In this document: one piece after another, positions 1 through 64,000 of the stretch | Position numbering within the stretch: position 1 is the first letter of the stretch | How the letters are laid out: every line of letters starts with the position of its first letter | NCBI GenBank assembly: GCA_019637335.1 | Contig: JAHBVV010000001.1 | Span: 627,440-691,439 of the forward strand | Source of the DNA: Candidatus Hydrogenedentota bacterium | GTDB taxonomy: Bacteria; Hydrogenedentota; Hydrogenedentia; Hydrogenedentales; JAEUWI01 | Direction: 5' to 3' | Length of the DNA: 64,000 bases | Translations under genes and position numbers: made by a program | Notes under the pieces: model-generated | The model's database searches: none | What the model was told of the DNA's origin: nothing | What the model saw: only the letters and a program-made list of their open reading frames with translations

Positions 1-459
1 CCGGGGCACTTTTCCGATGGCGTATTTCGCGCCGTACTTCGCGATCCGGCGCTCGAATTCGAAGCGCTCGGTGTAAACGGTCGACTGTTTCGAGGCCCAC
101 GCGCCAATCTGGCTTTGCTTGGGGCGATCGGCGAAGTAGGCGTCGGCGAGGGCGTCGGAAACCGGCTCGACATGCCCGCGGATACGGATTTGCTTGTCGA
201 GGGGCATCCAGTAAAAGCACAGGGCGGCGTAGGGGTTGTGGGATAGCTCCACGGCCTTGGCGCTGGTCAGGTTGGTGAAGAAGACGAAGCCGCCGTCCTC
301 AATGCCCTTGTAGAGCACCACGCGGGAGTCGGGGATGTTCTCCTGGTCGACCGTGGAGAGCACCATGGCGGTCGGCTCGCTCAGGGCGTCGCACTGCATG
401 GCCTCGTCGAGCCAGGCGTGGAAGATCGTAAACGGATCGGGTTCGTTGGGAATTGCCAT
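1..459 (-). CDS. pdxH: Pyridoxamine 5'-phosphate oxidase, 3' part cut by window edge
   Basis: The enzyme oxidises pyridoxamine or pyridoxine 5'-phosphate to pyridoxal phosphate with FMN in the cytoplasm (vitamin B6 pathway). The first 153 residues are visible, read by eye on the minus strand from the ATG at 459. They contain the family's FMN-binding stretch (SRVVLYKGI, then GFVFFTNLTSAKA) and the later QIRIRGHVEPVSD and RPKQSQIGAWASKQS segments, which match the conserved PdxH core. The C-terminal part, with the substrate-binding arginine and histidine, lies outside the window. The downstream sequence therefore cannot be judged. The next minus-strand gene ends 90 bases upstream and need not be co-transcribed. 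Confidence 0.93.
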   Translation of the reverse strand, partial: MAIPNEPDPFTIFHAWLDEAMQCDALSEPTAMVLSTVDQENIPDSRVVLYKGIEDGGFVFFTNLTSAKAVELSHNPYAALCFYWMPLDKQIRIRGHVEPVSDALADAYFADRPKQSQIGAWASKQSTVYTERFEFERRIAKYGAKYAIGKVPR

Positions 460-549
460 AGCCACCTGCGGGGGAAAGGGCCTTTGCGGCGCGCGTTGAT
501 GCGGCGCGGAGCCCGGGTTACAGAGGAATCGGAAATCGGGAAGGCGCGG

Positions 550-1362
550 TTAGACGAACTGCTTCATGTACTCGAGGCTCTTGCGGGCGATGGTCTCCGG
601 CCCCGGCTCGAAGTTGAACACTTCGACCGACACGTAGTGCTGGAAATCGATGTCCTTCAGGGCCGCGAAGATCGGCGCGAAGTCGATCTCGCCAAAGCCG
701 GGGCCGTGGAGGTTCTCGTCGTTGGCGTGGTAATGCCGGAGCTTGTCTTTGTAACGGCGGATGACCGTGGCGCGATCGTCCTTCTCGAAGGCCATGGCCT
801 TCGTATCGAGAATCAGTTGGAAGTTCGGGTGATTGACGGCGTCGATCAGCGTAACCGTCTCGGCCGCGCTCTGGAGGAAATTGGTTTCCAGATGCGTAAG
901 CGGCTCCAGGCAGATCGTGACGCCGCGCTCCTCGCAAACGGGCATGGCGGCCTCGAACGTGCCGAGGGCGTAGCCGAAGGCCTCGTCGTAGGAGACGCCT
1001 TCCTCGACGTTGCGCTGCTTGGGCGATCCAAAAATGATGACCTCGCCGCCGATGTCGCCGCAGAAGTTGACCAGGGCCTTGAGGTAATCGGCGGTGAACG
1101 CGCGCACGGCGGGGTCGGGATGGGTCAGGTGTACGCCTTCGGGGCCGACGAAGACCCAGTGGATGCCGAGAATATCGAGTTCGGCCTCGGCGGCGCGCTT
1201 GACGATTTCGGCGCGGGTCGCGCTGGAAATTTCGGTCACATAGGGCGCAAAGGTGAAGGGCGCGACCTCAAGCCCGTCGTAGCCGGCTTCCTTAACGAAA
1301 TTAACCGTGCGGGCAATGTCGTTCCAATCCTTGAAGATCTCGCTGCAAATTCCAAATTTCAC
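550..1362 (-). CDS. Sugar phosphate isomerase/epimerase (xylose isomerase-like TIM barrel)
   Basis: A cytoplasmic TIM-barrel protein of the AP-endonuclease-2/xylose-isomerase superfamily, about 270 residues, the usual family length. Metal-ligand-type segments are visible: CLEPLTHLETN, LILDTKAM, HYHANDENLHGPGFGEIDF and YVSVEVF. These fit a sugar or keto-sugar isomerase or epimerase; the substrate cannot be told. I chose the GTG at 1362 because the family-like sequence (KFGICSEIF) begins there. The longer reading frame back to 1464 would run through the 3' end of the neighbouring diguanylate cyclase gene and adds 34 basic, proline-rich residues unlike the family. It lies 16 bases downstream of that gene, so the two may share a transcript. 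Confidence 0.8.
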   Translation of the reverse strand: MKFGICSEIFKDWNDIARTVNFVKEAGYDGLEVAPFTFAPYVTEISSATRAEIVKRAAEAELDILGIHWVFVGPEGVHLTHPDPAVRAFTADYLKALVNFCGDIGGEVIIFGSPKQRNVEEGVSYDEAFGYALGTFEAAMPVCEERGVTICLEPLTHLETNFLQSAAETVTLIDAVNHPNFQLILDTKAMAFEKDDRATVIRRYKDKLRHYHANDENLHGPGFGEIDFAPIFAALKDIDFQHYVSVEVFNFEPGPETIARKSLEYMKQFV

Positions 1363-1378
1363 TATGAAGGCTTTCCGG

Positions 1379-2731
1379 TTATTCGGCGGCCGCGGCTTCG
1401 CTTTCGACCGTCTCTTCCGGCCGGTACACGAAGACCCGGTTACCGCCGGATCGTTTGGCGTCATACATCATGGCGTCCGCGAAGCGAATGAAGGAGCGGA
1501 GCGTGCTGCCCTGCTTGTACTCCATCAGGCCGATACTGAGGGTCAGGCGGTCGAAGCGCTTGGACTCGAACGACTGCCTGATACGCTCGGCGATCACATA
1601 GCCCTGCCGCTCGTCCGCTTCGGGGAGGATAACGGTGAACTCGTCGCCCCCGTAACGGAAGCCGATATCAACGTGCTCACGGGTGCATTCGAGCACCACT
1701 TCGCCCGCCGTCCGCAGGACCTTGTCGCCTTCGAGGTGCCCGTGGCAGTCATTATACGGCTTGAACTTGTCAATATCGAAGAGGAGCAGCGACAGCGGAT
1801 GGCCCTGGCGCGTGGCGCGCTCGATTTCCGCGTCGAGCCGGTCGTAGAAGTAGCGCTGGTTATAGAGGCAGGTGAGGCTGTCCTTGATGGACATCTCCTT
1901 GAGCTCGTTCTCCAGCCGCTTTTGCTGGGTGATGTCCTTGCAGATCGCCAGGGTGGACAGGGAGTCCCGGTCTGGGCTGTGTACCTGGGACAGGGACATG
2001 TTCACCGGAACGAGTGCGCCGCTCCGGTGCGAGATCTCGGTCTCGTAATTCTGGAGCGGCTTATCGTGCCGCAACATGCGGTTGATATACGCGATCTCGT
2101 CCGGCCCGCCATGCAACAACTGGGCGAACGTCATGTCGTGCAGGGCGTCGCGGCTGTACCCGAACATGTGCACCGTGCCTTCGTTCGCGAAGGATATGCG
2201 CGCCTGCGCATCGATGGTCAAGATGGCGTCGACCGTGCTGTGGAGCAGGCTTTCGAGGTACTCCTGGGTTGACCGCAGCTCGCGGTTCGTCCGCTCCAGG
2301 TCGGCCGTGGCCTCCTTGACGCGGGATTCGAGCTCGCGCTTGTAGGCCCGGTTTTCGATCAGGAGGCGCCGCCGGTCCAGCGCCTTTTCGACGGCCAGCG
2401 AGATTTCCGAGAGATTGAAGGGCTTCAGCAAATAGTCGTCGGCCCCGGCCCGCATCGCCTCGATGGCGTTGGTGACTTCCATCAGCGCGGTCACCACGAT
2501 CACCGCCACCTCGGGATCGAGTTCCTTGGCCCGCACAACAACCTCAATGCCGTGTATTTCCGGCATTTTCAGATCGGTAATGATCAGATCGTAGCGGTTC
2601 GACTTGAGTTCAACCAGGGCTGACGGCGCGGAAGTGAACGATTCGCATTCATACCCCTCCTCCTCCAGATGTTGCTTCAAGAGTTCGAGAATGCTCGCCT
2701 CGTCATCCAGCACCAGGATACGCTGCTTCAC
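1379..2731 (-). CDS. Response regulator-PAS-GGDEF diguanylate cyclase
   Basis: A soluble signalling protein predicted to make cyclic di-GMP. Residues 1-120 are a CheY-like receiver with the acidic pair near residue 10, phosphoacceptor Asp53 (IITDLKMPE) and Lys103 (LLKPF). A coiled linker follows at about 120-155. A PAS domain spans roughly 155-275 (FANEGTVHMFGYSRDAL). The catalytic domain spans about 285-435, with an intact GGDEF at 361-365. The allosteric I-site (RxxD, five residues before GGDEF) is missing: the matching residues are EHVD, so product inhibition by that route is not expected. No TM helix is seen, so input comes from a separate histidine kinase not present here, plus the PAS ligand. 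Confidence 0.92.
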   Translation of the reverse strand: MKQRILVLDDEASILELLKQHLEEEGYECESFTSAPSALVELKSNRYDLIITDLKMPEIHGIEVVVRAKELDPEVAVIVVTALMEVTNAIEAMRAGADDYLLKPFNLSEISLAVEKALDRRRLLIENRAYKRELESRVKEATADLERTNRELRSTQEYLESLLHSTVDAILTIDAQARISFANEGTVHMFGYSRDALHDMTFAQLLHGGPDEIAYINRMLRHDKPLQNYETEISHRSGALVPVNMSLSQVHSPDRDSLSTLAICKDITQQKRLENELKEMSIKDSLTCLYNQRYFYDRLDAEIERATRQGHPLSLLLFDIDKFKPYNDCHGHLEGDKVLRTAGEVVLECTREHVDIGFRYGGDEFTVILPEADERQGYVIAERIRQSFESKRFDRLTLSIGLMEYKQGSTLRSFIRFADAMMYDAKRSGGNRVFVYRPEETVESEAAAAE

Positions 2732-2804
2732 AAGAATTCGCTCCCACTCGTCTTCCCTGGGCGCAACTCGCGCCCCCTTCCCCGAATTCTGGCGTCCCGG
2801 CGCG

Positions 2805-3029
2805 TCACAAGTATTTCAGGACCGCGATCATCACGAATATGGAGCCCACCCCCAGGCTAACCTCCAGCTTGCCCGGAAGCTTCTGCTTATCAAACTCCTT
2901 ATTTCCCAACCCCGTCTTCGACGCGAATTCGTTGCTTTGCGCCTGAACGGTATCCATATCAAGGCAGACCGCCCCCACGAATAGAACCAGACACAACAGA
3001 GCCGCAATAGCCAGATATTTCTTCGTCAT
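2805..3029 (-). CDS. Small exported or membrane protein, unknown function
   Basis: A 74-residue protein I do not recognise. Residues 1-31 look like a signal peptide or TM helix (KKYLAIAALLCLVLFVGAV, then VQAQS as a possible cleavage site). The last 15 residues are a second hydrophobic segment ending LKYL. It is supported as a real gene by a strong Shine-Dalgarno (AGGAGGT, 3038-3043 on the complementary strand) at good spacing from the ATG at 3029, and by a consensus-like promoter immediately upstream. Its codon use matches its neighbours. It sits 73 bases upstream of the response-regulator gene on the same strand and could be co-transcribed with it. Confidence 0.72.
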   Translation of the reverse strand: MTKKYLAIAALLCLVLFVGAVCLDMDTVQAQSNEFASKTGLGNKEFDKQKLPGKLEVSLGVGSIFVMIAVLKYL

Positions 3030-3059
3030 ATTTGTATACCTCCTGGTAAACCCTAAGAC

Positions 3060-3088
3060 ATTGTAATCGCTCCGGCCCGAAAGTGCAA
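3060..3088 (-). promoter_or_regulatory. Sigma70-type promoter for the small membrane protein gene
   Basis: Read on the minus strand: TTGCAC (3088-3083), a 17-base spacer, then TACAAT (3065-3060). Transcription would start near 3053, about 24 bases before the ATG at 3029, leaving room for the AGGAGGT site. Confidence 0.6.
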
Positions 3089-3249
3089 TCTGTTTCGGAA
3101 AGACCCGGAACAGCGCGGAAAGAACGCGGGGGTGTCTAAAGCCAATCCTGAAAGTCTTTTAGGTGGGCAAGCGGTCGGGGTACGGTCATGGCGGACGGGG
3201 TGGATTGAACCACTTCGGCGCCCTTTCAGGGATTGGCTGACACAGTTTC

Positions 3250-3278
3250 TTGTCCGTATTTGCCTGTTTTTGTATAAT
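3250..3278 (+). promoter_or_regulatory. Sigma70-type promoter for the HTH gene
   Basis: TTGTCC (3250-3255), a 17-base spacer, then a perfect TATAAT (3273-3278) preceded by TG (extended -10). The start would be near 3285, a 50-base leader before the ATG at 3335. It stands out because the surroundings are GC-rich. Confidence 0.65.
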
Positions 3279-3334
3279 CGGAACGGCGCATGGCCGCACG
3301 GAAATTCAAACCGCATAGATAGGGCCCCATCCGC

Positions 3335-3805
3335 ATGGAAAAAATCCTCACTGTCAACGATGTCGCCGATATCCTCCAGGTAAAGGCTATTACGGTTCGT
3401 GAGATGTTTCGCGAGAAGCGGCTGCGCGGCTTCAAGGTGGGCAAGGCGTGGCGCACGACAGAGCCCATGCTGCGCGAGGACATCGCCGCACTGGCCCGGG
3501 GAGAGTCGCCCGAGGCGCTGCCCGCGCCCGGTGACGGCCCAACCGACCGGTCGCCGGTGGCCGCCGCGCCAGAACCAGCGCCCGCGCCGGCGCCAACTCC
3601 CCCACCCGCGCCCACGCCCGCATCCCCCACGCCGACGCCGACGCCGACGCCAACACCTGCGCCAACACCTGCGCCCGCGCCCGCATCCCCCACGCCGGAC
3701 ACGCCTTCGACGGAATCCGCGGAAAAGCCCCGGACACCGCGCAAGGCCACAACGGCGAAAGAGAAGGACGACAGCGACGACGATACGCAACAATTGCTTT
3801 TCTAG
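3335..3805 (+). CDS. Excisionase/MerR-like HTH DNA-binding protein with Pro-rich linker and clamp-motif-like tail
   Basis: The N-terminal 58 residues form a winged-helix domain of the excisionase type (ILTVNDVADILQV, then TVREMFREKRLRGFKVGKAWR), as used in small DNA-binding proteins. Residues 65-135 are a low-complexity Pro/Ala/Thr linker built from short DNA repeats. The C-terminus is basic, then acidic (KEKDDSDDD), and ends in QQLLF, residues 152-156. This resembles the QxxLF-type pentapeptide by which proteins bind the DNA polymerase sliding clamp, and also recalls acidic SSB tails. No integrase is nearby, so a role in phage excision is unlikely. It has its own promoter. The function is unknown; the DNA-binding fold is well supported and the clamp link is inference. 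Confidence 0.8.
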   Translation: MEKILTVNDVADILQVKAITVREMFREKRLRGFKVGKAWRTTEPMLREDIAALARGESPEALPAPGDGPTDRSPVAAAPEPAPAPAPTPPPAPTPASPTPTPTPTPTPAPTPAPAPASPTPDTPSTESAEKPRTPRKATTAKEKDDSDDDTQQLLF

Positions 3806-3861
3806 CCCTCCCAGCCTGCCGGAGCATTACGGGATTACGGTTCTGCATGCCGTGCGGATCA

Positions 3862-3870
3862 TGCTATAGT
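3862..3870 (+). promoter_or_regulatory. Extended -10 element (TGCTATAGT) before the DUF58 gene
   Basis: TGCTATAGT ends nine bases before the ATG at 3879. A start about seven bases after the -10 falls almost exactly on the first codon, so the transcript could be leaderless. No good Shine-Dalgarno is seen, which agrees with this. The -35 region is poor. The same nonamer occurs at 35672-35680. Confidence 0.45.
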
Positions 3871-3875
3871 ACGGG

Positions 3876-5165
3876 GTGATGAAGAACCTGATCTGGTTTC
3901 TTGCCGCCGCTGGCGCGCTCAGCCTGGCGTTTGTGCTGCAAAGCCCCTACATGGCCTTTGCGGTCTACGCCTTTCTGTTGCTCGTGGCGCTCGCGCACGT
4001 GTCGTCGCTGGCCTGGCTGTCGGGCCTGGACTGCACACGGGTGCTGTCGCGGGACACGGTCATGCAGGGCGAGGAAGTGACGGTTCGGGTCCACGTGGAG
4101 AACCGGCGCGGCTGGCCCATCCCCTGGATCTTTCTGGAGGACTACCACCCCCTGGATTTTCCGCGCTCGGGCCAGAACAAGCGGCTGGCCTTCCTGATGC
4201 CGGGCCGCTCGGTCACGCTGGAGTACCGGCTGCGCTGCCCGCGCCGGGGCTACCACCGGATCGGCCCCCTGCTGATGGAGTCGGGGGATCTCTTCGGATT
4301 ACAGCGGCGATTTCGGACCGGCGTCCGGCAGGATTACGTGGCCGTGCTGCCGACCGTGGCCTACATCGAAACGTTCAACATTGCGACCAGGCGCCCGCAG
4401 GGCCCGGTGCGGCTCTCGAACCGCATCTACGTGGACCCGACCCGGATCAGCAATATCCGCGAGTACCAGCCCGGGGATCCGTTGAACACGATACACTGGA
4501 AGGCGACGGCGCGCACCGGGACGCTGCACGTGAAGACGCACGAACCGTCAAGCGTGATCGGCGGCACACTTGTGCTGGATCTGCACGGAGACAGCTACAA
4601 GCCCGACCGGAAGGAGGAGCGGATGGAGCTGGCAATCACGACGGCGGCCTCTATCGCGTACCTGCTGCAGCTGTCCGGGGAGCAGGTGGGGATGATTACG
4701 AACGCGCGGGATGCGGCGGAAGCAGCGGAATACGACGTGGCGGAGCGCGAGACGCTGAGCCGCCAGGAAGTCGACGCGGAGGTGGCGGGCGAGCGGGAAG
4801 GCACGCGGATTAGCCCGCTCTGCGTTGAGACGATCCGGAGCCCGTTCCAGGCGCAGCGGATCATCGAGAACCTCGCGCGGGTGCTGCCGACGGACGGGCT
4901 GGATGGGATGGGCCTGGTCATGAGCCAGTACCACCGGCTGCCGCGGGACGCCACGTTGATGGTGGTCGCCCCGATCATTACGGACCGGATGGCGCTTGCG
5001 CTGGGCGCGATCAAGCTGGCGGGTTTCCAGGTGACCGTGTTTCTCATCATGGATCAGCCCGCCTACCTGGAGGCGGCCGCCTTTCTGGCGCCACACAACA
5101 TTCCCGTGTTCCACATCGAACACGAGCGGAGCCTGCATGAAATATCGCCTGCAAAAATCGGGTAG
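3876..5165 (+). CDS. DUF58-domain membrane protein
   Basis: Two TM helices lie at the N-terminus (about 5-22 and 27-45), followed by a beta-rich region and the DUF58 core with its signature REYQPGDPLNTIHWKATAR near residues 195-212. A vWA-like C-terminal half contains LVLDLHG. Members of this family usually sit beside a MoxR AAA+ ATPase and a transglutaminase/DUF4129 protein, and are thought to act in envelope or protease-related assembly. Start: the frame opens with GTG at 3876 followed at once by ATG at 3879; the ATG is equally likely. It overlaps the next gene by 29 bases, a sign of translational coupling. Neither MoxR nor a transglutaminase gene is in the neighbourhood. Confidence 0.88.
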   Translation: MMKNLIWFLAAAGALSLAFVLQSPYMAFAVYAFLLLVALAHVSSLAWLSGLDCTRVLSRDTVMQGEEVTVRVHVENRRGWPIPWIFLEDYHPLDFPRSGQNKRLAFLMPGRSVTLEYRLRCPRRGYHRIGPLLMESGDLFGLQRRFRTGVRQDYVAVLPTVAYIETFNIATRRPQGPVRLSNRIYVDPTRISNIREYQPGDPLNTIHWKATARTGTLHVKTHEPSSVIGGTLVLDLHGDSYKPDRKEERMELAITTAASIAYLLQLSGEQVGMITNARDAAEAAEYDVAERETLSRQEVDAEVAGEREGTRISPLCVETIRSPFQAQRIIENLARVLPTDGLDGMGLVMSQYHRLPRDATLMVVAPIITDRMALALGAIKLAGFQVTVFLIMDQPAYLEAAAFLAPHNIPVFHIEHERSLHEISPAKIG

Positions 5166-6939
5166 GCGGCCTTCCCTGGCATCGACCGATTTCCACTCGC
5201 TGATGCGCGCGCAGGACCCCGAGCCGGAGGCGAACGAGCCGGACCCGGGCGGAGCGCCGACGGATTTCCGATCGCTCACGGCCCGGGACGCCAATCCCGT
5301 CACCCGGACGCCGCCGCGCACCGCGACGGACATGCTGATCGACGGCCTCACGCCGCTGTTGATCTTCGTAATGTGTTACACGGTCCTCTTCTTCCTCCTG
5401 GATGTGCGATTTATTTACACCGAGGTGAACGACATATCGCTTCGCTGGGTGGCGTTCTTCTTCCTGGTGGGGATTGTGGCGTCGAACCGGCTGCTGGCGC
5501 GGGACAACAGCCCGGAAGGTTTTCTCTACCCGATCATCTTTGGCGGAAGCATGGGGCTTTACACCCTCTCGATCTCCACGTTCTACGAAAACAGCAGCTC
5601 CGTCGCGCGGAACTTCATGAACGACGCCCCCTGGATCGCCACGGCGTTTAATGTGGCGATCGTGGTCCTGATCTGGTGGGTGGTGAACCGGCTGACGCAC
5701 GAGTGCTGCGTCGACGAGAACAAAACGGCGGGCGACGTGGGAATTCTTACGGGCGCCGCGCGAAAGTTCCAGCGGCGCATGCGGTCGCAAAACGCGGACG
5801 ACGACCCCGCGGGCCTGTACGCGAGCGCCAGTCACGCCGAGTTCGCCCGGGAGCAAGGCAAGGCCTTCATGCCGATGAACGTGCTGGAACCGTTCGACCC
5901 GGCGGAAGGGTATAAACCCCGGACGAAGCCCGCGCCCAAATACAACCTGGACTTCTCGCAACGCCTTTCCGACAAGCACCCGGGCATCTCGATCCTGTAC
6001 TTTTCCGTACCCGTAATGCTCGTCTTCACACTCGGCATTCGCGTGGTGCAGCAGGGCGGTCCCGGTTGGGTTGCCGCGGGGCACTTCTATGCCGGCATCT
6101 ACACGCTCGCGGCGCTCCTCCTGCTCCTGCTCACGAGCCTGGGCGGTATCCGGCAGTATTTTCGCGCGCGCATGATCGCCATGCCGGCCCCGATGGGCTA
6201 TTTCTGGCTCGGGCTCGGCGTCGTCATGGCGGTCATGGTGCTCGTGGCGGCCGCGCGCCTCCCGGGGCCCGATCTGCCGCCCATGGCGGCGGTGGGAGAG
6301 CACCAGACCGATTTCTGGTCCCGGGGCTCCACCTTCGCGCTGGCGGCGCCCGCCGCGCGGCCGATGGAGCTGCTGGAGGCCTCCCGCGCCGTCGAGTTGG
6401 TTGGGAATGGCGTCCTGATCCTGTTCGGGCTCTTCGGCGCCTACCTGGCGCTGAACCGCGCGGCGGCGGGCGCGGCCTGGATGGCCCGGCATCGCCACCG
6501 CTTCCCCGGCGTCGTGGGGCGCTTCTTCGATTGGCTCGAACGCGCCCTCACCGCGCTGACGCACCTCCCCAGCCTGCCGAACCTTCGCGGGACGCCGCGT
6601 ATCGACCGGGGCATCGCGACCTGCGCGCACTACGAGAACTCGCTCGGGAGCGCGGACCGCACGGCCATGTCCCCCGCCGATCACGTGGCGTACGCGTACG
6701 AGGCGCTCTGCGCGCTGGCCTACGATCTCGGGGTTCCTCGCGAAGCCGGCCAGACGCCCTACGAATTCATCGGCGCGTTTCCCGCGCCGCTTCGCAAGCT
6801 CAAGGCCGAGGCGCGGGAGTTGACACGGCTCTACGTGCAGTCGGCCTATTCGCCGAGGCCGCTCTCACCGGACGACGAACGGTCGGTCCGGCGCTTCTGG
6901 GTCGCCTACAACCAGGCGCGCCGCCGGGTGCTCCGGTGA
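5137..6939 (+). CDS. Polytopic membrane protein with C-terminal DUF4129 domain
   Basis: A 600-residue protein with a soluble N-terminus of about 65 residues that contains a duplicated TDFHSL/TDFRSL motif. Several TM helices follow: about 68-90, 100-118, 125-145 and 165-185, then a cytoplasmic loop, then about 285-380 and 415-440. The C-terminal soluble region (about 505-598) resembles DUF4129: YEALCALAYDLGVPREAGQTPYEF, then RLYVQSAYS. In most genomes this region is fused to a transglutaminase core; here that core is absent. The start overlaps the DUF58 gene by 29 bases and has a GGAG site upstream, so the two proteins probably work as a membrane pair. The molecular function is unknown. Confidence 0.78.
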   Translation: MKYRLQKSGRRPSLASTDFHSLMRAQDPEPEANEPDPGGAPTDFRSLTARDANPVTRTPPRTATDMLIDGLTPLLIFVMCYTVLFFLLDVRFIYTEVNDISLRWVAFFFLVGIVASNRLLARDNSPEGFLYPIIFGGSMGLYTLSISTFYENSSSVARNFMNDAPWIATAFNVAIVVLIWWVVNRLTHECCVDENKTAGDVGILTGAARKFQRRMRSQNADDDPAGLYASASHAEFAREQGKAFMPMNVLEPFDPAEGYKPRTKPAPKYNLDFSQRLSDKHPGISILYFSVPVMLVFTLGIRVVQQGGPGWVAAGHFYAGIYTLAALLLLLLTSLGGIRQYFRARMIAMPAPMGYFWLGLGVVMAVMVLVAAARLPGPDLPPMAAVGEHQTDFWSRGSTFALAAPAARPMELLEASRAVELVGNGVLILFGLFGAYLALNRAAAGAAWMARHRHRFPGVVGRFFDWLERALTALTHLPSLPNLRGTPRIDRGIATCAHYENSLGSADRTAMSPADHVAYAYEALCALAYDLGVPREAGQTPYEFIGAFPAPLRKLKAEARELTRLYVQSAYSPRPLSPDDERSVRRFWVAYNQARRRVLR

Positions 6940-7046
6940 ACCGCGGGCGGGTTTCCGCGGCGGGAACGGCGCGGTATTTGCCACTTGAATTCACTTTTTA
7001 CTAGAATACTTAGATAATGGCTTGTTATTTCTTGAGGGATTGACGC

Positions 7047-8084
7047 ATGCAGTACCGGAAACTGGGGGTAAGTAATCTCAAGGTGTCCGTACTGTCTTTT
7101 GGCGCCTGGCAGTTGGGGGATCCGGGGTATTGGGGGAGCTCCCCCCCGATCCGGCCCGGAGAGGCGGTTCGCGCGGCGATAGACGGCGGGATTAATCTGT
7201 TCGACACGGCCGAGGTCTACGGCAACGGCGAGTCGGAGCGCCTGCTCGGACAGGCGCTCGGCGCGGACCGCAAGCGCGTGCTCATCGCGAGCAAGGTGCT
7301 CCCGCAGAACTGCGCGCCCGCGCGCCTGCGCGCGTCGTGCGAGGCCAGCCTGCGCCGGTTGGGCACCGATTATATTGACCTCTACCAGGTGCACTGGCCC
7401 TTTCGGAACCGGCCCGTGCTGGACTTGCAGGGGCGGCCCGTGCCGGATCCCCCGGATGTGATATCCGCATGTGAGACGCTCCGCGCGCTACAAAACGAGG
7501 GCAAGATCCGCTTCATCGGCCTCTCGAATTTCGGTCCGGAAGACATGGAGGACTGGTTCTTTCATGGCGTGGCCGACGCGAACCAGATCGGCTACAACCT
7601 GATCAGCCGCGCGGCGGAATTCGATGTGATCCCGTCCTGCCGCGCCCACCAGCTCGGCGTGCTCGCGTATATGCCGCTCATGCAGGGGCTGCTCGCGCAC
7701 CGCTGGGACTCGGTGGAAGCCCTGCCCGTGGCCCGGCGGCGAACCCGCCACTTCAGCGGGCGCCGCGAAGGCGTCCGGCACGGCGAGCCGGGCCACGAAA
7801 CGTTGCTGCTGGAAACGGTCACCGCGCTCCGGTCCTTCTCGGACGCCATCGGGGTGCCGCTGGCGACTGTCAGTGTGTGCTGGGTCCTGGCGCAGCCTGG
7901 TGTTACGTCCGCTATCGTCGGAGCGCGCTCCCCCGAACAGGTGCAGCGCAATCTGCGCGCGGCCTTGTTGAACCTGGGTCCGGCGGCCATCGCCCAGCTA
8001 AACGAAATCTCCGGCCCGCTCAAGCGCGCTATGGGCAAGAACGCGGATCTGTGGCAAGGGGAAAAGGCGAGCCGGATTGGCTGA
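7047..8084 (+). CDS. Aldo/keto reductase
   Basis: An NADPH-dependent oxidoreductase of the AKR family, with the typical TIM-barrel length (345 residues). The catalytic tetrad is visible as Asp53, Tyr58 (FDTAEVYGNGESE), Lys83 (ASKV) and His116 (YQVHWP). The cofactor-side segment near the C-terminus (GARSPEQVQRNL) also fits. The physiological substrate is unknown. A GAGG site precedes the ATG at 7047, and an AT-rich stretch (6985-7018) with TTCACT and GATAAT at 17-base spacing may be the promoter. Transcription is convergent with the next gene. Confidence 0.92.
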   Translation: MQYRKLGVSNLKVSVLSFGAWQLGDPGYWGSSPPIRPGEAVRAAIDGGINLFDTAEVYGNGESERLLGQALGADRKRVLIASKVLPQNCAPARLRASCEASLRRLGTDYIDLYQVHWPFRNRPVLDLQGRPVPDPPDVISACETLRALQNEGKIRFIGLSNFGPEDMEDWFFHGVADANQIGYNLISRAAEFDVIPSCRAHQLGVLAYMPLMQGLLAHRWDSVEALPVARRRTRHFSGRREGVRHGEPGHETLLLETVTALRSFSDAIGVPLATVSVCWVLAQPGVTSAIVGARSPEQVQRNLRAALLNLGPAAIAQLNEISGPLKRAMGKNADLWQGEKASRIG

Positions 8085-8100
8085 GCGCCGCGCCCGCGAC

Positions 8101-8397
8101 CTACCGCGCGGTGCGCGTGAGGAGCGAGTTCTCGTCCGCGGGCTCCCGTTCGCGTAGCCGGGCTTCCCGGTATTGCACCGTCGCAACAAACAGGTAGTAG
8201 AGATAGGCGGCGGGCCCCACCACCAGAAAGGCGACAATGAACATGCCGGCCAGGACGGGGAAAAAGACGAGGCCAATTACGGCGAGCAGCAGGATCACGA
8301 GGATCGTGAGCCCCGCAACCATCACCCACTTGATGTGGCGGAGCTGGATGCTGATCTCCTCGAGAAGCCGCTCGGTATTGTCCGACCGTTCGTCCAT
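8101..8397 (-). CDS. Small two-TM membrane protein, unknown
   Basis: A 98-residue protein, not recognised. An amphipathic N-terminus (LLEEISIQLRHIKWVM) leads into one long or two closely spaced TM helices (about 27-70, rich in Val, Leu, Ile and Ala). A short charged tail follows. The start at 8397 is preferred over an upstream ATG at 8415 because a CAGGAG ribosome site lies at correct distance. It faces the aldo/keto reductase gene tail to tail with a 16-base gap. Confidence 0.66.
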   Translation of the reverse strand: MDERSDNTERLLEEISIQLRHIKWVMVAGLTILVILLLAVIGLVFFPVLAGMFIVAFLVVGPAAYLYYLFVATVQYREARLREREPADENSLLTRTAR

Positions 8398-8479
8398 GAC
8401 TGTCTCCTGGCGCATAAACTACTGTCCCAATCCTAACGCGCCCCGCCCGCAAAAGGCAAGCAATATCGCCGCGTCAGGC

Positions 8480-8905
8480 CTACGGTCGACCATAAGCCGC
8501 CTTCACGCTCGGGCGCACGAGAACCAGAATGGTGCAGATTCCCAACGCCGTGCCAAGGGGTACATGGATGCAGGACACGCACGCAACAATGAAGCTGAAG
8601 GTATACCCGGTCCGACGTTTCAGGCACCGCCCCGATAGGATCAACGCCACCGACGGAAGCGCGCCGAAGAAAAATCCGACAACGCCAATTGCGATGAACC
8701 CCAATCCGATAACGGGCGGCGCGCCCTGGACTTCGACCGGCCCGAGCAGCATTGCGACGCCCAGCAGGACGTAGAGCAACACAAACCCGGACACAACGAC
8801 GCCCAATACGCCCAGGACAACGTGCGCCAGAGAGAGCAGATTGAGATGGTCGACGTCGTCTTTCGTCAGATAAGACCGGCTTTCGTAACCTGTTTCGTGA
8901 TACAT
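8480..8905 (-). CDS. Four-TM membrane protein, unknown
   Basis: A 141-residue protein starting MYHETGYESRSYL at 8905, with a GGGGAG ribosome site just upstream. The longer frame to 9133 adds 76 Arg/Gly/Ala-rich residues that look like GC-rich run-off and is rejected. Four hydrophobic helices are visible at about 24-46, 50-68, 78-98 and 108-130. The N-terminus is predicted cytoplasmic. The helix layout resembles small DUF-type membrane proteins, but I cannot name a family. It is divergent from the glycosyltransferase gene at 9140. Confidence 0.68.
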   Translation of the reverse strand: MYHETGYESRSYLTKDDVDHLNLLSLAHVVLGVLGVVVSGFVLLYVLLGVAMLLGPVEVQGAPPVIGLGFIAIGVVGFFFGALPSVALILSGRCLKRRTGYTFSFIVACVSCIHVPLGTALGICTILVLVRPSVKAAYGRP

Positions 8906-9139
8906 GAGTTGCTCCCCGGGGCTTGCCCCAGAAATGCGGATGTCCGCACCTACCGCCTGCCGACTTACGCCCTTGGCCGGCAATCCACGTTCGACGCCCG
9001 CCGTGCGTCTCGACCAGTATAACCTCCCAGACTCGGAAGATCGACCGAAGTCCCGCTGGCGCGCCGTCCCGCCGGAATCCCGCCCAGCCTCGCGGATCGG
9101 GGCTTGCGCGGGCGCCGGAGGCTGGCGTAGCATCTCGGC

Positions 9140-10606
9140 GTGAACTCGACGTTAAACCAAAGCGGCCCCTGGCGCGATCTCCTCGCGCTGGTGGGGCTGG
9201 CCGCCGCATGCCGGCTGCTGTTTCTCCTCGCGATGCCGCGCGTGCTGGACTCGGCGGATGCGATTCACTATGTGGAGACGGCGGCGCGTCTGGCGTCTGG
9301 GGACTTCTTCGGCTACGACCCGAAGATCCCTATCTTCTACCCGCTGCTGGGGGCTTTTGCGAGCCTGGTGTTCGCCGATATGGAACAGGCCTGCCGTGCG
9401 GTCTCGTTGGTCGCGTCGGTATTGACCGTCATTCCCGTGTACCTGCTGGCGCGGGACCTGCACGGAACGGCGCCGGCGCGGATCGCGGGCCTGATCTTCG
9501 CGCTGTGGCCGTGGCTGATAGACTACGCATCGCGGGTCTCCACGGAGGCGACGGCGGTGCTGCTGTGGACCGGCGGGGTCTGGCTCTTCGCGCGGGGCAT
9601 GCGCCGGGGCGGCGCGGCGGTGGCCGGCGCGGCGGCGTGCTTCTTCGCGCTGTCGCTGACGCGCCCGGAGGGGCTTTTCGTGCTGCTGGCGACCGCCGGG
9701 GCGCTGCCCGTCCTCTGCGGATGGCGTGAGAGGCGGGCCTGGCGCCGTTTCGCGGCCTTCGCAGGACTGGCGGCGTTGCTCGTGATTGCAAACACATTCT
9801 ACGTGCGCGCGCTGACGGGCCAGACGACGGCGAACTACCGCGCCGGGTTCATCGTGGAGGAGTTCGCGTACCAGCGCTTTGTGCAGACGGCGGTGGAGAC
9901 GTTCAGCGATGTCATTCCCGTCATGCTGGGGCCCCTGCTCTTCCTCTTCCTGGGCGTGGGGTTCTTTCAGGCGCGGGATCGGGCGCGGGATCCGCGCCTC
10001 GAAGCCACGGTGCTGTTTTTCGCGGCGGCGCAATGGGGCCTGAGCCTGTTTGTACTCTCCCCCGCGCCGCGTTACCTCATGGCGCCGCTGATCGTGCTCT
10101 CGATGTGGTCCGCCTGCGGAATGCACCTGGCGGCGGGCCAGATCCGCGCGTGGCGCGCCCGTCCGGCGTGGCTGGCGCGCTTGCCGCTGGTTGCGGTGAT
10201 TCTGTTTTTCCTGGGACACGCGGCCATCACCGTGGGGTCGGAACACCTCGGGCGGCGCCCCCGCGAACCCCGGGAATACAAGGAGGCAGGGTTGTGGATG
10301 GCCGCGAACCTGACGCCGGGCCTGATCTTCACACGCAAGCCGCAGGTGGGCTTTTACGCGGGCATGCCCTCCACCGGCCCCGCGCCGGACGATTCGCTCG
10401 CGGAGGCCCTGGATCGCGCGCGCGCGGCCGGCGCGGCCTATGTGGTGGTGGATGAGCGCTATACGGCCGCGATGGTTCCCGGGCTGCGCCCGCTGCTGGA
10501 TCCGGCGGCGGAACACCCGGGCCTGCGGCGGCTGAAGACGTTCGAAAGCTACCCGGAATCGCGGGTGGTGGTGTACGCCCTTGCTCCCGCACCAGATGAT
10601 CGATGA
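9140..10606 (+). CDS. PMT/ArnT-like (GT39/GT83) membrane glycosyltransferase
   Basis: An integral membrane protein of 488 residues, with about 10-11 TM helices and a C-terminal soluble region. The first periplasmic loop holds the acidic motif typical of polyprenyl-phosphate-sugar-dependent transferases (VLDSADAIHYVETA). It is followed by GRLA-type loops and an IFALWPW/YASRVSTEA region that recurs in the PMT_2 family. It probably transfers a sugar from a lipid carrier to an envelope glycan or lipid in the periplasm. The start is GTG at 9140, since an in-frame stop lies at 9128. The next gene, a family-9 glycosyltransferase, overlaps it by 4 bases, so the two form an envelope-glycan operon. Confidence 0.82.
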   Translation: MNSTLNQSGPWRDLLALVGLAAACRLLFLLAMPRVLDSADAIHYVETAARLASGDFFGYDPKIPIFYPLLGAFASLVFADMEQACRAVSLVASVLTVIPVYLLARDLHGTAPARIAGLIFALWPWLIDYASRVSTEATAVLLWTGGVWLFARGMRRGGAAVAGAAACFFALSLTRPEGLFVLLATAGALPVLCGWRERRAWRRFAAFAGLAALLVIANTFYVRALTGQTTANYRAGFIVEEFAYQRFVQTAVETFSDVIPVMLGPLLFLFLGVGFFQARDRARDPRLEATVLFFAAAQWGLSLFVLSPAPRYLMAPLIVLSMWSACGMHLAAGQIRAWRARPAWLARLPLVAVILFFLGHAAITVGSEHLGRRPREPREYKEAGLWMAANLTPGLIFTRKPQVGFYAGMPSTGPAPDDSLAEALDRARAAGAAYVVVDERYTAAMVPGLRPLLDPAAEHPGLRRLKTFESYPESRVVVYALAPAPDDR

Positions 10607-11448
10607 GCGGGAAAACGCTGGTCATACACACCGGGGGCGTGGGCGATTTCATCTGCGCGCTGCCCGCCCTGGCGCGCCTCCGAGCGAATGGCCCGCTGGA
10701 GATTGCCGGCATCCCGGAGCGCGCGGCTCTGGCCGTGGCGGCGGGCATCGCGGACGCCGCCCACGACCTGGATCGCGCCGATTTCCACACGGCTTTCCGT
10801 ATGCCATCGGACCGGCTGCGCGCGTTCTGCGCCCCATTCGCGCGTGCGGTGGTGTGGATGAAGGATGAGGACGGCGCCCTGGCGCGGGGGCTGCGCGCGG
10901 CGGGCATTGGGGAGGCGCAGTGTTTCCCGGGCATTCCCCCGGCGGAGTGGGCGCGGCACGCGGCGCCGTGGTACGCGGATTGCCTCGGCGTGGAGATTGA
11001 ACTGCCATTTCAGCTTGAATTTCCGCGGGCCCATTGCGCACCGGACGTCGTCCTCCATCCCGGGAGCGGCGATCCGAAAAAAAACTGGCCGCTGGACCGG
11101 TTCCGCGCCCTCGCGGATCGGTTGGGCGATGCGGGACTCACCTACGCGTGGTGTCTCGGGCCCGCCGAGGAAAGCCTCGCGCCGCCGCCGCAACCCGCGC
11201 TTCAAGAAATGTCCCTGACCGCGCTGGCCGGCGTGCTCGCCCGCGCGCGGCTCTTCGTCGGTAACGACAGCGGCATCGGCCACCTGGCCTCCGTGGCGGG
11301 TTGTCCGGCCGTGTCGATCTTCGGCCCAACGGACCCGGCGGTGTGGCGCCCCATCGGCCCGCGCACGCGGGTGCTTCAAGGGACGCCGTGGCCGGAGGTC
11401 GAGGCGGTGTGGGCGGCGGCGCGGGAGCTGCTGGGGATCCGGGCGTAG
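10603..11448 (+). CDS. Glycosyltransferase family 9 (heptosyltransferase-like)
   Basis: A cytoplasmic GT-B fold enzyme, like the ADP-heptose:LPS heptosyltransferases. The N-terminal motif HTGGVGDFICALPAL corresponds to the family's GxGD acceptor-side loop. The C-terminal donor-binding motifs HPGSG...KNWP and GNDSGIGHLASVAG...FGPTDP are both clear. At 281 residues it is slightly short for the family (320-350), mainly in the N-terminal half. The ATG at 10603 overlaps the stop of the previous gene, so it is translationally coupled. The acceptor and donor are not known. Confidence 0.87.
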   Translation: MSGKTLVIHTGGVGDFICALPALARLRANGPLEIAGIPERAALAVAAGIADAAHDLDRADFHTAFRMPSDRLRAFCAPFARAVVWMKDEDGALARGLRAAGIGEAQCFPGIPPAEWARHAAPWYADCLGVEIELPFQLEFPRAHCAPDVVLHPGSGDPKKNWPLDRFRALADRLGDAGLTYAWCLGPAEESLAPPPQPALQEMSLTALAGVLARARLFVGNDSGIGHLASVAGCPAVSIFGPTDPAVWRPIGPRTRVLQGTPWPEVEAVWAAARELLGIRA

Positions 11449-11465
11449 GCTACCAGGCGCAACCC

Positions 11466-11501
11466 CAGGGACGGCAGGGACGGCAGAGACGGCAGGGGCA
11501 G
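11466..11501. repeat. Short 9-mer tandem array (CAGGGACGG-type), 4 units
   Basis: Four imperfect 9-base units (cagggacgg, cagggacgg, cagagacgg, caggggcag) lie between the glycosyltransferase and padR genes. They belong to the same 9-mer family as the arrays at 33232-33303 and 45011-45091, and to a degenerate version at 37155-37190. Confidence 0.7.
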
Positions 11502-11592
11502 TAGTGAAGGCATAGAGTCCGAAGACTCCAAATAACGTATCGCTCCTTCATGGTCTTACGCTCTGATTTCCCTGACCCCTTGCAACGCTAGT

Positions 11593-11614
11593 CGATAATC
11601 GTTTACAGTTATCG
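11593..11614. promoter_or_regulatory. Candidate PadR operator (inverted repeat)
   Basis: CGATAA and TTATCG form a perfect 6-base inverted repeat with a 10-base spacer, ending two bases before the padR ATG at 11617. Its position fits autorepression by the PadR protein. The assignment rests only on position and symmetry. Confidence 0.4.
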
Positions 11615-11616
11615 TA

Positions 11617-11979
11617 ATGACCGACTACGACGACAAGATACTCAACCGGGAGATCCTCCTCGCCTTCTGGAAGGTGCATATCCTGCACCATGCCGCCGAG
11701 CAGCCGATTGTCGGCAATTGGATGCTCAAGGAATTGCGCCACCATGGCTACGACGCGAGCCCCGGCACGCTCTACCCCCTGCTGAACCGCATGGCGGAAT
11801 ACGGCTGGCTATCGGTCGAGGTGCGCGGGAAGGGCCCGCGGGCCATCCGGGAATACCGCCTGACCGCGGTGGGCGCGGAGGTGCTCCGGGTGGTCCGGCG
11901 GCAGATGGCCGAGCTGGTGGGGGAAGTTCGTGGGGGCGATTCAGAACTTGATCCCGAGAAAGGATGTGAAGATGAATGA
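11617..11979 (+). CDS. PadR family transcriptional regulator
   Basis: A 120-residue winged-helix repressor. The recognisable PadR core is ILHHAAEQPIVGNWMLKELRHHGYDASPGTLYPLLNRMAEYGWL, followed by the wing (EYRLTAVGAEVL) and a short C-terminal dimerisation helix. Such proteins usually repress an adjacent detoxification, transport or membrane gene and release DNA on binding a small ligand. Here the next gene (DoxX-like) starts 8 bases before the padR stop, so the two are translationally coupled. The permease that follows 28 bases later probably belongs to the same unit. Confidence 0.9.
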   Translation: MTDYDDKILNREILLAFWKVHILHHAAEQPIVGNWMLKELRHHGYDASPGTLYPLLNRMAEYGWLSVEVRGKGPRAIREYRLTAVGAEVLRVVRRQMAELVGEVRGGDSELDPEKGCEDE

Positions 11980-12454
11980 CAAACTGTTGTCCACGCTGAT
12001 GCGATCCGAAGCCCCGGCCGCCGCCGTGCTGATACGGCTCTCCGTCGGCGCGGTGTTCCTGTCCGAGGGACTCCAGAAGTTCATGTATCCCGAATCGCTC
12101 GGCGCGGGCCGTTTCGAGCGCATGGGGTACGAGTCCGCCGCGTGGATTGCGCCGATGGTCGGCGGGTTCGAGGTGCTTTGCGGCGCGCTGCTGCTTGCGG
12201 GGCTGCTCACGCGCCTGGCCGCGATTCCGATAGTCGCAATTATGCTTACAGCGATTGCGACCACGAAGATCCCGATACTGCTGGGCCGCGATTTCCTGGG
12301 CTTCAAGGTGCGCCAGCTTTCGGAGTATGGCTTCTGGAGCATGGCCCACGAATCGCGGACCGATTTCGCGATGCTGATGGGGGCGCTTTTCCTGCTCTGG
12401 GTCGGGGCGGGGCCGTGGTCGGCGGACGCGCGGCTCTTGCGGCGAAGCCATTGA
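11972..12454 (+). CDS. DoxX family membrane protein
   Basis: A 160-residue, four-TM protein of the DoxX/SURF4-like family: LIRLSVGAVFLSEGLQKF in helix 1, GGFEVLCGALLLAGLLTRLAA in helix 2, and further helices near 90-110 and 125-145. Members are linked to redox or membrane integrity functions, but the biochemical role is mostly unknown. The start at 11972 lies inside the end of padR; an earlier in-frame start at 11930 would be deep inside padR and is less likely. The insert between helices 3 and 4 (FLGFKVRQLSEYGFWSMAHESR) is longer than usual. Confidence 0.82.
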   Translation: MNDKLLSTLMRSEAPAAAVLIRLSVGAVFLSEGLQKFMYPESLGAGRFERMGYESAAWIAPMVGGFEVLCGALLLAGLLTRLAAIPIVAIMLTAIATTKIPILLGRDFLGFKVRQLSEYGFWSMAHESRTDFAMLMGALFLLWVGAGPWSADARLLRRSH

Positions 12455-12482
12455 AATCCAACAAATCGAGGTAGGTATTTGT

Positions 12483-13790
12483 ATGGAACAGACAACGAAC
12501 CAACAGCCGGGTCTCCGCCGCGAGTTGGGCACGCCCGGCGCGGTATTGATGGGGCTGGGATCCATCCTGGGCACCGGCGCGTTTGTGTCGATCGGCATCG
12601 CGGCGGGCATCACGGGCCCCTCGGTGATCCTGGCGACCGCGCTCGCCGCGCTGGTGGCCACGTGCAACGCGCTGAACAGCGCCCAGCTGGCGGCGGCGCA
12701 CCCGGTCAGCGGCGGGGCCTATGAGTACGGCTACCGGCTGCTCCACCCCGCGGCGGGCTTCACGGCGGGCTGGATGTTCCTTTGCGCGAAGACGGCCTCG
12801 GCGGCGACCGCGGCGCTGGGCTTTGCGGGCTACACGCTGCACGCGCTGGGCGTGGAGACGCACGGCGCCTTGGTGGGCCTCGCGCTGGCGGCGGTGATCG
12901 TGCTGACGGCGCTGGTGGCGGGCGGTATCCGGCGCTCGAATACCGCGAACACGGCGATTGTCCTCTTTACCATCGGCGCGCTGCTCGCGTTTATCCTGGG
13001 CGTGCTGCCGGCGGGCGTGCGCCAGGGCGGCGCGAATCTGACGCCCTTCTTTGGAGGGGAAGACGGGGCCGGGACCTTCCTGCAGGCGACCGCGCTGATG
13101 TTCGTGGCCTTCACGGGCTACGGGCGCATCGCGACGCTGGGCGAGGAGGTGCACAATCCGAGGCACACCATCCCGCGCGCGATCATCATCACGCTCGTGA
13201 TTTCGGCGCTGCTCTATATCGGCCTGGCCCTGGCGGCCGTCGCGGCGGCGGGCGCGGGCGCGCTCGGGACCCTGACCGAGGTGCGCGCCGCGGCGCCGCT
13301 GGAAGCGGTGGCGGACGCCTACGCCGGGGCCTGGGTTGCGTGGATAGTGGGCCTGGGCGCGGTGACGGCCATGCTGGGCGTGCTGCTGAATCTCATCCTG
13401 GGGCTCTCGCGCGTGCTGCTGGCGATGGCGCGGCGGGGGGATGCGCCCCGCTTCCTGGCGACCATCGGCGCGGACTCCGGCGCCCCGGCGGCATCCGTGT
13501 GGGCCGTGGGCATCGCCATTGCCGCGCTCGCGTTCCTGGGCGACGTGAAGACCACGTGGTCCTTCAGCGCGTTTACGGTGCTGGTGTACTACGCGATCAA
13601 CAACCTGGCGGCGCTTCGGCTGCCCGCGGAGGAACGCCTCTACCCGCGCTTCTGGGCCGCGGGCGGATTGGCGGCCTGCCTGTTCCTGGCCTTCTGGGTG
13701 GACGTACAGGTATGGATGGCCGGCCTGGCGCTGATCGGCGCGGGCCTGGCGGGCCACTGGACGCGGCGGTGGCTGCGCCCAGCGGCGTAG
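12483..13790 (+). CDS. APC-superfamily amino acid permease
   Basis: A secondary transporter of 435 residues with about 12 TM helices. The helix-1 motif GSILGTGAFVSIGIAAGITG and the NALNSAQLAAAHPVSGGAYEYG region are typical of amino acid/polyamine permeases (unwound substrate-binding helix 1). A GAGG site precedes the ATG at 12483. It lies just downstream of padR-doxX and may be controlled by the same regulator. The substrate cannot be told. Confidence 0.9.
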   Translation: MEQTTNQQPGLRRELGTPGAVLMGLGSILGTGAFVSIGIAAGITGPSVILATALAALVATCNALNSAQLAAAHPVSGGAYEYGYRLLHPAAGFTAGWMFLCAKTASAATAALGFAGYTLHALGVETHGALVGLALAAVIVLTALVAGGIRRSNTANTAIVLFTIGALLAFILGVLPAGVRQGGANLTPFFGGEDGAGTFLQATALMFVAFTGYGRIATLGEEVHNPRHTIPRAIIITLVISALLYIGLALAAVAAAGAGALGTLTEVRAAAPLEAVADAYAGAWVAWIVGLGAVTAMLGVLLNLILGLSRVLLAMARRGDAPRFLATIGADSGAPAASVWAVGIAIAALAFLGDVKTTWSFSAFTVLVYYAINNLAALRLPAEERLYPRFWAAGGLAACLFLAFWVDVQVWMAGLALIGAGLAGHWTRRWLRPAA

Positions 13791-13843
13791 GGCCGGGAAA
13801 GTTCAAGTATCGGTTTTCCGCCCGGAGACGACGGGCAGGGGAC

Positions 13844-14056
13844 TCACGGCGATATCTCGATGACTTCCTCCGAAATCGAGGGCGGGACGGGCTCACCGTG
13901 GGCTTCCAGACTTTCGATATAGCCCTCAATCGCCTCCCGGACGTTGTCCAATAGCTCGTTCCGCGTCTTCCCTTGTGAAACGCACCCGGGCAGAGATGGG
14001 ACTTCACCCACAAACGTGCCGTCTTCATCTTGTTCAATCAAAACACGGTAACGCAT
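13844..14056 (-). CDS. HicB-like antitoxin-fold protein (orphan)
   Basis: A 70-residue protein with the HicB/UPF0150 partial RNase-H fold: YRVLIEQDEDGTFVGEVPSLPGCVSQGKTRNELLDNVREAIEGYIE. A strong GAGGGG ribosome site precedes the ATG at 14056. There is no HicA-like toxin (60-80 residues with a double-stranded-RNA-binding fold) on either side: only 53 bases separate it from the permease stop and 63 from the next gene. It also lacks a C-terminal DNA-binding domain. It is therefore an orphan antitoxin-like protein, or acts with a toxin elsewhere. Confidence 0.85.
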   Translation of the reverse strand: MRYRVLIEQDEDGTFVGEVPSLPGCVSQGKTRNELLDNVREAIEGYIESLEAHGEPVPPSISEEVIEISP

Positions 14057-14119
14057 GGGATGACCCCTCTTCTTCGTCTATCTTCCTACCAGGATTCTAC
14101 CATCGGAGCGTCGAACCTC

Positions 14120-15424
14120 CTACAGCAGCGCGACGCGCTTGATGTGCTCCCAGGGGAAGATGCCGGAGCTGTGGCCGTCGCTCCAGACGATGCCGACGGC
14201 GTAGTTGCCCAGTGTCGACAGGGACTCGATCTTGATGTCCTCGGGGACGGAGTCCGGGTTAAGGATTGGCTGGCCGGTGAATTCGTTTACGCAGAGCGCG
14301 CACTGGCAGGAGATGCGCAGCTTCTTGTTGGGCACACGGACCTCTTTGCCGTCGCCGAAGCGCACGAGCAGTTCCCCGTTCTCGGGAATGGCCTCCGGGT
14401 GGGACTCGCCTTCCAGGCGTCGCTTGCCGACTTCGCGGTGCAGCTTTTCGGCCATCTCGCGGAATGCGGGGATGTCCGCGCCAGCATCCTGGCTGGAGGT
14501 GTCCGAAACGCCCGGAATCAAGGGGAGCTGCGCGAGGGTGTCGAGCCCGAAGCGCGCCTTGAGCGTGGCGCTGCTGCTGCCGAAGATAAAGTGCTTCTTC
14601 TCGCAGTTGTCGCAGAGGAAATAGGCCATGTTCTCGACGACGCCGAGCACGGGAACCTTAACCGACTCGAACATGAGGATGCCGCGGGAGACGTCCACGA
14701 GGGACAGGGCCTGCGGCGTGGTGACGATGATGGCGCCGTCCAGGGCCGCCTGCTGCACGAGCGTGAGCTGGATATCGCCGGTGCCGGGGGGCATGTCGAT
14801 GATGAGGTAGTCCAGCTCGCCCCAGTCGGTCTGCTGGAGGATCTGGGAGGTGTAGTTCGAGACCATGGGCCCGCGCATGACGGCCGGGCGATCACCCATG
14901 ACGTAGCCGAGCGACATGGTCTTGAGGCCGTCGCACATGACGGGCTCCAGCAGGTTGTTTTTCATGTAGACGTCGGGGTTGTTCGCCTTGAAGAGCGTCG
15001 GCAGTGACGGGCCGTAGATATCGACATCGAGCAGGCCGACCTTGTGCCCCTCGCGCTGAATGGCCCGGGCCAGGTGCGCGGCGACGGTGGATTTTCCGAC
15101 GCCGCCCTTGCACGAGGAAACCGCTATCACGGCGCCGACGTTCTTGAGGGTGTCGATCTTGGGGCCGGTGCGCTCTTTGGGCTTCATCGCGCTCATGGTG
15201 ACCTGGACGTTCATCACGCCGGGCAGATTCGCGACGGCGGCCTCGCACTCGCGCTGAAAGCGCTCCTTTACGGGGCAGGCGGGGGTCGTTAACTCGACCG
15301 TAAAGGCGACGGCGCCCTCGTCGATCTGGATATTCTTGATGAACCCGAGCGAGACAATGTCTTTGCCGAAATCGGGGTCAATGATGTGACGCATCGCGTC
15401 CAGCACCTGGTTTTCGGTAACCAT
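14120..15424 (-). CDS. Mrp/NBP35-type Fe-S carrier ATPase with MIP18 and DUF971 domains (HCF101-like)
   Basis: A 434-residue cytoplasmic P-loop ATPase predicted to carry and transfer Fe-S clusters. Residues 1-80 are a MIP18/DUF59 domain (LTTPACP, Cys50). The deviant Walker A motif is at 105-112 (CKGGVGKS), followed by DVDIYGPS and the switch DMPPGTGD. The bridging CxxC is Cys271/Cys274. Residues about 340-434 are a DUF971 domain with Cys373, Cys375 and Cys378 and the terminal SDGHSSGIFPW motif. The start at 15424 has an AGGAG site; the longer frame to 15568 has no family similarity upstream. The three-domain order is the same as in plant HCF101. Confidence 0.93.
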   Translation of the reverse strand: MVTENQVLDAMRHIIDPDFGKDIVSLGFIKNIQIDEGAVAFTVELTTPACPVKERFQRECEAAVANLPGVMNVQVTMSAMKPKERTGPKIDTLKNVGAVIAVSSCKGGVGKSTVAAHLARAIQREGHKVGLLDVDIYGPSLPTLFKANNPDVYMKNNLLEPVMCDGLKTMSLGYVMGDRPAVMRGPMVSNYTSQILQQTDWGELDYLIIDMPPGTGDIQLTLVQQAALDGAIIVTTPQALSLVDVSRGILMFESVKVPVLGVVENMAYFLCDNCEKKHFIFGSSSATLKARFGLDTLAQLPLIPGVSDTSSQDAGADIPAFREMAEKLHREVGKRRLEGESHPEAIPENGELLVRFGDGKEVRVPNKKLRISCQCALCVNEFTGQPILNPDSVPEDIKIESLSTLGNYAVGIVWSDGHSSGIFPWEHIKRVALL

Positions 15425-15592
15425 TCCGTACTCCTGTGGCGAGAAAATGGGTAGAAATCGCGTGGCGATCGGGTAGATCTTACGCACCGGCGCCCCCGCA
15501 TGTCCAAATGCGCCCCGGACGACGTCCAGAGGACGCCCATTACAGGGAGTAACAACGCCGTGGCCCATTTTATGCCGTGGCGGGACGGGCGG

Positions 15593-15979
15593 CTACCCGA
15601 AGACGGGCTTTTCGAAGAGTTCGCCGCAATAGAGGCACTTGTAGTGCCGGGAGTTCGAGACGCGGTGGCAGGTGGGGCAGGCTACGGCGCCGCCGCCCAT
15701 CTTGCCGTCCTCCTGGCCGTCGCGCAGGTCCACTTCGCGGGCCATCCGTTCCAGATCGGCGTCGGTGAGGCCCGCGCGCTCCCGAATCAGCTCCCACATG
15801 GCCTGGTTGAGCAGGGTGAGGCGCTCAACCTGGTGGCGCAGTTCGCGGAGATCCTCCTGCGCGCTGAGCACCCGGCTTTCGGCGTTCCGGGCCGCGGTGG
15901 TCGCCGCCGTGTTCGGCCGTGCCGTGTGCAATCCGCCCAATCCGCCAAGCCACAGTCCACTCATGAATTCGTCCTCCAT
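15593..15979 (-). CDS. Coiled-coil zinc-ribbon protein, unknown
   Basis: A 128-residue protein. A Gly/Ala-rich N-terminus (about 1-30) is followed by a helical coiled-coil segment (about 33-85) and a C-terminal zinc ribbon with two CxxC pairs (CPTC, then CLYC, 13 residues apart). The fold suggests a zinc-bound protein or RNA/protein contact module; no function can be given. A GAGGAAG site precedes the ATG at 15979. It lies upstream of the Mrp ATPase on the same strand with a 168-base gap. Confidence 0.72.
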   Translation of the reverse strand: MEDEFMSGLWLGGLGGLHTARPNTAATTAARNAESRVLSAQEDLRELRHQVERLTLLNQAMWELIRERAGLTDADLERMAREVDLRDGQEDGKMGGGAVACPTCHRVSNSRHYKCLYCGELFEKPVFG

Positions 15980-16095
15980 GGTTCTTCCTCTCGCCTGCGC
16001 GCCGGGGCGCCGCCGCCTGTCCGTGACGCAGACCCGACTCCCGGCAATACCGCCGGGCGTGGCGTTTCATTCACTATCTTGTTTACCATCTTTTC

Positions 16096-16701
16096 ATGGC
16101 GGGCCGGAAAAAACAAGCTGCGATCGAGGCGCTCCTGGCGGAAGTGCGCGGCTGCGCCCATTGCGCGGCGGCGCTCCCGCTTGGACCGCGCCCCGTGCTG
16201 CGCGCGGGAACGGGCGCGCGAATTCTGATCGTGGGCCAGGCGCCGGGCACGCGGGTGCACGCCACGGGGATACCGTGGAACGATCCGAGCGGCGACCGGC
16301 TCCGCGGGTGGCTTGCGGTGGATCGCGATACGTTTTACGACGAAACGCGGTTCGCCATCATCCCGATGGGCTTCTGCTATCCGGGCCGGGACCCGCGCGG
16401 CGGCGATCTGCCGCCCCGTCCCGAGTGCGCGCCGCTCTGGCATGCGCGGCTGCTGGAATTGCTGCCGGACATCGGCCTCACGCTGCTGGTGGGCCAGTAT
16501 GCGCAGCGGTACTACCTCGCTGATCGCGCGTGCAAGACGCTGTCCGACACGGTGGCGCGCCGGGGCGACTACGGGCCGGCATACCTGCCGCTGCCGCATC
16601 CCTCGCCGCGAAACGTGTTGTGGCTCAAGCGCCGCCCGTGGTTCGAGGCGGAGGTCGTCCCGGAATTGCGGGTGCGGGTTCGGGCGCTCCTCGGCGATTG
16701 A
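16096..16701 (+). CDS. Uracil-DNA glycosylase superfamily protein with Fe-S cysteines
   Basis: A 201-residue protein of the uracil-DNA glycosylase superfamily. Motif 1 is GQAPGTRVHATGIPWNDPSGDRLR, near residues 48-70, and motif 2 is LPLPHPSPRN, near 164-173. Cys20, Cys23, Cys94 and Cys111 match in order and spacing the [4Fe-4S] ligands of family 4/5 enzymes. It probably excises uracil or damaged bases, but motif 1 differs from classical family 4 (GEAPG...), so activity may differ. The ATG at 16096 has no clear ribosome site. It is tail to tail with the NRPS gene (21 bases apart). Confidence 0.8.
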   Translation: MAGRKKQAAIEALLAEVRGCAHCAAALPLGPRPVLRAGTGARILIVGQAPGTRVHATGIPWNDPSGDRLRGWLAVDRDTFYDETRFAIIPMGFCYPGRDPRGGDLPPRPECAPLWHARLLELLPDIGLTLLVGQYAQRYYLADRACKTLSDTVARRGDYGPAYLPLPHPSPRNVLWLKRRPWFEAEVVPELRVRVRALLGD

Positions 16702-16722
16702 CGCCGGTGGCCGGACGCGCGG

Positions 16723-19700
16723 TCAGCGGTCCCGGCGCAGGGCATCCTCGAAGCACTGTTGCAGCGCGGCGCCCAGGTCGCGCACGAAGGGCTCGCGGTG
16801 CATGACCATGTGGTTGCCGGGAACCACACGCACGCCCACGCCGCGCAGGGCGAAGTGTTTCCACCCGAGCGTTTCGTCGGCGCGCGCCTCGCGCCAGGGA
16901 TCGTCGGCGACGCGCAACACGGTCACGCGCGCTTGCAGGGGGCGCAGGACGTAGTTCCGGTGGGCCTGTTCGAGCAGGCGGATCCGTTCGGAGGTTTCGT
17001 GCACGGTGCGCTCGCGGATCATGCGCAGACGCCGGTCCGAGATGCGCTGGGTGGCCAGGCCGGCCCGGATGAGCAGGTATTGGTTGAGGGTGTCCAGGGC
17101 GATCCAGCGGAGGCTGGCCGTGACTCCGGGGTTGGCGCCATTTCCCGACGGGGCGATCATGCGAGGCAGATCCAGGACGAAATCGCGCAGATAGCCCACC
17201 TGGAGGCGCCAGGTGTAGAGCACCATCGCCAGGCGCACGAGGATCTTTCGCGGGTACGCGCGCAGGGCGTGGTTCGCCCGGGCGGCGCCGTTGTTCGCCG
17301 CTTCGCGCACGCTCACATCGAGCATGTAGAGGCCGGCCACCTCTTGTCCCGCCTCCAGGAGCTGCCGGGCGGCCTCCCAGGCCAGGAGCCCGCCGAACGA
17401 ATAGCCGCCGAGCAGGTAGGGGCCTTCCGGCTGTATGGCCCGGACCTCGCGGATGAATTCGGCGGCCATCTCCTCCATGGATTGCGGGCCGCCGCCATCG
17501 AGGTGGACGAGGCCGGAGTAGCAATAGAAGGGCTGATCGGGCGCAAGCGCCGCCGCCAGGGGCCCGTAGTAGCCCATCACATCCCCCGCGCCCGAGGCGC
17601 AGAAGAAGGGCGTCCGGCCGCCGGTCTTCAGGACGAAGAGGCCCGACGGGGCTTTGTCTATGGGCGCGGCGACCCGTGCCGCGAGGGAGGCGACGGTGGG
17701 CGCGTCGAGCAAGTCGGCGAGGGAAAGCGCGTACCCCAGATCTTCGTTGATCCGGGTCGCCAGCTGAATGGCGAGCAGCGAGTTCCCGCCGAGCGAGAAG
17801 AAGTTGTCGTGCCGGCCCGGCAGCGCGTCCAGGCCCAACGCGTCGCGCCAGAGCGTGGCCAGGGCGTTTTCGATCGGCCCCTCGGGTGGCGCGTCTCCGG
17901 TTCCGGTCTGGAGGGGCGGCGGCGCGGGCAGCGCCGGGCGGTCGATCTTGCCCTGGACGGTCCTCGGAAGGGCGTCGAGAAAGACATATTGCGACGGACG
18001 CATGTGGGGCGGAAGTTCATCGGCCGCCATCCGGCGCAGGTCCCCTTCATCGGGGGCGGCGCCCGCGGCGGGAACCACGTAGGCGACGAGGCGCTCGTCC
18101 GCGTGGCCCACACCATAGACGTCTATCTCGACCTCGGCGATGTCCGGGCGGCGGCGCAGCATGGCGGCGATCTCGCCGGGTTCGATGCGGTAGCCGCGCA
18201 TTTTGATATAGCGCCCGAGCCGCCGCACGAACTGGAGTTCGCCGTCGGGCCGGAGGTACGCCACATCCCCGGTGCGGTACAGGCGTTCGCCCGGGGTGAA
18301 GGGGTCGGGGATGAAGTGCGCCTCGGTGAGCTGTGCGTCGCGGTGGTAGCCGATGGCAAGCCCCGCGCCGCCGACGTAGACTTCGCCGTGGGCGCCCGCG
18401 GGAGTAAGGTCGCGCGCGGCGTCGAGGAGGTATACGCGCGTGTTCTGTATCGGGCGGCCAATCGGGGCGTTGCCGGCGGGGGCGTCGGCGCGGCCCGGAA
18501 CCGGGTAAAGCGTCGCGTATACCGTGACCTCGGTGGGCCCGTAGGCATTGACGAAGAGGAGACCCGGCGTCGCGCGGACGATGTCGGCAAGCAGCGCCTC
18601 GGGCAGCGGTTCCACCCCGGCCATAATGCGCGTGAGCGGGAGCGGGTCGCCGTGCTGCTGCCGCCCCCGGAGCGCGGGCAGCATGTATCCGGGCAGGTAG
18701 GCGCAGGCGACGCCATGTTCGCCCAGCCAATTCAGGAAGCGGTCGGGCGCGAGACGTACGGATTCCGGGGCTACGCGCACCGCCGCCCCCGCCAGGAGCG
18801 CGGTCCAAACCTCATAGACGGATGCGTCGAAGCTGAGCGCGGCCCACACGGAGCACCAGGTTCCCGGCGCGGCGGGCTGGCGGCGCTGCAGGTCGTCGAC
18901 GAGATTGATCACGCCGAGGTGGTTGCAACACACCCCCTTGGGTTCGCCGGTGGATCCCGAAGTGAAGATGACATAGGCGGGCTGATCGGCGCCAACAACC
19001 GCATCGGGAACGCCGTCCGTTGAGGGGGCCGATAGCTCGAAGCTGTCCAGCGGAACGACCTCCAGGCCGATATCCCGGAGTTCATCCATCAGCGCGGTCT
19101 CCGCCAGCAGGACACGCGCTTCGAGCACCGCCAGTACCCGGTTTCGGCGCGCGGCGGGGTCCTGAAGATCCAGCGGCACGTAGGCCGCGCCCGCCTTGAG
19201 AATGCCCAGCATGGCGACCACGGGGAGCACGGTGCGGGAGAGGTAGAACGGCACCATCTCGCCGGGCTGCACGCCCCGGTCCCGCAGCATCTCGGCAACG
19301 GCCGACGCGCGCTGTTCCAGTTGCGCATAGGTGAGGGTAACGGTTTCGTCCGCAAGCGCGGGCGCGTCGGGGTTTTCGCAGGCGTGCCGGGCCACGATGG
19401 CGTGAAGCGACTGGGAATGATCGAGGAGGACGGCGCCGCCGCGCAACGACAGCAGGCGCGAACGCTCGGCGCGATCGAGGTAGTCAAGGGCGCCGATGCG
19501 CGCGTCCGCCTGCGCGGCCATCGCGTTCAGCAGCGCCGCGTAGTTCTTCAGGTAGCGTTCCGCCGTAGATTCGAGGAAGAGCGCGGTGTTGTATTCGAGG
19601 TTGAGCAGGAGGCGCGGCCCCTGCTGGTGGATGGCGAGGGTGAGGTCAAATTTCGCGGTTCCCGGGTTGACCGTTTCGGCGCGCAGGCGCACGCCGCCCG

Positions 19701-22700
19701 ACTGCGCTTCAAGTTCGGGCGTGTTGTGCAGCACGCATACCGTCTGAAAGAGCGGCGAGCGGCTTGGATCACGATCTTCAGACACGGCGGCCACAATCTG
19801 ATCCAGGGGGGCGTCCTGGTGTTCCTGTGCGGCGATCATGAGGGCATCGAGGCGGGCGAGGAAGTCCGCCAGCGGTTCGTCGCGATCCACGTGGGTGCGG
19901 AGGGGGAGCGTATTGACGAAAAAGCCGATCAAGGGCTCCAGCTCCCGCCGGGGCCGTCCAGCCAGGGCCGTGCCCACGACGAGGTCGTCCTGCCCGGCAT
20001 AACGGTGCAGCAGAAGGAACCAGGCCGCCAGGAGCACGGTGAACAGCGGGCGTCCTTCGCGTCGGGCGAGGGCGGAGATGGCCTCGCCGCACCCGGCGTC
20101 CAGCGCATTCTCGACCACGGCCCCCTCCCACGTTTGCCGTGGAGGCCTGGGGAAGTCCAGTGGCAGTTCGAGAATGGGCGGCGGCGATCCGAGGTGGTCG
20201 CGCCAATAGTCGAGGTGATCGTGGAAGGCTCCGGACGCGGCGCGCTCGCGTTGCCACGCGGCGAAATCGGTGAATTGCACCGGGAGTTCCGGCAGCTCGG
20301 GTTCCCGATCCTGCCCGAGCGCGGCATAGCAGGCCGCCCATTCGTCGATGAGTATCCGAATGGACCAGCCATCGAGAACGGCGTGGTGGGCGATGAAGGC
20401 GGCGTGGCTGGTCCCGGATTCCGCCGGATAGAGGGCGAGGCGGAATAGCGGGGCGCGGTTGAGGTCGAAGGGGCGCCGCGCATCGCGCGCGAGCGCCTCG
20501 CGGACGGCTGCGGCGCGATCGGGGGCCGCAATGCCCGGCAGCGGATTCACGACGAGGGGGATATCCACGCGATCCTCGACGACCTGCACCGGGGCGCCGC
20601 CCGCGCCGGGGAGCAATTTGACGCGCAGGATATCGTGGCGCGCGACGAGGATCTCGAAGGCGCGGTGGAAGCGCGCGGGATCCATCGGGCCGTCCAACGC
20701 AATCAACACGGGCAGGTTGTAGGCGATGTTGCCGGGTTGAATCTGCTCGATGATCCAGAGGCGCTCCTGCGCGAAGGACAGGGGGATGGGCGCATCCGTC
20801 GCAACGGGCTGGATCGGGTCCGTATCCGGAAGGCCCTTCCCACGCGCGGCGGCGTCGGCCAGTTCGCGCGCCTGCGCCTTGAGGACCGGCGTCTCCATGA
20901 GCGCGCGGATGGGCAAATCGACCTGGAAGCGATCCCGGATGCGGGCGCCCAGCCGCACGAGCAGCAGCGAATGGCCGCCGAGCCGGAAGAAGTTGTCGTT
21001 CAGGCCGGCGCGCGCCACGCCGAGCAGGTCCCGCCAGAGTTCGGCGAGCCCCTTCTCCCATTCGGTCTCGGGATCGGCTCCGCCGGCGTCCGCCTCGCGC
21101 CGTGGCGGGTCGGGAATCGCGGCGCGGTCCAGTTTGCCCTGCACCGTGCGCGGAAGCGCGTCGAGCCATACGATCTGGGACGGGCGCATGTACTGGGGCA
21201 GCCGGTCCGCGAGGAATTCGTCGAAATCGTCGGGGCGGTCGGTCACGCCCGGACGCGGCGCCAGGTACGCGACGATGCGCGCATCGTCCCGGTCCGCCTC
21301 ATAGAGGAGCGCGGCGGCGTCGGCAACGGCCGGATGCGCGCGCAGGGCGCTTTCGATTTCGCCGGGTTCGATACGCAGGCCGTGCAGCTTGATGAAGCGC
21401 CCGATGCGCCGCACAAATTGAACATTGCCATCGGGGCGGAAATACACCAGGTCGCCCGTGCGGTAGAGCCGTGCATCCGGATCGGCCGAGAAGGGATCGG
21501 GGACGAATTGGCGGGCGGTCAATTCCGGATCGCCGTGATAGCCTTCGGCCAGGCAATCGCCGCCGATGTACAGCTCCCCGCGCACGCCCGCGGGAACCGG
21601 TTTCCGCTGGCCGTCCAACACATAGAGTCGCGTGTTCGCGATGGGCTTCCCGATCGGAGCGTTGCCCGCCGGACGCGGGTTTGCATCGGCGACCGGGTAG
21701 AGGGTGACGTGTTCCGTCGCTTCGGTGGGGCCATAGGAGTTGAAGAGCGCGAGACCCGGCGTGGCGCGGACGATATCGCAGAGCAGGGCTTCGGAAAGGG
21801 GCTCCACGCCGACCAGCAGCCGGCGCAGCGGAAGGGGATCGCGCCGCTGCCAATCGAGCAGCGCGGGCAGCAGGAATCCCGGCAGGAATCCCGCCGTAAT
21901 GCGCCGATCGCGCATCCATCCGAAGCAGTCGTCCGCATTCAAGCGCAGGTGCTCGGGAATCACGTGGAGCGCGGCGCCGTTGAGCAGACAGGTCCACGTT
22001 TCGTAGACCGACACGTCGAAACTGAAGGCGGTCCACAAGGTCCCGGCGTCCCCGGGCCCGATGGGGCAGCGGGACTGGATGTCCTGGACCTGGTTCACGA
22101 CGCCCTGGTGCAGACAGCGAACGCCCTTGGGCACGCCGGTGGAGCCCGACGTGAAGATGATGTAGGCCAGGTCCGCTCCGGATAACGTGAGGGCTGGCGC
22201 TTCGGCGGGGTATGCTTCGAGCAAACCGGGCGCGTCCAGACAGAAAAGGGGACACGACAGGCCCGCAAGATTTGGCGTGAGCGATTCCTCGGTGAGGATG
22301 AGGCGGGGATTCAGTGCGCTCAGCACGCGGTCCCGGCGCGTCACGGGGTCCATGAGATCCAGCGGCACGTAGGCGGCGCCCGCCTTCAGGATGCCGAGCT
22401 TCGCCACGACCGCGCGAAGCGTGCGGTTGAGATAAAACGGCACTGGATCGCCGGGCACGACGCCCCGTTCAATGAGGGCATGCGCGAGCTGGTTCGCCCG
22501 CGCGCCGAGCTCGGCGTAGGTCAGGCTTTCGCTCTCGTCGGCGACCGCCATGGCGCCCGGATGGGCCACGACCCGCGCCTCAAAACACGAGATGATCGTT
22601 TGAGCGCGATCGAGCGGCGCGGCGGTGGCGTTCCACACGTCGCGCACCCGCGCCCGTTCCCGGGGATGCACGATCTCAAATTCGTCCAGCCGCCGGTTTG

Positions 22701-25700
22701 GACCCGCCACGATATCCGCCAGCAGCGTCTGGTAATTCGCGAGGAGGCGCGCGGCGGTCTCTGGGGTAAAGAGGGCGGTGTTGTATTCGATTTCGAGGCG
22801 CAGGCCGCTGTCCTGGGGCGTCACGGCGAGCGTGAGGTCGAATTTCGCGCCGCCGTTGCTGATCTCTTCCCCGGCGATGGCGATCCCGTTGAGCGATCCA
22901 ACATACCGCGGCGTGTTGTGCAGGATGAACATGACCTGGAAAATCGGTGAACGGCTGGGATCACGCTCCAGGCGCAACTCGGCCACCACGCGGTCGAAGG
23001 GGACGTCCTGGTGCTCCTGCGCGGCCAATACCGTGCTCTCCACGGCGCCCAGGTAGGCCGGGAAGGTCTGGTCCGGCACGGGCCGGGTCCGGAGCGCGAC
23101 GGTGTTCACGAAGAAGCCGATGAGGTTTTCGAGTTGGGCGTGGGTACGGCCGGCGATGACGGAGCCGGTGACGAGGTCCTCCTGGCCGGTGTAGCGATGG
23201 AGTAGCACGTTCCAGGCGGCCAGCAGGACCGTAAACAGGGTCTTTCGCTCGTTGCGCGCGAGATCGCCGAGGGCCTCGGCCAGCGGGGCGTCCAAGGCAT
23301 CCAGGGCCACGGCGCCGGCCCAGGACTGGCGCGGCGGCCTCGGAAAATCCGTGATCAGCTCAAGCCGCGGCAGCGGTCCGGCGAGGTGTTCGCGCCAGTA
23401 GTCGAGGTGAGCTTGGAACTCGGGCCCCTGCGCCCGTTTACGTTGCCAGATCGCGAAATCGGGATACTGGCAGGGGAGGTCTGGCCACTCGGGCGCGCGG
23501 CCGGCTGCGAGGGCGGCGTACGCGACCGCCAGATCGTCGAGCAGCACACTGATGGACCAGCCGTCGAAGACATTGTGGTGCGCGACGAGGCCCAGCCAGG
23601 CGCGATCGTCGCAATCCGGCGCGTAGAGGAAGCGAACCAGCGGCCCCGAGGCCAGATCCATGTACTCGCGCGCGGCCGCGCGAAGCGTATCGCGAAACCA
23701 GTCGCCGGCGCCATCGCCGGGGGCCTCGAGGCGTTCCAGCGGAACCACAAGATCCGGCTGCACGCGCTGCACGGGGTGGCCGTGTTCGGCGGGAAAGAGG
23801 GTCCGGAGCGCGTCATGGCGATCGACGACGGCCTGGATGGCGCGCCCGAGCACATCGGCGTCGGGCCGGCCCCCGATTTCGAAGCGTATGGGGATATTGT
23901 AGACGGTGTTTCCCGGCTCGAGGTGATCGATGATCCAGAGGCGTTCCTGCGCGAAGGAAAGGGGCGCTGGCTGTCCCGGATCGCGCATCGGGATGGGATC
24001 GGCGGCATGCCGATCCGACGGGGCCGCCGCGTCGATGGCGGCGGCCAGCGCTCGGATCGCCGGCGCGGCCATGACGGCGCCCAGGGGCAGATCGACGCCA
24101 AAGGCGTCCCGGATGCGCAGGAGCAACCGGGTGAGCAGCAGGGAATGCCCGCCGAGCTGGAAGAAGTCGTCCTCCACGCCGATATCGGCGACGCCGAGCA
24201 CCGCCTCCCAGATGGCGAGGAGCGCTTCCTCGGTCGGCGTTTCGGGCGGGGCCAGGGCACGGCCCCCACCGGCGGACGGCGGCGCGGGCAGTGCGGCCAC
24301 GTCAATTTTGCCGTTGTTGTTGAGCGGGAAGGCTTCCATGGGCACGAAGACGGACGGGATCATATAGTCCGGCAGCGTGCGGCCCAGGTGGGCGCGGAAC
24401 TCGGCGGCGGGGGTCTCTCCGCGGGCCAGGTAGTAGGCGACGAGGCGTTGATCACCGGAAGTGTCCTCGCGCATGCGTACAACGGACCCGCGTACAGCGG
24501 GGTGCGTGTTGAGGGCGGTCTCTATTTCGCCCAGCTCCACGCGAAAGCCCCGGAGCTGCACCTGCATGTCATTGCGCCCGAGGAATTCGAGATCGTTTTC
24601 CCAGACCCGCACGAGATCGCCGGTCTTGTAGAAGGTTTGCGCGCGGTCCGGGTCCTCCGCCAGCGGATCGGGCACGAAGCGTTCGGCGGTCAGTTCGGGG
24701 CGCTTGAGGTAACCCCCGCCCACGCCGTCGCCGCCTACGTACAGTTCCCCCACCTCGCCTGCGCCCACGGGACGGCGCTGATCGTCGAGGACGTAGAGCG
24801 TCAGGTCGGGAATGGGGATGCCGATGAAGTTGGGGGTTCCGGGCTGAGTATCGGCCATCGAGACGGGGCGGTAGGTCACAAAGACGGTGGTCTCGGTGAT
24901 GCCGTACATGTTGACGAGGTGCGGCTTCTGGTCGCCGTGGCGGTCGAACCAGATCTTAAGCCCGGGCATGTCGAGGGTTTCACCGCCGAAGATGACGTAG
25001 CGGAGCGCCAGGGCGCGCGCGGTTTCGATCGGGACCGTTTCGTCGTGGTGCTGGAGTTGTTTGAAGGCCGAGGGAGTCTGGTTCAGGACCGTGACGCGCT
25101 CGTCGAGGAGCAGCTGGTAAAACTGTTCGGGTGAGCGGCTCACGAGGTACGGGACGACGACGACGCGCCCGCCGTAGAAGTAGGCGCCCCAGATTTCCCA
25201 GACCGAAAAGTCGAAGGCGTAGGAGTGGAAAAGGGTCCAGACGTCGTCGGGGCCGGTGTCGAACCATGGCTCCATCTCGGTAACCAGCCGGTAGACGTTC
25301 CAGTGCGAGATGAGGGCGCCTTTCGGGCGTCCGGTGGAGCCCGAGGTGTAGATCACGTAGGCGAGGCTGTCGGGGGAGGTTACGCAGGGCAGGTTCTCGT
25401 CCGGACAGGCTTCCCAGGGGCGATCCTCGCCGTCCAGGACGAGCAGCGTCACGCCGGATTCCCCCGCGAAACGATCCGCGTGGGCGCGGTGCGCGAGCAC
25501 CACGGGACACTCGGCGTCCTCCACGATCATCCGGACGCGATCGGCCGGGTAGACGGGATCCATGGGAACATAGGCTCCGCCGGCTTTCAGAACCGCGAGA
25601 ATTGCGATGACCGTGTCGAAACCGCGTTCCAGGCAGAGCCCGACACGGGTTTCCGGCTGGACGCCCGCCTCCCGAAGCCACGCGGCGAGGCGGTTTGCCC

Positions 25701-25818
25701 GAACATTCAATTCGTGGTAGGTGAGGTGTTCCCCCGCGAAAGTAAGCGCTAGCGCGCCGGGCGTATCGGCGACTTGCTGCTCAAATCGCTGGTGGAGACA
25801 TAGGGATTTTGGGGTCAT
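16723..25818 (-). CDS. Three-module non-ribosomal peptide synthetase (A-PCP-C-A-PCP-C-A-PCP-TE)
   Basis: One 3,031-residue synthetase with the domain order A1 (about 15-500), PCP1 (phosphopantetheine Ser559), C1 (HHxxxDG from His747), A2 (about 1085-1580), PCP2 (Ser1617), C2 (His1811), A3 (about 2150-2640), PCP3 (Ser2680) and a type I thioesterase (GYSFGG, nucleophile Ser2807; His in GNHMVM). It starts directly with an adenylation domain and ends in a TE, so it is a self-contained assembly line for a tripeptide. My reading of the A1 specificity positions is DFWNIGMVFK, one residue from the threonine code DFWNIGMVHK. A2 (DVYFLGSEHK) and A3 (DAYYMGAVYK) match no code I know, and both have an atypical A8 region. 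All catalytic motifs are intact; there is no epimerase. The ATG at 25818 has an AGGA site. No MbtH, phosphopantetheinyl transferase, tailoring or export gene is adjacent. Confidence 0.96.
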   Translation of the reverse strand: MTPKSLCLHQRFEQQVADTPGALALTFAGEHLTYHELNVRANRLAAWLREAGVQPETRVGLCLERGFDTVIAILAVLKAGGAYVPMDPVYPADRVRMIVEDAECPVVLAHRAHADRFAGESGVTLLVLDGEDRPWEACPDENLPCVTSPDSLAYVIYTSGSTGRPKGALISHWNVYRLVTEMEPWFDTGPDDVWTLFHSYAFDFSVWEIWGAYFYGGRVVVVPYLVSRSPEQFYQLLLDERVTVLNQTPSAFKQLQHHDETVPIETARALALRYVIFGGETLDMPGLKIWFDRHGDQKPHLVNMYGITETTVFVTYRPVSMADTQPGTPNFIGIPIPDLTLYVLDDQRRPVGAGEVGELYVGGDGVGGGYLKRPELTAERFVPDPLAEDPDRAQTFYKTGDLVRVWENDLEFLGRNDMQVQLRGFRVELGEIETALNTHPAVRGSVVRMREDTSGDQRLVAYYLARGETPAAEFRAHLGRTLPDYMIPSVFVPMEAFPLNNNGKIDVAALPAPPSAGGGRALAPPETPTEEALLAIWEAVLGVADIGVEDDFFQLGGHSLLLTRLLLRIRDAFGVDLPLGAVMAAPAIRALAAAIDAAAPSDRHAADPIPMRDPGQPAPLSFAQERLWIIDHLEPGNTVYNIPIRFEIGGRPDADVLGRAIQAVVDRHDALRTLFPAEHGHPVQRVQPDLVVPLERLEAPGDGAGDWFRDTLRAAAREYMDLASGPLVRFLYAPDCDDRAWLGLVAHHNVFDGWSISVLLDDLAVAYAALAAGRAPEWPDLPCQYPDFAIWQRKRAQGPEFQAHLDYWREHLAGPLPRLELITDFPRPPRQSWAGAVALDALDAPLAEALGDLARNERKTLFTVLLAAWNVLLHRYTGQEDLVTGSVIAGRTHAQLENLIGFFVNTVALRTRPVPDQTFPAYLGAVESTVLAAQEHQDVPFDRVVAELRLERDPSRSPIFQVMFILHNTPRYVGSLNGIAIAGEEISNGGAKFDLTLAVTPQDSGLRLEIEYNTALFTPETAARLLANYQTLLADIVAGPNRRLDEFEIVHPRERARVRDVWNATAAPLDRAQTIISCFEARVVAHPGAMAVADESESLTYAELGARANQLAHALIERGVVPGDPVPFYLNRTLRAVVAKLGILKAGAAYVPLDLMDPVTRRDRVLSALNPRLILTEESLTPNLAGLSCPLFCLDAPGLLEAYPAEAPALTLSGADLAYIIFTSGSTGVPKGVRCLHQGVVNQVQDIQSRCPIGPGDAGTLWTAFSFDVSVYETWTCLLNGAALHVIPEHLRLNADDCFGWMRDRRITAGFLPGFLLPALLDWQRRDPLPLRRLLVGVEPLSEALLCDIVRATPGLALFNSYGPTEATEHVTLYPVADANPRPAGNAPIGKPIANTRLYVLDGQRKPVPAGVRGELYIGGDCLAEGYHGDPELTARQFVPDPFSADPDARLYRTGDLVYFRPDGNVQFVRRIGRFIKLHGLRIEPGEIESALRAHPAVADAAALLYEADRDDARIVAYLAPRPGVTDRPDDFDEFLADRLPQYMRPSQIVWLDALPRTVQGKLDRAAIPDPPRREADAGGADPETEWEKGLAELWRDLLGVARAGLNDNFFRLGGHSLLLVRLGARIRDRFQVDLPIRALMETPVLKAQARELADAAARGKGLPDTDPIQPVATDAPIPLSFAQERLWIIEQIQPGNIAYNLPVLIALDGPMDPARFHRAFEILVARHDILRVKLLPGAGGAPVQVVEDRVDIPLVVNPLPGIAAPDRAAAVREALARDARRPFDLNRAPLFRLALYPAESGTSHAAFIAHHAVLDGWSIRILIDEWAACYAALGQDREPELPELPVQFTDFAAWQRERAASGAFHDHLDYWRDHLGSPPPILELPLDFPRPPRQTWEGAVVENALDAGCGEAISALARREGRPLFTVLLAAWFLLLHRYAGQDDLVVGTALAGRPRRELEPLIGFFVNTLPLRTHVDRDEPLADFLARLDALMIAAQEHQDAPLDQIVAAVSEDRDPSRSPLFQTVCVLHNTPELEAQSGGVRLRAETVNPGTAKFDLTLAIHQQGPRLLLNLEYNTALFLESTAERYLKNYAALLNAMAAQADARIGALDYLDRAERSRLLSLRGGAVLLDHSQSLHAIVARHACENPDAPALADETVTLTYAQLEQRASAVAEMLRDRGVQPGEMVPFYLSRTVLPVVAMLGILKAGAAYVPLDLQDPAARRNRVLAVLEARVLLAETALMDELRDIGLEVVPLDSFELSAPSTDGVPDAVVGADQPAYVIFTSGSTGEPKGVCCNHLGVINLVDDLQRRQPAAPGTWCSVWAALSFDASVYEVWTALLAGAAVRVAPESVRLAPDRFLNWLGEHGVACAYLPGYMLPALRGRQQHGDPLPLTRIMAGVEPLPEALLADIVRATPGLLFVNAYGPTEVTVYATLYPVPGRADAPAGNAPIGRPIQNTRVYLLDAARDLTPAGAHGEVYVGGAGLAIGYHRDAQLTEAHFIPDPFTPGERLYRTGDVAYLRPDGELQFVRRLGRYIKMRGYRIEPGEIAAMLRRRPDIAEVEIDVYGVGHADERLVAYVVPAAGAAPDEGDLRRMAADELPPHMRPSQYVFLDALPRTVQGKIDRPALPAPPPLQTGTGDAPPEGPIENALATLWRDALGLDALPGRHDNFFSLGGNSLLAIQLATRINEDLGYALSLADLLDAPTVASLAARVAAPIDKAPSGLFVLKTGGRTPFFCASGAGDVMGYYGPLAAALAPDQPFYCYSGLVHLDGGGPQSMEEMAAEFIREVRAIQPEGPYLLGGYSFGGLLAWEAARQLLEAGQEVAGLYMLDVSVREAANNGAARANHALRAYPRKILVRLAMVLYTWRLQVGYLRDFVLDLPRMIAPSGNGANPGVTASLRWIALDTLNQYLLIRAGLATQRISDRRLRMIRERTVHETSERIRLLEQAHRNYVLRPLQARVTVLRVADDPWREARADETLGWKHFALRGVGVRVVPGNHMVMHREPFVRDLGAALQQCFEDALRRDR

Positions 25819-25958
25819 GATGTCCTGTCGGAAAACGCGGTTTTCCGGGCGCCGCCACGGTCGCGCTCGTGGCTCCCCCGAATGCGGCGCCCGCTACCTT
25901 CGATCTTATCAGGAAGATCGGGAATTCCGCCAGCACGACGCCACTGTTTGTCCGCGTT

Positions 25959-25986
25959 TTGAATTCCCGGGCGGCTGCTTTACAAT
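25959..25986 (+). promoter_or_regulatory. Sigma70-type promoter for mutL
   Basis: TTGAAT (25959-25964), a 16-base spacer, then TACAAT (25981-25986). The start would be near 25993, about 20 bases before the mutL ATG; a GAGG ribosome site lies between. Confidence 0.55.
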
Positions 25987-26012
25987 AGGCGCGGAAGCCA
26001 GCGAGGACCCCC

Positions 26013-28019
26013 ATGACGACTGCCGCCCCGATAGCGCCCGTGCGCGTGCTGCCCGAAGACGTGGCGAACAAGATCGCGGCGGGTGAGGTGGTGGAGCGGC
26101 CGGCCTCGGTGGTGAAGGAGCTCGTGGAGAATGCGCTGGACGCGGGGGCGACGCGGATTTCGGTGCGCGTGGTGGCGGCGGGGCGGCGGCTGATCGAGGT
26201 GACGGACAACGGCCACGGCATGTCGGAGCAGAACGCGCTGCTGGCGATCGAGCGGCACGCGACGAGCAAGATCCGGTCGGCGGAGGACCTGGAGAACATC
26301 GCGACGATGGGGTTCCGTGGTGAGGCGCTGGCGAGCATTGCGTCGGTGTCGCGGTTTGAATTGCTGACACGGCGCGAGAAGGATACGCACGCGACGCGGA
26401 TCCGCATTGATGGGGGGATCCTGCGGGACGTGGAGCAGGCGGGCGGCCCGCCGGGGACGCGTATCACGGTGAACCGGCTGTATTTCAACACGCCGGTGCG
26501 CGCGAAGTTTCTGAAGGGCCTCACGACGGAACTCGGCCATTGCATTGACGCGGTGCAGCGCCATGCCCTGGCGCGGACCGGCGTGGGCTTCCAGTTTTTT
26601 CACAACGACAAGCTGCTGCTCGACATTCCGTCGCACGCGAACCTCAAGGAGCGCGTTTCGCTGATTTGGGGGCTGAATTTCGCGCGCGACATGATCGAGA
26701 TCCAGGGGGAGCAGGCGGGCTACCGGCTCCGGGGGGTTATCGGGCGGCCGGGGCTGACCCGTTCCGCGCGGTCACACCAGTTTTTCTTCATGAACCACCG
26801 GCCCGTGGTGAACCGTTCGCTCCAGTATGGCTTTGAGGATGGCTACCGCAGTCTGGTGACCATCGGGCGGCACCCGGTGGGGGTGATCCTGCTGGAGACG
26901 AACCCGCGCTACGTGGATGTGAATATTCACCCTGCGAAACGCGAGATTCGCTTCCGGGACGAGCGCGTCGCGCGCGACGCGGTGCGGGATATTGTGCGGC
27001 GGTGCCTGGCGGAGGACCAGGAGTCCATTGCGCCGCCACCGCGCCCCGCGCCCGAGCAGCGTCCGCTGGCCGAGCCTGCGCCGTCGCGCCCGGAGCAGCC
27101 GCCTTTCGCGCCGGCGCGGGCGATCCCCGCACAACCGGCTCCCGAGATTCGCGCGCCCGAGACCGTGGCGTCCGCGCCGCCGGACGTTGCGCCTCCGCCC
27201 CAATCCCCTCCCCCGCCGTCGACGCCGCCCGGGGAAGCGCGGCCCGTCCGCGAACCCGCGGCCGAGGCTGCCGAGGCGGCCCTTCCGGCCCGCGCGGGTG
27301 TAACGCTGGATTCGGGGTTCGAGCTTGCGGGCGAGACGCCGCCGCAACCGGCCGCGCGGCAGTCTGAATTTCCCGAGATGGGCCGGGGGGACGAACCGGA
27401 GAGCGTGGCTCCCGAGGCGGTGTACCGGCCTGTGAACGCGCTGCCCGACGCGCCGCTGCAACTTTTCGATACGTACCTGCTGGTCCCGGGGGAGGACCGG
27501 CTGCTGATTATTGACCAGCACGCGCTGCACGAGCGGTTGAACTACGACAGCCTTATGGCGGAGCTCGCGGATCACACGTACGAGGCGCAGCAACTGATCG
27601 TGCCGATCGTGATCGAGGTGGCTCCCGCGCAGGTGCGCCTGCTGGAGAGCAACCTGAAGCTGTTTCACGGGATCGGGATTGACCTGGAGCCGTTTGGCGG
27701 CAACACATTCCAGGTCACGGCCATCTGCCACCTCTACGACGACGCGAAGGTGCGCGATCTGGTTTACCAGGTGCTCGACGAGCTGGGCCAGGGCGATCTG
27801 TTCGACGGCCAGCACGCGGTGAGCGAGGCGCTTCGGCTGGCGACGCGGGCGTGCAAGGCGTCGGTGCGCGCGGGCGATCCGCTCACGCCGCGGGAGCGCA
27901 GCAGCCTGCTGGAAGGGTTCCGGCGCCTGCGCCCGCCTTACACGTGCCCGCACGGGCGGCCCATCATCGTCGAGCTGACGCAGCACCAGATGGAAAAGAG
28001 CTTCCGGAGAATTCAGTGA
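26013..28019 (+). CDS. mutL: DNA mismatch repair protein MutL
   Basis: A 668-residue MutL. The N-terminal GHKL ATPase domain is complete (NKIAAGEVVERPASVVKELVENALDAGAT, then DNGHGM and GFRGEALASI). The linker at about 340-455 is long and Pro-rich. The C-terminal domain carries an endonuclease-type metal site: DQHALHE from Asp501, with the last Glu of the DQHAx2Ex4E motif replaced by Asp, plus CPHGRP near the end. This suggests an endonuclease-competent MutL, as expected in a genome without MutH. miaA follows with a 4-base overlap, a common bacterial pairing. Confidence 0.97.
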   Translation: MTTAAPIAPVRVLPEDVANKIAAGEVVERPASVVKELVENALDAGATRISVRVVAAGRRLIEVTDNGHGMSEQNALLAIERHATSKIRSAEDLENIATMGFRGEALASIASVSRFELLTRREKDTHATRIRIDGGILRDVEQAGGPPGTRITVNRLYFNTPVRAKFLKGLTTELGHCIDAVQRHALARTGVGFQFFHNDKLLLDIPSHANLKERVSLIWGLNFARDMIEIQGEQAGYRLRGVIGRPGLTRSARSHQFFFMNHRPVVNRSLQYGFEDGYRSLVTIGRHPVGVILLETNPRYVDVNIHPAKREIRFRDERVARDAVRDIVRRCLAEDQESIAPPPRPAPEQRPLAEPAPSRPEQPPFAPARAIPAQPAPEIRAPETVASAPPDVAPPPQSPPPPSTPPGEARPVREPAAEAAEAALPARAGVTLDSGFELAGETPPQPAARQSEFPEMGRGDEPESVAPEAVYRPVNALPDAPLQLFDTYLLVPGEDRLLIIDQHALHERLNYDSLMAELADHTYEAQQLIVPIVIEVAPAQVRLLESNLKLFHGIGIDLEPFGGNTFQVTAICHLYDDAKVRDLVYQVLDELGQGDLFDGQHAVSEALRLATRACKASVRAGDPLTPRERSSLLEGFRRLRPPYTCPHGRPIIVELTQHQMEKSFRRIQ

Positions 28020-29041
28020 GCGCGGCTCCGGCGGAACAGGCGCCGCTGATCGTGATTGCGGGGCCGACGGGTTCGGGCAAGTCCTCGCTGGCGCTCTCGG
28101 TGGCGGAAGCGCTGGGCGCGGAGATCATCTCGGCGGATTCGATGCAGTTCTACCGCGGCCTGGAGATTGGCACGGCGGCCCCCACGCCCGAGGAGCGGCG
28201 TCGCGTCCCCCACCACTTCGTATCGTTTCTGAACCCCGACGAGGAGATGTCGGCGGCGGCGTACCAATGCGCCGCGCGCGAACGCGCCGCGCGGATCCGC
28301 GCGGCGGGGCGCACGGCGATCGCGGCGGGGGGATCGGGCATGTATATCGCCGCGCTGGTGGACGGGCTTTTCGACGGCCCGGGCCGCGACCCGGCGATCC
28401 GCGCGCGCCTGACGGGCGAGGCGGAGGAGCAGGGCAACGCCCATCTACTGGAGCGGCTGCGGGCGGTGGATCCGGACTACGCGGCGACCCTGACGAGCGA
28501 GAACGACGTAGTGCGCATCGTGCGCGCGCTGGAGGTCTATGAGTTGGCGGGCCGGCCTTACAGCGCGCTGCACCGGGAACACCGGCGGGCGGCGGAATCG
28601 CTCCGCGCGGTGCAGTTCGCGCTGGACTATCCGGACCGGGCGGTGCTGTACCAGCGCATCAACGAACGGGTGCTGCGCATGGTGGAGCGCGGCTGGGTGG
28701 AGGAAGTCGAGGCGCTGGTCGCGGCGGGCTACGCGCCGCAAATCGGCCGCCTGAAGGCGCTGGGTTTCCGGGAGATCCTGGCGTGCCTGCGGGGCGAACA
28801 GTCGCTGGACACCGCCGTGGCCGCGACCCAGCAGCACCACCGGCGCTACGCCAAGCGGCAGCTCACCTGGTTTCGTGCGGACCCGCGCATCCACTGGCTT
28901 CCGGCCGGGCCGGGGGTCTCGGTGACGGAGCAGCGCGACCGCCTGCTGGCTATTGTAGCGCGGATCGGCGCGGCGGACGATGGCGGCGCGATCCACCGCT
29001 ACCTGCAGGCCAACGCCGGCCCGGTCAAATCCGATGCCTGA
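28016..29041 (+). CDS. miaA: tRNA dimethylallyltransferase
   Basis: This enzyme transfers a dimethylallyl group to A37 of tRNAs that read codons starting with U. The P-loop is VIAGPTGSGKSS, followed by ISADSMQFYRGLEIGTA (substrate/tRNA contact), GGSGMYI, and the C-terminal LKALGFREI...RRYAKRQLTWFR motif, all canonical. The start GTG at 28016 overlaps the mutL stop (GTGA) and is preceded by GGAGA. The frame upstream of it is open but lies inside mutL. The length of 341 residues is slightly above the usual 300-320, owing to a C-terminal tail. Confidence 0.95.
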   Translation: MSAAPAEQAPLIVIAGPTGSGKSSLALSVAEALGAEIISADSMQFYRGLEIGTAAPTPEERRRVPHHFVSFLNPDEEMSAAAYQCAARERAARIRAAGRTAIAAGGSGMYIAALVDGLFDGPGRDPAIRARLTGEAEEQGNAHLLERLRAVDPDYAATLTSENDVVRIVRALEVYELAGRPYSALHREHRRAAESLRAVQFALDYPDRAVLYQRINERVLRMVERGWVEEVEALVAAGYAPQIGRLKALGFREILACLRGEQSLDTAVAATQQHHRRYAKRQLTWFRADPRIHWLPAGPGVSVTEQRDRLLAIVARIGAADDGGAIHRYLQANAGPVKSDA

Positions 29042-29151
29042 CTCGCCGGACTACGGTCAGAGGGCAATAGCCTCACAAGACGCATCACGACACCCGTTCA
29101 GAATAGCGTGGTGGCGCAGACTGCTCGGGCTCAGCCGAATTTCAGCGCCCT

Positions 29152-29181
29152 CAAGCCTTCGCGGCAAAGCCGCGGAGCTTG
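29152..29181. repeat. REP-like palindrome, copy A
   Basis: CAAGC...GCGGC...GCCGC...GCTTG forms a stem with a 3-base loop. It is the first of five copies in the window (also 30456, 32470, 40499 and 40648), each followed by a gTGGcaCCCGT tail. It lies in the leader of the SGNH-like gene. Confidence 0.8.
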
Positions 29182-29279
29182 GGGGTGGCACCCGTTACGC
29201 TTGTTGCAGTTTTCCTGGCTGGACCCCGCCTTCCAATTACAGCGAAGAAAGAAGCGGCGCCACGGCGGCAATCCGCTTT

Positions 29280-30203
29280 GTGGCGAAGGGCATCGCATTC
29301 CTGGCGTTGAACGCGGCGCTGGCGTGGGCCGTGCTCGCACTGCACGAGCGGACGCTTTCGTATGCGCCGTGGGAGACGGATTCGATCCTGCTGGCGATGC
29401 CCGAGGAGGCGAATCATGATCTGGTGTTTCTGGGGACGTCGCGCGCGTATCTTTTTTCGCGGTTTCGCGAGCACCACGAGGTCACGGAGGCGGCGCTGGG
29501 GCGCACGGTGTTCAATATGGCGCTGCCGCAGGGCGGCGGGATCAAGCCGGCGCGCTTCTACCTGGAGACCTACTTTGAAGGTGGAAATCGCGCCGGGCGC
29601 GTGGTCTATTTTCTGGATCCATTTGTGTTCCACAGCCGGGGCGCCAACGAGGATCACAAGTTCGTTTATTTCGAGCCACTTCGCCTCCAATTTCTGGCGA
29701 AGATGATCGGGAACGGCTACAACCACCGGCAGCTTGTTTCGTATATCCGGTCGAAGTTCAGCCGCGCCTGGCTGCTGCAAGGGCCGGAGCCGCTGGTCCA
29801 CCATACAGCGCACATGGACGCGGACGGGCAGACCGCCGAGCGCGTCGCGCTGCGGATTGAAACGCTTTTTCCGGAGGGATACCAGCCTGAAACCGCGCGG
29901 CGGTATGCGGCGGAATTTTGGCGAATTGTTGATGTGTGCCGGGAGAACGGCGTCCCGCTTACGGTGGCGGTATTGCCCACGCTGCTTGGTCCGGAACCGG
30001 GGCACGGTGAAATGCTGGAGTTGGTGGCGGAGATCGGGCCGGAAGGCGGCGTGTATGACTGGCATGGCGCAATTGGGGATTACCGGCGGTATTACAACCT
30101 GGATCACCTCAACCTGGGCGGTGTGGAACTGTTTATGCGGGAGTTTCTTCGGCCCGCGCTGGATGGAGCGGAGGATTTGGGGAGGGTGACAGTTGGCGGG
30201 TGA
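29280..30203 (+). CDS. SGNH-hydrolase-like membrane-anchored protein, possible polysaccharide O-acyl modification
   Basis: About 307 residues from the GTG at 29280. One N-terminal TM helix (about 5-22) anchors a periplasmic domain. The LVFLGTSRAYLF segment (Ser54) resembles the nucleophile block of DltD/AlgX/SGNH-like proteins. A C-terminal YYNLDHLNLGG resembles the catalytic His block, though the expected Asp three residues before it is not present. A role in moving or removing acyl groups on envelope glycans is plausible but unproved. The frame is open back to 28980, but that part overlaps miaA and then runs through the REP-like palindrome, so I place the start after it. The start is uncertain because no clear ribosome site is seen. 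Confidence 0.62.
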   Translation: MAKGIAFLALNAALAWAVLALHERTLSYAPWETDSILLAMPEEANHDLVFLGTSRAYLFSRFREHHEVTEAALGRTVFNMALPQGGGIKPARFYLETYFEGGNRAGRVVYFLDPFVFHSRGANEDHKFVYFEPLRLQFLAKMIGNGYNHRQLVSYIRSKFSRAWLLQGPEPLVHHTAHMDADGQTAERVALRIETLFPEGYQPETARRYAAEFWRIVDVCRENGVPLTVAVLPTLLGPEPGHGEMLELVAEIGPEGGVYDWHGAIGDYRRYYNLDHLNLGGVELFMREFLRPALDGAEDLGRVTVGG

Positions 30204-30916
30204 CGGTAGTGGCGGGTACAGGCGGCCGTGGTTTGGAGGTGGTTTGGGGCGCTGGCGCTTGGGGGAGCCGCTGGTGTGGGGTGGTGTTGGAGGATTGGGG
30301 CTGCTGGCGCTCCAGGCACACGAATCCGCCTGAGGCGGAATCGCGTGGCACGGGGGGCTTTCCTGCGGGTACAGCCTTTCATGATGCTTCGCGTCACCCG
30401 TTAAGGATGAAATACTGCTCCTGACTGTTGGCGCTCTACTGGAGTCCCGCACGCTCAAGCCTTCGCGACGAAGGCGCGGAGCTTGAACGTGGTGCCCGTG
30501 GCTCCAGTTGAAATCTCAGAGCAGCCACCCGCGAATTGGGGGTGGTTTTGGGCGCTTTCGCGGCGTGGGTGTGGGTTGTGTGGCCGGCGACGGGACAGCC
30601 GCGCCGGTTGGCGGTGTTGTGCGTAGGTTGGGCTCGCTTGGGGTCGCGTGGGGGCTGTTGCTACCCGAGGTGACGGGGCGCCGCAGTCCCTGGGGCGGCG
30701 CCCGCGGTTTTGGGGTGGTTTTGGGCGCTTTCGCGGCTGGGGTGATTCTTGTCGCGGGCTCCAGTCCCCTTGGGGGCGACGGGACAGCCGCGCCGGTTGG
30801 CGTTGTTGTGCGTTGGTTGGGCTCGTTTTAGGTCGCGTGTGGGCTGCTGACGCCCGAGGTGATGGGGCGCCGCAGTCCCTGGGGCGGCGCCCGCGCGGCT
30901 GGTGCCGCGGTGACGG
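30204..30916. repeat. Repeat-filled spacer: mosaic GT-rich units
   Basis: There is no gene in this 713-base stretch. It is made of diverged direct repeats of about 174 bases. The phrase ggggtggttttgggcgc occurs at about 30540 and 30713. Blocks reading cgacgggacagccgcgcc and ggggcgccgcagtccctggg follow in the same order each time. The family recurs at 32515-32945 and, in short form, near 40905-40985. A separate module at 30255-30310 (gagccgctggtgtggggtgg) recurs at 32400-32425 and 56710-56730. Confidence 0.75.
30456..30485. repeat. REP-like palindrome, copy B
   Basis: CAAGCCTTCGCG...CGCGGAGCTTG with a decayed loop. It is flanked by the same unit as copies D and E: upstream an actg-rich segment containing ctgactgttggcg, downstream gtggtgcccgtggctccag. 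Confidence 0.75.
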
Positions 30917-32143
30917 CTATTCTCCCTTCCGGCCCTCGATGGTGATTCGCATGTGATTCCAGACGTAGTTCACCGTGTGCGAGCGCCCGTCGGCGTTGCG
31001 CATGGCGTCGGACCAGATGAGGACCATGTCCCGCCCGTCTTCGCTGATCCATTTTGGGGAGAGCTTGGGCTGGTAGGTCCGGTTGTCCGGGCTGTCGACG
31101 ATCCAGCGGTCGGTGTAGTAAAACTGGCGCCAGGGACCGGTGACATCTTCGGCGTACCAGAAACCCAGGCTTCCGGTTTCGGTGTGCATCCAGGCGTCGT
31201 AGTAGTCCTTGTCTTTGGCGGTCATGTCGCGCCCGCCGTAGGTTCCACCGTTGACCATGAGGTAAACGCCGAGGGGCTCGTTCCAAAGCACGGACGGCAA
31301 CCACGAATACCAGCCGAAGACTTTGCCATCCGCGCCGGTTTCGGGGAATTCGTGTACCGGGCCCCGCTCGGCGATATCCGCGCTCCAGACTACCTCGCCG
31401 CCATTACCGCGCCGGACGAAGTACTCCCAGGCGTCCCGCTCGCCGAGCCGGTCCCTGGGCGCGCGCGCGAGCATGAGCTGGTGGGCGCGGGCTCCCTCGG
31501 GCGCGTGGATATAAATGTAGTTGTCCTTTGCGAGCCGGTTATCCTGCCCGTACTGGACGAAATCGATGAAGGAGAACGGATATGCGGGTATTTCCTCGCG
31601 GACGATGCCGCACTCTTCGAAGAAGAACATTTCATCGGCGTTCACTTCGTTCCACGCTTCGTCGTCTGGGGCCAGTGGGCGGAGCGCTCCGTCCCGCCCG
31701 ACCCGGCTCCAGGTCGCGCCGCTGTCGTCCGAACGAAGCAATTTGATGCCGCGAAAGGGTCCGGACCATCGCGTTAGCGGCGTCTTGGATAGGGCGGAGT
31801 AGATTGCGCCGTCGGCGGCGACGATGCCGTAGCCGAACCAACTCCAGCGTCCGTACACGAATTCGGGATAGCCCGCGAGGGCGGATCGCTTGAAGTCCTC
31901 CGGGCCGCCGGCAAGCCGGTAGAGCCGGTTGTGGTAGGCGGTCCCCTCGCGCAGCCAATCCCCGTCGCACATGGAGGTGATCTGCGATCCGTCCGCCGCC
32001 CAGGTAATACACCAGTTGTCACCGCGCCCGTCCGATCGGAACAGGGTGTCCTGGTGAAAGGTAACACCCGCCGGCGTGAATTCCTCGGCGGGCGCGGCGC
32101 ACGCGGTGGCGGCGAATGCGAGCAGGTAAATCCAGTGGCGCAT
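30917..32143 (-). CDS. Secreted protein, probable beta-propeller (DUF4185/sialidase-like), unknown substrate
   Basis: A 408-residue exported protein. The signal sequence is MRHWIYLLAFAATACAAPAEE; the Cys at 15 could make it a lipoprotein, though the lipobox is weak. The mature part has repeated strands with blade-like phrases such as LLRSDDSGATWSRVG, YGIVAADGAIYSALSK, WYSWLPSVLWNEPLGVYLMVNGG and MVLIWSDAM, as in extracellular sialidase-like or DUF4185 propellers that bind or cut glycans. I cannot identify catalytic residues. A GAGGAG ribosome site precedes the ATG at 32143. It lies alone between two repeat-filled spacers. Confidence 0.6.
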   Translation of the reverse strand: MRHWIYLLAFAATACAAPAEEFTPAGVTFHQDTLFRSDGRGDNWCITWAADGSQITSMCDGDWLREGTAYHNRLYRLAGGPEDFKRSALAGYPEFVYGRWSWFGYGIVAADGAIYSALSKTPLTRWSGPFRGIKLLRSDDSGATWSRVGRDGALRPLAPDDEAWNEVNADEMFFFEECGIVREEIPAYPFSFIDFVQYGQDNRLAKDNYIYIHAPEGARAHQLMLARAPRDRLGERDAWEYFVRRGNGGEVVWSADIAERGPVHEFPETGADGKVFGWYSWLPSVLWNEPLGVYLMVNGGTYGGRDMTAKDKDYYDAWMHTETGSLGFWYAEDVTGPWRQFYYTDRWIVDSPDNRTYQPKLSPKWISEDGRDMVLIWSDAMRNADGRSHTVNYVWNHMRITIEGRKGE

Positions 32144-33183
32144 GGCGTTCTCCTCATTCCAGGGGCGGTATGCCGTGGCTGGGGGCCGGTGCAGATTCGT
32201 GTGGCAGTCCGGACGTCATGCGGATGTGCGCCGGTCGCACGGGCTGGTATCAGGTTAGCCGGTGCTGGGCCGGTTTTCAAGGCGTTGATGGCGGGGCGGT
32301 TCGGCTGGGGGTGCAATCCGGGCAGGTGGGACGGCTATCGTACTTTTGGGTGGGTAAAGGCAGCCGCGAATTTGGGGCGGGTTGGGGGTGTTGCGTTTGG
32401 GGGAGCCGCTGGTGTGGGGTGGTGTTGGAGGTAAAGGGTGGCTGGCGCTCTACTGGAGTCTCGCACGCTCAAGCCTTCGCGGCGGAGCCGCGGAGCTTGA
32501 ACGTGGCGCCCGTGGCTCCAGTTGAAATCTCAGGGGCGGGTACAGTCCCCCGCGAGTTGGGGGTGGTTTTGGGCGCTTTCGCGGCGTGGGTGATTCTTGT
32601 CGCGGGCTCCAGTCCCCTTGGGGGCGACGGGACAGCCGCGCCGGTTGGGGGTGTTGTGGGTTGGTTGGGCTCGCTTGGGGTCGCGTGGGGGCTACTTGTA
32701 CCCGGGGTGATGGGGCGCCGCAGTCCCTGGGGCGGGTGCGCGTGGGACGGGGGGCGTTTTTCTGCGGGTACAGGCACCCGCGATTTTGGGGTGGTTTGGG
32801 GCGCCTACGCGGCTGGGGTGGTTTTTGTCGCGGGAGCCAGTCCCCCTGGGGCACCCGCGATTCTGGGGTGGTTTGGGGCGCTTTCGCGGCTGGGCCGGAT
32901 TGCGTTGCAATCCGTGGACAGCCGGGACGGCTATCCTACATTGCAGTTGTGGTTTTAGAAGGTTGTCCGGCGCCAATCGGTGGTGCAAGATTGGTGTTTA
33001 ACCTTTGGCCGACAATCGACGCGCGGGTGCTCCGCGGTATCGTGGTGTGAACAGCTTATGATAGCCCAGTGGTAATCCGCCAGTACAGAGCCCGCGTCTG
33101 AACGTTGAAAGGGGACGAGGTGGCAAACGCGATCGAAGTTCCCCGTCAATCACCTATTAATTGGGATGGGGCGTTGCAGTTTT
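32144..33183. repeat. Repeat-filled spacer: GT-rich mosaic units, then unique sequence
   Basis: No gene is seen. 32390-32945 contains two to three more copies of the mosaic family found at 30204-30916 (ttgggggtggttttggg at 32558, and shorter units near 32786 and 32866), and ends with gtggacagccgggacggcta at 32921, which also occurs in the 194-bp repeat at 61436. From 32950 to 33183 the sequence is non-repetitive and less GC-rich; I see no convincing coding frame there. Confidence 0.7.
32470..32499. repeat. REP-like palindrome, copy C
   Basis: CAAGCCTTCGCGGCGGAGCC followed by GCGGAGCTTG: a near-perfect stem with a three-base loop. Its flanks match copy B (tactggagtctcgcacgct before, acgtggcgcccgtggctcca after). 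Confidence 0.8.
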
Positions 33184-33303
33184 TGAGGCTTTAGGCTGGA
33201 GGGCAGTTGACAGTTGACAGTTGACAGTTGACAGCAGGGACAGCAGGGACAGCAGGGACAGCAGGGACAGCAGGGACGGCAGGGACGGCAGGGACGGCAG
33301 GGG
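33184..33303. repeat. Adjacent 7-mer and 9-mer tandem arrays
   Basis: Three TTAGGCT-like heptamers (33184-33203) lead into four perfect CAGTTGA heptamers (33204-33231). Eight 9-mers follow directly (33232-33303): five CAGCAGGGA, then two CGGCAGGGA and one variant. All units abut in phase. The next 90 bases to the HD gene are GT-rich with decayed units. Confidence 0.92.
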
Positions 33304-33393
33304 CAGAAGGGGCAGTAGGGGTGGGGGAGTGGACTGAGTGGATTGAGTGGACAGCAGGGGTGGCGTGGGCGCGGGGTGCTGGTGGGTGGCTTG

Positions 33394-33972
33394 TTATCTG
33401 GGCCGTTGTTTGCCGGCGCGCTGGCAGATGGTGTCGAAGAGGCTGGAGACGGCTGGGATGCCGTAGTCGGCGAAGTTTTTGGGGTTGTTCCAGAATTCGT
33501 CGAGGCATCCGCGGCGTTCTCGTTCGTAGCACCAGACCTTGATCATCATCTGGGCCTTGTCGAGGCCGCGGAGGAGGCGGGCTTCGGGGGTTTCGGCGGT
33601 GTCGAATTCGGCGTGGAGGGCGGCGAGATCGCCGGGGAGCCCGTCGAGCAAGTGGTCGGTGATGGCCTGCTCGGCCTTTTGTTTGGCTTCCTTGAGGTAG
33701 GCGTCGGCGTAGGGCATGGGGATGTCCATGAGGCGGGCTTCGGCGAGGTCGTGCACGAGGGCCATGGCGAGGAGGCGGTCGCGGTTGTATTCTCCGGGGA
33801 ATTGCTCGACGAAGAGGAGCGCGAGGAGCGCGACGAAGTGGCTGTGGGCGGCGACGGACTCGGGGTCGGCGACGCCGCGCAGGAGGTAGCCGGCGCGGGG
33901 GACGCGATCGAGGGGATGGATTGTCTGGAACAGCTCGAGGATTTGGTCGTTGAAACTGGTGGGGCTGGTCAC
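33394..33972 (-). CDS. HD-domain 5'-nucleotidase-like protein (YfbR/HDDC2 type)
   Basis: A 192-residue cytoplasmic HD-superfamily phosphohydrolase. The conserved metal ligands are visible: His43/His45 (SVAAHSHF), His74-Asp75 (ALVHDLAEA) with Glu78, and Asp138 (GLDKAQ). RGVADPESVAAHS is the typical substrate-side motif of deoxynucleoside-5'-monophosphatases such as YfbR. It probably hydrolyses (deoxy)nucleoside monophosphates; a different phosphate ester is possible. The start is GTG at 33972, overlapping the stop of the upstream AAA+ gene by four bases (GTGA), so the two proteins are made together. Confidence 0.85.
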   Translation of the reverse strand: MTSPTSFNDQILELFQTIHPLDRVPRAGYLLRGVADPESVAAHSHFVALLALLFVEQFPGEYNRDRLLAMALVHDLAEARLMDIPMPYADAYLKEAKQKAEQAITDHLLDGLPGDLAALHAEFDTAETPEARLLRGLDKAQMMIKVWCYERERRGCLDEFWNNPKNFADYGIPAVSSLFDTICQRAGKQRPR

Positions 33973-35585
33973 GTGGGTCCCCCTTCTTCGGGCGCGGTCG
34001 CCGGGTCGTGGCGCGGATCGCTGTCTTCGATGGGGCCGACCAGGGTGGCTGTGTCCCGGGCGTCGTCACAGACAGGAATGTCGGTGTCTCCAGCGTCATC
34101 ACAGACAGGAGTGGCGGTGTCGCTGGCGGTGTCGCTGGCGTTGTCACCGGGAGTAGTGTCTGTGTCCCTGGCGCCATCACCGGCAGGGTTGTCTGCGTCG
34201 CCGAGCTGGAATTGAGGGGTGTGGCGTAGGGCGTCGAAGTCGTCGGGAAGCGCTTCGAAGTACTCGGTGTCGAAGAGGGAGGGTTGGTTGCGGTCTTCGC
34301 TTTCGCTGGCGCGCCCGTCACGGAGTTGTTGCAGGGCGTTCATCTGGGCGCGCATGTGGCCGATGGCGGCGCGGAGGGTCCGCGATGGGGCGTGTTCGTC
34401 GCCGAGGTCGGCGGCGGCGGCTTCGGCCTGGCCCAGTGCGGCGTCGAGGGCGCCGAGGAGGTGTTCGACCTCGCCGGCCTGTACGTTTGCGGTGGCGACC
34501 TGGCTGGCGGCGGCGTAGCGGAGGGCGTCCATCTCGGCGGTCTGGATGGCGAGCATCTTGCGGGTTTTTTCGAGCTCGAACTCGATGCGCTTCATGCGGT
34601 CGCGGGTGGCGGCGAGCGCGGCGCGGGCGTTTTCGCTGTCGCGGGCCGATTCGGCGGCGGCGTCGCGGAGTGCGCCGGCGGTTTCGGGGCTGTCGAGGCT
34701 TTCGGCGAGGGCGGCGGTTCCGGCGCGCAGGGCCTCGTCGCGATCGGCCTGCGCCGCGCGGAGGCTTTCCAGGCGTTCGAGGGCTTCGGCGGCGCGGGCG
34801 TCGGCCTGTTCGCGGGCCTTTTCGGCGGTGGCGAGGCGGCCGCGCAGTCCGGCGTTCTCCTCCTGCTCGAACCGGGCCTCGCTGAGGGCGATCTGTGCGC
34901 GGGCCTGCTGCGCCATGGCGAAGTCGGCCTCTTCCTGGAGCTGGCGTACGCGCCCCTCCATGGCGACGGTTTCCCGGGCGAGGTCTTCGGCGGAGGCGAG
35001 GGCCACGGCGAGCTTCTCGCTGATAGCGTCGCGTTCCTGTTCAAGCCCGAAGATAGTCTGCTCGAGGCCTTGAATCCGCTCGAAAACGGCGATGGGATCC
35101 TCGCCGGCGGGGGCGCGCGGTTCGAGGACGATGCATCGGGAGCGGGCGAATCGCGCGCGGAGCGGCCCGCTGAGTTCGCGCAGGCGGTTTGGGTGCACGT
35201 TGCTGGCGATGAGCACGGGGTGCTGGTATTTGAGGAAGGTCTCGACGAGGGCCTCGAGGCGCGCGGCCTCCTTTTCGAAGCCCTCGAGATTGTCGACGAG
35301 TAACACGGCGCGGCGGCCAAGGAGCGGGCGTGGGTCATCGGCGAGGGCGCGCACTTTTTCAGGGAATTCCTGAGGCGTGATGAGCGCGAGTCCGGCGGGA
35401 ATGGCGCTGAGGCGGACCTGCTTCGCGATGGACCAGAGGAGGTGGCTTTTTCCGGCGCTTTCCGGCCCGAGCAGGAGCGCGAGCGAGGGGCCCATATCCT
35501 CCATGAGGGCGATGCGCCGACAGTAGTCGAAGGCCTCGCGGTTACCGGCGGTGACTTCGAAGGTTTCGAAGGTTCTCCCCTTCAT
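33969..35585 (-). CDS. DnaA/Hda-like AAA+ protein fused to a long coiled coil, with a clamp-binding-like motif
   Basis: A 538-residue protein. Residues 1-185 resemble DnaA domain III/Hda: TFETFEVTAGN at the N-terminus, Walker A GPESAGKS (40-47), Walker B LLVDN (Asp98; the second acidic residue of DnaA is Asn99 here), a sensor segment LIASNVHP and PLRARF (Arg145, an arginine-finger position). The DnaA DNA-binding domain IV is absent; about 195-415 is instead a continuous Ala/Glu/Arg-rich coiled coil. Residues 434-438 read QPSLF, like the beta-clamp-binding pentapeptide QLSLF. The tail (about 455-538) is acidic and repetitive (PVCDDAGDTD twice). The start at 35585 fits the DnaA alignment; an open frame back to 35759 has no family features. 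The downstream HD gene is coupled. The role is unknown; regulation of initiation or chromosome handling is an inference. Confidence 0.8.
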   Translation of the reverse strand: MKGRTFETFEVTAGNREAFDYCRRIALMEDMGPSLALLLGPESAGKSHLLWSIAKQVRLSAIPAGLALITPQEFPEKVRALADDPRPLLGRRAVLLVDNLEGFEKEAARLEALVETFLKYQHPVLIASNVHPNRLRELSGPLRARFARSRCIVLEPRAPAGEDPIAVFERIQGLEQTIFGLEQERDAISEKLAVALASAEDLARETVAMEGRVRQLQEEADFAMAQQARAQIALSEARFEQEENAGLRGRLATAEKAREQADARAAEALERLESLRAAQADRDEALRAGTAALAESLDSPETAGALRDAAAESARDSENARAALAATRDRMKRIEFELEKTRKMLAIQTAEMDALRYAAASQVATANVQAGEVEHLLGALDAALGQAEAAAADLGDEHAPSRTLRAAIGHMRAQMNALQQLRDGRASESEDRNQPSLFDTEYFEALPDDFDALRHTPQFQLGDADNPAGDGARDTDTTPGDNASDTASDTATPVCDDAGDTDIPVCDDARDTATLVGPIEDSDPRHDPATAPEEGGPT

Positions 35586-35623
35586 GCGGGGATCTCGCGG
35601 GGTGTTTTGTGGTTCATGGGCGT

Positions 35624-35632
35624 ATTCTAGCA
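35624..35632 (-). promoter_or_regulatory. Extended -10 element (TGCTAGAAT) for the DnaA-like operon
   Basis: Read on the minus strand, TGCTAGAAT runs from 35632 to 35624. Transcription would start near 35617, about 32 bases before the ATG at 35585. No convincing -35 element is seen at 17 bases. It is back to back with the promoter of the ROK gene. Confidence 0.5.
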
Positions 35633-35650
35633 CGCGCGGCGGGGCCAACC

Positions 35651-35680
35651 TTAAAACGGCGCCCCGGCGTGTGCTATAGT
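35651..35680 (+). promoter_or_regulatory. Sigma70-type promoter with extended -10 for the ROK gene
   Basis: TTAAAA (35651-35656), an 18-base spacer ending in TGC, then TATAGT (35675-35680). The leader before the ATG at 35728 is about 40 bases. Confidence 0.55.
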
Positions 35681-35727
35681 ATGCGCGCAATCGGGCGTTT
35701 TGCCCGCGAATGGAAGTAGAGGCGCCT

Positions 35728-37122
35728 ATGAAGACCGCATGGATGTTGACTCCCCCCAAGATTGTGCCGCCGCTGGATCCCGGTTTCCGCCCGGCCGCCC
35801 CGGCAAACCGGACGTACCGCCAGGCAGTGAAGGAATCGGGTATGGGCGAGCGGCTGGTGCTCGGCCTGGAGCGCGCGAACGGCGCGCTTGCCCGGCATGA
35901 ACTGGAGGTGTTCCCGATCGAGCATCCGCAGTCGGAGGCGAGCCGTTTTTATGTGGAGCGGATCCTGAAGTTCCTACTGTGGCAAAAGGGGGCGTGGAAG
36001 GTCTATGTGGGCGGCCCGACGTATATCGCGGCGTATCTGCAGGACTGCTACACGCCGGGCGGGTCCCGGGAGTTTGACTACAAATTCATGGGGCACAGCG
36101 TTTACGAGCGCAATTTCGAGATTGTCCCCTGCGCGCCCGAGGACGTGCCGGCGGAGCGTGAATCGACCCAGCCGCTGGGGCGGCACCTGGACGGCTGCCG
36201 GATCGGCTTTGATCTGGGGGCGTCGGACCGGAAGGTTTCGGCGGTGGTGGATGGCGAGGCCATTTATTCGGAGGAGGTGGTGTGGGAGCCTCGGAAACAG
36301 ACGGATCCCGCGTATCATTATAACGAGATTATGGCGGCGCTGAAGACGGCGGCGAGCAAAATGCCGCGCGTGGACGCGATTGGCGGCAGCTCGGCGGGGG
36401 TGTATATCGACAACCGCGCGATGATCGCCTCGCTGTTCCGCGGGATCCCGCAGGAGCGCTTCGGCGAGGTGCGGGACATGTTTACCCGCATTGGCGACGA
36501 GCTTGGCGTGCCGCTGGACATCGTGAACGATGGCGAGGTGACGGCGCTGGCCGGCTCGATGTCGCTGGAGGACAACGGGGTGCTGGGCATCGCGATGGGA
36601 TCCAGCGAGGCGGGCGGCTATGTGACGATGGACGGCAACATCACGAGCTGGCTGAACGAACTGGCGTTCGCGCCGGTGGACTACAGCGCCACGGCTCCGG
36701 CGGACGAGTGGTCCGGGGATATTGGCGTGGGCGCGCTCTATTTTTCGCAGCAGTGCGTGTTCCGTCTGGCTCCGGTGGCCGGTATTGAGCTTCCGGAAGA
36801 GGTGACGGATGCGGAGAAGCTGAAGGCGGTGCAGGAGCGGCTGGAAGCGGGCGATCGCGCCGCAGTGCAGATCTGGGAGTCGATCGGGATCTACCTGGGC
36901 TACACGATCGCGCATTACGCCGATTTCTACGACCTGAAGCACGTCCTGATTCTGGGCCGTTGCACCTCGGGACGGGGCGGATCGCTTATCCTCGATGGCG
37001 CCCGGCACGTGCTTGCGGTGGAGTTTCCGGAGCTTCTGCATATCAACATTCAACTGCCCGATGAAAAGAGCCGGCGCGTGGGCCAGTCCATCGCGGCGGC
37101 GAGCCTGCCGGCGCTGAAGTAA
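35728..37122 (+). CDS. ROK-family protein (sugar kinase-like) with extra N-terminal region
   Basis: A 464-residue protein. An N-terminal segment of about 140 residues (FYVERILKFLLWQKGAWKV and GGPTYIAAYL) has no family I know. It is followed by an actin/hexokinase-fold ROK domain: phosphate-1 motif GFDLGASDRKVSAVVDG, GGSSAGVYIDN, the catalytic-type DIVNDGEVTALAGS and the nucleotide motif GIAMGSSEAGGYV. The usual ROK zinc motif CxCGxxGC is missing. It is probably a sugar or amino-sugar kinase or a sugar-sensing relative. The ATG at 35728 is chosen because of the GAGG site before it. The PIG-L deacetylase gene follows after 201 bases, which suggests amino-sugar metabolism. Confidence 0.8.
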   Translation: MKTAWMLTPPKIVPPLDPGFRPAAPANRTYRQAVKESGMGERLVLGLERANGALARHELEVFPIEHPQSEASRFYVERILKFLLWQKGAWKVYVGGPTYIAAYLQDCYTPGGSREFDYKFMGHSVYERNFEIVPCAPEDVPAERESTQPLGRHLDGCRIGFDLGASDRKVSAVVDGEAIYSEEVVWEPRKQTDPAYHYNEIMAALKTAASKMPRVDAIGGSSAGVYIDNRAMIASLFRGIPQERFGEVRDMFTRIGDELGVPLDIVNDGEVTALAGSMSLEDNGVLGIAMGSSEAGGYVTMDGNITSWLNELAFAPVDYSATAPADEWSGDIGVGALYFSQQCVFRLAPVAGIELPEEVTDAEKLKAVQERLEAGDRAAVQIWESIGIYLGYTIAHYADFYDLKHVLILGRCTSGRGGSLILDGARHVLAVEFPELLHINIQLPDEKSRRVGQSIAAASLPALK

Positions 37123-37323
37123 GGCGCTCACGATAGCATTGGCAATTCCCGCCGTCACAGGGACAGCAGCGACATCATGGACGGCAGGGCAATGGAATCC
37201 CAAGTCTCCGCGGACCCTGCTTTCGCTGGAGTCTCTAGAATCGGGCGAGGCCGGCGCGCCTCGCCAATAGCAACCGATTGCGGATGTAGTCCGCGGCCGA
37301 ACTGAAAGGTTAAATGCCCCCCC

Positions 37324-38178
37324 ATGAACCTGACCCTGGACACCGCCCAACTTTATATTCCCGACGGCGTCGACGAGACGGAGGCCCTGGCCCGCACCAC
37401 GCACCTGGCGATCGGCGCGCACCAGGATGACCTGGAAATCATGGCCTACGACGGCATTGTGCAGTGCTACCAGCAGCCGGACAAGTGGTTTACGGGGGTG
37501 GTGGTGACGAATGGCGGGGGCACGCCCCGGAGCGGGATTTACGGCAACTATTCCGACGCGGACATGATCCAGGTGCGGAACAAGGAGCAGAAGAAGGCGG
37601 CGTTTGTGGGCGAATTTGCGGCGCAGTTTCTGCTGGATTTCCCGAGCGGCCGCGTGAAGGACGCGTCGGACGCGGGCCCGGTGAGCGATCTGGCGGCGAT
37701 CATCGAGGCGACGCGCCCGGAGGTGATCTACACGCACAACCTGGCGGACAAGCACGACACGCACATCGGGGTGACGCTGCGAACGATCGCCGCGCTGCGC
37801 CGGGTATCGGAGGAGGCGCTTCCGAAGAAGGTGTATGGGTGCGAGGTGTGGCGCGATCTGGACTGGATGGTGGACAGCGACAAGGTGGCGATGGACGCGT
37901 CGCAACGCGAGAACCTGCAGATGGCGCTGGTGGGTATCTTCGATTCGCAGATCGCCGGTGGCAAGCGTTATGACCTGGCGACGATGGGCCGGCGCCGCGC
38001 CCACGCGACCTACCACCAGTCGCACGGGGTGGACGAGACCACGGGCATTACGTTCGCGATGGATCTCACGCCGCTGGTGGAGGATCGGGACCTGGATCCC
38101 CTCTCGCTGGTGCAGGGCTACCTGAGCAATTTCCTGAGCGATGTGACGGATCGTGTTAAGAAGATTCAGGGGGAGTAG
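37324..38178 (+). CDS. PIG-L/LmbE family N-acetylglucosaminyl deacetylase
   Basis: A 284-residue zinc hydrolase that removes acetyl groups from GlcNAc-type substrates. Zinc-binding motifs are AHQDDLEIMA (residues 32-41) and THNLADKHDTH (about 138-148), the typical AHPDDxE/HxxH pattern with Pro replaced by Gln. It is predicted cytoplasmic, since no signal is seen. Together with the upstream ROK protein it may process N-acetylated sugars from polymers or small thiol precursors; the substrate is not known. The ribosome site is weak. A degenerate 9-mer array (37155-37190) lies between the two genes. Confidence 0.88.
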   Translation: MNLTLDTAQLYIPDGVDETEALARTTHLAIGAHQDDLEIMAYDGIVQCYQQPDKWFTGVVVTNGGGTPRSGIYGNYSDADMIQVRNKEQKKAAFVGEFAAQFLLDFPSGRVKDASDAGPVSDLAAIIEATRPEVIYTHNLADKHDTHIGVTLRTIAALRRVSEEALPKKVYGCEVWRDLDWMVDSDKVAMDASQRENLQMALVGIFDSQIAGGKRYDLATMGRRRAHATYHQSHGVDETTGITFAMDLTPLVEDRDLDPLSLVQGYLSNFLSDVTDRVKKIQGE

Positions 38179-38181
38179 GAG

Positions 38182-38230
38182 TTAGGCTGGAGGCTTTAGG
38201 CTTTAGGCTTTAGGCTTTAGGCTGGAGGCT
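38182..38230. repeat. TTAGGCT heptamer array (7 units)
   Basis: Seven 7-base units: TTAGGCT, GGAGGCT, four TTAGGCT and a final GGAGGCT. The array begins three bases after the PIG-L stop codon. A short version of it lies at 33184-33203. Confidence 0.95.
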
Positions 38231-38301
38231 AATGGGCACGGTCAATCCGCCTGCGGCGGACAGGGCCGCTTGTCCGTGGCACACCGGGAGGGGGGCCGGG
38301 G

Positions 38302-38434
38302 CAGTTGACAGTTGACAGTTGACAGTTGGCGGTTGGCAGTTGACAGTTGACAGTTGACAGTTGACAGTTGACAGTTGACAGTTGACAGTTGGCGGATGGC
38401 GGTTGGCGGTTGGCGGTTGACGGTTGACAGTTGG
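38302..38434. repeat. CAGTTGA heptamer array (19 units)
   Basis: Nineteen in-phase heptamers over 133 bases. Most read CAGTTGA; variants CAGTTGG, CGGTTGG, CGGTTGA and CGGATGG cluster at the ends and after unit 3. The perfect run from 38337 to 38385 has seven identical units. Confidence 0.96.
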
Positions 38435-39144
38435 CGGGCGAGTTCTTCTTGGATTATTGCGTATTCTTGCCGCTCGATTTGTTGAGGACGGCTGCACGTT
38501 CCACTTATGCCGCCCCGCTGGGGCTCTATTGTTGGGGGCCGCTGACCGAGGGCTCGCTTCGCTCGCGCCTGGGCTACGGTATGCCGCCGCTTCGCGGCTG
38601 TACGACGGCGGTTTCCTGGGCTAAGGTCTCTGACCAGATTAATGTTGCCAAGCATAGATCCGATTCACCCCGGGAATGACTGTATATAGACGGGCTATCC
38701 CGGGCAAAAGGATTAGGGCGATAGCACTACACCAATACGGGAACTTGGCAAACTTAAATCGATCGTAACACTTTAGCCGAGCGAAGTACAGTGGCCAAAC
38801 CAGAGCGACTTGCTTAATAGAGGCTGCGTGCAACTGTGGAGCGCCGACAGATTGCGCCGTCGGCGCAAGAAAGCGTTTTGAACATGCTACCGTTGCATGA
38901 GAAGCCGCGTGTCGTCGGAGGACTCCGGCAACGTGTTCTCGCACCTTCGGTGCGATGCCGGCGAGCCGCCGGCGCTCCATACACACCGGATCCATTAGTA
39001 AAAACATACTGTTCCGCACTTCAGACCGCTAAAGTGTTGCAATCGATCATATTCCGAAGCCTTATTCGCGTTATTTCGCGTCCATTCGTGGTTCAACTCT
39101 TGTGGTTGCTGCTATGCCGCGAGAGGTGTTGGGCTGCAGGCTGA
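38435..39144. other. Intergenic region with hairpins and unusually low GC, no supported gene
   Basis: 38640-39110 is clearly less GC-rich than the rest of the window. It holds hairpin-forming pieces (GCACCTTCGGTGC at 38941-38953, GCCGGCGAGCCGCCGGC at 38957-38973) and, at 39066-39095, a degenerate repeat of ttattcgcg/ttatttcgcg/ccattcgtgg. The longest frame (126 codons, minus strand 38639-39019) has no ribosome site or recognisable sequence. The base composition suggests either imported DNA or a decayed gene. Confidence 0.55.
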
Positions 39145-40311
39145 TCAGGGGACGGCCGGGGAGGTGTTTATCCAGACCTTTTCCCGGGCTTCGGCGAGGC
39201 GGGCGGCGGCGGCGGCGGCGGTTGAACCGGTGGCCATCACGAATCCGCCGCGTTCCCGGGTGACCAGATCGACGACATGGGTCAGCCGGTCGCCTTCGCG
39301 GGCGGTCAGGCGCACGGTCTCGATGCCGGGCATGGCGCGCGCTTCCTCCACGCCTTGAAAGCCGGTAACCACGCCGCTGCGCGTTATGAGCCAGGCGGCG
39401 GCGACCCCGATCTCGCAGCGCGGCGTGGTGCGCGGCGCCCTGCCGGCGGCGCAGGCGAGCTGGGCATCGAGCAGATCCACGCCCTGCGATCGCCGGACGA
39501 CCGCGCGCAGGAGCGGGTCGAGGGTTGCGGGGCATTGGACGTCCACGAGGGTGAGGCCGCTCCCCGAATCGACGAATTCCAATTCCACGTAGGCCCACCC
39601 CGGGGGCATCGTCCGGTTGAGATTTGACGCGGCGGCCATGGCGGCTTCCATGAGCGCGCCCCGGCGCGGCACGGGCATGGCGTAGCCCAGGGGCACGCGG
39701 TACATCGAGGTGGTGGTCTCCTGCGCGACCAGGTCGAAGGGAACGAGATCGCGACCGGCCTTGAATGCGGGCAGGCGGTAGACGGCCCCCTCCACGGCGG
39801 GTTGCAGGCGCACCGGTCCGCCGGCGCCGCGCCCGCGCAGTTTGATGGCGGCGAGTGAAAGGTCGCTCGGATGATCGACGCGCATGCAGGAGGCGTCGCC
39901 GTCGCCACAACCGGCGCGCACCCAGACGGGAAACGCGAGGTTTCGGCGATCGGAATCGGAAATGCGTTCGAGATCCGGGAGGCTGAGATGGGTCGCGCCG
40001 GGGACGAGCAATGCGGGTGGTCCAGCAGTCTCTGGGCAGGGCATGTGCGGGAGGCCGAAGTGCGCCGCGATGCTGTTTACGACGCCGCGCAGGGCGGGAT
40101 TGGCGGCCCAGACGCCGGCCAGGCGGACGCCGCGGAGCTTGTCGCTGCATACACCGGCTTCCCAGCATGGCACGCGAATGATCGGTGCGGGCGCGGCATT
40201 GGGATGGGGATCGCCTATTGCGGCGAGGTATAGCGGCGAGAGGCCCAGCCGTGTGCAGGCGGCCGCGATGTCGTCTGTGTCGTTCGGAATACCGGCGATT
40301 CCGATCTGCAT
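39145..40311 (-). CDS. ATP-grasp-like protein, unknown ligase
   Basis: A 388-residue protein. The C-terminal half has the pattern seen at the end of ATP-grasp enzymes: YVELEFVDSGSGLTLVDVQC (metal/nucleotide side), GVDLLDAQLACAAGRAP, then GGFVMATGSTAAAAAARLAEA. The N-terminal third (QIGIAGIPND...) looks like a pre-ATP-grasp Rossmann domain. The middle contains several Cys residues (CGDGDASC). It probably joins a carboxylate to an amine or thiol with ATP; the substrate is unknown. The start at 40311 is chosen for the GGGAG site; the frame back to 40416 is Arg-rich run-off. It is a lone gene between repeat regions. Confidence 0.6.
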   Translation of the reverse strand: MQIGIAGIPNDTDDIAAACTRLGLSPLYLAAIGDPHPNAAPAPIIRVPCWEAGVCSDKLRGVRLAGVWAANPALRGVVNSIAAHFGLPHMPCPETAGPPALLVPGATHLSLPDLERISDSDRRNLAFPVWVRAGCGDGDASCMRVDHPSDLSLAAIKLRGRGAGGPVRLQPAVEGAVYRLPAFKAGRDLVPFDLVAQETTTSMYRVPLGYAMPVPRRGALMEAAMAAASNLNRTMPPGWAYVELEFVDSGSGLTLVDVQCPATLDPLLRAVVRRSQGVDLLDAQLACAAGRAPRTTPRCEIGVAAAWLITRSGVVTGFQGVEEARAMPGIETVRLTAREGDRLTHVVDLVTRERGGFVMATGSTAAAAAARLAEAREKVWINTSPAVP

Positions 40312-40440
40312 AATCGTAGACTCCCTCGACTTTCGCCCGCGCGAACGGCGCCGCGCTTCCCCGGGTGAAACGATAGCGGATCGGGGGGCTGGTTTGCACG
40401 CTGGACGTGCGGGCACAGGCCATCACGGGGTGTTGTGTCA

Positions 40441-40740
40441 CCCGGCGGGGGTGGAATACTGCCCCGACTGTTGACGCGCTACTGGAGTCTCACACCCACA
40501 AGCCTTTGCGGCGGAGCCGCAGAGCTTGAGGGTGGCACCCGTGGCTCCCTTTGAGATTTCAAAGCGGGCGCTCTCGGGGCGTTGCTTCACCCGGCAGGGG
40601 TGGAATACTGCCCCGACTGTTGACGCGCTACTGGAGTCTCACACCCACAAGCCTTTGCGGCGGAGCCGCAGAGCTTGAGGGTGGCACCCGTGGCCCACAT
40701 TGAAGTTTTCGGGGCGGGCGATCACGGGGTGCTGCTTCAC
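40441..40740. repeat. 149-bp direct repeat, two full copies, each with a REP-like palindrome
   Basis: Units begin at 40441 and 40590, and a third start (cccg) at 40740 is cut short. Within each unit come ggtggaatactgccccgact, a spacer, then the palindrome CAAGC...GCTTG (40499-40528 and 40648-40677), then gggtggcacccgtggc. The two copies are almost identical in their first 110 bases and differ in the last 40. Single diverged copies of the unit surround the palindromes near 29152, 30456 and 32470. Confidence 0.93.
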
Positions 40741-41071
40741 CCGTTTATGAAGATGGACGGCGGCTTCGCCGCCTGGCAGGCGGGGACGCCCACCACGGCG
40801 CGTCTTCGACCTGCGCTCCCAGCCTTTGCCGCTTCCTTGGTAGAGATGCTCTAATCTGGTTTTTATGAGGCAGTTGTGGTAATGCCGAGGCGTTTCTTTC
40901 AGAGCAGGTACCCGCGATTTGTGGGTGATTTGGGCGCTTTCGCGGCTGGGGTGGGTCTGTCGCGGTTGCCCGTCCCCGGGTTTTGTGGGCTTTGGGGCTT
41001 GTGTTACCATGACACCACTTTGCGTCCCCGTAGAATTACGTTAAGCAAACACGGCCTGACGGAGCCCGCTC
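40741..41071. other. Leader region of the oligopeptide transporter operon
   Basis: Contains a small hairpin (GGCGGCTTCGCCGCC, 40758-40772) and a short piece of the GT-rich mosaic repeat (40905-40985). Near 41005 there is a TGTTACCAT element similar to the extended -10 boxes elsewhere, followed by about 60 bases to the first gene. No gene is seen. Confidence 0.45.
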
Positions 41072-42847
41072 ATGCAATTTTATAAGTCGTTGTCGGCTAT
41101 TGTCTTGACTGCCCTCATCGCCCCCGCGTTTCTAGCTGGATGCGGCGGAAGCGGTGGTTCCGCACCGGAGGAGGCCAATGTTGGCGCGACCAGTTCGGGG
41201 TCCGGCGGCGGCGTTGATGATGGTGGCTCCGCGGCGGGTCCCAGCGCGCTGGACGCGCCGGATGAGCAGCTTGGGGCGCCGCCGGTGGCGGAGGGCCCTC
41301 CGGTGGAGGGCGACTGGATCGTGGTTCGACTCAACGCGGAGCCGCCGACCTTGAACCCGCTCCTGGAGGTGGCGGACGCATATACGCAACGGGTGGTGGG
41401 CGGCAACGGGGGCAACATTTTCGAGACCCTGCTCGAGCGAGACAACGAAACGCAGGAATTCAAGCCGCTGCTCGCGGAGCGCTACGAGGTGTCGGACGAT
41501 CACCTGAGGTATACGTTCTACCTGCGCCAGAACGCCCGTTTTTCGGATGGGGCGCCGCTGACGGCGCACGACGTGCTGTTCACGTACGAGGCGATTCAGA
41601 ACCCGGCGCACGACTGCGCGGACCGGCGGAGCTACCTGGTCGATTTCGAGTCGGCGACGGTGCTGGACGACTACACGATCCAGTTCCAGGCCAGGCAGCC
41701 GTACTTCCTGCACCTGAGCGTGCTGGGATCGATTGAGGTCGTGCCGAAGCACATTTACAGCCAGGGCGATTTCAATCGCGACTTTTCGCGGGCCCCGGTG
41801 GGGAGCGGGCCGTACGCGCTCAAGCAGTGGGATACAGGGCAACAGGTGGTAATCGCGAAGCGGGCGGATTATTGGGGCGAGAAGAAGCCGTGGGTGAACG
41901 AGATCCACTATAAATTCATCACAGACGACAATGCGGCGCTCCAGTTGCTTCGCCGGGGCGAACTCGATGAAATGCGGATGAGCGCGGAGCAGTGGGTCCG
42001 GCATGCGCCGCGCCCCGAAATTGCGGACAACTACCAGCGGATTACCATGTATTCGCCGGTGGACGGTTACGCGGGGACCTTCGGCTGGATCGGGTGGAAC
42101 GCGAAGCGCCCGTTTTTCAGCGACAATCGTGTGCGCAAGGCGATGACGATGCTGCTCGACCGGGACACCATCGGCGAGACGATTTACCACGGGCTGGTGC
42201 GTACGGTTAGCGGATCGATGTTCCCGGACAGCCCGGCTTATGACCAGAGCATTGCGCCTTGGCCCTTCGATCCCGAGCAGGCCGCGGCGCTCCTGGAGGA
42301 AGCAGGCTGGACGGACAGCGACCGCGACGGGATCCGGGACAAGGACGGGACGCCCTTCAGTTTCCAGTGGATTTTCCCGACGGGCTCGCCGGAGTACGAG
42401 CAGCTTGCGACGGTGTACAAGGAAGAGCTTGACCGCGCGGGCATTGACGTGACGCTGCGGCCGCTGGAATGGGCGACTTTCCTCGAGAGCGTGACCAAGC
42501 GCACGTTCGACGCGTGCAGCATGGCGTGGGTGAGCCCGATCGAGTCGGACCCGTACCAGATCTGGCATTCGAGCCAGGCGGAGAATGGGTCGAACTACGT
42601 TGGCTTTGTGAACGAGGAGGCGGATCGGCTGATAGAAGCGGCGCGTCTCGAATTCGACGCGGACAGGCGCGCGGCGCTTTACCGGGAATTCCACGCGATC
42701 CTTCACGAGGAGCAGCCGTACACGTTCCTGTACAATTCGAAGCGCAAGGTGGTGGTATCCAACCGCTTCCAGAATGTGAAGCCGTATACGCTGGGCTTTG
42801 ACATGCGGGAGTGGTGGGTACCGCTGGACCAGCAGCGCTACCGATGA
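41072..42847 (+). CDS. Oligopeptide ABC transporter substrate-binding lipoprotein (SBP family 5)
   Basis: A 591-residue extracytoplasmic binding protein. The signal peptide ends in the lipobox FLAGC (Cys24). It is followed by a Gly/Ser/Ala-rich linker of about 45 residues that tethers the domain to the membrane. The SBP_bac_5 domain shows the family's opening (NAEPPTLNPLLEVADAYTQRV), the LAERYEVSDDHLRYTFYLRQNARFSDGAPLTAHDV signature and NRVRKAMTMLLDRDTI. It binds peptides or similar ligands for the permease pair encoded next. A GGAG site precedes the ATG. It is the first gene of a five-gene transporter cluster. Confidence 0.94.
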   Translation: MQFYKSLSAIVLTALIAPAFLAGCGGSGGSAPEEANVGATSSGSGGGVDDGGSAAGPSALDAPDEQLGAPPVAEGPPVEGDWIVVRLNAEPPTLNPLLEVADAYTQRVVGGNGGNIFETLLERDNETQEFKPLLAERYEVSDDHLRYTFYLRQNARFSDGAPLTAHDVLFTYEAIQNPAHDCADRRSYLVDFESATVLDDYTIQFQARQPYFLHLSVLGSIEVVPKHIYSQGDFNRDFSRAPVGSGPYALKQWDTGQQVVIAKRADYWGEKKPWVNEIHYKFITDDNAALQLLRRGELDEMRMSAEQWVRHAPRPEIADNYQRITMYSPVDGYAGTFGWIGWNAKRPFFSDNRVRKAMTMLLDRDTIGETIYHGLVRTVSGSMFPDSPAYDQSIAPWPFDPEQAAALLEEAGWTDSDRDGIRDKDGTPFSFQWIFPTGSPEYEQLATVYKEELDRAGIDVTLRPLEWATFLESVTKRTFDACSMAWVSPIESDPYQIWHSSQAENGSNYVGFVNEEADRLIEAARLEFDADRRAALYREFHAILHEEQPYTFLYNSKRKVVVSNRFQNVKPYTLGFDMREWWVPLDQQRYR

Positions 42848-42875
42848 TCGGCGGGCGGGAACGGGAGTCGAGATT

Positions 42876-43868
42876 GTGCGCACCTATCTGATCCGCCGGT
42901 TGCTGCTGGTTATCCCGACGTTTCTCGGGATCAGCATCATCACGTTTCTAATCGTGCAGATGGCTCCAGGCAGCCCGATCTTTCTGAAGGTGCACAAGCC
43001 GGGGAGCGCGGGGGGCAGCGCTATCACGCAGGAGGCCATCGAGCAGACGAAGAAGCTGTACGGCCTGGACAAACCGCTGCCGGTGCGGTATGTGCTGTGG
43101 CTGGGCAAACTGGCGACGCTCGATTTTGGTAATTCCTACAAGGATCACCGGCCCGTGCTGGAAAAGATCGGCGAAACGCTCCCGATCACGATCCAGCTGA
43201 ACCTGATTTCGATCCTGCTGATTTACCTGATCGCCATACCGATTGGCGTGTATTCGGCGACGCACCAGCACTCGCCGGGCGACACGCTGATCACGCTGAT
43301 CCTTTTTGTTCTGTACAGCCTGCCGAGTTTCTGGGTGGCGATGCTGCTGATGTACTATTTTTGCGGGGGCGCGCACTGGAACTGGTTTCCGGCGGCGGGG
43401 ATGAACTCGTACGACGCCCGGACCCTGGCGTGGTGGCCGTGGCTTCTGGATCGCGGGTGGCACCTGGTGCTGCCGGTGGTCTGCCTGAGCTACAACGGGC
43501 TGGCGAGCCTTTCTCGGTATGCGCGGGCGGGCCTTATCGAGACGGTCCGCCAGGACTACGTGCGGACGGCGCGGGCCTACGGGTTCAGCGAACGCACGGT
43601 GATTTACAAGTACGCGCTGCGGAATTCGCTGATCCCGATTATCACGATTCTGGGCGCGCTTATACCCACGCTGATCGGGGGGAGCGTGATTATCGAGAGT
43701 ATCTTCTCGATTCCCGGCATGGGCAAGCTGGCTTTTGAGGCGATCCTCTCGCGCGACTACCCGCTGGTGATGGGGATCCTCTCGATCACGGCGCTGCTGA
43801 CGCTGCTGGGCCTGATTCTTTCCGATATCCTGTATGCGCTGGTGGATCCGCGCATCAAATTCAGCTAG
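42876..43868 (+). CDS. Oligopeptide ABC transporter permease, DppB/OppB type
   Basis: A 330-residue inner-membrane permease with six TM helices. It starts RTYLIRRLLLVIPTFLGISIITFLIVQ (helix 1) and has the ATPase-contacting EAA loop in RYARAGLIETVRQDYVRTARAYGFSERTVIYKYALRN. I chose the GTG at 42876 because of the GGGAG site and because helix 1 follows directly; the frame back to 42798 overlaps the binding-protein gene. It pairs with the DppC-like protein to form the channel. Confidence 0.92.
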   Translation: MRTYLIRRLLLVIPTFLGISIITFLIVQMAPGSPIFLKVHKPGSAGGSAITQEAIEQTKKLYGLDKPLPVRYVLWLGKLATLDFGNSYKDHRPVLEKIGETLPITIQLNLISILLIYLIAIPIGVYSATHQHSPGDTLITLILFVLYSLPSFWVAMLLMYYFCGGAHWNWFPAAGMNSYDARTLAWWPWLLDRGWHLVLPVVCLSYNGLASLSRYARAGLIETVRQDYVRTARAYGFSERTVIYKYALRNSLIPIITILGALIPTLIGGSVIIESIFSIPGMGKLAFEAILSRDYPLVMGILSITALLTLLGLILSDILYALVDPRIKFS

Positions 43869-43917
43869 GAACGTTATTCGATGCGTCTTGCGCGCGAAAA
43901 CCGGTGGAACGATCACG

Positions 43918-44919
43918 ATGTCTGACGCCATGCACCAGAACCAGGGCTACTGGCGGCTTGTGTGGCGGCAGTTCCGCAGGCGGCGGCTTGCGGTGGGATC
44001 GGTGGCCATTCTGCTTTTGCTCGGGGCCATCGGGCTGCTTGCGCCGTTCCTGGCGGGGGAAAGGCCGATCTACCTGGTGAAGGACGGAAAGACGTACCTG
44101 TTTCCCAATGTGATCACGTACAAGGACCTGGTATCGGTGAATTTCGATCGGTGGGCGCCGTCGGCCGGCGAACGCGCGATCCGCCCGCCGATCCCCTATG
44201 CGCCGGAGCGGTCCAATTTGCGCAACCGCCTGCAGCCCCCGTCGGCGAGCAACTGGCTGGGGACGGATGATCGGGGTCGGGATGTGCTGAGCCGGATCAT
44301 CTGGGGCACGCGGATATCGATGACCGTTGGCTTCGTGGCGATGGGCATTGCGGTGCTAATTGGGGTTATAGCGGGCAGCCTGGCGGGCTATTACGGGGGG
44401 CGGGTCGACGCGGTGGTGCTGCGGCTGATCGAGATTGTGCTGTGTTTCCCGACGCTGATCCTGATTTTGACGTTGATCGCCTTTCTCAATCCGAGCATTT
44501 ACAACATTATGATTGCGATTGGGCTGACGCGCTGGCCCGATGTGGCGCGTCTGGTGCGGGGCGAGTTTCTGAAGCTGCGGTCGGCGGACTTCACGACGGC
44601 GGCGCGGGCGACGGGCCTGCGCGATTCTCGGGTGATGTTCCGGCACATGCTTCCGAACGCGCTGGCTCCGGTGCTGGTGACGGCGACCTTCGGTGTGGCG
44701 GGGGCAATCCTGATAGAGTCTTCTTTGAGCTTTCTGGGCTTTGGCGTTCCGCCGCCCACGGCGAGCTGGGGCGAGATATTGAAGCAATCGAAGGACTATG
44801 TCGACTTCGCGTACTGGCTGGTTTTTTTTCCCGGCTTGGCGATCTTCGTCACGGTAACGGCGTTTAACCTGGCGGGCGAGGGTCTCCGGGACGCGATGGA
44901 TCCGCGGTTGAGGCAATGA
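43918..44919 (+). CDS. Oligopeptide ABC transporter permease, DppC/OppC type
   Basis: A 333-residue permease. A cytoplasmic N-terminus (YWRLVWRQFRRRRLAVGS) leads into helix 1. A periplasmic insert of about 90 residues follows and contains NWLGTDDRGRDVLSRIIWG, the usual OppC signature. The EAA loop is in VRGEFLKLRSADFTTAARATGLRDSRVMFRHMLPN. The ATG at 43918 is chosen; the frame back to 43834 overlaps the previous gene. It is the partner of the DppB-like permease. Confidence 0.93.
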   Translation: MSDAMHQNQGYWRLVWRQFRRRRLAVGSVAILLLLGAIGLLAPFLAGERPIYLVKDGKTYLFPNVITYKDLVSVNFDRWAPSAGERAIRPPIPYAPERSNLRNRLQPPSASNWLGTDDRGRDVLSRIIWGTRISMTVGFVAMGIAVLIGVIAGSLAGYYGGRVDAVVLRLIEIVLCFPTLILILTLIAFLNPSIYNIMIAIGLTRWPDVARLVRGEFLKLRSADFTTAARATGLRDSRVMFRHMLPNALAPVLVTATFGVAGAILIESSLSFLGFGVPPPTASWGEILKQSKDYVDFAYWLVFFPGLAIFVTVTAFNLAGEGLRDAMDPRLRQ

Positions 44920-45010
44920 GCAGAGAAAAACTTTCAGAACGCGGGAGGCGCGGTAGGATGCCAGACTCGGCCAGGCGTTGCGGAAGGCCCAAAGACGCCC
45001 GCATACGTGT

Positions 45011-45091
45011 ACAAGGACAACAGGGACCTAAGGGACATAAGGGACATAAGGGACATAAGGGACAACAGGGACCGCAGAGACCTGCGAGGCA
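45011..45091. repeat. 9-mer tandem array (TAAGGGACA-type), 9 units
   Basis: Nine in-phase 9-base units, the central four being TAAGGGACA. It sits between the permease and ATPase genes of the peptide transporter (a 262-base gap otherwise empty). Because the unit is nine bases, one frame reads as Gly-X-Y triplets, but I do not regard that frame as a gene. Confidence 0.88.
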
Positions 45092-45181
45092 ACGTCGACG
45101 AATTCGTGTTCCTGCCGTCCCTGGAACGGGTCTCGCCATCCCGAGTGAATCACCATTGAGCCGCCGGGAACCCATCTTCTC

Positions 45182-46219
45182 ATGACCGAACCAGCCGCCC
45201 CCATACTTCAGGTGAAGAACCTCAGGACTTACTTCAAGACCGACCAGGGTCTGGCGAAGTCGGTGGATGATGTTTCGTTTGCGCTGCACCCGGGGCGGAC
45301 GCTGGCGGTGGTGGGCGAGAGCGGTTGCGGGAAGAGCGTGACGGCGCTTTCGATCATGGGGCTGGTCCCGGAGCCGCCGGGGGTGCGCGCGGGCGGGGAG
45401 ATCCTTTTCGGGGGGCGCGATCTGCTTCAATTGCCGCAGCGGGAATTGCGGGCGATCCGGGGCAACGATATCTCGATGATCTTCCAGGAGCCGATGACGT
45501 CGATGAATCCGGTGTTCCGTGTGGGCGCGCAGATCAGCGCGTCGATCCAGCTTCACCTGGGGCTCGACAAGAAGGCCGCGCGCGAGGAGGCCATCCGCCT
45601 GCTGGGCCTGGTGGGGATCCCGGTTCCGGAGCGGCGTGTGGACAATTACCCGCACGAGATGTCCGGGGGCATGCTCCAGCGGGCGATGATCGCGATGGCG
45701 CTTGCGGCGGATCCGGCGGTGCTGATTGCGGATGAGCCCACGACGGCGCTGGATGTGACGATACAGGCCCAGATCCTGGATTTGCTGCGGAAACTGCAGG
45801 ATGAACGGGGGATGTCGATCTTGCTGATCACGCACGACCTGGGGGTGGTGGCGGAGAACGCGCACGACGTGGTGGTGATGTACGCGGGCAAGGTGGTGGA
45901 GCGGGCGCCGGTGCGGGAGCTCTTTGCGCGGCCTCGCCACCCGTATACGCTGGGGCTTTTTGCCTCGTTGCCGCGGCACGACACGCGTTTGGAACGCCTG
46001 CACGTGATCCGGGGGAATGTGCCCGCGGCGACGGCGTTTCCCCCCGGTTGCCGCTTCCACAGCCGCTGCCCGTACGCGGTCGACCGCTGCCGGGAATCGG
46101 TTCCACCGCTGGAATCGGTCGGCGAGGGGGGGCACGAGGCCGCCTGCTGGGAGCTGGATCGCGTAGCGCCGCAGGAGACGGTGCTTGCGGCGAACAAACC
46201 GTCGGATGATACGCCATGA
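45182..46219 (+). CDS. Oligopeptide ABC transporter ATP-binding protein, DppD/OppD type
   Basis: A 345-residue ATPase. Walker A is GESGCGKS (about 41-48), the Q-loop lies in [10 protein letters not shown], the signature is MSGGMLQR, Walker B is [12 protein letters not shown] and the H-loop His lies in LLITHDLG. The C-terminal oligopeptide-transporter extension contains [14 protein letters not shown], which may bind a metal or Fe-S cluster, as in OppD/OppF relatives. The ribosome site is weak. It overlaps the next ATPase gene by four bases. Confidence 0.95.
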
Positions 46220-47193
46220 GCCAGGACCTGCTCGTTGTAGAAAATCTTGTGAAGCACTTTCCGATACGGGAAGGTATCTTCGCGCGGACGGTTGGGGCGG
46301 TGCGCGCGGTGGATGGCGTGAGCTTTTCGATCCCCCGCGGGACGACGTTGAGCCTGGTGGGCGAGAGCGGGAGCGGAAAGACGACGGCGGGCCGATCCAC
46401 GCTGCGGCTTATCGAGCCGACCGCGGGCCGGATTGTGTTTGACGGAATTGACCTGACGTCGTTGGGTCCGGCGGAATTGCGCGGGTTGCGCAAGCGCATC
46501 CAGATCATCTTTCAGGACCCGTACGGATCGTTGAACCCCCGGATGACCATTTACTCGGTATTGGCGGAGGCGATGAAGGCGCACGGGATCGGTGACGCCG
46601 GCCAGCGGCGGTCGCGCTGCTTTGAACTGCTGGAGTTGGTGGGGCTGCCGCCGGAGGCGGCGGACCGGTATCCGCATGAGTTCAGCGGGGGCCAGCGGCA
46701 GCGCATTGGCATTGCGCGCGCGCTGGCGGTGGAGCCGGATTTGATCGTGGCGGACGAGCCGGTATCGGCGCTGGACGTCTCGGTGCAGGCGCAGATTCTC
46801 AACCTGCTCCGCGACCTGCAGCGTAAGCTCGGGCTGACGTATTTGTTCATCGGCCACGACCTGAGCGTGATCCGCCATATCTCCGACGCGGTGGCGGTGA
46901 TGTACCTGGGGCGTATCGTGGAGATCGCGCCGGTGGACGTGCTTTTTGCCAACCCGGTGCACCCGTATACGCGGGCGCTTCTGTCCGCGGCTCCGGTGGC
47001 GGCGCCGGGCCGAAAATCGAACCGTATCATCTTGCCCGGCGACGTGCCGAGCCCGATCAATCCGCCTTCCGGATGCCACTTTCACCCGCGTTGCCCGGAC
47101 GCGACGCCGGCCTGTTCGCGGACGCCGCAGGCGCTCACCGAGGCGGGCGAGGGCCACCGTGTGGCGTGCTCGGTGCACGCGCCGCGCGCGTGA
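46216..47193 (+). CDS. Oligopeptide ABC transporter ATP-binding protein, DppF/OppF type
   Basis: A 325-residue ATPase. Walker A is GESGSGKT, the Q-loop [10 protein letters not shown], the signature [10 protein letters not shown] and Walker [13 protein letters not shown]. It has the same Cys-rich C-terminal extension ([14 protein letters not shown]). It forms the ATPase heterodimer with the product of the preceding gene, with which it is translationally coupled (ATGA). Confidence 0.95.
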
Positions 47194-47252
47194 ACCTGGT
47201 TGCCGGGAAGTATGCCGATCTGGTAGGCTTATAGGCGAGGCTGGAGGAATAC

Positions 47253-48254
47253 ATGCGTCTAGACATAGCGGCACTAAGCGATATAGGGCGCCGGAAAAAG
47301 AACAACGAAGATTCCTATATCGTTATTCGAGAGGGCGCCAAGGACCTCCGCCTCTTCAAGGAAGGGGCGCTTGTCTGTGTGGCGGACGGATTGGGCGGCC
47401 ACACGGGCGGCGAGATCGCCAGTAAGCTGGCGGTGAAGATCGTTGGGGAAATCGCCAAGGAGAAGCCTGCGCGGATGCCCCAGAACGGGGAATCCGTTGA
47501 CGAGCGAAACGAGGGCCCGCTCCCGAAGGTTCGCACGGCGATCGAAAAGGCGAACGAGAGCATTTTCCAGACGAACAAGGATCTGGTTCGCACGCGCCGC
47601 CCCATGGGCACGACGGTTCTGACCGCGATCATCTACCCCAAGAAGACTTATATCGGCAACGTCGGCGACTCCCGATGCTACCATATCCGGGACGGCGAGA
47701 TTCTGGCGCAGACCGAAGACCACTCCTGGGTTGACGAGCAGGTCAAGATGGGGCTCATGTCGAAGACAGAGGCCGAATCCGATCGCCGGAAGAATATCGT
47801 GACCCGTTGCGTGGGGACGCACGAGGAAGTGACGGTCGACACGTACCGCTGGCATATCGTGCCCGGGGACATGCTCCTGTTGTGCACGGATGGCCTGGTG
47901 AACATGATTCCGGACGAAGAGATTGTCCGGGAGTTCCAGCGGAACGCTTCGGCGGCGGAGATCGCGCAGCGGCTGGTGACGAAGGCGAACGAGGCGGGCG
48001 GCAAGGACAATATCACGGTCGTTGTGGTCAGTATCAGCCCGGCGCCGGTTCGGCTTATGTACATGCGGCTTGCGGGCTTTCTGCGCCGCCACGCCATTGG
48101 CATTGCCTGGGCGCTTTTTCTGGTGGTGTATGGGGCGCTGGCGTTCCTGGCGGGTTACCTGCTGCGGCCGTCGCTGGAGGGGCCGGCGGACGGGCCGGAG
48201 TATGAGTTGGCCGCGCCGGAAGATGAACTTCTGGCTCCGGCGGAGAATCTGTAG
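47253..48254 (+). CDS. PP2C-family Ser/Thr phosphatase with C-terminal membrane anchor
   Basis: A 333-residue metal-dependent protein phosphatase. Motifs include [14 protein letters not shown] (Asp20), [10 protein letters not shown] (Asp45-Gly46), [24 protein letters not shown] and [11 protein letters not shown], so all metal-binding Asp residues are present. A single TM helix (about 268-293) followed by a short acidic tail ([19 protein letters not shown]) anchors the catalytic domain on the cytoplasmic face. It probably reverses protein kinase signalling; no Hanks-type kinase gene is in the window. A strong GGAGGAA site precedes the ATG. Confidence 0.92.
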
Positions 48255-48310
48255 GCTGTTTGGTTTTTTTGGGGGGCTTCCGGGGATGTGGGGCGGGCTC
48301 TCGGGGGCGA

Positions 48311-48685
48311 CTCGGGCCGGGACGTACCCCCGCGTTGTGGTGGCTGGCCATTGGGCCGGGTGATCCGGTTTGACGCGGGGTTTGCTTCGTTGTACGAGGC
48401 TTCTTTGCGGCGGTACGTCCCTTGGTTTGGGGCGACTCGGGCCGGGACATACCCCCGCGTTGTGGCGATTGGCCATTGGATCGGGGGATCCGGTTGGACG
48501 CGGGGTTTGCTTTGTTGTACGAGGCTTCTTTGCGGCGGTACGTCCCTTGGTTTGGGGCGACTCGGGCCGGGACGTACCCCCGCGTTGTGGTGGCTGGCCA
48601 TTGGGCCGGGGATCGGTTGGACGCGGGGTTTGCTTTGTTGTGTGTCGCTTCTTTGCGGCGGTACGTCCCTTGGGGGCGGTGTCGG
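48311..48685. repeat. 125-bp tandem repeat, three copies
   Basis: The phrase ctcgggccgggac starts units at 48311, 48436 and 48561, an exact 125-base period. The units are over 90 percent alike by eye. Each junction holds an inverted repeat, GGTACGTCCC and GGGACGTACC (22-base loop), so the element can form a long hairpin. The third copy decays after about 48680. It fills most of the gap between the PP2C and secDF genes, which run convergently. Confidence 0.93.
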
Positions 48686-48733
48686 GGGCTCTCGCTGCGT
48701 CGGGCAGGATGCCCAACCTCCTGTGAATGAGAA

Positions 48734-48777
48734 CGGCCCGGGCTGGCGTTTTGCCGGTCCGGGCCGATGTTTTTTAT
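48734..48777 (+). terminator. Intrinsic terminator downstream of the PP2C gene
   Basis: CGGCCCGG and CCGGGCCG pair around an inner GCTGGC/GCCGGT stem with a TTTT loop; the outer stem is followed by ATGTTTTTTATT on the plus strand. The minus-strand side has no T-run in the right place, so it is oriented for plus-strand transcripts. Confidence 0.75.
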
Positions 48778-48802
48778 TCTGGTGGTGTGGAGCTTGATGG
48801 GG

Positions 48803-51511
48803 TTATGCGGAGGCTTGCTTTTCGCTTTCGGCGCCGTCTTCTTTCTTCGCGCGCTTCTTTTTCTTTGAGGAGATGTAGCGGCGTCCGCTGTCTTCGGTGC
48901 GGGCGGCTTCGCCTGCGGGGCCGCGCCCGAAGTAGTTGTCCCACACGAGGACAACGGGGCTGGCGACGAAGATGGAGGAGTAGGTGCCGACGAGGATACC
49001 GATGATGAGGGCGAGGGCGAAGTCCTGGATGTCGGCGCCGCCGAATATGAAGAGCATAGAGCACACGAAGAGCGTGGTGACCGAGGTGAGCAAGGTGCGG
49101 CTGAGGGTGGCGTTGATGGCGATATCGATGATATCGGCGAGTTTTTTCCCTCGGCCCTTGAGTGCGGCGAAGTCCTCGCGGATGCGGTCGAACACGACGA
49201 TGGTGTCGTTGAGGGAGTAGCCGATAACGGTAAGGATGGCGGCAATCACGGCCAGGTTTATCTGTCGTCCGAGGAGTGCGAATATGCCGAGGGTGATAAA
49301 GACGTCGTGCACGATCGCGACCATGGCCCCGGAGGCATAGTTCATGTGGAAGCGGTAGCCGATGTAGATCGAGATGAAGAGTAACGACCAGACGATGGCC
49401 CAGATGGCGTCGCTGCGAAGCTGGGCGCCAACGGCGGGCCCGACGGTCTTCACGGCGTCGAATTCGATTTTGGAAGCGTCATTGCCCACGAGGGGGGCGA
49501 GCGAGCCCCGCAGGCGGTCGGATACCGTGGGCGATCCGCCTTCCTCACCGGCGCCGGCCGCGTCGACATCGCCGACGCGGATCTGGAACAGGTTCGTTTG
49601 GCTTCCGTCCTGGGCCAGGACTTCCTGCACGGTCGGCCCCGCGAAACCGGCGTCATTCAGGGCGGTGCGGATCCCGGCGATATCGACGTGGGCATCCTGG
49701 TGGAAGTTGACGCGGACATTGGTGCCCTGGGTGAAGTCGACGCCGAGCATGGTTCCGTTATTAAGTTTTGCCCCGAAGAGGCTGACACCGGCGATTACGG
49801 CGACGGCGCTCAGCGTGCCGCAGAGGCGCCGCCACTTCATGAATCCGAGGTGGGTGTCCTCGGGGATGGCGTTGAGCATTTTGACGCTCTTGACGAGCTT
49901 GCGCTCCAAGACGAAGTCGAAGAGGGCGCGGCTGACGACGAGGGCGGTGAACACGCTGGCGCAGACGCCGATGCTGAGGGTAATGGCGAAGCCTTCGATG
50001 GGGCCGGTTCCGAACTGGAAGAGCACGAGGGCGGCGATGAAGGTGGTGATGTTTGCGTCGAGGATGGCGCTTGCGGCCTTTGCGAAGCCGGTTTCGACGG
50101 CGGACTTGACGGTGTGGCCAAGCCGGATTTCCTCGCGGATGCGCTCAAAGATGAGTACGTTCGCGTCGACCGCCATGCCGATGGTGAGGATGAGGCCGGC
50201 GATACCGGGGAGGGTGAGGGTCATGTCGAAGTAGGCCATGGCGGCGAGCACGTAGACCGCGTTGAGCAGCAGTGCGACGAGGGCGATTCCGCCGGGGACC
50301 ATGTAGTAGACGAGCACGAAGACGGCGACGAGGGCGAGGCCCCAGAGGGCCGATGTGACGCCGGCGCGCACGGAGTCGGCGCCGAGGGTGGCGCTGACGA
50401 TGTCGGTCGAGTCTTCTTTGGGCTTGACCACCATGGAGCCGGAATTGAGGGCGATGGCGAGATCGCGGGCTTCGGCGGCGCTGAAGTTGCCGGTAATCTG
50501 GCCGTTGAAATCGATCCGCTGGCGGATGTTCGGCGCGGACACCACCTGATCGTCCAGCACGATGGCCATGGCGCGGTTGACGTTGCGCTCGGTGGCGTCG
50601 CCGAACTTGGCGGCGCCTTCGCCCTGGAAGGCGAAGTTGATGGCCCACTGGGCGGGGTTCTGGGGGTCGGGGGAGGTGGTGGCGGAGGTCAGGCCCTCAC
50701 CGGTGTGAATGGGCTGGCGGTCGAGCACGTAGACGCTGTAGCGCTGGCGCTCTCCGGGCTTGGGCTTGCGGCTGAAGGCGAGGAGCTTGTCCTCGGGGAC
50801 GACATTGGGGTTCGCGTTGGCCTCGTCGACCATCTGGCGGACCTGATCGTAGTGTTCGGCCTTTATCCAGACGGGCTCGCCGGGGGCGGGGCGCTCGAAG
50901 AAGGCGGCGAACTTATCGGGGTAGGCGGCCTTGAGCCGGGTGAGCACGCGCACGGTCTCGTCCTGGCCGGATACGATGTTGAAGTTCAGGTCGGCGACTC
51001 GGGTCATGAGCGCGATGGCGCGGTCGACGTCCTTTTCACCGGGGAGCTGCACCTGGATCTGGTTATCGCCGAGCTTCTGGATGATGGGCTCTTTGGCCTC
51101 GAATTCATTGATGCGGTTGACGAGCTGCTGGTAGACCGCTTCCTGGACGAGCGCGGCGATTTCCTCGTCGGAGTCGGTCTCGGGGTCCTCGCGGTAGGCG
51201 GCGATGGTCTCGGCGGGGAGTTCGGTCCAGTCCAGGCTGAGTACCATCTGGATGCCGCCCTGGAGGTCGAGGCCGAGGGTGATGACCTGGTCGGGGTCGC
51301 ACTGTGCCCATCGCTTAACCTTGAACAGCAGGGTATTGAAATAGCCGTGCTCTTCGAGTGCGCGGGCCTCGTCCTCGGCCTTGAAGGCGGCGGCCTTCTC
51401 CGCGCGCGCCTCGGGCGAGAGGACCATCCAGCCGACGGTGGGGTAGATGATCAGCAGGGCGATGATGATCGAAGCCCAGATGAGCAGGCTGCGATAACGA
51501 AGGTTGTTCAT
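48803..51511 (-). CDS. secDF: Fused protein translocase subunit SecDF
   Basis: A 902-residue fusion of SecD and SecF, the proton-driven accessory of the SecYEG translocon. The SecD half has TM1 (residues 8-30), the LGLDLQGGIQMVL motif, a large periplasmic P1 region and TM2-6 with GLILTIGMAVDANVLIFERIREE. The SecF half restarts at about residue 560 with a TM helix, GVDFTQGTNVRVNF, and VIGYSLNDTIVVFDRIRED. A basic C-terminal tail (SSKKKKRAKKED) is cytoplasmic. The gene order tgt-yajC-secDF on the minus strand is the classic bacterial operon. Confidence 0.96.
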   Translation of the reverse strand: MNNLRYRSLLIWASIIIALLIIYPTVGWMVLSPEARAEKAAAFKAEDEARALEEHGYFNTLLFKVKRWAQCDPDQVITLGLDLQGGIQMVLSLDWTELPAETIAAYREDPETDSDEEIAALVQEAVYQQLVNRINEFEAKEPIIQKLGDNQIQVQLPGEKDVDRAIALMTRVADLNFNIVSGQDETVRVLTRLKAAYPDKFAAFFERPAPGEPVWIKAEHYDQVRQMVDEANANPNVVPEDKLLAFSRKPKPGERQRYSVYVLDRQPIHTGEGLTSATTSPDPQNPAQWAINFAFQGEGAAKFGDATERNVNRAMAIVLDDQVVSAPNIRQRIDFNGQITGNFSAAEARDLAIALNSGSMVVKPKEDSTDIVSATLGADSVRAGVTSALWGLALVAVFVLVYYMVPGGIALVALLLNAVYVLAAMAYFDMTLTLPGIAGLILTIGMAVDANVLIFERIREEIRLGHTVKSAVETGFAKAASAILDANITTFIAALVLFQFGTGPIEGFAITLSIGVCASVFTALVVSRALFDFVLERKLVKSVKMLNAIPEDTHLGFMKWRRLCGTLSAVAVIAGVSLFGAKLNNGTMLGVDFTQGTNVRVNFHQDAHVDIAGIRTALNDAGFAGPTVQEVLAQDGSQTNLFQIRVGDVDAAGAGEEGGSPTVSDRLRGSLAPLVGNDASKIEFDAVKTVGPAVGAQLRSDAIWAIVWSLLFISIYIGYRFHMNYASGAMVAIVHDVFITLGIFALLGRQINLAVIAAILTVIGYSLNDTIVVFDRIREDFAALKGRGKKLADIIDIAINATLSRTLLTSVTTLFVCSMLFIFGGADIQDFALALIIGILVGTYSSIFVASPVVLVWDNYFGRGPAGEAARTEDSGRRYISSKKKKRAKKEDGAESEKQASA

Positions 51512-51586
51512 GGGATAACTCCACTGCGGCGAATGATTAAACGGGAGGACCGGGAGCGCGTACGGTGCGTGGCCGGCGGGCGCCCG

Positions 51587-51976
51587 TTATTTCCCGTCTT
51601 GCTTGTCCTTGATCACATGCGAAATGGAACTGCGGATGAATTTGATCTTTACCTCATCGTCGACCCGCAGAACGACATCAGCATCCGAGATTCCGACGAC
51701 TTTCCCGCAGATACCGCCAACGGTGACGACTTCATCGCCTTTGGCGAGGGCGTCGAGCATATCGCGGCGTTCGCGGTCGCGCTTTTGCTGGGGCCGGATC
51801 GTGAGGAAATACATGATGAGGATGACGGCCATGAGGAATGGCAACATTCCCATGAATCCGCCGCCGGCGGGTCCGGCCGGCGCGCCCTCGCCCCCGGATG
51901 GCGCGCTTGCGGGGACCGCTTCGGAGACTTGCGCGATGAGGAAAAGGATCGAATCCAGACTACTTTGAAAGCTCAT
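51587..51976 (-). CDS. yajC: Preprotein translocase subunit YajC
   Basis: A 129-residue protein, longer at the N-terminus than usual because of a Gly/Ala/Pro-rich stretch (about 20-40). One TM helix (MLPFLMAVILIMYFLTI) is followed by the family signature RPQQKRDRERRDMLDALAKGDEVVTVGGICGKVVGI. It forms part of the SecDF-YajC complex at the inner membrane, and lies between tgt and secDF as expected. Confidence 0.95.
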   Translation of the reverse strand: MSFQSSLDSILFLIAQVSEAVPASAPSGGEGAPAGPAGGGFMGMLPFLMAVILIMYFLTIRPQQKRDRERRDMLDALAKGDEVVTVGGICGKVVGISDADVVLRVDDEVKIKFIRSSISHVIKDKQDGK

Positions 51977-51994
51977 GGTAAAGCACAGCTACCT

Positions 51995-53348
<1,354 letters not shown>

Positions 53349-53363
53349 TCCGGCTTCCAGCGC

Positions 53364-53453
53364 GGAGAGGTGGCCGAGTGGTTGAAGGCGGCGGCCTCGA
53401 AAGCCGTTTTACGGGCAACCGTAACGAGGGTTCGAATCCCTCCCTCTCCGCCA
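53364..53453 (+). tRNA. tRNA-Ser (anticodon CGA)
   Basis: Ninety bases including an encoded CCA. The acceptor stem GGAGAGG pairs with CCTCTCC, with G as discriminator. The D-arm is GGCCGAGTGGTTGAAGGC. The anticodon loop CTCGAAA gives CGA, which reads UCG. The T-arm is GGGTTCGAATCCC. A long variable arm, typical of class II tRNAs, is present. Confidence 0.97.
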
Positions 53454-53476
53454 TGATTCTTGAATCCCATTTTGCA

Positions 53477-53506
53477 TTGCGCGGCGCGTGCGGCGTGTGC
53501 TACGAT
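53477..53506 (+). promoter_or_regulatory. Promoter for tRNA-Val
   Basis: TTGCGC (53477-53482), an 18-base spacer ending in TGC, then TACGAT (53501-53506). It lies 12 bases before the tRNA 5' end. Confidence 0.4.
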
Positions 53507-53517
53507 TCACGACCCAT

Positions 53518-53594
53518 GGGCGATTAGCTCAGCTGGTTAGAGCGCTGTCTTCACACGGCAGAGGTCACTGGTTCGAGTCCAGTATCGCCCACCA
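53518..53594 (+). tRNA. tRNA-Val (anticodon CAC)
   Basis: Seventy-seven bases including CCA. The acceptor stem GGGCGAT pairs with ATCGCCC, with A as discriminator. The anticodon stem CTGTC/GGCAG surrounds loop TTCACAC, giving CAC, which reads GUG. The T-arm is ACTGG-TTCGAGT-CCAGT. All arms close perfectly apart from one G-T pair. Confidence 0.97.
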
Positions 53595-53847
53595 TTTAAA
53601 TTGTATTGTCGGCCAATGGCGCGTTTTTCGCACTGTTGGCTTTTTCTTTTTCCCGGGGGCTTGTGGGGTCGGGGTATGGGGGTGTTGAAACCGAAGGGAG
53701 CGTTGGGGTGGTCTTGTACGGTTGGAGTGTGTCCTGGAAGGCGATTGTGGGGCTTGGGCGGGTTCGGATGTGTGGGGGCGGGCTGTTGATGGGGAGCGGC
53801 CGGCGGGCGGCTTCTCGCGGGGATTCAGATTGGATAGAATCAATTTC
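53595..53847. other. Spacer after the tRNAs
   Basis: GT-rich sequence without a recognisable gene. Short frames here have no ribosome site. The katG promoter begins directly after it, at 53848. Confidence 0.4.
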
Positions 53848-53876
53848 TTGACATTGTCCAATAAATGAGTTATATC
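53848..53876 (+). promoter_or_regulatory. Consensus sigma70 promoter upstream of katG with a short palindrome
   Basis: A perfect TTGACA (53848-53853), a 17-base spacer, then TATATC (53871-53876). ATAA-ATGAG-TTAT (53861-53873) is a small inverted repeat over the spacer end and -10, a plausible repressor site. Transcription would start near 53883, leaving an untranslated leader of about 344 bases to the katG ATG. That leader is GC-rich and I find no known riboswitch in it. Confidence 0.65.
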
Positions 53877-54211
53877 TGTAGGGGTGTTCGGGCGGGTGCG
53901 TGGCCGTTGCGTGTTGTGCGGGCGGTTTTTGGCGGGACGCGTTGGGGGGGATCCCGGCGCCTTCGGCGGGGGCGGTGGATGCGCCGCGCCGCGATCGGGA
54001 GGCCGGGGAATTAGGGGATTTGCATCCGGGAGGCTGCGCCCGGGGCGGAAGCTGGCGCCGGACCCTCGTTTCCGGCAAGAATGTGTGTTGGACAAGATTG
54101 GCCTTTGCCGCGGGGACGCGTGGCCCGCGTGTTTCGTGGCGGGGTTGGAGGCGGGCGAATGCGCGCTTTCGACCGGGCCTTGTTGGCGGGCCGTTAAACG
54201 CAGAACACTAG

Positions 54212-56590
<2,379 letters not shown>

Positions 56591-56649
56591 TTTCCGTCGA
56601 TTGTGAATTGAATTGAGACGGGGCCGGGGTATCGGTCCGGTTGCGAATT

Positions 56650-56688
56650 GCCCGGCGGCGTATGTTTTGCGCCGCCGGGCGTTTTTTT
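56650..56688 (+). terminator. Intrinsic terminator of katG
   Basis: A perfect 11-base-pair stem, GCCCGGCGGCG with CGCCGCCGGGC, a 9-base loop, then G and seven T. It lies 60 bases after the katG stop. Confidence 0.92.
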
Positions 56689-57358
56689 GTGCGGGTGTGG
56701 AGCGTGTGGAGCCGCTCGTGTGGGGTGGCTGGGTTGGATGTGGTGGTGGTGTTGCTCCAGGCACACGAAGGCGCCTGGGGCGCCATCGCGTGGCACGGGC
56801 GTGGTGGGGTTTGGGTAGTCTGGGTTGGGGGGCGGTGTTGTGGGGGTGTAAGCGTTCGTTGCCGCAGGCAGGAATGCCCGCGATCCTGGGTTGGGGTGTC
56901 TTGGAGGATTGGGCGGGTTGGGCATTTCTCGGGATTGCATGTGTCCCTCGCGGGGATGCCCGCGATTTTGGGTTTGGGTCGGGGCGCACTTGGATTTCTC
57001 CTTTTTTGCTGAAATTGGCGCTCCCCATTGGGCGGTTTTCGGGGTATACTGTCTGGTGGCGCAGTTCACGGGAGTATCCTTCGCCGGGCGGGCGGGGTCG
57101 TTTTCTTCAGCAGTGATTGGAGTCAAGGCGTGTGCGGATGCGCATGTCGTTGGGTTTCGGTTGTACCAGCGCAGTGACGGCTCCTCGCTCAGGACTTTGC
57201 GGACCGCCCCTCTCCCTCTTTGGTCGGAGGGGTCTGAAAGGGCTGATGAAGCGGAGTTCGGGGTGGCGTTGGCGCGATTTGGCGCCGGGTTTTGTTGAGG
57301 CCGGGCCGCGGCGGAGCGGTTTCGGGAGAGGTAACCTTTTACGCAGGAGGATGGGATT
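56689..57358. other. Intergenic region with scattered repeat pieces
   Basis: No gene is supported. 56700-56800 has modules seen elsewhere: ggagccgctcgtgtggggtgg (compare 30262) and gctccaggcacacgaag (compare 30310). aggaatgcccgcgatcctgg (56869) and ggggatgcccgcgattttgg (56953) are a repeated pair. TATACT at 57045-57050 could be a -10 for the TPR gene, but it has no -35 partner and is 309 bases from the start codon. Confidence 0.5.
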
Positions 57359-59035
57359 ATGTGTATTCGATATCGCAGTATCTGTTGGGTGGCGCTGGCC
57401 GCATTGCTGGTGGTTGGCGCGCCGCGGGCGGAGGCGCCGCCCGCGCCGGGAGCGACGGGAACGCGGCTGGAGAAGGGACTGGACACGTATTCGTTTGAGA
57501 TCACGACGCGGTCGCGGAAGGCGCAGCGCTGGTTTAACCAGGGCCTGGTGCTGCTGTATGGATTCAACCATGGCGAGGCGATCCGCGCGTTCAGGGAGGC
57601 GGCGGCGCTGGATCCGGAGGCGGCGATGCCTTGGTGGGGCATTGCGTACGCGAACGGCATGCATATCAATATGCCGGAGATGACGGAGGCGCAATGGCAA
57701 GCCTCGCACGAGGCGGCGCAGCGGGCCCTGTCGATTCTGGACCGGGAGTCGCCGCTGGAGGCGATGCTGGTGATGGCGGTGTCGGCGCGGACGGCGTGGC
57801 CGGTTCCGGAGGCGCAACGGCCGTATGACGAGGCGTTCGCGGCGGCGATGGAGCGCGTTTATACGGCCTTCGGGGAGCAGCCGGACGTGGCGGCGCTGTA
57901 CACGGAGTCGCTGATGAACCTGCAGCCGTGGGATTACTGGACGGAGGAGAAGCAGCCGAAGCACCGGGCGGCGGAGATTGTTTCGGTGCTGGAGAAGGGG
58001 CTCGCGTCGCACCCGGACCACCCGCAACTGTGTCACCTGTATATTCACGCGACGGAGGCGGGCCCGGATCCGTCGAAGGCGGTGGCGTCGGCGGAGCGGC
58101 TGTTGCACCGCGTACCGGGCGCGGGCCACCTGGTGCACATGCCGTCGCACACGTTTGCGCGTGTGGGACGGTACAGCGACGCGGCCCTGGCGAACGAGCT
58201 TGCGGTGGCGGCGGACGACCGGTTCTTCGAAATCGGAACGGAGCCGGGAACGTACTACCTGTATCACGCGCACAACCTGCATTTTGAGGCGTACGCGAAT
58301 ATGATGCAGGGCCGCTACGAGCCGGCGCTGGCGGCGGCGCGGCGGCTGGAGGTCGCGGTTCCGGACCCGGTGCTCGACGCCATGGCGTTTGTTGTGGAGG
58401 GGGTGATACCGACGACACGGCATGTGATGATCCGTTTCGGGAAATGGGAGGCAGTCCTGACGGAGCCCGCGCCGCCGTCGAAGCGTCCGGTGATGACGGC
58501 GCTGCACCACTACTCCCGAGGGATTGCGCTCTCGGCGCTTGGGCGGACGGACGAGGCGCGCGAGGAGATTGCGCGGTTTGAGGCGAGCGTGCCGGCGGTG
58601 CCGGAGGACTGGTGGGTTTTTTCGAACAAGTTGAGCGATGTGCTGCCGATCGCGCGCCATATGCTGGACGGTGAGCTGGCCTATCGCGAGGGGCGGCTTG
58701 AGGATGCGTGGGCGGCGCTGGAAGCGGGCATCGCGGCGGAGGACCGGCTTGCCTATGACGAGCCGCCGGGCTGGATGATTCCGGTGCGCCACGCGATGGG
58801 CGCGCTGCTGCTGGAGGCGGGGCATCCGGAACGGGCGGAGAGGCTCTACCGGGAAGATCAGGCCGCGCATCCGGGCAATGGCTGGTCCCTGCTTGGGCTG
58901 GCGCAGTCGCTGGAGGCGCAGGGAAAGAATTCGGAAGCGGCGCGGTATGCGATGCAACTGGACAAGGCCTGGGACGATGTGGCGGATCGCCCGACGAGTT
59001 CGTGCCTGTGCGCGCCGCGGGTGGCGATGCGTTAA
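57359..59035 (+). CDS. Exported tetratricopeptide-repeat protein
   Basis: A 558-residue protein with a signal peptide (about 1-25, ending APRAEA) and TPR-like helix pairs throughout. RWFNQGLVLLYGFNHGEAIRAFREAAALDPEAAMPWWGIAYANG is the first and clearest. Others lie at about 255-330 (AGHLVHMPSHTFARVGRYSDA) and 440-540. The Cys pair near the end (SSCLCAP) is notable. Such proteins act as periplasmic scaffolds; no enzymatic motif is seen. An AGGAGG ribosome site precedes the ATG at 57359. Confidence 0.85.
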   Translation: MCIRYRSICWVALAALLVVGAPRAEAPPAPGATGTRLEKGLDTYSFEITTRSRKAQRWFNQGLVLLYGFNHGEAIRAFREAAALDPEAAMPWWGIAYANGMHINMPEMTEAQWQASHEAAQRALSILDRESPLEAMLVMAVSARTAWPVPEAQRPYDEAFAAAMERVYTAFGEQPDVAALYTESLMNLQPWDYWTEEKQPKHRAAEIVSVLEKGLASHPDHPQLCHLYIHATEAGPDPSKAVASAERLLHRVPGAGHLVHMPSHTFARVGRYSDAALANELAVAADDRFFEIGTEPGTYYLYHAHNLHFEAYANMMQGRYEPALAAARRLEVAVPDPVLDAMAFVVEGVIPTTRHVMIRFGKWEAVLTEPAPPSKRPVMTALHHYSRGIALSALGRTDEAREEIARFEASVPAVPEDWWVFSNKLSDVLPIARHMLDGELAYREGRLEDAWAALEAGIAAEDRLAYDEPPGWMIPVRHAMGALLLEAGHPERAERLYREDQAAHPGNGWSLLGLAQSLEAQGKNSEAARYAMQLDKAWDDVADRPTSSCLCAPRVAMR

Positions 59036-59056
59036 TTCGACCTGGCCCTGGGGGCT

Positions 59057-59087
59057 GGAGCGGCACGGCGATTTGCCGTGCCGCTCC
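59057..59087 (+). terminator. Perfect 13-bp hairpin after the TPR gene
   Basis: GGAGCGGCACGGC pairs without mismatch with GCCGTGCCGCTCC around a five-base loop, 21 bases after the TPR stop. No T-run follows, so it may be a transcript-end stabiliser or weak terminator rather than a classic intrinsic terminator. The rest of the gap to 59324 shows nothing. Confidence 0.5.
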
Positions 59088-59324
59088 GGCGCGGGCCGCG
59101 TAATTCTTGATTGACAGGCGGGCGCTGATGGATAATGGGCGACGCGGGGGGACTGTCTCCGGACTTGTTTTCCCTGGGCCAGAGCGGCGACTCGCGGCGT
59201 TCCTCACGCCCGCCGTCGCGCACGCTCCTCGCCAACCATTGTCCAGCCGATTCCACCAGGCGCCAGCAGTCTTGTCGCCCGGCGAAGGACGTGGCATTCG
59301 CACCCCAAACGCGGAGAACGTAGT

Positions 59325-61229
59325 ATGAATCTTGAATCCTTTCTGGCGCGGGCGAGCCTGCCCGCGGCGCTGGAGCGAGTTCTCCGCGAGGCCCCGTCCG
59401 TGGCTGTGGCGTGCAGCGTTGAGGAACTGGAGGACCTGGCCTGCGGCTCCCCTGAAAACCAGCAGGCGGTTGTCTCGTACGACCTGCCCGACGGCAGCCG
59501 GTTCGACGAGGTGGATGTGGCTCGGGTGCGGAACGGTGTGAGCGCCAATTATCGGGAACCGTACATGCGCCGCCGTGATTCCGAATGCATGCTGGTGGCG
59601 GATCGCAACCCGTCGGACAAGCCGCATTTCAGTGGCCGCTACGATTTCGAGTTCAGCGATCTGAAACAGGAAACCTTCTCCTGGCTGGCCCGCCAGGACC
59701 TGGCCGTGTTCGCCTTCACCATGGGGCAACCCGATTTCGGGGCCGATGCCCTGGCGATTTGCCCCGCCAATGCGGGCTTCTTCGCGTTTGGCCTGGGGCT
59801 GCTTCAGGGGGTGGTGGATCTGGAGCGGCTGGATCGGCAACTGAATCCGGCCTCGATCATTTATGTGGCGCCGCCGTTCCGGCATACGCACTTCGGCGGC
59901 AAGCAGATTGTGGTGCATGATCGCGGCGACATTCACGAAATCTTCTCGTACAACCTGTATCCGGGACCGAGCGCGAAGAAGGGCGTTTACGGGGCGCTGA
60001 TCGAGCTGGGAGAGCAGGAGGGCTGGGTGACGGCGCACTGTTCCTCGGTGCAGGTGGTGACGCCATATGACAATACGGTCACGTTTATGCACGAGGGAGC
60101 GAGCGGCGGGGGGAAGAGCGAAATGCTGCAACAGCCGCACCGGCTGCCGGATGGCCGCCTGCTGCTCGGTAGAAACACGCTGACGGGCGAGCGGCGGTAT
60201 CTGGAAATTCCGCGGACGTGCGACCTTTACCCGGTTTGTGACGACATGGCGCTGTGCCACCCCTCGATCCAGAAGGATCAGGGTTTGCTTTCGGTGGCGG
60301 ACGCGGAGAACGGGTGGTTCGTGCGCGTGGATCACATCAAGGAGTACGGGACGGACCCGGATCTTGAACATTTGACGATCCACCCGAAGAAGTCGCAGCT
60401 GTTTTTGAATATCGATGCGGTTCCGGGGGGAACGGCGCTGATCTGGGATCATATCCAGGACGAGCCGGGCAAGGCGTGTCCGAACCCACGGGTGGTGATA
60501 CCACGGAGTGTGGTGCCGAACGCGGTCGATGGGGATGTGCAGATCAATATCCGATCTTTCGGCGTACGCACGCCGCCGTGCACGCAGGATAATCCGACGT
60601 ATGGCATCCTGGGGCTTTTTCACGTGCTTCCGCCGGCGCTCGCGTGGCTCTGGCGGCTGGTGGCCCCGCGCGGGCACGCCAACCCGAGTATCGTGGACAC
60701 GGGGGGCATGAGCAGCGAGGGCGTGGGCAGTTACTGGCCGTTTTCCACGGGGAAGAAGGTGGCGCAGGCGAACCTGCTGCTGCGGCAGTTCCAGAACGCG
60801 CCCGCGACGCGCTACGTGCTGATTCCGAATCAGAATATTGGCGCGTGGGAGACGGGTTTCATGCCGCAGTGGCTCGTGCGCGACTATCTGGCGCGGCGTG
60901 GGCACGCGCGGTTCAACTCGGACCAGATCGTGCCGGCGCGCTGCCCATTGCTCGGGTATGCGCTGCAGACGATGCGTATCGAGGGGAGCACGATACCGCG
61001 GTGGTTCCTGCAAGTGGACACGCAGCCGGAAGTGGGCCCGGGCGCTTACGACGCCGGGGCGAAGATCCTGACGGCGTTCTTCCACGAGCAGTTGAGTAAG
61101 TTTGTGCAGCCGGACTTGGATCCGCTGGGCCGGGAGATCATCGACTGCTGCATGTCCGGCGGGAAGGTGGAGGATTACAAGGCGCTGATGGCGGGCAAAG
61201 ACGCATCGGTCACGGCCGGTTTGTATTAA
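59325..61229 (+). CDS. DUF4914-type P-loop protein (PEPCK/HPr-kinase-like fold)
   Basis: A 634-residue cytoplasmic protein. A Walker A motif EGASGGGKS is at residues 257-265. Upstream are blocks resembling the PEP carboxykinase superfamily (VAPPFRHTHFGGKQIVVHDRGDIHEIFSYNLYPG). Downstream are WDHIQDEPGKACPNPRVVIPRSVV and DTGGMSSEGVGSYWPFSTGKK. The overall pattern matches what I know of DUF4914. The reaction is unknown; a phosphotransferase or carboxykinase-like activity is inferred from the P-loop. A GGAG site precedes the ATG. It stands alone between the TPR gene and a tandem repeat. Confidence 0.75.
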   Translation: MNLESFLARASLPAALERVLREAPSVAVACSVEELEDLACGSPENQQAVVSYDLPDGSRFDEVDVARVRNGVSANYREPYMRRRDSECMLVADRNPSDKPHFSGRYDFEFSDLKQETFSWLARQDLAVFAFTMGQPDFGADALAICPANAGFFAFGLGLLQGVVDLERLDRQLNPASIIYVAPPFRHTHFGGKQIVVHDRGDIHEIFSYNLYPGPSAKKGVYGALIELGEQEGWVTAHCSSVQVVTPYDNTVTFMHEGASGGGKSEMLQQPHRLPDGRLLLGRNTLTGERRYLEIPRTCDLYPVCDDMALCHPSIQKDQGLLSVADAENGWFVRVDHIKEYGTDPDLEHLTIHPKKSQLFLNIDAVPGGTALIWDHIQDEPGKACPNPRVVIPRSVVPNAVDGDVQINIRSFGVRTPPCTQDNPTYGILGLFHVLPPALAWLWRLVAPRGHANPSIVDTGGMSSEGVGSYWPFSTGKKVAQANLLLRQFQNAPATRYVLIPNQNIGAWETGFMPQWLVRDYLARRGHARFNSDQIVPARCPLLGYALQTMRIEGSTIPRWFLQVDTQPEVGPGAYDAGAKILTAFFHEQLSKFVQPDLDPLGREIIDCCMSGGKVEDYKALMAGKDASVTAGLY

Positions 61230-61270
61230 CGGGGGGGCCGCCTGCGCTCCGAGTGGTCCGCGATCCTGGT

Positions 61271-61745
61271 GCGCCTTTTGGCGCTGAACACAGGCGGGAC
61301 GCCCGCCTCCGGCGTGTCGTGGACCTGTGCCACTTTCTTTTCGAGGTGGCTTTGGTGGGTGGCAGGGGAACTTTTGGAGGTGGGCTCACGTTGCCGCAGA
61401 CACGAATGTCCGCGATCCTCGCGCCTTCGGCGCGATGGACAGCCGGGACGGCTATCCTACATTTGCGCCTTTTGGCGCTGAACACAGGCGGGACGCCCGC
61501 CTCCGGCGTGTCGTGGACCTGTGCCACTTTCTTTTCGAGGTGGCTTTGGTGGGGGGCAGGGGAACTTTTGGAGGTGGGCTCACGTTGCCGCAGACACGAA
61601 TGTCCGCGATCCTCGCGCCTTCGGCGCGATGGACAGCCGGGACGGCTATCCTACATTTGCGCCTTTCGGCGCTGAACACAGGCGGGACGCCCGCCTCCGG
61701 CGTGTCGTGGACCTGTGCCACTTTCTTTTCGAGGTGGTTTTGGTA
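61271..61745. repeat. 194-bp tandem repeat, 2.4 copies
   Basis: Units begin gcgcctttYggcgctgaaca at 61271, 61465 and 61659, an exact 194-base period. The two full copies differ at only a few positions; the third stops after about 87 bases. Each unit contains hairpins GGCGGGACGCCCGCC and GCGCCTTCGGCGC and ends tggacagccgggacggctat, a phrase also found at 32922. The bases before it (61230-61270) are plain spacer. Confidence 0.95.
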
Positions 61746-61787
61746 GGAAGTGGCATGTGGTTGGTGGTGTGCCCGCCTCCCCTGCTC

Positions 61788-61796
61788 TGCTACACT
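61788..61796 (+). promoter_or_regulatory. Extended -10 element (TGCTACACT) for the sulfatase gene
   Basis: TGCTACACT identical to that before tRNA-Ser. The start would be near 61803, with a 36-base leader to the ATG at 61839. It lies just after the 194-bp repeat. Confidence 0.5.
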
Positions 61797-61838
61797 GGCC
61801 TTCCGGATGCGCATATACGCAACCACGGAGAGCCACCG

Positions 61839-63290
61839 ATGAAACGCCTCACACGCCAAATTTCCGCCTTGACGCCGCTGATGTTTGCCCTGCTTCTCGC
61901 GTTGCGGTGCGAGGCCGTCCCGCCGGAGCGCCCGAATATCGTGCTCATTATGACGGACAATCATGGGGCGTGGACGCTGGGCAGCTACGGCAACACCGAC
62001 ATCCAGACGCCCCACCTGGATCGGATGGCGCTTGAAGGAGTGCGTTTTTCGCGCGCCTTTGCCAACAACGCGGTGTGCTCGCCGACGCGCGCCACGTATC
62101 TGACGGGACTCATGCCGAGCCAGCACGGGGTCCACAAGTACATCGACACGAAGGTCATGATGGGCCCCGAGGCGTATTCGACGCTGGCCGAGTTCGCCAC
62201 GCTGCCGCAGATTCTGAGCGAGAACGGCTATACCTGCGGGCTGAGCGGGAAATGGCACCTGGGCGCCAACATGACGCCGCAGGAGGGGTTTAGCTTCTGG
62301 GTCACGAAGCCGGAGGGGCACACGACGGACTTTGTGAATCAGGCGATCATCGAGAATGGAGCCGTCACAACGCTCGCGGAACACCAGACGCCTTACTGGA
62401 CGCGCCGGGGCATTGAGTTCATCGAGGCGAATCGCGACCGCCCCTTCTTCCTGTTTCTCGCCTACAACGGCCCGTATGGTCTGGGGAGCAGCGCGCTGAC
62501 GCCGCCTATCAACGAGTTCGCGACGGTGTACGCGGAGGAAGCGCTGCCTTCGTTCACGCGGGATACGCCGCACCCCTGGCTGCACAACAATCGACAGATG
62601 CTGAACAATGTAACTTCCGCGCGCAAGTACGCCTCGGAAGTCAGCGCGGTGGACGCGGGCGTCGGCGAGCTTCTATCGGCACTGAAACGGCTCGGGCTGG
62701 ATGAGCGGACGCTCGTCATCTTCACGGCGGATCAGGGGCTTGCGGGCGGACAGAGCGGCTTCTGGGGCATGGGCGATCACACGCGGCCCCTCACGGCCTT
62801 TGACTGGACGATGCACGTGCCGCTGATCGCGCGGCATCCCGGATCGATCCCGGCGGGAGGCGTGGTGGACAACCTGGTCAGCAATTACGATTTGTTGCCT
62901 TCGGTGTTGGATTACGTGGGGCTTTCGGACGAACAGGCGGCGGATCCGCCTTCTCCCGGGCGAAGCTATACGCCACTGCTGCGCGGCAAGCAGGTCGACT
63001 GGACGAACGAAGTTTACTATGAGTTTGAGAACGTGCGGGCAATCCGGACGGATACGTGGAAGTACATTGAGCGCCTGGGCGATCCGGCGGTAGAGCTGTA
63101 CCACCTCGAAAGCGATCCGGGGGAACGGCTCAACCTGCAGGGAGACGCCGCACACGAGGAGATTCAGGCCGAATTGCAGCAGCGCCTTCACGCGTTCTTC
63201 GCGGCGCATTCCGAACCGGAGTGGGATCTCTGGAACGGCGGCGACGCCAAGGGCGGACTGTTGCTGGGAAAGCGCCCATACGGCGAATAA
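61839..63290 (+). CDS. Exported formylglycine-dependent sulfatase
   Basis: A 483-residue sulfatase. A signal peptide (about 1-26) is followed by the metal-binding start PNIVLIMTDNHGAWTLGSYGN; Asn41 stands where most family members have a second Asp. The C-S-P-T-R motif at Cys80 (VCSPTRATYLTG) is the site of formylglycine conversion. Further family motifs are SGKWHLG and FTADQGLAGGQ. It probably removes sulfate from extracellular polysaccharides. The ATG at 61839 has a GGAG site; the frame back to 61521 runs through the 194-bp repeat and is rejected. No formylglycine-generating enzyme gene is nearby. Confidence 0.92.
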   Translation: MKRLTRQISALTPLMFALLLALRCEAVPPERPNIVLIMTDNHGAWTLGSYGNTDIQTPHLDRMALEGVRFSRAFANNAVCSPTRATYLTGLMPSQHGVHKYIDTKVMMGPEAYSTLAEFATLPQILSENGYTCGLSGKWHLGANMTPQEGFSFWVTKPEGHTTDFVNQAIIENGAVTTLAEHQTPYWTRRGIEFIEANRDRPFFLFLAYNGPYGLGSSALTPPINEFATVYAEEALPSFTRDTPHPWLHNNRQMLNNVTSARKYASEVSAVDAGVGELLSALKRLGLDERTLVIFTADQGLAGGQSGFWGMGDHTRPLTAFDWTMHVPLIARHPGSIPAGGVVDNLVSNYDLLPSVLDYVGLSDEQAADPPSPGRSYTPLLRGKQVDWTNEVYYEFENVRAIRTDTWKYIERLGDPAVELYHLESDPGERLNLQGDAAHEEIQAELQQRLHAFFAAHSEPEWDLWNGGDAKGGLLLGKRPYGE

Positions 63291-63324
63291 TGCCGGCTAC
63301 CGCAGGCGGCGATTCCGGACCGCC

Positions 63325-63819
63325 TCAGGCATCGCCCTCGCGGTCCGGCATTGTATCCAGAGACGCGGTGTAATCAAGGGGATCGCCCGGAAATCGGTCC
63401 TCGTCCAGGGCGGCGTCGAGGGTGCGCTGTTGCATTTCGAAGGGACAGCGTACGGCGGCGTATACCTGGCGGGTGTGGCGGAAGGCATAGGGCACGCCTG
63501 CCATGATGGCGAGCAGGATCATTGCGGTGATGAATCGTGGCGCGGCTCCCGGCACGCGGAGGTTGGGCAGCTTGAATCGCACGATTTCGTCGAGGGGATC
63601 CACGGCGGCCATGCGTGCGCGCAGGGCCTCGAACTCGAGCGGGGCGCCTCGGTAGGCCAGGGCGCGGCCGGTTTCGGCGAGGAAGGCCCGCAGGGATTCG
63701 AGTTCGGCGGCGCAGGCGGCGCAGGCGTCCACGTGTCGCTGGACCTCCCGGGCGGGATCCGGACGCAGGTCGCCATCCAGCAGGGCTGGCAGGGCGCGGC
63801 GTATGTTGCGGCATTCCAT
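63325..63819 (-). CDS. Anti-sigma factor with zinc-finger (zf-HC2) and one TM helix
   Basis: A 164-residue membrane protein. The N-terminal anti-sigma zinc finger has His29, Cys33 and Cys36 (HVDACAAC) plus Cys3. A TM helix spans about 94-112 (FITAMILLAIMAGVPYAF), and the C-terminal part would be periplasmic. It holds the ECF sigma factor encoded just upstream in an inactive state. The two genes are on the same strand with a 15-base gap. Confidence 0.85.
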   Translation of the reverse strand: MECRNIRRALPALLDGDLRPDPAREVQRHVDACAACAAELESLRAFLAETGRALAYRGAPLEFEALRARMAAVDPLDEIVRFKLPNLRVPGAAPRFITAMILLAIMAGVPYAFRHTRQVYAAVRCPFEMQQRTLDAALDEDRFPGDPLDYTASLDTMPDREGDA

Positions 63820-63834
63820 GGTCGTAAGATTCCT

Positions 63835-64000
63835 TTATGTTCTCCGGGCTTCGCGGCGCCCGTTCCGACCGGCCCCGGCCGCGCTGGCGCTATCCGGTTT
63901 CGGGTCGCTCTCCATCCACGACGCCAGCAGATAGCGGAGCTTTTTCACGGCCAGGATTTTGCGGGAGCGGACGGTGTTTACCGGGCAGTCCAGAATATTT
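63835..64000 (-). CDS. ECF sigma factor, 3' end only
   Basis: About 54 C-terminal residues, read by eye from the minus strand. They contain the sigma region 4 helix-turn-helix ending (LDCPVNTVRSRKILAVKKLRYLL) followed by a short Ala/Gly/Arg-rich tail and a TAA at 63837-63835. Together with the adjacent anti-sigma gene this forms a sigma/anti-sigma pair. The rest lies beyond the window edge. Confidence 0.85.
   Translation of the reverse strand, partial: NILDCPVNTVRSRKILAVKKLRYLLASWMESDPKPDSASAAGAGRNGRREARRT

Follow-up and report, generated by a model that had tools for sequence, protein, structure and literature searches.

The window analysed here is a stretch of 64,000 nucleotides from a Candidatus Hydrogenedentota genome. 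A gene encoding a 538-amino-acid protein, made up of a DnaA-fold AAA+ core and a coiled coil, occupies positions 33969-35585 of its minus strand, as supported by its reading frame and translation and by orthologues in the phylum; coding on the plus strand was ruled out, the 538-aa frame lying on the minus strand. The first methionine (M1, position 35585) is taken as the right start because the complete orthologues align from a start of the MKxxSFxTF type. An 11-codon frame (MNHKTPREIPA, 35582-35617, minus strand) ends at this point, its stop overlapping the start codon of the AAA+ gene (ATGA). Downstream, also on the minus strand, lies a gene for an HD_3/YfbR-like phosphohydrolase (33394-33972; PF13023, 98.4 bits; PF12917, 48.6 bits). 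Its start overlaps the stop of the AAA+ gene by four bases (GTGA), and inspection of its product revealed the H, HD and D residues of the HD signature. The window also contains apparently intergenic arrays of the heptamer CAGTTGA (33204-33234 and 38302-38433) and tandem repeats with units of 125 bases (48304-48673) and 194 bases (61270-61744).

The AAA+ core corresponds to residues 1-153 (35127-35585, minus strand). Its best Pfam match is Bac_DnaA (PF00308), which covers residues 4-147 with 33.8 bits (4.8e-8; gathering cut-off, 23 bits) and is also found in all of the 19 family members scored. A family profile of 165 positions matches DnaA structures from the PDB at 2e-16. When the AlphaFold2 model of residues 1-189 (mean pLDDT 93.5) was compared with the PDB using Foldseek, the best match was DnaA (1l8q, 2.3e-10), followed by Hda (5x06, 3.7e-8; 3bos, 7e-8), and ranks 1-18 were all DnaA or Hda. 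The DnaA domain III-like AAA+ module that had been proposed from the letters alone is thus borne out by both the Pfam match and the structural comparison. The features shared with DnaA domain III are the common AAA+ fold, the TFxxF start, the Walker A motif (GKTHLL), the Walker B aspartate and the Pro132 region. Nevertheless, the family protein lacks the lid, sensor 2, domain I and domain IV of DnaA, its arginine finger is mostly lost, and the stretch linking Walker A to Walker B, which holds an initiator-specific motif in DnaA, is shorter. In the models, the fifth strand of the core comprises residues 150-153 and the coiled-coil helix already starts at residue 164; the AAA+ lid with sensor 2 is therefore missing in addition to domain IV, and no lid bearing a sensor 2 arginine was found in the 538-aa protein. 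Likewise, no domain IV helix-turn-helix is seen in the full-length model, in which residues 164-538 are coiled coil and disorder. The sequence-only reading was right about the loss of the DNA-binding domain, but the lid and sensor 2 have gone too.

The nucleotide site includes a Walker A motif (GPESAGKS, residues 40-47; 35445-35468, minus strand), a Walker B Asp98-Asn99 (35289-35294, minus strand) and Arg145 (35151-35153, minus strand), which occupies the arginine-finger position of DnaA Arg285. The same reading had located all of these correctly, as well as the QPSLF motif discussed below. K46, H48 and D98 are invariant across 54 family members, and nucleotide binding is therefore under selection. 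Position 99 can be Q, E, D, N, G or H, varying by clade. The presence of Asp-Asn in Walker B, from which weak hydrolysis had been suspected, is confirmed, but E. coli Hda carries Asp-Asn as well (IDNI). The Arg145 site has an arginine in only 5 of the 54 members, four of them from the source genus; nearly every other member carries L, I, M or F there. Since the three residues are invariant, position 99 is variable and the arginine finger is mostly lost, the family resembles a switch operated by ATP binding more than an AAA+ with a conserved finger-donating or self-assembling role.

The core is followed by a predicted coiled coil at residues 164-428 (34302-35096, minus strand), supported by the alignments and by the full-length model, where it is divided into helices 164-296, 302-393 and 399-428; residues 429-538 are of low confidence. 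A coiled coil of about 220 residues had been expected; it is present, but its length is about 265 residues. Near its end, the alignments show a signature (AEMDALRxxAAxQVAxANxQAGE) common to several families of the phylum. The first part of the disordered tail carries QPSLF (residues 434-438; 34272-34286, minus strand), a motif of the clamp-binding type located at a site with pLDDT <50. The tail-coding part of the gene contains a minisatellite with a unit of 33 bases (34112-34199), and the extra-long acidic tail of the protein is not present in its closest relatives. One genome (G007) encodes a protein of 1576 residues (L149) plus a normal-sized member with QPILF.

The motif was counted in the last 130 residues of each member, and these tails were shuffled in 2000 trials. 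QxxLF is found in 8 of the 15 members of a branch made up of families f1, f2, f3, f8, f9 and f10, where 0.26 would be expected on average and more than 3 were never obtained, and in none of the 39 members outside this branch, a contrast that is inflated by the fact that the branch was picked after the motif had been seen. If E is allowed at the first position, the count within the branch rises to 11 of 15 (0.72 expected). Two rows of the branch (L146 and L191) have long branches and fall outside it in the core tree, where L191 groups with f11. Selection on the motif is supported by these figures, although they are not a probability, since the members are related. The stronger argument is that QPSLF, QPPLF, QGVLF, QPILF, QIPLF and QGTLF occupy the same alignment position, with Q, L and F kept while their flanks drift. 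The conservation expected of QPSLF was found in part: QxxLF recurs in several related families, but in the source genus it is canonical in one of four members, the other forms being EMSLF, EPSLF and, in one species, the broken EQAHF, and most of the phylum lacks it. On sequence grounds, the clamp-type motif is thus real but branch-specific, and its absence from most of the phylum makes clamp binding unlikely as the ancestral job of the family.

The DnaE of the same genome carries QFSLF. Its DnaN is identical to the E. coli beta clamp at L155, T172, G174, P242, V247, V360 and M362 and has a methionine instead of L177, all positions which we take to belong to the beta cleft. QxxLF is the general clamp motif, whose first position can vary, some DnaE proteins retaining only positions 4 and 5 (PMC12309361). 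Another locus (L229, G000:C23) contains a 409-aa frame with QRQTDLF beside a second DnaE-like gene, and may correspond to a clamp client of the ImuB type. Different conserved motifs occur in the tails of families f4 (LHHVEEL) and f5 (PLxDLxPLE; L151, L157, L152, L168, L176 and L199 for both families), several of which end in DPSI or DHSI, and a segment of the LxxVVxxAF type is shared by families f1, f2, f10 and f11.

The family is present in 59 of the 68 Candidatus Hydrogenedentota genomes, which makes the observation more than chance; nine genomes gave no match at the family level, among them all four of f7 and two with a completeness of only 63 and 66 percent. The family cores group in a single clade (support 100/100), apart from the Hydrogenedentota DnaA, a pilus-linked protein that joins an MshEN domain to a DnaA core, and E. 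coli Hda. Their assignment to DnaA/Hda is therefore valid at the level of the superfamily, but within it they make up their own clade. The tests of sister groups gave AU p = 0.588 for Hda, represented by the one sequence of E. coli, and AU p = 0.57 for the pilus-linked group; neither was rejected. The family was apparently inherited vertically within Hydrogenedentota; outside the phylum, the remaining matches examined among those listed in the contig search were ordinary DnaA. The literature searches retrieved no paper on Hydrogenedentota together with DnaA and nothing relevant on MshEN together with DnaA; the family is previously undescribed. Location beside dnaA was rejected as a general rule; in one genome (G058), dnaA lies some 3 kb upstream, with other genes in between. 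A defence system was also discarded: the PADLOC match (mad8) is marginal (0.0012, through the P-loop), the HD protein has no match, and the near-universal presence of the family in the phylum argues against such a role.

Most of what is known about DnaA-fold ATPases concerns initiators and the proteins that inactivate them. Among the latter, E. coli Hda is a short DnaA homologue that uses a clamp-binding peptide to inactivate DnaA on the sliding clamp. The family protein has an Hda-like parts list, as Hda is also a DnaA relative without DNA-binding domain that bears a clamp-type motif and, in E. coli, the Asp-Asn Walker B, but it fails the defining tests of Hda. The Hda model (TIGR03420) scores 30.1 bits against a cut-off of 194.8, and the DnaA model (TIGR00362) 28.4 bits, both far under their equivalog cut-offs. 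In Hda, the motif is N-terminal and both a lid and an arginine finger are present; by contrast, the motif of the family protein is C-terminal, follows the coiled coil and is found in one branch only, and no clamp-binding motif precedes the core in the 538-aa protein. The label "Hda-like", if understood as membership, is thus not supported. Moreover, the near restriction of the arginine finger to the source genus makes an Hda-style inactivation of DnaA unlikely as the ancestral job.

Two other clamp-associated proteins offer closer comparisons. CrfC, from E. coli, is a GTPase that self-associates, carries a clamp motif and holds sister forks together (PMC6374313). The likeness lies in the combination of an NTPase, a clamp-binding motif and self-association, which for the family protein would have to come from the predicted coiled coil; nevertheless, CrfC is a dynamin-like GTPase from a different P-loop family and its motif (QLALP) is N-terminal. 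YabA, from Bacillus subtilis, is a helical oligomer that acts as a hub linking DnaN and DnaA (PMC4705661), but it is small, has a Zn domain and an atypical clamp-binding site and is not an ATPase. The best reading of these comparisons would be that the logic of the family protein is closer to CrfC or YabA than to the catalytic Hda.

Starting from what was observed, that is, the fold, the missing lid and domain IV, the predicted helices, the conservation of the motif within its branch and the gene linkage described below, the scenario that we favor, with a probability of roughly 0.4, is that of an ATP-switched coiled-coil scaffold that is clamp-tethered in one branch. ATP binding would switch the core between partner-binding states and the coiled coil would form oligomers. 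In the branch of the source genome, we infer that the QxxLF of the tail would tether the oligomer to DnaN sliding clamps. Any role in replication would stem from this tether, which would recruit the protein to replication forks or to freshly replicated DNA. There, its core could either keep sister forks joined or sequester DnaA. The absence of the motif from most of the phylum and its canonical form in just one of the four members of the genus speak against this scenario, and both the linkage to the HD gene and the existence of relatives fused to MshEN point to other possible roles.

One of these roles, rather unlikely in our opinion, is that the AAA+ protein regulates or localises the neighboring YfbR-like 5'-deoxynucleotidase and thereby adjusts dNMP/dNTP levels, perhaps near forks. 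In 38 of the 55 loci examined, spanning most families, the next gene on the same strand is HD_3/YfbR-like, and both genes often overlap or lie within 20 bases of each other; among the 17 loci without it, 5 reach the end of their contig within 300 bases. The matches to the HD_3 and YfbR-like models and the HD-signature residues noted above are consistent with this enzyme assignment. Nevertheless, the HD gene is present without the AAA+ gene in eight genomes (G012, G015, G020, G025, G028, G030, G041 and G061), the AAA+ protein without an HD match in seven, and the genes are apart in much of f5. This pattern of co-occurrence rules out an obligate pair, and the linkage may simply be co-transcription.

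A similarly doubtful possibility is that the protein works outside replication, as a scaffold or signalling hub in the cytoplasm, for instance at the cell pole or the pilus base, in which case QxxLF would bind another partner. This would agree with the existence of paralogues in f3 and f5 (L192, L193 and L194) that combine the same core and coiled coil with a C-terminal MshEN-like domain, recognized by eye, with the MshEN-DnaA architecture of the pilus-linked protein, whose group the AU test did not reject as sister, and with the different conserved tail motifs of other clades. Yet QxxLF matches the clamp motif of the DnaE from the same genome, the protein itself does not have an MshEN domain, and no pilus genes adjoin the AAA+ gene at the source locus.

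The least probable alternative is a RIDA-like regulator in which the clamp-docked core would stimulate the hydrolysis of DnaA-bound ATP as Hda does, on a convergent scaffold: the DnaA/Hda fold with its clamp-type motif, the arginine at the finger position, the Walker B shared with E. coli Hda, the AU test, which did not reject the single Hda sequence as sister, and the source genome's three Bac_DnaA proteins (a complete DnaA, the pilus-linked one and the family protein), none of which is another Hda candidate, would favor it, but the finger is replaced in nearly all members, the lid is missing, the motif comes after some 265 helical residues and the Hda score is far too low, and this explanation could hold at most for the source genus.

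In a family present in nearly the whole phylum, the replacement of the DNA-binding half of DnaA by a coiled coil, while the ATP-binding half was kept, would show that this fold can be reused as a scaffold. Replication control in this phylum, which is largely uncultured and has no obvious Hda, would also become directly accessible through the family, and the gain and loss of the clamp motif within one phylum is a natural experiment on the recruitment of clients to the sliding clamp. A much more speculative extension, which we consider improbable, is that the whole phylum possesses a further DnaA-fold ATPase which is not an initiator, serves as a coiled-coil organiser of forks or chromosomes, is tied to the clamp through its C-terminal motif in one branch, and works with the co-transcribed deoxynucleotidase to couple the state of the forks to the nucleotide supply.

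The pilus-linked DnaA relative constitutes an observation in its own right. At locus L197 (G000:C3:219000-226000), an ORF starting around position 1311 gives a 775-aa frame made up of an MshEN domain and a complete Bac_DnaA core, with PilB- and PilT-like genes immediately downstream. Many other Hydrogenedentota genomes contain a second, longer DnaA-type frame of this sort, and a DnaA-fold ATPase within a pilus gene cluster looks worth a separate study.
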